Both the position numbers and the translations under genes were made by a program. A stretch of DNA of 34,159 nt from Ectocarpus siliculosus (lineage: Eukaryota > Sar > Phaeophyceae > Ectocarpales > Ectocarpaceae), in NCBI GenBank assembly GCA_000310025.1, contig FN648406.1, positions 1 through 34,159 on the forward strand. Reading direction: 5' to 3'. Shown piece after piece: positions 1 through 34,159 of the stretch (the stretch's first letter is position 1; every line of letters starts with the position of its first letter). The notes beneath the pieces were generated by a model that saw only the letters and a program-made list of their open reading frames with translations, ran no database searches and had not been told where the DNA came from.

Positions 1-1170
1 AGCGGCGGCATGTTGGTCGATGGCGCGGCGCCGGGTGGCAACACGGGCAGCGATGGTGCAGATGAAGAGGCCGGCGGAGCGGCGGCGGAGCGGCGGCGGC
101 GGACGGTGTTTGCGGTGGAGCGGCGAACGGGGCGGTCGGAGGTGCGATGGTGGTGAAAGGCGGTTTTAGTGTCCCTGCGGTGGACGGCGGTTGCGGCGTG
201 GCGGCGAACGGCGCGGCCGGCGGTGCGATGGTGGTGAACGGCGGTTATAGTGTCCCTGCAGTGGACGGCGCCGCCGGCGACGGTGATGTGGAAGTGGCCG
301 ACGGCGCCTGTGTGGAAACAACAGAGTGGAGAGTGGGAGATCGGGTGAACGGCGGAGGAGGGAAAAGAGGTGGCGAAACGTACTCGAATCAGGTACGGCG
401 GCGCTGTCGGGCGCGGTGGCGACACCCGAATTCCCCCCCTCGCTCGCCGGCGGCGGCAGCTGAAGTGGCGGTGTCAGGGACGGCGTGCGGTCGGGGAACC
501 TCATCACGTTGTTGGTCATGCTGACACGCGCCCCGTCGCGAACTTGACGACCTTGACCGCCGACTCGTGATGGTTGTCGCCGGTGTTGAGGTAGCAGCAC
601 AGCACCGCCTGGGGGTTCATCTTCTTCGCGCGCGTCACACGCATGCATGTACCCCGGCTGCAAGAACGGGACGATCTGGAGCGGGGGCGGGCGACCGGCG
701 AAGACCTCGTGCGGCGACTTGCACCCGACGTTGGCCTTGGTCGGGGATCGGTTGAAACCCCCGGCAGCCCAGTGACACGACTCGAGCCAAAGACGCTCGC
801 CATCACGCCCGACGCCGGGGATGCCGGTGAAGTTGACTTGGGGAACAGGCGGAGGGCCTCGAGACGAGCGGCGTGGCCGACCTTGTTCACGCGCCAGATC
901 GCACTCTCCGCCGGCCCATGCTGCTGCGGCGTGCCCGGCGCCGTGTAGGTAGGTGCGGCGGATGCCGGCCTTGTCGCAGAAGACAAGGAAGTCAGCGCTG
1001 ACTGTATGTAGTCTAATGGGTAGAAGCCTTTCGAACAAATCAAAAGGACGGTCAAGTCGTTGGGTAAACTATTTTCCCAGTTACTCGCCTCCGCCCTCAC
1101 TCCATTTGTGACGTTTGAGCGAGGCGCTTGCTCTTTTTCCTTTCGTTGCACACGCGCTGCTTTCTTCAAA
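1..1170 (-). pseudogene. Ty1/copia-type integrase remnant, frameshifted
   Basis: Read on the minus strand, this is a decayed integrase core and C-terminal region of a copia-type Pol polyprotein. Recognisable blocks appear in order but in different frames: an F-x-FC-x3-GI block near 1000-960, a PQQHGPAES block near 935-905 (the copia PQQNGVAER box), a W-x-E...FNRSP block near 790-740, a SPHEVFAG block near 720-700, and a K-x-NPQAVLCCYLN block near 625-580. At least three frame changes separate them, so it cannot encode a working enzyme. The window edge cuts the element. Reverse transcriptase should follow beyond position 1. The segment at 1-450 is Gly/Ala/Pro-rich low-complexity linker. Family assignment rests on the order of the copia blocks; no LTR is visible. 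Confidence 0.7.
143..270. repeat. Two-copy tandem repeat, about 84-bp period
   Basis: A unit beginning GCGATGGTGGTGAA and containing TAGTGTCCCTGC occurs at about 143-186 and again at about 227-270, with a few mismatches. It lies in the GC-rich linker downstream of the copia integrase remnant. Confidence 0.7.
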
Positions 1171-2574
1171 AGGGTTAACGGTGACTGTGCTCTGCCTCAA
1201 GGGGTGGAGTTAGCTTATATTTCTCGAATGACTACGTACCTGCGCCGACCAATCGTGGACCCAGGAACAAAGAAGAGAACGACGATCGTAAGGGACGGAG
1301 GGAAAAGGAGGCGTTGGATGGCTCACGGGGCCCCCTCCAACGTGACCCACAAGACGTAAACGGGGGGGTCGATCATATGTATCAAACAGCTTCATACTGC
1401 TTGAACGAGACACATGATGAATGAGGCATCGATCACGTATGCATCGGAGAGCTTCATACTTCTTGGAAAGAACACCAGCTGTTAAGCAACTCTTGGTCTC
1501 TGGCTTCGCTCATACCATTGACCAATCAGTACCCTCGGCCCAGATTGAAAATACACCAAAACCCCCGGTGTTGACTGTTATGTGGCCTGTCCGATAGGAA
1601 CAAAAAATGCGGTGAAACCCAGACAGAGATGGTGTGGTGGTTGCTGATGTTTAACTTCCTCAAACAACAGTGAGTTGCACAACAGTCCATCTCGTTGCGT
1701 CTCCCATGGCACACGACGCAAGGTGCGAGGGTACATACCACACCACATTTGTCTTCCAGCGCGTTGGCATTGTGTGCATGACAGCCCGAGCACGAAACGA
1801 ACGGCCGAATTCTTCGATGATACGAAGCACTTCATTTCTGCCTGCCGAACCCCCCCCCACTACTAAAAACGATATGCATGATACCGTTGTTGTATCCTTC
1901 CCCTTTCTTTCCCGTCCGCCACTACGCGAAAAATGCACGACAGGCCGGACTACGAAGGACTCCTTGACAACTTCTAAACAATCCACCGAGCACACGGTCA
2001 TGCGGGGCGTTTCTAAACGCTACCAAACGCCTGTACCAACCCGGCTGTACGATTGTCACCATGACACGGACGGGCTGGGCTATCTACTTGCGCGAGTACC
2101 CGGGAGAAGAAAAAAACAGCTCGCAGCCACAACCACCCTGCGCCCGTGATTAACTAACTAGAAACCTTTTTAAACCCTTATTTGTTCACCATGTTGTACG
2201 TTTTCGTTTATTCTTGTTCCATGTACGTCTTGATTATTTCTCTGATATCCCCCCCCCTTCTGCGCGCCTCCATCTTTAGCTGGACACAACCCACCAACGG
2301 TGGACGAAACAAACAACGCAACTCCATAAGCACAGCACAGGTGCCAAGGACTATTCTCATAAATAGTTGTATGCTAGGTCTACCCTGAAGAAAAAAAAAG
2401 GCGGTGGGCATGTGCCCCATTTCATTGATCCCGGCTAACACAGCAGCACCCAAACAGCGACTACATGTACACGCCGCTGGGCTGTGGTGCGTATGGCACT
2501 ACTTGCTCGACAACGCTACAGCAGCTCATCGCTTTAGCCTCTAACACGCCAAGTCCCGGCCCCAGCATAGACGT
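1171..2574. other. Spacer with no recognisable gene
   Basis: Short open frames on both strands show no family motif or convincing splice pairing. It separates the integrase remnant from the 3' end of the bHLH gene. Confidence 0.6.
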
Positions 2575-5500
2575 CTAAATACCATCATCACCACGCCAAA
2601 CTTTTGGCAACGAGCGTTGCAAGAACGTGATCAGGTCCATTTCGAGCATGCTTGTCCCAAAATCGGGCAACCTGCTACTCTCACTTGTATTCCCCCATCT
2701 ATCTCTTCTTAGCCACGCAGACTCCTCCCACCCCCACCCGTACACAGTACACCAACCACACGCTTCGAGTTCCCTTCCATGCACCAAACACACACCCTGC
2801 CCCAACAACAATAACAACAACAAAAGCAAGCGCCACGGCTCGCCGCAAAACAATCAGCAAAAAAAATCGCAAAGACCATTGGCGGGTGGAGACTTACGCG
2901 CACACCGCGTGCGTAGGCTTCTCGTTCCCCTCCTCGCCAGACAAGGCCTGGGTCACGAACTGAGGCATCTGCAAGGTCATCATCGACTGGTAGCCCATGC
3001 CGGCGGGCACCGCCCAGGTCTTCTTGCCCGAGGGGGCCGGCACGGCCTCCGTCGCGTCAACAACCCCCGGCGCTGCCGCTGCCGCTGCCGCTGCCGCTGC
3101 CTCCGCCACCGGCGTCGGCGCCGGATCAGCAGCGGCGGCCGCAGTAGCCGCCAACGACGGCGCCGCCACTGCCGTCGCCGCGGGCGCCTGAGCAGCACTC
3201 TCTGCTGCCGCGGTTGCCGCGGTTGCCGCCGCCGGCATGCCTTGTCCCTGAGGGATGTACATCGGCACCGCAAAGAAAATCGGCCCTCCCGGGTGGCCGG
3301 GAATGCCGTGCTGGGGTGAGGGCACTGAGTGGCCGGGCACCCCCGTAAAGCCAGGCGCCATCATCATCGACGGGTGGTGCCCTGACACGGACATGGCGAC
3401 GTGGTGCATGAGGGCCTGATGGTTGGCGGCGGCTCCCTCCGGCGCAGCAGCAACCATCGTTGCGGCAACCGTCGCCTCTGCCTGAGCGTCGGCTCCTTCG
3501 GCGGCAGCTTCGTTGGAATCGATAACGTCGTGGGTAGAAGCAGCAGCGGCAGCAGCAGCAGTGGTCTCCGTTGCCAAGGGTGCAGTGTTGTTGTTCTCCT
3601 CGACCTCGCTTCGGAAGCCGCCGTCGAGGACCGGCCCTTCCGCCGCCTCCTCCACCTGCCAGCCGTTAGAAAATTCGGCGGCGACGGCAGCTAAGGTATC
3701 GTCGGCCGGCGGCGGCACGCCGGCGAGCGCCTCGCGTCTCTCCCGGAGAAGCTTCTTGACCACCTGGATAGTCCGGGAGAGCACCTCCACCCGCCGCCCG
3801 TTGATGCATGCGTGCGCCGCGGTCTTGCCCTCCTTCGCGGCGGGGGGCTCGAGGCCGGAGGTTGCCTCTGCCTCTTCCAGGACCTGAAGCAGCTGGTCGA
3901 ACTTTTCGTTAACCTGCGTAGGGAGGGTGGACGAATGTTTTGGGCATTTTCCGACCGACCGTGTGTCGTGTGCGAAAACAGGGGGAAGGGTCAGGGGGGG
4001 GGGGGGGTCAGGACCGGGAAGGATACTCTCGACAGCAATGGTGCTCGGGTGCTTCCCATTCTTTTTGTGCAACTCCTGTTCGGGTGAAGTGAACTTGGCA
4101 TAACACGAGGCCATTTGATGCGATTGACGTTCGGATCCATTCGTTATGCCGAAGGCTGTTGACCCCCCCCCGCGGACACACACGTACGAAGCTGACGTTT
4201 GCATCGCGGAGGTCGCGGCCGTTTTACGGCTCGCTCGCGCACAAAAATGATGGCTCATTATCTTTGCGTTTGTGGGTTGGCAGCTTTCAGCCCCGCCCTG
4301 CTGTTGCCGCGAATCGTCTGTCATTCTCTTGGCGCTTCCAACTCTCGCGTATCGCCATCTCGTTCATGATCCAGTCTTGATGAGATTAACGCCGTGGGAG
4401 TACACCCCGAAACCCCTCAGCCATCCCGTCTCAAGCAAAGGCCTCTTCCTGGCCGCCTCGTCGTCGGTTCGCTTTGGTTCGACACGTCTGAATACACCAA
4501 TCAGAGGGGAGAAGAAAGCCGAGGCGCGGCAGGCCCGCCCACCAACCGCGTACCATGCGCATGTAGCTACTACTCGGGCTTCGGTCTAACTGAGAAGCGT
4601 TTTGGGCACGCCTTCGCCCAAAAGAAGTTTGTCGCCATTGAGAATTTTGATCTTCTTAAAAACGAGCAACACAATGATCCATGTCCGTCCACAGATTGAG
4701 TCCGGTAGTAAGTGGCACGTGCACACCGGTGGTGGATTATGGTACATTGCGCGCGCACCCGAACCGAACGATGTGGAGATGGAAAAAACGAAAAAACGGC
4801 CCTAACGTTATGCCACGAATGCGCGCCCGGTATCAACGCATGCTGCTGCTGTGTACTGCATGCATACATCCCAGCCGAACCTCGAAAAGCGACAATTCGT
4901 CCCGACCCTGATACAGCAGTTTCCCCCCGACTACGAGTACAATGATAGTAATGTAAAAGTTCGTGTAGTCTGTCGTCTGTCTTCTAATTTAAGGAAACAA
5001 CATGTGAAACAAAACCTACTTGTACTACATACTCCTGTCCTCATCGATGACACATCCGTGTATGTAGTCCCGCGGGTCGAGGACAGATGGTGCGCAACAC
5101 TAAAAAAAACAGCAAAGATAGGTGAAACGCCTGTACATTGAATAATGGTATACAAGTTGTGTACCTGGGTTACTTGTAGGCTCCGGGCACTCACTCGCCC
5201 ATAACCAGTGGGGGAAAGCGAACACATTCGATAAAACTCAACGAAAACCTGTCGTTCGTACCCGGGACACGACGGTACTGCTGTACTTGAGGAAGCGCTG
5301 TATAGTAGACCTTGGCGAAGGCGTTCGTGGAACGTGTTCCACATCAGTGTCTTGCGCTTGACCACATGTGCAATTGCACACCATGGTTTGTAATACTAAA
5401 GTAGAGTAGTTTATCTTGGTCCTAGGTCAAACGGTCTTGGTTGGACGGATATGAACAGGAGTGTGGCAAACAAGTTGTCCAACGCCAGCACGCACACAAG

Positions 5501-7571
5501 CTGTACGAACACACAACAATGAGATGACACCGATAAGAGGCCTCGTGCGCAGACTGACGTTACGTGCGTGTTATTGGCCTACTACAGCTTTTGGGAATCG
5601 AACTGCTTACTTCGAGGGTATCCATGAACCATACATGCGTGTGTATGTTGCAATGCATATATGCATATGTATTCATGCATACATCAAACCAAAAACTCTA
5701 CGAGTGAACAGAGCAAGAATGGCACGGCAAGAGAATTATGTACTAGCTTGTGCTGCCAAAATGCAGACGACCCTGCCGCAGTTTGATCAAAACCTACCGT
5801 TACGTACTACGTACACAATACACGGCACGAGTTGGAGTGATGTGCAGCCCGGCCACCTCACATTGCAACATGAAAAAAATTGCTCACAATGAACGGAAAA
5901 TATGCGGCATCGCCTGCTGGGTATGCAGGACAGCAGGACAGATATTTATATTTCTATATGAGCCTCCTCTGCGTTGTGTGTCTCTTCAAGTCGTGAACTT
6001 CCAAAAAAAAAGGTGAGAAATCACAAGCGGTGGACACCATGAGCGCGTTCAATTTTCCGACGAAATAATGGAGCCGGGCAATGTAACATTAATATTTCAT
6101 CATCCTAATTTCAAAACGTGTATTGAGACTGACTGACCTCCTCCCGCCTCCGCTTCTCCCGCGAGGCTTTCCGCTCCATTCGGTCCGGATTGAGCGGTCT
6201 CTTCCCTCCTCCCGCTCCCGCCCCGACCCCCGCCTTCACTCCGCCCGCGACCGGCCCTCGGCGGCCTTTGCTGCTGGTGCTGCTGCTACCCTTCCCTCCC
6301 GCTGCTGCCATTCCTCCGGCCCGTTCCTGCTTTGCTGCCACGAGCGCGTGCGATGCGGCAGCAGCATCATCGCGGGAGCACGGAGCAGCCGTCGGGGAAG
6401 CGACCACAGAATCGGCCCTAGGTCCTGCTGCTGCTGCTGCTGCTGCTGGGGGGCCCAGGAATTGCGGGCTGCTGCTGACGCTGTTGCTGCTGTTAACGCC
6501 GCCATCCCAGCCGCCTGCGAGCAGGCTGGCGCTGATTTCCGAGAGGGCCTTCGGGCCGAGGTTGTCCCAGCTGCTTGTCTGCGGCAAGCTCCGCTTCCGC
6601 CCGCTTGTTTTTGGGGGGGAGGGCAGCGGCTGCTGCTGCTTGTACTGCTGTTGCGTCTCCGTCCCGTTGCTGCCGCTCAGGTCTGCGCATGAGAAGTCGC
6701 CTCTATGGGGCGACAGAAAGACAGAAACGCGTGCATCCACGTGGTGAGCATAGCAATATGCGCGTTTGTTGAAGTTTTTTTTTTTTGCTGGTTCGGAAAA
6801 GACGCGAAAAAATTGTCAACGATTGCGATCGGGTTGTGGGTACATACACAGGCGAAGAGAGAGAGAGCCAGAGGAGCACGGAATGCCGACTTGCAACGCA
6901 GGAGGGACAAAGGCTCCCATGCGACAGCAGATCCCCCGGCTTGCAAAAGGAGACGTAGGTTGACGTACGGGACACAACAAACCACACCACGTAAACCAAA
7001 AACAAGCATCACCAAAACGGGGCACCTCCGTTCTTGCTTGAGCCAAGACGAGGCAAAAGCGAAGAGGGGGGGGAAGCACGAATTGCGCAGGAGGCTGTAC
7101 GATGAACGGCTCAGAGTGCGGGGAGCACATCACGCGGCTGCACCGCTCTCCTCCCGCATGCCCCATGATCAGAAACTATCTGCCTGTGCTTCGAAGTTTA
7201 ACCAAAAAAGTGGAGAAGAGCCGAGAAAAAATACACCTCTCAGGGAATCGACTGCGTCGAGTGTTGGATCAGTACGGACATAAGAAGGTACTGGGTAGAG
7301 AGAGATTGAACGGTTTTTAACAACAATAACAACACCTCTCAGGTCATCAGTTGCTTCCTCCTCCCTCCCGATACAACTCCGTGCTTCAAAGCATGCAATA
7401 TTGTAGGGGATGCCACAAAACTCACAGGTCAACGAGAGTGTCCCACACGCTCGGCTGAAGCAAGCCGTCGAACTCTTCCGACCCGAGGTCTTCTTGCGGC
7501 ATGCCATTCCCGACTGCCGGCGCAGCAATCGCAACGGTGATGCGAGGGATGCGAGGCGACGACGACGACAT
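2575..7571 (-). CDS. Basic helix-loop-helix (bHLH) transcription factor, four exons
   Basis: Exons are 7571-7426, 6702-6138, 3913-2898 and 2671-2575. All junctions have GT/AG ends and matching phases, giving about 607 aa. The ATG at 7571 is the first after an in-frame stop near 7605. Exon 1 has an acidic segment (EEFDGLLQPSVWDTLVDL, residues 32-49). Exon 2 is Ser/Ala/Gln-rich and ends with the basic region (residues 219-237). Exon 3 opens with helix 1 (VNEKFDQLLQVLEE), a long loop, and helix 2 (RRVEVLSRTIQVVKKLL, about 277-293). The basic region carries K5-E9-R13 in bHLH numbering, the pattern of E-box (CANNTG) binders. This implies a nuclear, dimeric DNA-binding regulator. The rest is Ala/Pro/Met-rich low-complexity sequence with poly-Ala from GCN repeats. 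The C-terminus (SMLEMDLITFLQRSLPKVW) looks folded. Target genes are unknown. Confidence 0.85.
3914..6137 (-). other. Intron 2 of the bHLH gene (2.2 kb)
   Basis: The donor GAG|GTCAGT lies at 6138/6137 and the acceptor CGCAG|GTTAAC at 3914/3913. Open frames inside it on either strand show no family motif. A minus-strand B-box-like GTTCGATTCC near 5590-5602 is the only RNA-polymerase-III-like hint. Confidence 0.75.
7243..7320 (-). repeat. Dispersed repeat, copy 1 (inverted relative to copy 2)
   Basis: The reverse complement of this stretch matches 12388-12464 almost throughout. Shared core segments include AAAAACCGTTC, TCTCTCTACCCAGTACCTTC and TCCGTACTGATCCAACACTC. It lies inside intron 1 of the bHLH gene (7425-6703). 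It is probably a transposon fragment of unidentified family. Confidence 0.8.
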
Positions 7572-7604
7572 GTAAAACACACGCCAAACCGGCCCGGGGT
7601 ACCC

Positions 7605-10600
7605 CTATCTCCTGCCTCTCCCTTCCGCCCAGAGCAGCCGTCACGACCTATAATAGTTCCCTCTCTGTACCTCGGGGAACAATCTCACCCTCGCAGTCCC
7701 CTTCCTCCTTTAGCTCTCCTCTGGCTGCGCGTTGGAGGCGTGGGTCGCCTCGCAGTAACAGCCGCTTCCGCTGACGTTCTCTGTTTCTCTCTCTCTTGTT
7801 TGTGGATCTTCCTGAGGTAGGCATTTCGCGAGTTACGCCCTCTGATTGGTCAGAAGGCCTCGCACCTGGGGGGAAGCTGCCAGCTCATTTATTTTTTACC
7901 CGTATACCAGACTGCCAGAAACGGGTGAACCCGTGGGTGCTCTATCACCATCCATTTATTTACAACTGACAGCATTTATTTATGCACCCCCAGGAGGCCA
8001 GCTGACTGGCATATACCATCTTACCCATGTTTGGAGAAACCTCCATTGGGCACACTCCCGCTGGCATCTCGACCCTCCAATGTAACCGATTCTGGCTACT
8101 GCTGTACCCGGAAGGGACGATTTTGGACCCAGAAACAGTCAAATAAATCGTCTGGATGTATGTGCGGTACGCGGTGGTACATGTTTTTTCTGCGGGTTTT
8201 AGAGTCGTCCGGCGCCGGGACTATATGGCCATTTCTGGGTACAAAAAAATCGACCTCTCTCTTTCGGGTACTACATCAGTACCCAGCATCGGTCGCATTG
8301 ATTGTGGAGGATCGAGATGCCAGTGAGAGTTGGACCCGATGGAGTTTCTCCGAACGTGGGTACGATTCGGTACGATGACGTTTTGGCCAATTCAATCAGC
8401 TAGCTACCGTGGGGGGTGCAACGTGATGTTGAGTTCTATCGATGCTTACTAAGTGTACCCAATACTGTAATAATGAATCGTGATAGACCCGTTTCAGTCT
8501 ACTTTTTTTGTTTTATTGGTACATCCAAAGAACGGTAGTACTCAGCTGGTTGGTGTGATGCACGACCTGCTTTGTTGATGTACCCCCTTTGCTAAATACA
8601 GGAGTTAGTTAATTACGGGTGGTATTATTATTATATGTTCGTTTATCATAACAACACACTACTACTATTATTATTATTATACACGTCGTGTGTGTCTTTA
8701 GTGGAGAGCCCTCTCCACGTAAAAGATGTTCTCGTCAGGCAGAAACTCCAGCAGTATTATTGCTTGAATGCTACACTACTCGAACTAGTAGTCGCATCAG
8801 GAGCGAAGTCCAAGTTAGTTACAGTTGGGTTTTGTTGTCCATGTGGGCACACGGTGTGCAACACAATCATGCATGTGGTGCTAACACATGCCATGCATGC
8901 ATGCACGCGGCGGTCGCGCACTCCGCAAAAAAGAACGGTAACTTTCTTTGTCGATTGATTAAATATAAAAAAAAAAATGACAAGATGGGTCCTAGCTGAT
9001 TTGTGAATGATCGCAGCAGTCAGTTTATACCGCCAGACGCTTTCGACGAACTAAACAAACCTTCCCTTTCGCCCTGACACGATAGTAACGTCGAATCATC
9101 GCAGACACCACAAAGAAAGGCTGGCTATCGATAAAAAAAAACAACACAAAAAGACACTCACTAGCGGACCGAGACAGCCAACAGAAAGAAAGGCGAAATG
9201 GATCTGAAAAGCTCTAACCCCCCCCCTCCCCCCCCCCCCCCCCCTGGAACTCCTAGATATATACGAAACTCGAACAGTAGGGGGACGCGTGCGCATGGGT
9301 ACGCCACGACAGCCTCACGCAACAGAAGGCCTAGCCAAGGTTCCATACTAGACCTCAAAACCTTGGACCCCACGAACAAGGATTCTTTGAGCACAACCAA
9401 ATAACACGAAAGTTTCTTTCGCAATAATAATAGACAGCACGCTTTTGCACACATTTCTCCCAGCCGAAATCTATGGGGAAACGCACACGGACGTAATACT
9501 CGATGGAAGTTAAGAAGTGGAGAGTCAACACAGATGAGACCCCGACAACACAGGGCGGCTAGGACGAACGGGCAGGTTCATCTGCAGGCCACATGCCTGT
9601 AGAACGAAACAACAGTGACCAACACACACAGACACACACGGGAGACACAAGTGTGCCCTGCAAGAAGAGACTAAACAGAGGAGACAGGCCCGGCATGTTC
9701 TCCACGAGAACGCCTGGATTGCCGTACATGTAACGCGTAAAATAATTGTTTGGTAAATAATCGAAAACAAAAACGCTCGAAACATGGCAAAAAGAACAAA
9801 AAGGACCAGACCGAAAAAAAGAAAGGCACGTTTCAAGCGTCACAGCAACACATAAGCGTCTAAGGAAATCACAAAAACAACACAGGTGACATGGCAACCG
9901 AATATCCCTGGCTAGCCAACAGGGAGGAAACACAATCCGTCTCCACAACCGCGGGTAGAGGGCTTCTAGGGCCCCGTCCCGCCTACCCCCCCTCTCCGCC
10001 TACTTTTACCTACCACAACTACGAGTACGACCCAACCCTCCCTCGACACAGTCTCCCCACCTGGTCACCCCCCACCCCACCCCCCCCCCGCCTCATCGCA
10101 TGATTTGAACACTAAAAAGAAAGAAACGTTCACTATCTTCTTTCTCAGTCACGGCGTGTGCCCTACTCCTGTCCCCGCCACAAACACACACACACACACA
10201 CACACACACGTGTCAGATCCTCAACTGAAAACGAAAGTGTTACAAACACTCGTTACCGAAGAGGGCGCGCTTACCCAAGCTCATGGTGACGGACAACGAA
10301 CGAATCGATCACGACCTTGAAAATTGAGGTGCACCAACGAGCTGCTGTGCGCGCCGGCTTCAACAATCGGGCACTATCGAAATACACCCCGAACGCCCAA
10401 ATGTTTCGAATATGAATGCCAACATTACAACCACTACAACCTCGCCCGTTGAAACCATGACATACAAAAGGCGTGACATTAAGGCAAGTCAAAGCTGTGC
10501 CAGCTCCTCTCGTCGAGCACTCGGCCGTGCGAAGGTTCGGTCACTACGCACGGCGTGGAGGGCGAACGGGACAACAAAGTGGCGCGACAAATCACGCACA

Positions 10601-10819
10601 CACCAATACAAGGAAGTACCGCGCCACATTGTCACTCCCCCCCCACCCCCGTCTCTCACGACCACCTCCAAGAAAAGAATGTACACAACCGCACAGCCCC
10701 GTCAAAAAACAAGAACTCGACAGGTAGTTTCGTTTATGTGATCGTCAACCCATAAAATAAAGAACACACCCACGGCCGGGCCCCATTCGGCTGAGGCCCT
10801 CGCTTTCTCGCTCGCATCT
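7605..10819. other. Spacer upstream of the bHLH gene
   Basis: No gene is recognised. It holds a CCAAT motif (minus strand, near 7840-7850), an ATT/TTA-rich tract near 8655-8680, a C-rich homopolymer tract near 9220-9245 and a (CA)n microsatellite near 10183-10208. The CCAAT motif lies roughly 270 bp upstream of the bHLH start codon and could be a promoter element, but that is only suggestive. Confidence 0.5.
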
Positions 10820-11261
10820 TCACATGTCGTCGAACTCGAACATACAGGTACTACCCGGATCATCGAAGCCATCCTCCTCAACAGGCACAACGACCTCGCC
10901 GCACAAGTCGTCTTCTGGTCGTTGGCGAGACGGCCCCGATGATTCCGCGGCCTTGGCCTCTGCAGCAGCCGCAGCGGATTCAGCAGCAGCCGTCGACTCG
11001 GCAGCGAAGTATCCCTCGAACCCGAAGTGCCCCCTGCCAGCAGGGCGACTCTCGCGGGGGCTCCTCGGAAAGTCGAAGCGCCGCGGGCTCTTCACAGGAG
11101 CACGCGCAATGGCACCGCTGCCCCCGCTGGGCCGCGGCGCCGGTGGGGTCAGCTTCCAGAACGACGACGGGGCGCCCCCAGCGTCATCGTCATCCTTCTC
11201 GACTCTCCCTCCCCCCCCGAGTGGGATGGCAGGGCGGATATCGACGGTGGGCGCGTCCGTC
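10820..11261 (-). CDS. Terminal exon of an unidentified Ser/Ala/Pro-rich protein
   Basis: This minus-strand exon encodes about 146 residues ending at a TGA at 10822-10820. Its likely acceptor is GCTCTGCCCGTCAGCAG at 11262, with a pyrimidine-rich run before it. An alternative acceptor lies near 11323. The sequence runs from TDAPTVDIRPAIPLGGGG through an acidic DDDD patch, a basic SPRRFDFPRSPRESRPAGRG segment and an Ala-rich stretch to an acidic tail ending MFEFDDM. No known domain is recognised. The acidic C-terminus with hydrophobic residues resembles a short linear motif or activation-type tail, but this is inference. The exon needs two bases from an upstream exon. The exon at 15909-16430 ends in phase 0, so if both belong to one gene at least one exon lies between them. 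Confidence 0.5.
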
Positions 11262-12387
11262 CTGCTGACGGGCAGAGCTGACCGCGTCCGGCGGTGGAAT
11301 TGACTGTAGTCCTTTCTCCTGCAGGCGGTGGAGTTCTTGGTGGTGTGCCTGCCCGACATTCGCAACTCCATCTGCCCAAGAGAATGGTTAAGAGCCTGGA
11401 ACAGAGAGAGTGCGGGTGTCGAGGGCAGGAGGCGGTACGGGGGGTTCAATTTTGAAAAACATGCGTTATCAACGCTTCTGGCGGCACAATACCGCTCGTT
11501 CTTCAATGCAGAAGCCATGACACATAATTTGAGAACCTTGAGAACTCCAGGCCTACTTCCGACCGCAACATCACGAGCCACATTCCAACACGAAAGAATT
11601 CTGCTTCGAAGGACATGGTTGTCGCTGAGAATTAAAACCATCAATCGGTTGTGTTTTCGCACGCAAGAAAACCTCTTTCCTTTGAAGAACCTCTTCACAA
11701 CGCCTCAAAACTCGGGCCGCATCACGAGGGGAAGAGAGCACAACAAAGAAGTTGTCACTTGGTTTGTATGTAGGAGAATTCTGACGAAGAGTTGGCTTTG
11801 TGTAGTTGTATGTTGGGACACAAAACGACATAGGAGGGCACTCCCAGCTTATCCCACCGCAGCAGCTGCGGATTGAGGGCGACGACGATATTGGCTCACG
11901 CCATCCACCAAAACGGTTTTCGTGTTGCCACAAGCTGTCCGATGGAAATTTTTTAATGCATATATATATATGTATATTTCTGCCGCACGAGTCAACTGCT
12001 GTCTGGCAACAGGGTACATGGGACGACTCAGTGTAGTAGCCCTGTCACAACCAACTATAATATTTCGTATCATCTCAGCAATGCAGACCTAAGCACAAGA
12101 GGTTTCGGCTCAGGACTCCATGCAGCGAGCGGATCATCAAGGACGGTTGTCGGGGTGCTGCACTGGTTCCGCTGTTTTCTGTTATTTTCTTTCTTTATTT
12201 TTCGGTCGATCCCTGTGTGCCATCTAAGCTGGATAGTGGACCAAGCGCCATGCAGCCTTTCACACGCGCCCTTCCCCTGTGTCCAATACATCTTCCTGCT
12301 TCTCCAAGACGATGGTTACGCTCGGCTGGTTGGTCGGGGCTAAGGTATGCACATTGTGTTGTTTTGTTGTTGTTGTCTTCACATTAT

Positions 12388-12464
12388 TAAAAACCGTTCC
12401 GATCTCTCTCTACCCAGTACCTTCGTATGTCCGTACTGATCCAACACTCGACGCGGCCGATTCC
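12388..12464 (+). repeat. Dispersed repeat, copy 2
   Basis: This is the inverted counterpart of 7243-7320, with only a few substitutions over about 77 bp. Similarity fades on both sides: the preceding GTTGTTGTTGT tract is only loosely shared, and the match ends after CGATTCCC. Confidence 0.8.
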
Positions 12465-12889
12465 CGTGGTCACAGGTTAACTTACCCTACAAAGGTACAC
12501 TCAAATAAACTGGCCCCGAGGGGTCCGCAAGTCAATAGAAATCAACGACAGATATTCTGGAATCCTCCACTTCCTCTGCGCGCTATGCGAGGTATCAACT
12601 GAGACTAGGAGTCACTATCTATCATGGGCCTTTGCTAGATTTTGGGATTAGCAACTGACACGAGTTTAATGTGAAGAAAAACAACAAAACAAAACAACAA
12701 CAAAATGGGCCGGAGAGAAAGAGGTACACCCCCTTGGTTCAATCTTGGTACTTCACACGCAAGCAGAGACAAGGCCATCTGGCGCAGAAAACGAGAGAAA
12801 AAAAGAGAAAAAAAAAAAAATGGAAACAATACAAGAAGAAGAGAAAATAAATTTTTGTGTGTGCGTGCGTGTGTGTGTGTATTTATTGT

Positions 12890-13530
12890 TAGCATCGACC
12901 GCGCTAACCGGCTGACCAATGAAAATACTCCGTTCTTTTCGCTGCCATGAATTGATAATCATTTTTGAAACAATCTCTTGCCAGTTCTTCCCCAGCCCTG
13001 CGTTTTTTGTTTCGGGAAGGTCATCTGGCTCAAACCCTTTGCTCTCTTTCACTCCATGTTTTCCTCCTCCATCGTCGTTTTCGTCCTCCTTTCTTCCCTT
13101 TCCCTTTCTTTGGTCTCCGTCACTCCCAAAACAATAACCCTCATTACTATCGTTGTCACCGAGATCCCAACCGATTGGCCCTGTCTGGTGGGTGGAAGTG
13201 GGTCGATCAGTAGCCCATGACGTTTGAACACACGTGTGTGTCTTTTTCATTAGCATCGACCGCGCCAACCGTGTGCATGTCTTCATAATTAGAATCTGTG
13301 CGTATATCATTCTCATGTTACAGCGACCGCGCTAAGGACTGACCGACGACAAGACGTATATCTATCTCTTGATAATGAGGATCGACCGCACTAACCGGCT
13401 GGACAATGAAAATATGCCAGTCCCAGTGCGGTGGAAAACACCAATGTGCTGTATGAGTGGCTTTGAATTACATCGCGACCGCACTGCAGAGCCATGTGTG
13501 TTTCTCCACTAGCATCGAGCCGTGTGCATG
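12890..13530. repeat. Cluster of about six short direct repeats (core ACCGCRCTAAC)
   Basis: Copies or partial copies of AGCATCGACCGCGCTAACCG lie at about 12890, 13252, 13321, 13380, 13471 and 13510. Copies at 12890 and 13380 share the longer stretch GGCTGACCAATGAAAATA with changes. Those at 13234-13286 and 13492-13540 share flanks (GTGTGTGTTT...TAGCATCGA...CCGTGTGCATG). The cluster looks like a degraded tandem or nested short repeat. Confidence 0.7.
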
Positions 13531-13755
13531 ACTTGTCATGCACTTGTGTGTGGGTGCGCGTGATTTCAGGATGCCCACCAGTGGATGTCCATCTCCAGGG
13601 GAATGCTCTTTCGCATGTAGGATCTCCGCCGTACAGCAAAAATCTCTTGCTGCAGCCTCTAGAAAGTCATCGTCTTTGCGCAAAAAATCTGCTTCTGCAT
13701 CGCGGTCCTTCCGAGGGTCCTTGATTTGTTGTAATTTCGTAATTTCGAGTAGGTT
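13468..13755 (-). other. Possible minus-strand exon, charged sequence
   Basis: An open minus-strand frame reads LLEITKLQQIKDPRKDR and then AEADFLRKDDDFLEAAARDF, a charged, helix-prone segment of better quality than neighbouring noise. No start codon or strong splice acceptor is visible. An AAG|GAC at about 13719 is a weak candidate acceptor. It could be an exon linking the 15909-16430 and 10820-11261 exons, or a transposon relic. Confidence 0.22.
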
Positions 13756-15908
13756 TTACTTGCCGAGGGGGCTACCACCACAACAACGCTTCTCTGCCCG
13801 TTCATCAGGAGCCGCAGAAAGCGTGGTCGCGTTCACCCATCACCATCAACCATCCCACTTCGAAGTCGGAGGAGGGGAGGCAGCGATAGATAGAAGGAAA
13901 GCATGCTGAGTGACGTTTTTTCCTACGGATTAAAAGTGGTACACATGTACGTTGTCATTCACATACGTTGGGGTTGTCTTCTTGTAGCGGTCGAGGGGAT
14001 GAGAACGGTTGAATGTAATGTACCGTCGAATGCATCACTGACGTTCTGGTCTGGTTCCCTCCGGAAAGAAACAAACTAGCACGCTGCTGCTGCTGCTGCT
14101 GCAAGGCGGATACCATCTCAGTCCCCCGCTTGACTGGAGTGCTATGCATAGCTTACCCAACGCGGGCCTCAAAAGGTAGATGTTTCACAAGGTATGTTTA
14201 CTTTTCTATAAAATTTCAAGAGACGTTCGACTATATTTAGATAATAACTGAGGTGTGAAGTTGATAGAACAGCAGATCGTTCTCAACAGCCCTTCGCGTT
14301 ATGACAAGAGAGGTGCAATACCGTCGGGCGTGATTGCTCCGCTCGTACAACGTTGGGACCGCACCACCATCGAAACGGGGATCCCAGAACGTGTGCATCA
14401 TGGATCAGCCCAAGGCTCTCCGGCCGATACGCAGCGATTGAGTTGTCAGGCCAGAAATGGCCGGACCAAAAAAGAGATGCAATCTGCCCGACCGACCATT
14501 TTCGAGAAATGGCGTTCTGATGGCCTCCAGCTGGTTTCTGTTCAAGCAAAGCCGTGGTCTGAGTGCGTGCACCAAGGTGCAACTGCGTTGATTGTACGCC
14601 TCAACCGCATGACGTGCCAGCGCCGAACGATAAGCAAATGATGCCGAAACAGCAGGTATTTGGTGCACTCCTTTCAGTGTTCATGCAGGCACCAATAAAA
14701 TCACACGAAAAATTGTAAAAAGAAGTGGGATACACATACACGGGCGGGCGGTGATGCAAAAAAAAATTGTAACCCCGCTAAAAAGACGCCGTGTTTACTT
14801 TCCTGTACACAGAGACACAGAGGATTGGAATGAACGCGTGCGAAGATTGGATTGAACGCGTGCGAACGGGGATGCGGTATCGGTGGGAATGCATGAAAAA
14901 TGGGCGTCGTTTGCTGGGCTGAACCAACAACGCATGTAGTGGTGGTGGTGAATACGGATGGTTGGAGGACAACGATATTGGAGACACCCCGGCTCCGGGT
15001 GGATGGCGGACGAGAACAAAACATTTGGGCGACCTACCAAAAAAATGCGCATGGATATATGTGTGTGTGTCAAGAAAGCCGATATTCCGTACATCGAGAG
15101 CAGGGCGGCTAAAGGTCGGGACGGGGGCCACATGCACGTCAAGCATCGATACTGATGTTGACTGCAAAACAGGTGCGTGCTTGGATGTTGCGAAAACGGA
15201 CGAGCCGAAGAGCCAACTGCTTTCTTTTGCGGATTTGTGGATATGGTCGCGGAACATGTTCTCTCTTCCTCTTTGAGAGGTGGGAAAAAAAGGAACCGTG
15301 CGTGTGCCAAATGCCACAGCAACTTGAAAACAGACGAACGCGCATTCCACATATCCCCAAGGTCGAAGAGTTCACTGGTTCACACCCCAAGCCAGGGAAA
15401 AGGCCAGCCTTTCATCCCGCGATGGTCAAACTGCGTTTTGCAAGCTTGGGCAAGTAAATCCTCGCCTTGACACCGAGACACAAAGCAGCAGGCTACTACG
15501 CCCCCGTTTTGTGGAAGATGCAGCGTGGTGGGGGAACAAAGCGCGCAAACAAAAACACACGCATGCTCGCTCTATTTTTGTGGCATGAATGGAGCACGTG
15601 CCCCGCAACCGTTGGACACAAATAATCGAAGGACGACCTCGGCATCGAGAACGCGAAACGGTTACCTTCGGGTCGTGAGGGACGGTGTGCCGGCAATGGG
15701 CATGGCCCTACTTGCATGTGTAAGGGAGCAAAGATGGGGCAAAGGGGGGGAGAAAACCCTTGCACCCGATTTCTTCAAAATTCCTTATCTTGCAAACAAT
15801 CTTCCTGCAGCAGACACCCATTCCGGGCGAACGAATGGGACAGAGAGCACGTGCAACCAACACCATCCACAGCAGCAGCACACGAAAGCACACGAAACAT
15901 GTACATAC

Positions 15909-16430
15909 CTCTTGCATAGGGGTGGTAGCCGAGTCCGGGTCCAGCAGTCGCCAAGGGATATCGATGGGCGGTGCAGGGGTGGGCGCTGGAGCGACCGTGA
16001 GTCGGGTCTCCAGCACGGGGGCCGGGGCATCCCCTCCCACGATATCGAGCTTGAGCTCTGGTGATGATTTTTGCCCCAAGCGAGGGAAGATTGCCATCCC
16101 GCTCGCTCCCGTTGACGAATCGCTGCTGCCCACCACGGTGGTCTGTTCCGACCAGGACACGGCCGAGACGTTGGACGTACATGTGCTGACCGGCGCTGTC
16201 CGGGACAGCAGTGCACTCTCCTCCGCCGAGAGGCGAGGGGTCGTGAGTTTCCGCGGAGAACAGGTGCCGACGGCCGCGTTGTTGTTGCTGCTGCTGCTCC
16301 CGAAATCGCTTGAACCGCAATGATGATGGCCATCGCCGGGAGCAACTTCCCGTCGTGGCTTCGGTCGCATCCAGTCGAAGAGGGGCAACTTGGCTATGGT
16401 CTCTAGCAGAGGCTTTTCGGGGCTCGGCAT
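15909..16430 (-). CDS. 5' exon of an unidentified Ser/Ala/Pro-rich protein
   Basis: The frame from ATG at 16430 (MPSPEKPLLETIAKLPLFDW) stays open for 174 codons to the donor CAAGAG|GTATGT at 15909/15908, in phase 0. It contains poly-Ser (SSSS) and poly-Asn (NNN) from repeats, many Ser/Thr/Ala/Pro residues, and ends IPWRLLDPDSATTPMQE. No known domain is recognised. The frame is open upstream of the ATG to 16562, so the start may lie further 5'. A second minus frame is also open here and gives a plausible Pro/Ser-rich N-terminus (16569-16440). A frame choice or a further exon is therefore possible. Composition suggests a regulatory, largely disordered protein, but function is unknown. Confidence 0.45.
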
Positions 16431-19346
16431 GCTGATTTTGCGGCAAGCCAGCGTACGGCGAGGCGGCGATGGGGGAAGTGGGTTGAGGAGGCGAGGAGGG
16501 CACACTCTGTATCTCTGACGGCGGCGGGAATGTATAGACTGCCTGCAGTATATAAGATCCACGATCCATCCCTTTTTACTTTTCTATCCCTGCCCACAGA
16601 TGCGAGGCGTGGTGGTATATTCCGTCAATGTTTGTCCGTAAGTACGCATACGTCAGCTTGTACATTTGCCAAGCTGTGCTGTTGATGGTTCTAAAACTCC
16701 CCCCGTCATTTATTGCCCGCTTCCCATGATGTGACTGTTTAGGTCGGAATTGATTGGCAGGGAGCGGCGAAGCCTCTTTGCCGTTGCCATTTCGGATCAC
16801 CTCTCGCCCGTGAAGCACGCGCGGTGATCAGGGGCAAGTGTCGCGCGTAGAGCAGACGGGTAGACAATAGTTGGCTTCGCGTTTGGTTGTTTGGATAGAG
16901 TGACGTCCGTACACAGCAGTACTTCATGTTCGCGAAAGGCATGCATGTGCACCAGAAGAGAAGAGAGAAGAGAGCGCAGCAAAATGTGGGACTTTGGAGT
17001 AATAATTTTTCAAAATCGAGAATATCGCACCAGACGGTTTGATTTCAAGCGTGTGGGTACTGCTGTGTGAATGAAAGATTAAGATTCGGCAGCAGGGTCA
17101 TCACGTCATCGCTCACCTGTCGTGGGCCCAAGGCGACGTTTCACCCGCAATTAGCACCAGCCGCAAGCACACGGCCGACAGAGCCGCTCTCGTCTTTTTG
17201 AGAAACGGGTTGTTACTCATCATCCCCCGGACATAATAATAAAAATGATCCATTCCAAACGAAAGGTCCACGAGTAAAATAAACAAACAACCTAACTTCG
17301 GATTTCGGTTTGTTTGGATGTTTCATCACGCAACAGCGCAGCAGCCCTGCCTACTAATAACCCACAAGTAAGTGAGTGCGACGCTTGTTTTCCTCTCAAC
17401 TGAGAGCTCCGGTCTGGGACCACATACAAGACTTAGCCCCCTGGAGCGCGCCTTTGTGAACGCCCGTTCCGTGATTCCGGACTCACTCATCTAACTCTTC
17501 TTCTCCCGTCGCCTTCCGCGATCATGTGGATATTATATGTGTACACAGACAGACCCGGATTTGTCCATATATATTCTTGTTGTGCAACGGAAACGGTTTA
17601 TTGGAAGATAAGGGCTACCATGACATTTGAAAGACAACGACTGGCTGTGGCAAGTCCATAATGCGCAGTATATCCTTGACGCAGAATGAAGAAGCGAATT
17701 TATTTGGTGCGGCATGGGGGGTGGCTGTGACAAGCTGTGAAAGGTGGGGGGTACGCAGCGGCACCTGTCTGTCTGTGTTCCTACATGTGAACCAGAGACA
17801 GACCCACTCACTGCTGGTGGCTGGCAGTGGAGTACAAAAAAGGAAGTTTTTTCTCGCACTATAACATTGATGTGATGTCGAGTGCGTCCTGTTCAACACA
17901 CACACACACGATGCTAACAATAAAGACACACGCAGTTGTTGTGTACCACTGCTAGGGAGCAGTCACCACTGCTAAGGGAGCAGCCATATACTCAAGTGTA
18001 GTGGTGCCTTTCTCTCGCCGTGTCAATTGGACGACCATCCATGTGGTACAACGAGAGGGACCCTCGACCTACATCGCCGTTGTTGTGCGCAATAATACAC
18101 GTAGTACTTCGAAATGTAGTAGTATAATCGTCCGACGGCGGCAGGCATCTCATTTTGGATCTCTTACTTACTCTCTGACCAGAGCTTCCTTGCCGTGGAG
18201 AACGCGAGGCTCTTGTTCTTCTTTGGACGCCGAGGTAACTGCTGTTTGTTGTCCAGTACCGGCAAATGCATCGACTTTTGATGGGATATTCTCTCTTTCT
18301 GGGCGCAACATAATTTATTTATTTTTCGTCTCCCTCACCGCTTGCCACAAAAATTGATTTGTAGCACTACATTTGAAGGTAGGTAGACCTACACTGCGTG
18401 TAAGACCTTCATTGTACAGGAGAATCTACGGACATTCCCCTTACACTCGAATATTCTACTTCACCGTACACTTGAGTGGCGCCTCACGAAAAAGTCGGCC
18501 CTACTACTGAAGTCTTCTAACACTGCTGTACACACCGCCGTGCGGCCAAGGATAAAAAATTACACAAAAACTTCTTGGCCATTCCCCCCCTCAAAACCGG
18601 TGCCAAACGAACAACACATTCATTCGATGCCAGAATCACGCTCGAGTCTTGATTCGCGACCGTACCATGTCCGAGAGCTCCATCAAATGCGGGTCCGGAG
18701 TTCCGACCTGCCAGAACGTGAACGTGTGAAAGAGAAAATCTGTAAAAATGCAACCTACCATCATTGCGCATGCGAGGATTGTTCAGCAGAGGGGGTAAGC
18801 AAGGGGACAAGTAGGGAGGGACACCGCCGAAATTCGAAATTCTCGAAGGGTGTAGAAGGCACCCTCGATAAAGTACAGATGGGGCCCGCAGTTAAGAAAA
18901 ATTATGTCAAGAAAAAAAGGCTCAAAATTTTACGGAAAATAAGACAAAAGGTTAAAGAAACACAGCTCAATCTCGGGCACAACATCAAAAACGTCCCAAT
19001 AAGAAACATGATCGTGCGATATCCCAAGACAAAAGAAACAAGGGGTAGAAGCTGATGGAGCGTGTCCAAAGAAACGTCCCACTGCTGCTGCTGCTGCTGC
19101 CATGCTCCCACCTCCTACCTAGCTCATGTCAACGTAATATTCGGTAGGGGCGGAGTGGATATTTTCGCGGCGCCCCCCGGGCCCCAGCGCCGCCGCGGGC
19201 TGCGCTATCCACTGCTGCTGTACCTCTGTACTGCCACAACCCCCAACGTTCGCCACGCCGAGCTGTCGGTTTAATGCTGCATGAAGGCTTCTGGCATGTC
19301 GTCTTCTTCGCCATCAGACCAAGAAAATACAGCAGGAACAGGAGAA
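16431..19346. other. Spacer with no recognised gene
   Basis: It holds a plus-strand TATATAAG at 16547-16554, a well-formed plus-strand acceptor (TCTATCCCTGCCCACAG) and donor (GTAAGT) bracketing a 38-nt piece near 16600-16637, a short tandem repeat near 17945 and a CTG run near 19083. A 171-codon plus-strand frame at 18540-19055 has A-rich, Lys-rich composition typical of chance frames. Nothing here supports a complete gene. Confidence 0.5.
17945..17987. repeat. Two-copy tandem repeat of about 21 bp
   Basis: ACCACTGCTAGGGAGCAG is followed directly by CACCACTGCTAAGGGAGCAG. Confidence 0.8.
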
Positions 19347-22300
19347 TCAGCAGGATGCGACAGCCCAAAGGAATAAGAAATCCGTTTTAAGAAATTGACC
19401 GACTTCGGCTGGTCCTTCTGCCCAGAATAAGAAATTGAGGCTCGACCCGATTTTGACGTTTCTTGCCGCCGGGCCTTGTCTGTAGTAACGACCACTCATG
19501 ACGTTCTCGATCCATTCTTGCTTCACCTGCCAAAAAAACGCGTCGACCCCCAGTGTTTACGTCTTGGACGAAAACTCGCACAGTTCTCAACAACGGCAAC
19601 ATAGAGAGGACGTGCGGACGCCGACAAGCAGACAGACATGTGACGCACACACAACGGAAGGCCGTCCCGATTAGCCCACGGTGAAAGAGCCAACATCCCC
19701 ACACCCCAACCATCGCCACCACGAGCTTACCTTCTCAAGGTATTGAGAGAGGGAGAAGAGATACTCATAGTTGGGTCCCGAAGGCCCAACCGCCAAAGCA
19801 ATGGTATCCGCGGCCTCGTCGATGGAGGGCACGTGAAAGTTCGGATTGCTTGTTGTACCCGTGTACAGCAAAGCTGGCGTTGGCACCGCGGTGTCTTCAG
19901 AACTGGTGGTGTCTTCCTTCTGGCCACCCTCGCCTGCCACGTCACATCAAAGACCCAGCAGTACATTCAGTTTCAGACATGCATGCCACATTCATTCGTC
20001 TTCGTATATACCCACCCGTACACATCAAGGAAACATATTGTGCCCCTCACATTGTACCTTCGTACCATTGAGTAGCTCGGACAAAAACATTCATCAAGGA
20101 CTGAGTACAGCTCGCAGTTTGTTGCACACTGCTGGTTGTTTGTGGCCCCTTTGACTTCCCAGAGGGGCTACCGTGCCCGCCCACGGTAATATGGAGTGTG
20201 GGGGGGGATTAAGTTATCCCAGGACCGATGCAGATGACATGAACCTTGATCATCACACACTCGTGCTGCTTCCAGCACAGTCAGGCATAGAGATAGATAT
20301 GATACAGCAGCGAACACATGTGCATGCTCTCTCTAGAGGGGCCCCGCACTTGGACCCCCAACACCATACCCACACACACACACATACTCTGCAGATCGGG
20401 TCTTGCATCCAAGTACCCAAACAGCCCGCTGCTTGATACAACATACGATCTTGATGTCCTTCGCGGACAATCATCCAACCAATTGAAAAACACAAACAAT
20501 CACTTGAGAAACGTCCTCTACCAAAACTGGCTAGGCATTTTAGCACAAAGCATGTCCATCAATTCACCTACGAACCAAATGTATTCGCCCCCTGGATATA
20601 ATCTCAAACCGTCAAGACAAAAGAATCATCCTCAGAAGAGTACCCAACAAGTATCTGCGCTACATCAGAAAAAAAAGCGTCGGAACGGCGACGGACAAAT
20701 CTGAAAAAAACGCTTCAAAAGAGTTGACACAACATCCCCCAACAAAACGAAGTTCCAACTTCTTGACCAATCAAAACGAGCATTCGGAAAGTACGGGGAC
20801 CCCAACCACTACTCGTCAAAAGATGTCAAACCTTTCCTCCAGTATAGTGTCGAAGGACCAGATCCTAAACAGCGCGCACATGAGAGTCGGTGCCGCCGCT
20901 GTTGTCAGAGAAACGACAGAACAAAAAACAGTCATGCGAACAGCCCCCCTGCTGCAACATCCCCCGAAACATACAAATCTTGGCCTCCCTCCTCTCACTA
21001 GTTTTGGCACAAGACAACAATATCAATACAACAGCCCGGGGGGTAGCCCCGGCCTCATCTGAAGCCCTTTCCTTTTCTTGTGGCCAGGGAGGGTATCTAT
21101 ATATATATATGTAGGGGTCGAGGATGATAGTATTGTTGTTCGCGGTGATAATAAGAAGTTGAACGAAGGAAAGAAGCAACACTTTTCCTCGTTCTTGACT
21201 TGGGCGTTGGCATGGGTACCGAGTCGGAAAAACGACAGGTGGTCGCCGGCCGTGACCATGGTCGCCATTGGCGTCAGATGAGGATCGGCAAGGCTACGCT
21301 TTATCGGGTAGACGGGGAAGCGTGAACCACATACTTTTCTCCTGTCGTCAAGTACGGGAGAGAATGACCGAGGGCAGCCCCGATGGGTTATTAGCGCGAA
21401 GATAGATGTGGGGTGGAAATTCTTTGTGATGGTCCAGGCACGCACGTGTTTGTCTGCAGCGCGACGAATACTGCAACCCAACGGCAAACCACAAAAGAAA
21501 CCAGAACCAGGCAAGGCCAGGCGCGAAGATCAGTCATACACGCGCATGGGCAAACAAAGTGGACTAAGGTCCGCCGAGTGAAACACACGCGGGAAAGTGA
21601 AGTCAAAATAAAAGCGGTAATAAAGGCAGTCGACCAGATAAGAAAATGAAACCTCGCGGAGTACAGAGGTACGATACATGTACCAGGTACTAGTGAAGGA
21701 CGACGAGGAGAACGAAGGCGCTAATTTATGCCGAGGTCGGGCGATCACAAAACGCCACTCGATAAAATGCACAAACGCCGCTAAAAACAAGTGCACAAAC
21801 GAAACACCTCCATAACCATAGACACGCAAGGGGAAAGTGGCATATGCAATGCAATCCGACGAGTGAACGGCGCGTTGCAACACTCAGTCGTGGCGGTGGT
21901 GTCTTGCACGACATCGGATCGCCGGCACGGTGGGATTCTTCTTCGTTGGAGTGCTTGGCTCTCGTGTTCGCCCTCTGCTGACTGCTGACGACATAAGTTG
22001 AGGGCGTTGGCGCGCGCGGAGGCGGTTTCGTTCGTACGCATAAGCCGGTCGCCCCGGTGGTCTAGTTGGTAGCCTCGTAACCTTCTAGAAGTCAGGTCAG
22101 GGGTTGGAATCCCGGCGTAGGCGAGCTTTTCTTGCAAAGTGAGTTTTTGTACACACAACAACATCCTCCTGAGGCTACACTTCAGTGCTGGTGAATGTGC
22201 TCTGACTTCGAGCACTGCCTTTTTGCGCAGTGGTGATCGGTGAAAGTTTGAGGCATGTTTCACTCATTGTTAACAGGGCTGTGTCCTAAGTCGTCGACTT

Positions 22301-23802
22301 TCGTGCATGATTCTGTACCAACCATGGACGTGCATCCTTCCCGTCGTGGGTGCGGCTGTACATGCGACCAGTGGGGGTAAAACTGGGCGTAATGATGAGG
22401 TAGGGGTGGTTCGGTTGTTTGCGCACGGGGGAGATGTACGAATGAGACATACAACAACGGACGCGTTCTCACAAGCTGACACAAGCGTTAGCACGAAACT
22501 CGCTGAAGGGGCCGAACGGGCCCGGAGGGACAACTCTTCCAGCCCACACGAAAATCTATCGATGGAAGCTCGAGAAACATCGACCGAAGAAAAACAGCTT
22601 GCTGTTAGAGAAGAGACCGGAGATCGCCTACTCTAAAATCAAGTGAAATGCAGAGAGTGGGGTAAAAAAAGTGGGATCGGAAAAAGTGGGGTCGTTTTCG
22701 AAGATAGGTTCTGAGAATATCGGCGACAGAAACTGAATCCCTATCGGGCTTCAGAACCAATAGCAATACGCAACAGCCCCCCACCTGGAACATTTCCCCG
22801 AAACATACATGTAGATCTGCCTGCGCTTTCTTCCTTTCCTAGTCAGTCAACAGAAGATCTCAAAACATCAAAGTGCACGAAACAGTCCCCCAGCCGAACT
22901 TGCCCTGCATGCATAAAGAAAAATATGTACTACGCATTCGCTGGTGTTGCGTCTGAAACCATGACAACACATTCCCTCCCCCTGATTCTTGGAGGAAAAC
23001 ACAACAAAACGAATAAAAAGAAAACATCATAAAAACAAATCCAACTTGCGAAAGCACTCTGCTCAGCTGGTACTGTGGCTAGAAACATTGTACACAAATC
23101 CCCCCCCCATGGTTCTTGACAGCAATGCAAACAGTAGATTAAGACAGTTATCTTTGAATTCCGCACGTCACTCAAAAATTTGGGTCCAAAATTACATAAG
23201 TCAAAACCCAGAAGAACTACTTGTAAACAACACCAAACACAAACGAGAGTAACGTACAAAACAACGCATTGTCTCTCGCAGGCGATCATGTGGCGCTGTG
23301 GGGGCGCATGGGAGGGGGCGGGGGGCGGGGGGGGAAACAGACAAGGGTAGACACTCCCCCCGCTCGCGGGTCCTCATCCCCGCTCGCGCTGTCGCTCCTG
23401 CCGTTGAGCACGTCGATGCCGGTGGCGCTGCTGCCGCCGATGTCGCTCGGGCCGATGCCGCCGCTCCCGTCGCTGCCGCTCCCATTGGCACCGCTCCCGC
23501 CGTCGCAGCTCTGGCCGAAGCCGCCGCTGCCGTCGCCGCTTTTGCTGCCGCTGCGGCTGCCGACGGGGCTCTGGCCGAAGCAGCCGCTACCGTCGCTGCT
23601 CCTGCTGCCGTCGCTGCCGCTGACGGGGCCGCTCGGTGAATCACCCCCCGGCATGCGCCCATCCAACTCTAACTCGGTCGCACGGGAGGTCCGCTCCCAG
23701 CACGGCCCGCATGGTCGCTCTCCTCCACCGGGACCGCTTCCCTCTGTCAAAGGGATGCGTTGACGCTCCAACCCAGGCCGCGCCGTCTCCGCCGTCGCCG
23801 CT

Positions 23803-23837
<35 letters not shown>

Positions 23838-26800
23838 CACCGCTGCTGCTGCTGTTGCGGCCACCGCTACATACTCGGTCCTCCTTCTCACCACCGTTGT
23901 TGCGGTCTCCCTTCGCACGCACCTTCTGCGTATGTAATCCTCCCGGGTCAAAAGGGTACCACGCGCCCCTCTCGAAACGCAGATGCCGTCGTCTCCGCCG
24001 CTGCTGCAGGTCTGGCCACCGCTGTCGCCACCGCTGCCGGCGCGTGCACCTTGGCTACCCCCCCCAGCATCGGAAGAGGCTCCACCGCTTCACTCCGGTG
24101 CTGACGACTCTCCTGCTGCTTACGACAGGCTCCGCCAGGACCAACACGGCTGCTTTCGATGCTCTTATCGCTTCCTCTGACTGTTCTTCACACACCACCG
24201 TCGCCGCCGGTGCCGGCGCCATTCCACATACCCGAACCGCTGTAGATGGGGCAGCAGGACGGATCTCATCGACGTCGTCTGTTGTGGATGATGGCACCAG
24301 TGACGCCGCTGGCTGGCTGCTGCTGCTGCTGCTGCGACGACTGCTTGGGCTGTTGCGATTCCGCGGACCGCGAAACTACAACGCCGTGATACGATCCGAG
24401 CATGTGTTTCTCCGCTACATGCCGACTGCTTCACCCGGCCTCCATGAGATCCAGCTCATCGCGTTGCCGCGCTACCGCAGGTGCTTCACATGATGTCGCG
24501 GGCCGCTGGGGGGGGCGAGTGGCGGGGTGTGTGTAACATGGAGAGAAGTTACGTTGGCAGGGGCTTTTACCGGCAAATACGCCGCAAACGAACCGGCAGC
24601 AGCCCCCCCCCCCCGCCTCACCAACAAACACTCCACCATTCACCTGCCCACCGGCCGCCGGCAGCTGCTGTTGCCGCGGCTGCTGCTGAAATCCACCATG
24701 GCTGCCATGCACCACGCCTGGCTGCTGCTGACCAAACCCACAAAATTGTGCCAAACCCACCGTGCGCCTGCTGCTGCTGGAACGGCTGCTGCACGGGAAC
24801 ACCTCTATTGAAGAGAAAAACCTCCACAGTCCCGAAAAACCCCACCGCCGAAATGAAGATCATGCTGGTCAGCCGTGGGCATAGAAGACATAGCGTGCTG
24901 CCGTCCTGGGTTGCTGAGTTCACGCTCATTGTGGACGTTGTACACGATGTCTTCCAGCAGCTCGCGAGCCATCCCCGGGTTCATCAGCCTAGACCGTTTC
25001 TCGACGTCGAAATCAGAGGACAAGTTGCGGCGCAACTTCGCGACGAGCTCTCCCTCTGGTATGCACACGTCCACCGCACGACTAGCCAAGATTTCCTCGA
25101 AAGCGACAAAAGTAGTCGAGAGGGTGCTGGCCCACATGCACCTTCAGACTGGAAAGTGACCCCTTGAGCGCCTCCATCCCAGCATCGCTTGTCGGCAAGC
25201 AGCAACGATGTGCCTCACGCTAAGCTCCTTCCACCGACCCAGGCGTCAGAACCTTCGTCTGAAATTTCGCACCTTCCGTTGCCTCCACCAGGTGACCAAG
25301 AGCTCGCTCGTTTTCATCCCAAGCTGTGGCCCGTACCTCTCCTTCAGCACGCTACGAGGAGGGCCATTGATCAGGACCATGGGGTTGCCAGATCTCTGCA
25401 GTGTGTGGGCCAGACCCTCGCTGGCCATGAAAATCTCGAACACCTGGCGGAAGAAGACGAAGTTGCCATCGTAGACCGGCGGCTTTCTCTCCGCTTCCTC
25501 TTGAACATAAATTGTGTGGGCCCTTCCGCCCACGTCTAACTTCCCGGACCTTCCTCTGGTATACACTCCCCCAGCCGCCGACCCGGCTATACTCCCAGCT
25601 GCCTTCCTAGTTTTACACTTCTTCTCCAGCGCCGCGATCCTACCCATCGCTGTGTTCATCTTGTCGCTGAACTCCGTGGCTACTACGGTAGGCACGGGGG
25701 CTACAAACACGATTAATCGTAATGGACGCCTAACCGATGGCGGATGCACAAGATGCCGCGGAGAGGGCGGCAGCAGCGGAAAGGGCTGCGACGGAGTTCG
25801 GAGATAAGATGAACACAGCGATGGGTAGGATCGCGGCGCTGGAGAACAAGTGTAAATTGTGTTTGTGGCCCCCGTGCCTTCCCACGGGGGCTACCGTGCC
25901 CACCCACGGTCGCATGGAGTATGCGGGGACTAAGTTATCCCAGGACCGATGCAGATGACATGAACCTTGATTTTCACACACCCGTGCTCCTTCCAGCACA
26001 GTCAGACATAGAGATATTATATGCATACAGTGAACACATGTCTCTCTAGGGGCCCCGCACTGGGACCCCCGATAGCATATCCCCCCCACACATATACTCT
26101 ACAGATCGGATCTTGTATCCAAGTACCCCAAACACTGCTCTTCACCCAAACAAGAGCGACCACATGAGCGCTTGCCCAACAACCACCTTCAATAAAAAAA
26201 AGCTCGATTCTCACCCCCGGCCGGAAGCACGTCGACCGTCGCTCTCGTGTATCCTCCCTTTTCCCTAAAGTCCAGCCCAGCGAGGACTTCCTCCGCCTTG
26301 TTTTCGGGTATGAGGTACGCGACGCCATGGGTCCTTGACGGGGGGTCACTGGCCGATCGCTGGCCAAGAGCCTATTGCCATGTTGGCAGCGGCGCCCGTG
26401 ATTGCGGCCGTGATCGATCGCACGTGTAAGAAACGATGGGCGTTTTGGTTACTTGGTGGGGGTTTAACGAATGCCGAGCCACCAAAGGGGAGTGGCACCT
26501 GGGGATACTTGCATCACAGAAGGCTCGTGTTTCGAGCGGCGAGGACCACGAATGTCTGTGTGTTCATCCCATCTATTCTGGCGCCACTCTCACTGCTGTG
26601 AATGTTGGTGTTTTAGCCGGGGTCCCACAGGAGGAAGGACGATACAAAGGAGCTATCATGCATTTTTTTCTTTGCCATGATGTCCCGCCCTCCTTGCCGA
26701 ACTTGATTTCATGATATCGCGAGCAGGGTCCAAACATTCCTCCCCCCCCTTGTCGACCGTGAAATCGAAATACATGCGAAATCTATCATTTCCTACGTCA

Positions 26801-27571
26801 ATTGCATGTTCATCACGCCGAACATAGAATCGCACTCCCAACTTGCTGCTAAACAGCAGGTGTACGAGGTTAACCGCTATTGTAGACCATCGGGGGCAAC
26901 CGGCCATAAAATTGATAAACATGAACCCCAGATCCCAATATAAGCTGACAACGTCAGGCAAGCAAGCCACATTGCCCAAAATGCCGAGAAGAACAGCATG
27001 AATCCAGTCCAACTAAAACCACCGCTGTTTCTTGCGGATGGGGCCAATACCAGTAAATTCGTTTGCAGACGTACCACTGCTGCTCCTACCTCGAGGTCAG
27101 CATCTGAAACAAGAGTCGCAACCAAGCCTGGGAACTCCGGGGTCCCTCTGTGATCCATGCTCTGCGGAAGGGGGCCACACCGGACAACAACAAACGAAGC
27201 GTAGCGATTTTGGTTGAAGATAAAGGATCTCGGGTCGCGAACCAATGGCATACATGCGTAGGCAAGAGACCGAGAGAGTGCATGATCTTAGCGGTGTCTC
27301 CAAGGAATGTACGCGATACATCACATCACATCTCAGGCCTCGCTCCCGGACAAAACCTAAGGCATCACCTTCTTCGAAAATAACTGCCTACCTCCTGTGT
27401 GTGTTTGTATGTATCTATGCCAATATTTCTAGAAACATAACATTGGAATACCTTCTGCGCGAAAAGCCTTTTCCACCCCACGACCTCGCCATTGAAGCGC
27501 TCGAAGCCGGCGAAAGACGCCTCCGGTCGCCAGCAAAGACTGCCATAACTGTCAAACGCGGCGGTGTTCAT
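19347..27571 (-). CDS. ChaC-type gamma-glutamylcyclotransferase, at least five exons, intron 3 interrupted by an LTR element
   Basis: Exons read on the minus strand are 27571-27452, 27161-27090, 26333-26215, 19933-19731 and 19526-19347. Exon 1 carries the YGSLCWRPE motif and GWKRLFAQ. Exon 2 carries DHRGTPEFPG...TLV. Exon 3 carries HGVAYLIP and LDFREKGGY, whose Glu (about residue 89) is the family's catalytic acid. Exon 4 carries LLYTGTTSNPNF and the AVGPSGPNYEYLF signature. ChaC enzymes cleave cytosolic glutathione to 5-oxoproline and Cys-Gly. Phases match at exons 1-2, 3-4 and 4-5. At 2-3 they do not: exon 3 needs two leading bases but exon 2 ends in phase 0, so a micro-exon or indel is likely. 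Exon 5 (VKQEWIENVMSGRYY...) is a less certain tail. The usual PGR is PGL here, and the YGSL loop is preceded by DS rather than G. Total is about 230 aa. Intron 3 is 6,281 bp. Confidence 0.8.
20137..20423 (-). repeat. Terminal repeat (LTR-like), left copy
   Basis: It begins TGTTTGTGGCCCC and ends GTACCCAAACA. It aligns with 25860-26134 over its whole length, sharing TTATCCCAGGACCGATGCAG, ATGACATGAACCTTGAT, TTCCAGCACAGTCAG and GGGGCCCCGCAC. Similarity stops at both ends. Its start holds two hairpins: CCCCTTTG/CAGAGGGG with loop ACTTCC, and CCGTG/CACGG. A third, GTGCTG/CAGCAC with loop CTTC, lies near 20263-20278. Confidence 0.8.
20424..22050. other. Internal region of the LTR element, no gene recognised
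   Basis: AC-rich plus-strand frames near 20318-20704 and 20724-21062 lack motifs and look like chance frames. A stretch near 20918-20975 resembles 22729-22806 (shared CAGCCCCC and CCCCGAAACATACA), so an older internal duplication may exist. Confidence 0.5.
22051..22118 (+). other. tRNA-like sequence with pol III promoter boxes (tRNA pseudogene or SINE head)
   Basis: Box A (TGGTCTAGTTGG, from 22058) fits TRGYNNARNNG. Box B (GGTTGGAATCC, near 22102-22112) matches GGTTCRANNCC at all but one position. Spacing is that of a tRNA, and a TTTT terminator follows at about 22116-22120. The acceptor stem pairs poorly (GCCCCGG against CGTAGGC) and the anticodon arm is weak, so a functional tRNA is unlikely. 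Confidence 0.6.
22307..22636 (+). other. Open frame of unknown significance inside the LTR element
   Basis: A 109-codon plus-strand frame has a hydrophilic Glu/Arg/Ser-rich second half (QADTSVSTKLAEGAERARRD). No domain, splice signal or homologous motif is recognised. It runs opposite to the gag remnant. Confidence 0.15.
23286..25749 (-). pseudogene. Gag-like region of the LTR element, frameshifted
   Basis: On the minus strand the GC-rich part of the element reads through several frames. At about 25695-25500 is TEFSDKMNTAMGRIAALEKK, a short coiled-coil-like segment. At about 25480-25260 is a copia-Gag-like start: PPVYDGNFVFFRQVFEIF followed by MASEGLAHTLQ. At about 25110-24920, in another frame, is FEEILASRAVDVCIPEGEL...LRRNLSSDFD, matching the copia Gag (UBN2-like) pattern of a short helix before L-x2-LP-x-(E/D)(Y/F). 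At about 24800-24560 follows a Gln/Gly-rich stretch with a possible degraded CCHC-like Cys cluster. Below 24430 come Ala- and Gly/Ser-rich repeats with no motif. At least two frame changes and stops make it non-functional. Assignment as Gag is by pattern and context. Confidence 0.5.
25625..25856. repeat. Head-to-head inverted duplication of the gag N-terminal segment
   Basis: About 60 bp encoding TEF(S/G)DKMNTAMGRIAALE(K/N)KCK occur on the minus strand at about 25692-25626 and on the plus strand at about 25791-25856, with very few differences. The plus copy is preceded by its own ATG at 25737 (MADAQDAAERAAAAERAA). It runs straight into the right-hand terminal repeat at 25860. Confidence 0.85.
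25860..26134 (-). repeat. Terminal repeat (LTR-like), right copy
   Basis: It begins TGTTTGTGGCCCCC and ends CCCCAAACA. Its first hairpin is CCCCCGTG/CACGGGGG with loop CCTTCC and its second is CCGTG/CACGG with loop CCCACC. The third is GTGCT/AGCAC with loop CCTTCC. The stem bases of hairpin 1 differ from the left copy but still pair. Confidence 0.8.
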
Positions 27572-28074
27572 ATCGTATCCATAGGGACGGGCGGGCGGCT
27601 GAGAGCAATCTGTTTGGCCCCCACGGCCGGTGTCATGCAGAAGACTGCAGAGAGGCAGGCCGTTGAAATCTGAGCTTTTTTTTTCTTTAATACACGCAGA
27701 ACAAAACGAGGCCATTTCTATTTAGTGAGACGCAGATAGATACCCATTGAGAATGCTGCATGGTATGAGAAGAGAATCGTCCCGCGGGCAGTTGCTGGTC
27801 TGTCCCAAACAAACAAGAGCGTGTGAGTCTGCTGCAGCCAAGGGGTATCTGGGAGACGACCATGTCCTTCCGTGGACGGGGTTTCGTGCCTCTGGATCTA
27901 AAGCGGCGCCTGTCTTACTTCAAGTACGAGTGCGCTTGCTTCCCCTTCCGTTCGCGGGGTTACATCGTTCCGAATGTTGGAGATATACTACCGTATACGA
28001 CACAAGACAACAGGCTTACCTCCCATAGATAAGGGTAAAAAAAAAAATGTACTTGTGTGCACTCGCGTGTCCCT

Positions 28075-28382
28075 CGCTTACGCTGCTAGCAGCAGGTCTC
28101 GGGCACTAAAAATCGTTTCCGACGCCTGTCATGATGTGTACCTTTGGCCGCCGTCGGCCTACAGCAGTGTGTACGTCTCCTTGTCTTTGTTTTGGGGGTG
28201 CGTCTACGGGTGAGAAGCTCAAAAGATCCGGCCTGCAGACGATGAAATCAGACTACAAGGTTGACTTGCGTCGTCCCATGCTTGTGCTGCCGACAGCAGG
28301 CAACGGGCTCTAAGAGTCAAGAGTCACACCCAACGCCTCCTATGATGTGTACCATTGGATGCCCTTGGCCTACTACAGCAGT
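28075..28382. repeat. Diverged tandem duplication, about 205-212-bp spacing
   Basis: Units at about 28075-28170 and 28280-28382 share GCTGC...CAGCAGG, CGGGC(A/T)CTAA, (G)ACGCCT...ATGATGTGTACC and TTGGCC...GGCCTAC...ACAGCAGT. Further weaker similarity continues downstream. Confidence 0.65.
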
Positions 28383-28679
28383 CTCGTATGCTGTGCTTGT
28401 CTCTACGTGCTCCTGCTGTGCTGCGTCTGTCTTTCAAGAGGATTTCCGGGATCCTCTCCGAGCGTCGTGCCCATCGCCCAGTCATCTGTTTCTGTCTTAC
28501 AAAATGTCTTACAACGTCGGCGTGTGATTGGTGGGAGACGGGTGTCTACCCCGGTGCTACTACTCTAAAACATAGATGAGTTGTCGGAAGTTCTTGCGTG
28601 TCTTACCACAAAAATGCCTTATGTATGGGTCCGCTGCCAGATAAGATAAAACACCCACATGTCATACAATATGATCAGA

Positions 28680-29500
28680 CAACCCCCACAGAATACAGCA
28701 CCTGGTGTTGATGTTTTTGGATCTCAAACAAGGACGAATACGTACCACCCGGCTCACATAAGACACCACACCCCTGAGGATAGGGCGTATGTAATCACGG
28801 AGCCCATGCTACGAAGCCGTGGTTTCTGATGACATACAAGATGGCCCAGGAGGCCACATTCGCAACACACCTTGAGTCCGGGCCAAACAGCCCGTGTGGT
28901 TCTTCACAACAAACTGCAAACTGCAAAAAAAAAAAAATCTTTCTCCATACCCGCCTTGTGGCGTACTCTGTTGTGTCAGGCAGTAGTAGTAGTGATGGAT
29001 GGATTTCATGGCAACACTGACTTCCCTTTCGCTGTTTTCGAGAGAGCGTTGTTGGCCTTCATCACCGGGTCCTGTGAGTATCACCCCCCCTTCCCCCCCC
29101 CCTTCATTTCCGCACAACTTGGGCAGGAACTTCACTGTAGGAAGGTAGTGTCAGTGCTATCACCCCCGCTCAGTACCACACACCCTGCAAGTGCAGCATC
29201 AGCACGGTATTTTTTGCAACCATCACAGGGCTGCCAACCCCGCCATTTCCGCGTCCCCTGCACGCGCGTTTGGCCGCAGGCACCGTAGGCAGTTCTTTGC
29301 AGGCAGTGCGAACACTCCCCCTTACAGCAGTAGTTTCCACACAACTTCGATCCCTGCACGAATGTGCGGTGGCAGGGGTATCCAACACCCTGGTTATCCC
29401 ACCTTCTTCATGGCTCCCGCGACCTGCAATTTATCACCCGGGCTACACATGACAGCACACCCCCCACAGAATACAACACCCGGTGACAAGCTTTTTAAAC
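28680..29500. repeat. Pair of short repeats around CCCCCACAGAATACARCACC
   Basis: CCCCCACAGAATACAGCACC at about 28684 recurs as CCCCCACAGAATACAACACC at about 29462. Related CACCC(C)...GGCT(C/A)CA segments lie beside both copies in different order, suggesting a rearranged repeat. Confidence 0.5.
29132..29359 (-). other. Possible Cys-rich minus-strand exon
   Basis: The minus frame contains many cysteines in close pairs (SKLCGNYCCKGECSHC, then GACGQ and QPCDGCKK), a pattern seen in zinc-binding or disulfide-rich domains. No start or certain splice sites are seen. A short minus frame at about 28911-28804 (GLFGPDSRCVANVASW...) after a poly-T acceptor could be a following exon. Family unknown. Confidence 0.22.
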
Positions 29501-29843
29501 ACGAAAGTTCAACATGTACATGCGCTCGCTGGTTGATGATGCAACGTCAGAGGACCGCCGTGGACAAGTGCTACACGGCCGTCGGTCGCGGCATGCACTC
29601 GATCTTGCTCAGGTAAGGTAAGGTGGTGTGTATCCCGACACGGAGACCACCATGGAGATAAAACAAGTTCGACCAACGTGGTGAGCACTACGCGCAGCTG
29701 TACTCGTGTATTTGACTGCGCTGTATGCCAATGCGTACGCCGTACACAATGTGCGGTGCAACTACTTCAGACTGACTGCATGCAGCATGCAGCGTAGATC
29801 CGTGCTTCTGTTTTTGCCTGCACGCACTAAATAAACATCGGGC

Positions 29844-30062
29844 TCAGCACCTTGGACAGGCAAGGCCGTACATGCACGCGCCCACCCACCCGAAAATCCA
29901 AAGCGGTGAAGGAACGCTGCCCTCTTGCCCAGCCGCCCGGTCTCCTACCCACACTCCGGCGTCGGCGTCCCACACAGCAGGAGCAGCGGTAGCAGGGTTT
30001 GCAGTAGCGCCTCCGGCCGTGGCGTCAGCAGGAGGAACAGGAGGTGTGGCGGTCTTCGTCAT
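29844..30062 (-). other. Possible small ORF or first exon, Ala-rich with hydrophobic Cys-containing end
   Basis: From ATG at 30062 a 72-codon minus frame reads MTKTATPPVPPADATAGG through WDADAGVWVGD to WIFGWVGACMYGLACPRC. A donor-like GTGGGT lies near 29890. The Trp/Asp part looks protein-like, but the opposite strand is also open, so coding status is doubtful. Confidence 0.22.
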
Positions 30063-31116
30063 GAGTATCCTCGTATGACCGCTGCTGGGGCAACGTGGCC
30101 TCGAACCCGCAACTAGAGAAGCTGCCCTGCGTGGAGAGAGAGCCAGGAGGAACGTGGTCCCTGCGAGGCGTTGGAGAGACAAACCCTTCACCCACGACGA
30201 CATCGAAATAGTTCGAATTCACACCTACTGATCCGTTCGTGGTTCGTGGTGTTTGGAACCGAACTCGTTTTTTTTTTTTCATCTAGTTTCTAGTTTGGTG
30301 GTATAATAGTTTCTAGGGGCACCGTGGTGTTGTACGGGCGTTACAGAGTCCCGGTACCCTTCGAAGTCGAAACACACCTAGCACTACCTCCCAGTGCGAG
30401 CTCAGCGTATTGCACCCTGTTGCACCACCCGGCCCCCTTGACACGTCCCTCCTCTCTCGCGACGGTGTTTGTGGTACCCAATCGGGCTCCGTGCCGCTGG
30501 TGTTGCAACAAAGCAGTAGGTGAGGATATATATACAAGAAGAACCCCGCAAACTCGAATTTGAAATCTTAGACTACAGTACCTCCCACGCGCCCCCGTTG
30601 CACTGCGGCGGTGCACGTTGATTGGCCTGTCTGTGAGGAGACTCTCGAGACACAACCTTGCTCGAATTAAACTAGATGGCCGGCTGTGTCTGCGTGCAAT
30701 GTATGGTAAGATTTCACCCACGCGTGCTGATCGCGTGTATTTCTGTTGTGCCAATTCTGTGTCATGTTGTATGTGATAGCACCAGCACCTGGCACCGTGG
30801 GTGTTGGATCTGACTTGACAACGAGTAGGACGACACACAAGGACGTCGTGAGCATCTCCGTAAAACTGGGCACTGCAGACGTGTCTGTTCGTACAAGCTA
30901 GTTGTCCTCTGCATGTTTCGCCCCGCCAGTTTTACAAAACACGCTCTGTGTGTGTGTGTTTCTCTGCGACCATGTTTTTTATGGTTTGTGTTTTTCTTGC
31001 TCTTTTCCGAACCGACACAAGGGGCGCTACGGACCCCCCGCGGATCTGCACGCGCTGTGGGCGGGTAAAGGGAGGAAAACACAGCAGTAACGGTACCCGA
31101 CTCGAGGAAGGGGGTC

Positions 31117-33441
31117 ATGGAGCAAGCTGCCGAGGCTGCCGCGGCGGTAAGATGAGTGTCACATCGTATGGGATTTAATCCCGCCGTAAAGAGCTGCTTG
31201 TTTTGGTACGTGCTCCGCACATGAGTCTATGTAACCCCAAGATCTTGCTCGCTCTTTTGGGGCCAAACCGGCACCATGGATTACGGATGAACCTCTAGAC
31301 CCCACACTTGAGATCAGATCAATGATAATGGAGGAGGGAGGGGAGGGACTCTACGACAATGTTTTGTCGTTCAAGTGTACAGTAGTGCTGTTGATCACCG
31401 CTCCGTGTTCGGGTCTGGTAACTACTGCCATTTCATTGCTGCCGTCCGCAGCTTGAAACCTCACTGCGACGTCGGTGCTGCTGTCTATTGTGTTTTTGGC
31501 TCGTCGTGACTACTGATTTGACATGAGACGTTGCCAACGCAGCTCACGAAACGGCACTCGTTTCATCTCGTCATGTTGGTGCTTGAGCTAAGAGAGGACC
31601 TCGCATGACCCTCAGGTCCAAGTGCGACCGCGAAGATAGAGCAGCAACAACGCGACTGCAGCTGTTTTTGCCGTTCATCCGCCTGTCCAATAGTCGTAGC
31701 CAGAATAGCAACAACACTGGTGCAGCAACAACACTAGCTCTATCTACGAGGTGGGGGTATCCACACCACGCAGTGATAACCTGGGCCTGGCGGGACCCGC
31801 CGTCAGCAACAGCCTCGTTATTTCTCCGCATTCTTTGCTTTCGATTCGCCCGTTGTTGCAGGCGGCGGGAGGCATGTTCTCCGCAGGGGCGCTGTACCCG
31901 TTGGAGGTAATCAAGACCAATCTCCAGGCACACACCAAGCAGAGCACTGGACGACCCTCGCCGTCGCAGACGGAGGAGGCCGAGGAGGACGGGGGCGGGG
32001 ACAGACAAACAACGTCCCCGGGAGGGGAAGGCAGACGGGCGGACGGGGAGGAGGAGGAGGAAGAGGGGTTGTTGTTGACAAGACGAAGCAAGCAAGAGGA
32101 GCGGCAGCTGGACTGCCCTCCGTCCGTCGCTTCCGTGGCGAAAGACATTTACTCTCGGGAGGGCATCGCCGGGCTCTACAGAGGTGTGGGTGTTTTTGTG
32201 TGTTTGAGGACGACATACGGGGGGGGGGGGGGGGGGCTCAGCTCTGCCTGCCTTACAGCCGTTCGAAGCGGGGGGGTCAGCTCTGCTTGCCGTACATCTG
32301 TTCGACAGCAGTTGGACACGCACCCCGTGTTAAATCGGGCAATGATCGTACTTGTACTAGGAACGCCTACATGGTCCGTAGACTCTGCCCCTCGGTTTCA
32401 TCAAAGCCGGGGGAACCTGTACGCGAAGGAAGAATCTTGGTTCCAAGCGCTTGAACACAAAGAAACGCTTTTTCGTTTCATTTTCAAGTCCACGGTAGCA
32501 GCAGCATCCAACAGTTTCGTGCTCGTGACGAATCTAGAATCTTGGTCGGGTACTACCTCACAAGAACAACCTCACGGGGAGCAACACCTCCCTGTCTTCC
32601 CCCCTGCATTCGCTGCACAAGCGACCCGCTAGAGTACCACGATGAACTATACCCGTGTTTTCCGACGACGGCTTCACGCACCCCCATGCCATCTTTTTGG
32701 TTTGTTCGTCTCAGGGGTGTGGTACGCGTCGACGCAGAGCGGGGTGGAAAAAGCGGCGTACTTTTACGGCTACGGCTGGTTGAAGGCGCTGGCGCTGCGG
32801 GGGGGGGGTCGGGGAGAGCTCAGCACGGCAAAAGATCTCGGGTTGGGCTACCTGGCAGAGGCGTTTCACCTTCCTTTTACGATACCTATCGAGGTGATAG
32901 AGCGCGCTCGCGCGCTTGCCCTCGACAATGTTCTTCGGTCAAATTGAGCCTATGTCGCGATGATCGCGGTCCTTGACCTTGTCGTGTACTGTATGTGTGT
33001 GCGTGACGTTGTTTCAGGGATAACCTTAGGGTGTGCGTGTGTGCGTCCCGTTTGCCACACTGTTCACCCCCGTCGCTCGCGTGTATCGTGTAGCACAGGC
33101 TTGTCGCTAGCCGTACGTTGCCGAACGCGCAGCTGTGTTCCCACCCAACGTGCTCGCGTTCCGTTTTGAGTCGTGAGTTTCATCTCCTGTGAACCCTTCC
33201 CGACGGAGATCATGACAGCAATGGTCACCATGGGCAACATCTACAGTTTTGTTTCCCCCCTCAAGGTAGCACTACTGCTGTGCTAACCCTGTGCATCCGA
33301 TGGACTGATAAACTTTCTCCGCAAAATATAAAGGTTGTTCTGACGAAGATTATGACGTCGAAAGAGAAGACAAACGCCTTCGCGGTAATCCAGGGTATCC
33401 TCTCCGAGAGCGGACCGGCAGGATTCTACACAGGGATTCAG
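31117..33441 (+). CDS. Mitochondrial carrier family protein, peroxisomal adenine-nucleotide-carrier-like; 3' end missing
   Basis: Exons are 31117-31146, 31862-32183, 32715-32893 and 33334-33441, with GT/AG ends and matching phases, giving 213 residues so far. The first repeat has the carrier signature YPLEVIK (PLEVIK at residues 23-28). The first helix is AAEAAAAAAGGMFSAGALYP. GIAGLYRG, then AAYFYGYGWLKA (about residues 131-142), resembles the YFY(T/G)Y...LK segment of plant PNC and animal PMP34. The second repeat has IPIEVVLTKIMTS, where the basic residue is shifted as in PNC/PMP34 relatives. GPAGFYTGIQ follows. Such proteins exchange ATP/ADP/AMP or cofactors across the peroxisomal membrane; substrate and location here are inferred. 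A Gly/Glu-rich acidic insert (about residues 35-90, with EEEEEE) interrupts the first matrix loop. The third repeat should follow but is not in the window. Confidence 0.8.
32221..32308 (+). repeat. G-run followed by a tandem duplication in carrier intron 2
   Basis: A run of 16 G residues (32221-32236) is followed by two copies of a ~33-bp unit, (T/C)CAGCTCTGC(C/T)TGCC...GTTCGA, at about 32237-32268 and 32276-32308. Confidence 0.75.
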
Positions 33442-33658
33442 GTATCTATCTCGTAGAGTATGTAGTAGACAGCAGCGGTGCTACAACGCCGCATCCATCG
33501 GTAGTGCTTCCTCTAGGTGAAAGGATAAGGATTCCCCCGACCGACCTACCGTAATATAATCCACTTCCTTGCACGCCGCAGGCATGTTCTGGTGCAACTA
33601 ATTTACCTTACCGGTGTCACCCCATCGTCTCTCTTGTTATCAGAGTACAGTCGTGGCT

Positions 33659-33819
33659 CCGATGTAAGAGGGTGGTATGACAAAGGCCCTCGACCCTCTT
33701 ATATCGGATCCCCCTCTTATACCAGAACAATAATAGTGTACCCAGCTGTACCATGGTGGGTCGAGTCCTTGACAACCGATTTCAACCCTCTTATGTCGGA
33801 TCCCCCTCTTATATCGGAC
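33659..33819. repeat. Cluster of CCGATRTAAGAGGG motifs in both orientations
   Basis: CCGATGTAAGAGGG stands once on the plus strand (33659-33672). Its reverse complement CCCTCTTATRTCGG stands at about 33694-33707, 33787-33799 and 33805-33818, with a partial CCCCTCTTATA at 33711-33721. The arrangement resembles the subterminal repeats of a small DNA transposon. Confidence 0.65.
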
Positions 33820-33968
33820 CCACGACTGTTGTAACCCATAGATTTCGGATCGTAGTACGGGCGCTGTTCGATGCACCTCTTCCTTTGTTTTTTCGTGCTG
33901 TGCAAACTCATTCTCACAGGCCTCCTTCCCCCACTCACCCTCTCCCCGTTTGCATCCACTTGCTGCTC

Positions 33969-34159
33969 TTCCCCCCCCCCCCCCCCCCCCAAAAAAAAAG
34001 GGGACCCCCCGCCCCCCCAAAAACCAAGAAACCAAAAACCTTTTTTTAAACCCCCCCAAAAAAAAACCCCCGCCCAACGGAAAGAACCCCCCCCCCCCCC
34101 CCCAAAAAAAAAAAACCCCCCGGGGGAGGGCCCCCCCCCCCCCCCCGGGGATAAAAAAA
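33969..34159. other. Homopolymer-dominated end, probable low-quality assembly sequence
   Basis: From about 33969 the sequence is almost only runs of C, A and G (up to about 20 identical bases) to the end. Such composition occurs nowhere else in the window and is typical of low-quality read ends at a contig terminus. It should not be interpreted biologically. Confidence 0.75.

Follow-up and report, generated by a model that had tools for sequence, protein, structure and literature searches.

What fills the 6-kb third intron of a brown-algal ChaC gene, and is the gene around it still whole? The window, by which we mean the entire 34,159-nucleotide stretch of Ectocarpus siliculosus DNA that was analysed (contig FN648406.1), carries on its minus strand, from 27571 to 19347, five exons that splice to a 243-residue ChaC-type gamma-glutamylcyclotransferase, and exons 3 and 4 of this gene are separated by a segment bounded by two long direct repeats. 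The explanation that we find best overall, and quite probable, is that a single LTR-type retroelement left its remnant in the third intron of a gene that looks intact.

The four introns (290, 718, 6281 and 204 bp, in the order of transcription), which are of the spliceosomal type and hence indicate a eukaryote, all begin with GT, end with AG and have consistent phases, and the spliced protein matches the Pfam ChaC family with an E-value of 1.1e-38 over profile positions 6-160 of 176; the same protein found no match in NCBIfam, a prokaryotic library. The coordinates of the exons and of the features discussed below are collected in Table 1. An earlier note on this sequence had described ChaC exons flanking a repeat-bounded segment, and the continuous 243-residue frame, the GT-AG introns and the Pfam match bear that description out. 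Of the two gene ends given in that note, 27571 marks the start codon and 19347 the last base of the stop codon, and the exon 3 donor and exon 4 acceptor do agree in phase, with G + GC making a glycine codon across intron 3. On the ChaC profile, exons 3 and 4 are almost contiguous (the first stops at 96 and the second starts at 99), and therefore no piece of the domain is missing within intron 3. Exon 5, which gave no Pfam match when searched alone, is the least secure of the five exons in the model. A DUF7529 row for exon 3 was weak, falling under the Pfam cut-off, and was rejected. The locus is also a case for annotation: an automatic gene caller could split the ChaC gene at the 6-kb intron.

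Table 1. Features of the ChaC gene and of the insert in its third intron, in the order of transcription of the gene (positions are those of the window)
Feature	Positions	Strand	Details
ChaC exon 1	27452..27571	-	Start codon 27571; YGSL motif; Pfam ChaC 6-34; donor AAG/GTATTC
ChaC exon 2	27090..27161	-	GCAG/AGC ... GAG/GTAGGA; inside the ChaC match of the spliced protein
ChaC exon 3	26215..26371	-	Carries Glu101; alone matches ChaC 57-96, 1.4e-6
ChaC intron 3	19934..26214	-	6,281 bp, GTGAGA...GGCAG; contains the insert
Right terminal repeat	25860..26134	-	275 bp; 5' LTR on a minus-strand reading of the element
Inverted duplication, outer arm	25788..25856	+	Lies 3 nt away from the right repeat
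Inverted duplication, arm in gag-like frame	25612..25680	-	93% complementary to 25788-25856
Gag-like open frame, first piece	25249..25680	-	144 aa; by eye; no Pfam or NCBIfam match
Gag-like open frame, later piece past the break	24808..25143	-	No Pfam or NCBIfam match
tRNA-like stretch	22048..22128	+	A-box-like TGGTCTAGTTGG by eye; B-box-like GGTTGGAATCC at 22102
Left terminal repeat	20137..20423	-	287 bp; 3' LTR on a minus-strand reading of the element
ChaC exon 4	19731..19933	-	Alone matches ChaC 99-156, 1.6e-9
ChaC exon 5	19347..19526	-	C-terminal tail; GCAG acceptor, open frame to TGA stop

The spliced protein also carries two features expected of a ChaC enzyme, the YGS motif and the conserved active-site glutamate. 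It has the YGS motif, as YGSL at residue 9 of 243, and it matches human ChaC2 (PDB 6k95) over residues 8-186 with an E-value of 1.3e-22; in this alignment Glu101 falls on Glu83 of the human enzyme, and the glutamate is thus kept. According to the available text of PMC7022552, the activity of human ChaC2 depends on both Glu74 and Glu83, with E83Q having a smaller effect than E74Q; besides Glu74, Glu83 is proposed there as a residue that could serve in catalysis instead, and Tyr109 and Tyr144 of the active site are described as strictly conserved. When we counted along the alignment, the tyrosines matching these two were found to be encoded by exon 4. With Glu101 contributed by exon 3 and the tyrosines by exon 4, a working ChaC enzyme would require that these two exons be joined. 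The two proteins are not identical in build, however: the one encoded in the window has insertions relative to the human chain, the longest of 13 residues, and it continues for 57 residues beyond the matched part, vs. 28 in ChaC2. Among the literature matches listed there was no paper on a brown-algal ChaC. From the sequence, then, the gene is apparently intact and predicted to encode a glutathione-degrading enzyme.

The need to join exons 3 and 4 brings up the question of whether the insert interferes with expression. If intron 3 were retained, translation would continue for 8 intron-side residues to a stop near 26189, and the resulting protein of 124 residues would lack everything encoded by exon 4. 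One could therefore imagine that ChaC is no longer properly expressed, the insert causing premature ending or intron retention such that the protein is cut after exon 3. We consider this very unlikely, as the frame and the splice sites are intact and the conserved glutamate is still in place even though the repeats have strongly diverged from one another. In addition, the sense strand of intron 3 has no AATAAA or ATTAAA signal, vs. a mean of 1.03 in shuffled sequence (a weak point, given that 33% of 200 shuffles also had none), and the correlation between intronic TE load and expression in Ectocarpus is very weak, as given in the available part of PMC12477816. Both splice sites of intron 3, its phase and the exons on either side are intact, and we infer that the insert is tolerated by being spliced out with the intron, which the spliceosome would remove whole. 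It is extremely doubtful that, after a very long stay in the 6-kb intron, the insert is now used to tune ChaC output by retention or slow splicing.

The identification of the insert begins with its ends. The right and left repeats are direct, and both open with TGTTTG and close with CAAACA. Aligned with one another they score 288 bits (83.4% over 290 columns); when the two halves of intron 3 were compared on one strand after dinucleotide shuffling, the best score in 100 shuffles was 30.1 bits, and the claim of two TG...CA direct repeats made in the earlier note is thus well founded. Subtracting 20137-26134 leaves an intron of 283 bp. This remainder had been said to be in line with the neighboring introns, which is true of introns 1 and 4 (290 and 204 bp) but not of intron 2 (718 bp). 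Just outside the repeats, where an LTR retrotransposon would be expected to leave a target-site duplication of 4-6 bp, we find CTGGT and CTGCT, an imperfect match that is alike at 4 of 5 positions (chance 0.017 at length 5). Comparing flanks of 4, 5, 6, 7 and 8 bases yields 1, 4, 0, 1 and 6 matches, and besides length 5 only length 8 stands out (CTGCTGGT and CTGCTCTT, 6 of 8). If three extra bases (GGT) are allowed before the left repeat, an exact CTGCT flanks both.

The divergence between the repeats is considerable. A MAFFT alignment of the two contains 274 gap-free sites, 40 of which differ (20 transitions and 20 transversions), giving a K2P distance of 0.163. The differences include a pattern at the repeat end, where a 9-bp terminal hairpin has two pairs that are changed on both sides between the LTRs and that nevertheless still pair. 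Four random substitutions in the stem would leave it intact with a probability of 0.007, for a test that was picked after the data had been seen. Such paired changes are not predicted by simple decay from identical LTRs, and the pattern favors one of two origins, a mutation event that changed both partners of a pair or LTRs that were not identical to begin with. On the assumption of identical LTRs at insertion, K = 0.163 would correspond to approximately 2.0e8 generations at the rate available for Ectocarpus (4.07e-10 per site per generation) or 6.7e7 generations at that from a Scytosiphon cross (1.22e-9 per site per generation; both rates as given in the available part of PMC10254074). With the Ectocarpus rate, the range runs from about 0.55 to 2.0 x 10^8 generations (for the upper confidence limit and the point estimate of the rate, respectively). 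These ages are only conditional, because the two LTRs, judging from the paired changes in the hairpin, were perhaps unlike from the start.

Between the repeats, the strand that is sense for ChaC (the minus strand of the window) contains a frame that is open from 25890, within the right repeat, to 25249. The gag-like frame is then broken; it resumes in pieces, in different registers, as far as approximately 24808. By eye, the pieces resemble what we take to be a Copia-type gag: YDGNF...EGL lies near the start, and DYFCRF and VAKLRRNL are found in separate registers. The earlier note placed both the element and its gag remnant in the same orientation as the host gene. A gag-like frame does lie on the ChaC strand, but it is this frame, which has no Pfam match, that assigns the element its strand, and we therefore regard the sense orientation as putative. 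The predicted structure of the gag-like piece was uninformative (mean pLDDT 37). A phmmer search with it returned an antifreeze tandem repeat at 1.1e-7, which we read as a compositional repeat match and rejected, and three weaker rows (0.038 to 1.8).

Our Pfam scan of the insert covered all 31 open reading frames of at least 100 residues that lie wholly inside it, plus one 41-residue piece; two more frames, each running across an end of the insert, fell outside the scan. None of the 31 matched a gag or pol family. Rows for Anillin_N, GCM and zf-C6H2 were weak, under the cut-offs, and were rejected. The absence of pol fits an element that is non-autonomous or has decayed. Inspecting the inner edges of the two repeats by eye, we saw at neither of them a TGG-starting complement to a tRNA that could serve as a primer-binding site (PBS), nor an abutting purine run that could serve as a polypurine tract (PPT). 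The earlier description of the insert as a 6-kb LTR element thus holds for the LTR-like repeat pair in intron 3 but not for PBS, PPT or pol, none of which was seen. These absences, that of a Pfam gag match and the 40 differing sites are among the points against an LTR-retroelement reading.

One reason for the missing edge may lie beside the right repeat. A 69-nt inverted duplication, missed in the earlier note, spans the start of the gag-like frame, and a second inverted match of 28 nt (25687-25714 with 25855-25882, 89%) takes in the first bases of the right repeat. We read the inverted duplication as a local rearrangement by which the internal region would have lost its original edge. The Rfam family mir-8515 was returned over this duplication at 44.7 bits (E 2.9e-6), vs. 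a gathering threshold of 100, and we rejected it as a case of one hairpin fitting the model of another. Farther into the insert, a direct repeat (20917-20975 with 22752-22809, 80% over 60 columns) bounds about 1.8 kb that includes the tRNA-like stretch. This stretch could possibly be the head of a tRNA-derived SINE nested in the insert; neither ARAGORN nor Rfam called a tRNA at 22048-22128, and the fold of the stretch was not better than that of shuffles (z 0.25).

Could the two repeats instead record two separate events of one family, with the 5.4 kb between them being a composite with nested pieces? This scenario, which covers two elements, two solo LTRs or recombination between them, would accommodate the differences at 40 of 274 sites, the clustered paired changes in the terminal hairpin (with the caveat that the 0.007 was calculated for a pattern chosen after seeing the data), the inverted duplication beside one repeat, the internal 60-column direct repeat at 80% and the imperfect outer flanks. 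However, the repeats share their orientation and terminal hexamers, the outer flanks are alike at 4 of 5 positions, and the length of the remaining intron is near that of two of its three neighbors. Weighing these, we consider two events improbable.

We therefore return to a single insertion. The insert resembles what a non-autonomous LTR element leaves behind, although we place it only tentatively in that class and in no named family, and it is probably a decayed, gag-only LTR-type element that is tolerated in ChaC intron 3. In our proposed scheme, a non-autonomous, gag-only, Copia-like element would have entered an intron of approximately 280 bp by copy-and-paste integration. Its coding capacity would then have been lost via point changes, frameshifts and the inverted duplication beside the right repeat.

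Searches for further copies were made in collections of viral, bacterial and archaeal sequence. A 40-mer from the LTR had 0 matches in viral contigs and a 24-mer had 0 in bacterial, archaeal and viral genome contigs, results that say little about a eukaryotic element. Gag-like peptides gave 10 pattern stretches in the viral contigs and 53 in the genome contigs (viruses, bacteria and archaea), none of which was confirmed, and the same was true of the 3 pattern stretches found for ChaC in viral contigs. The segment 25000-26250 had no match among phages. Elsewhere in the window, a 76-nt inverted repeat (7243-7318 and 12390-12465) is 89% complementary, its arms lying 5,071 nt apart; these could possibly be the termini of a further element, or else a short repeat that occurs twice in opposite orientations. 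An open reading frame at 31712-32629 (+) matches the Pfam mitochondrial carrier family at 4.1e-10.

Elements with LTRs and little else are known from other genomes: plant TR-GAG elements have two LTRs enclosing a gag-like region, without pol. In Ectocarpus itself, the gag-only Copia families Copia-N1_Ec32 and Copia-11_Ec32 have been described, TEs make up 20.1% of intronic sequence, and 81% of genes have at least one genic TE insertion (all from the available part of PMC12477816). With gag-only Copia families and introns rich in TEs both on record there, a decayed intronic LTR-type insert such as this one would be ordinary. Compared by description only, the insert is like these families and like TR-GAG elements in having two LTRs that enclose, at best, a gag-like frame and nothing recognized as pol. 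It departs from them in its gag-like frame, which is interrupted and found no Pfam match, in showing neither PBS nor PPT, and in the inverted duplication that adjoins one LTR. As a decayed TE lying within an intron while the gene around it looks intact, it also resembles the intronic insertions reported for Ectocarpus (PMC12477816). Its place in an old enzyme family seems mildly unusual: in the available part of the same source, long LTR elements are over-represented in young genes, whereas the host gene here belongs to a widespread enzyme family, and the ChaC case would thus be one brown-algal counter-example to the tendency of long intronic LTR elements to sit in young genes.
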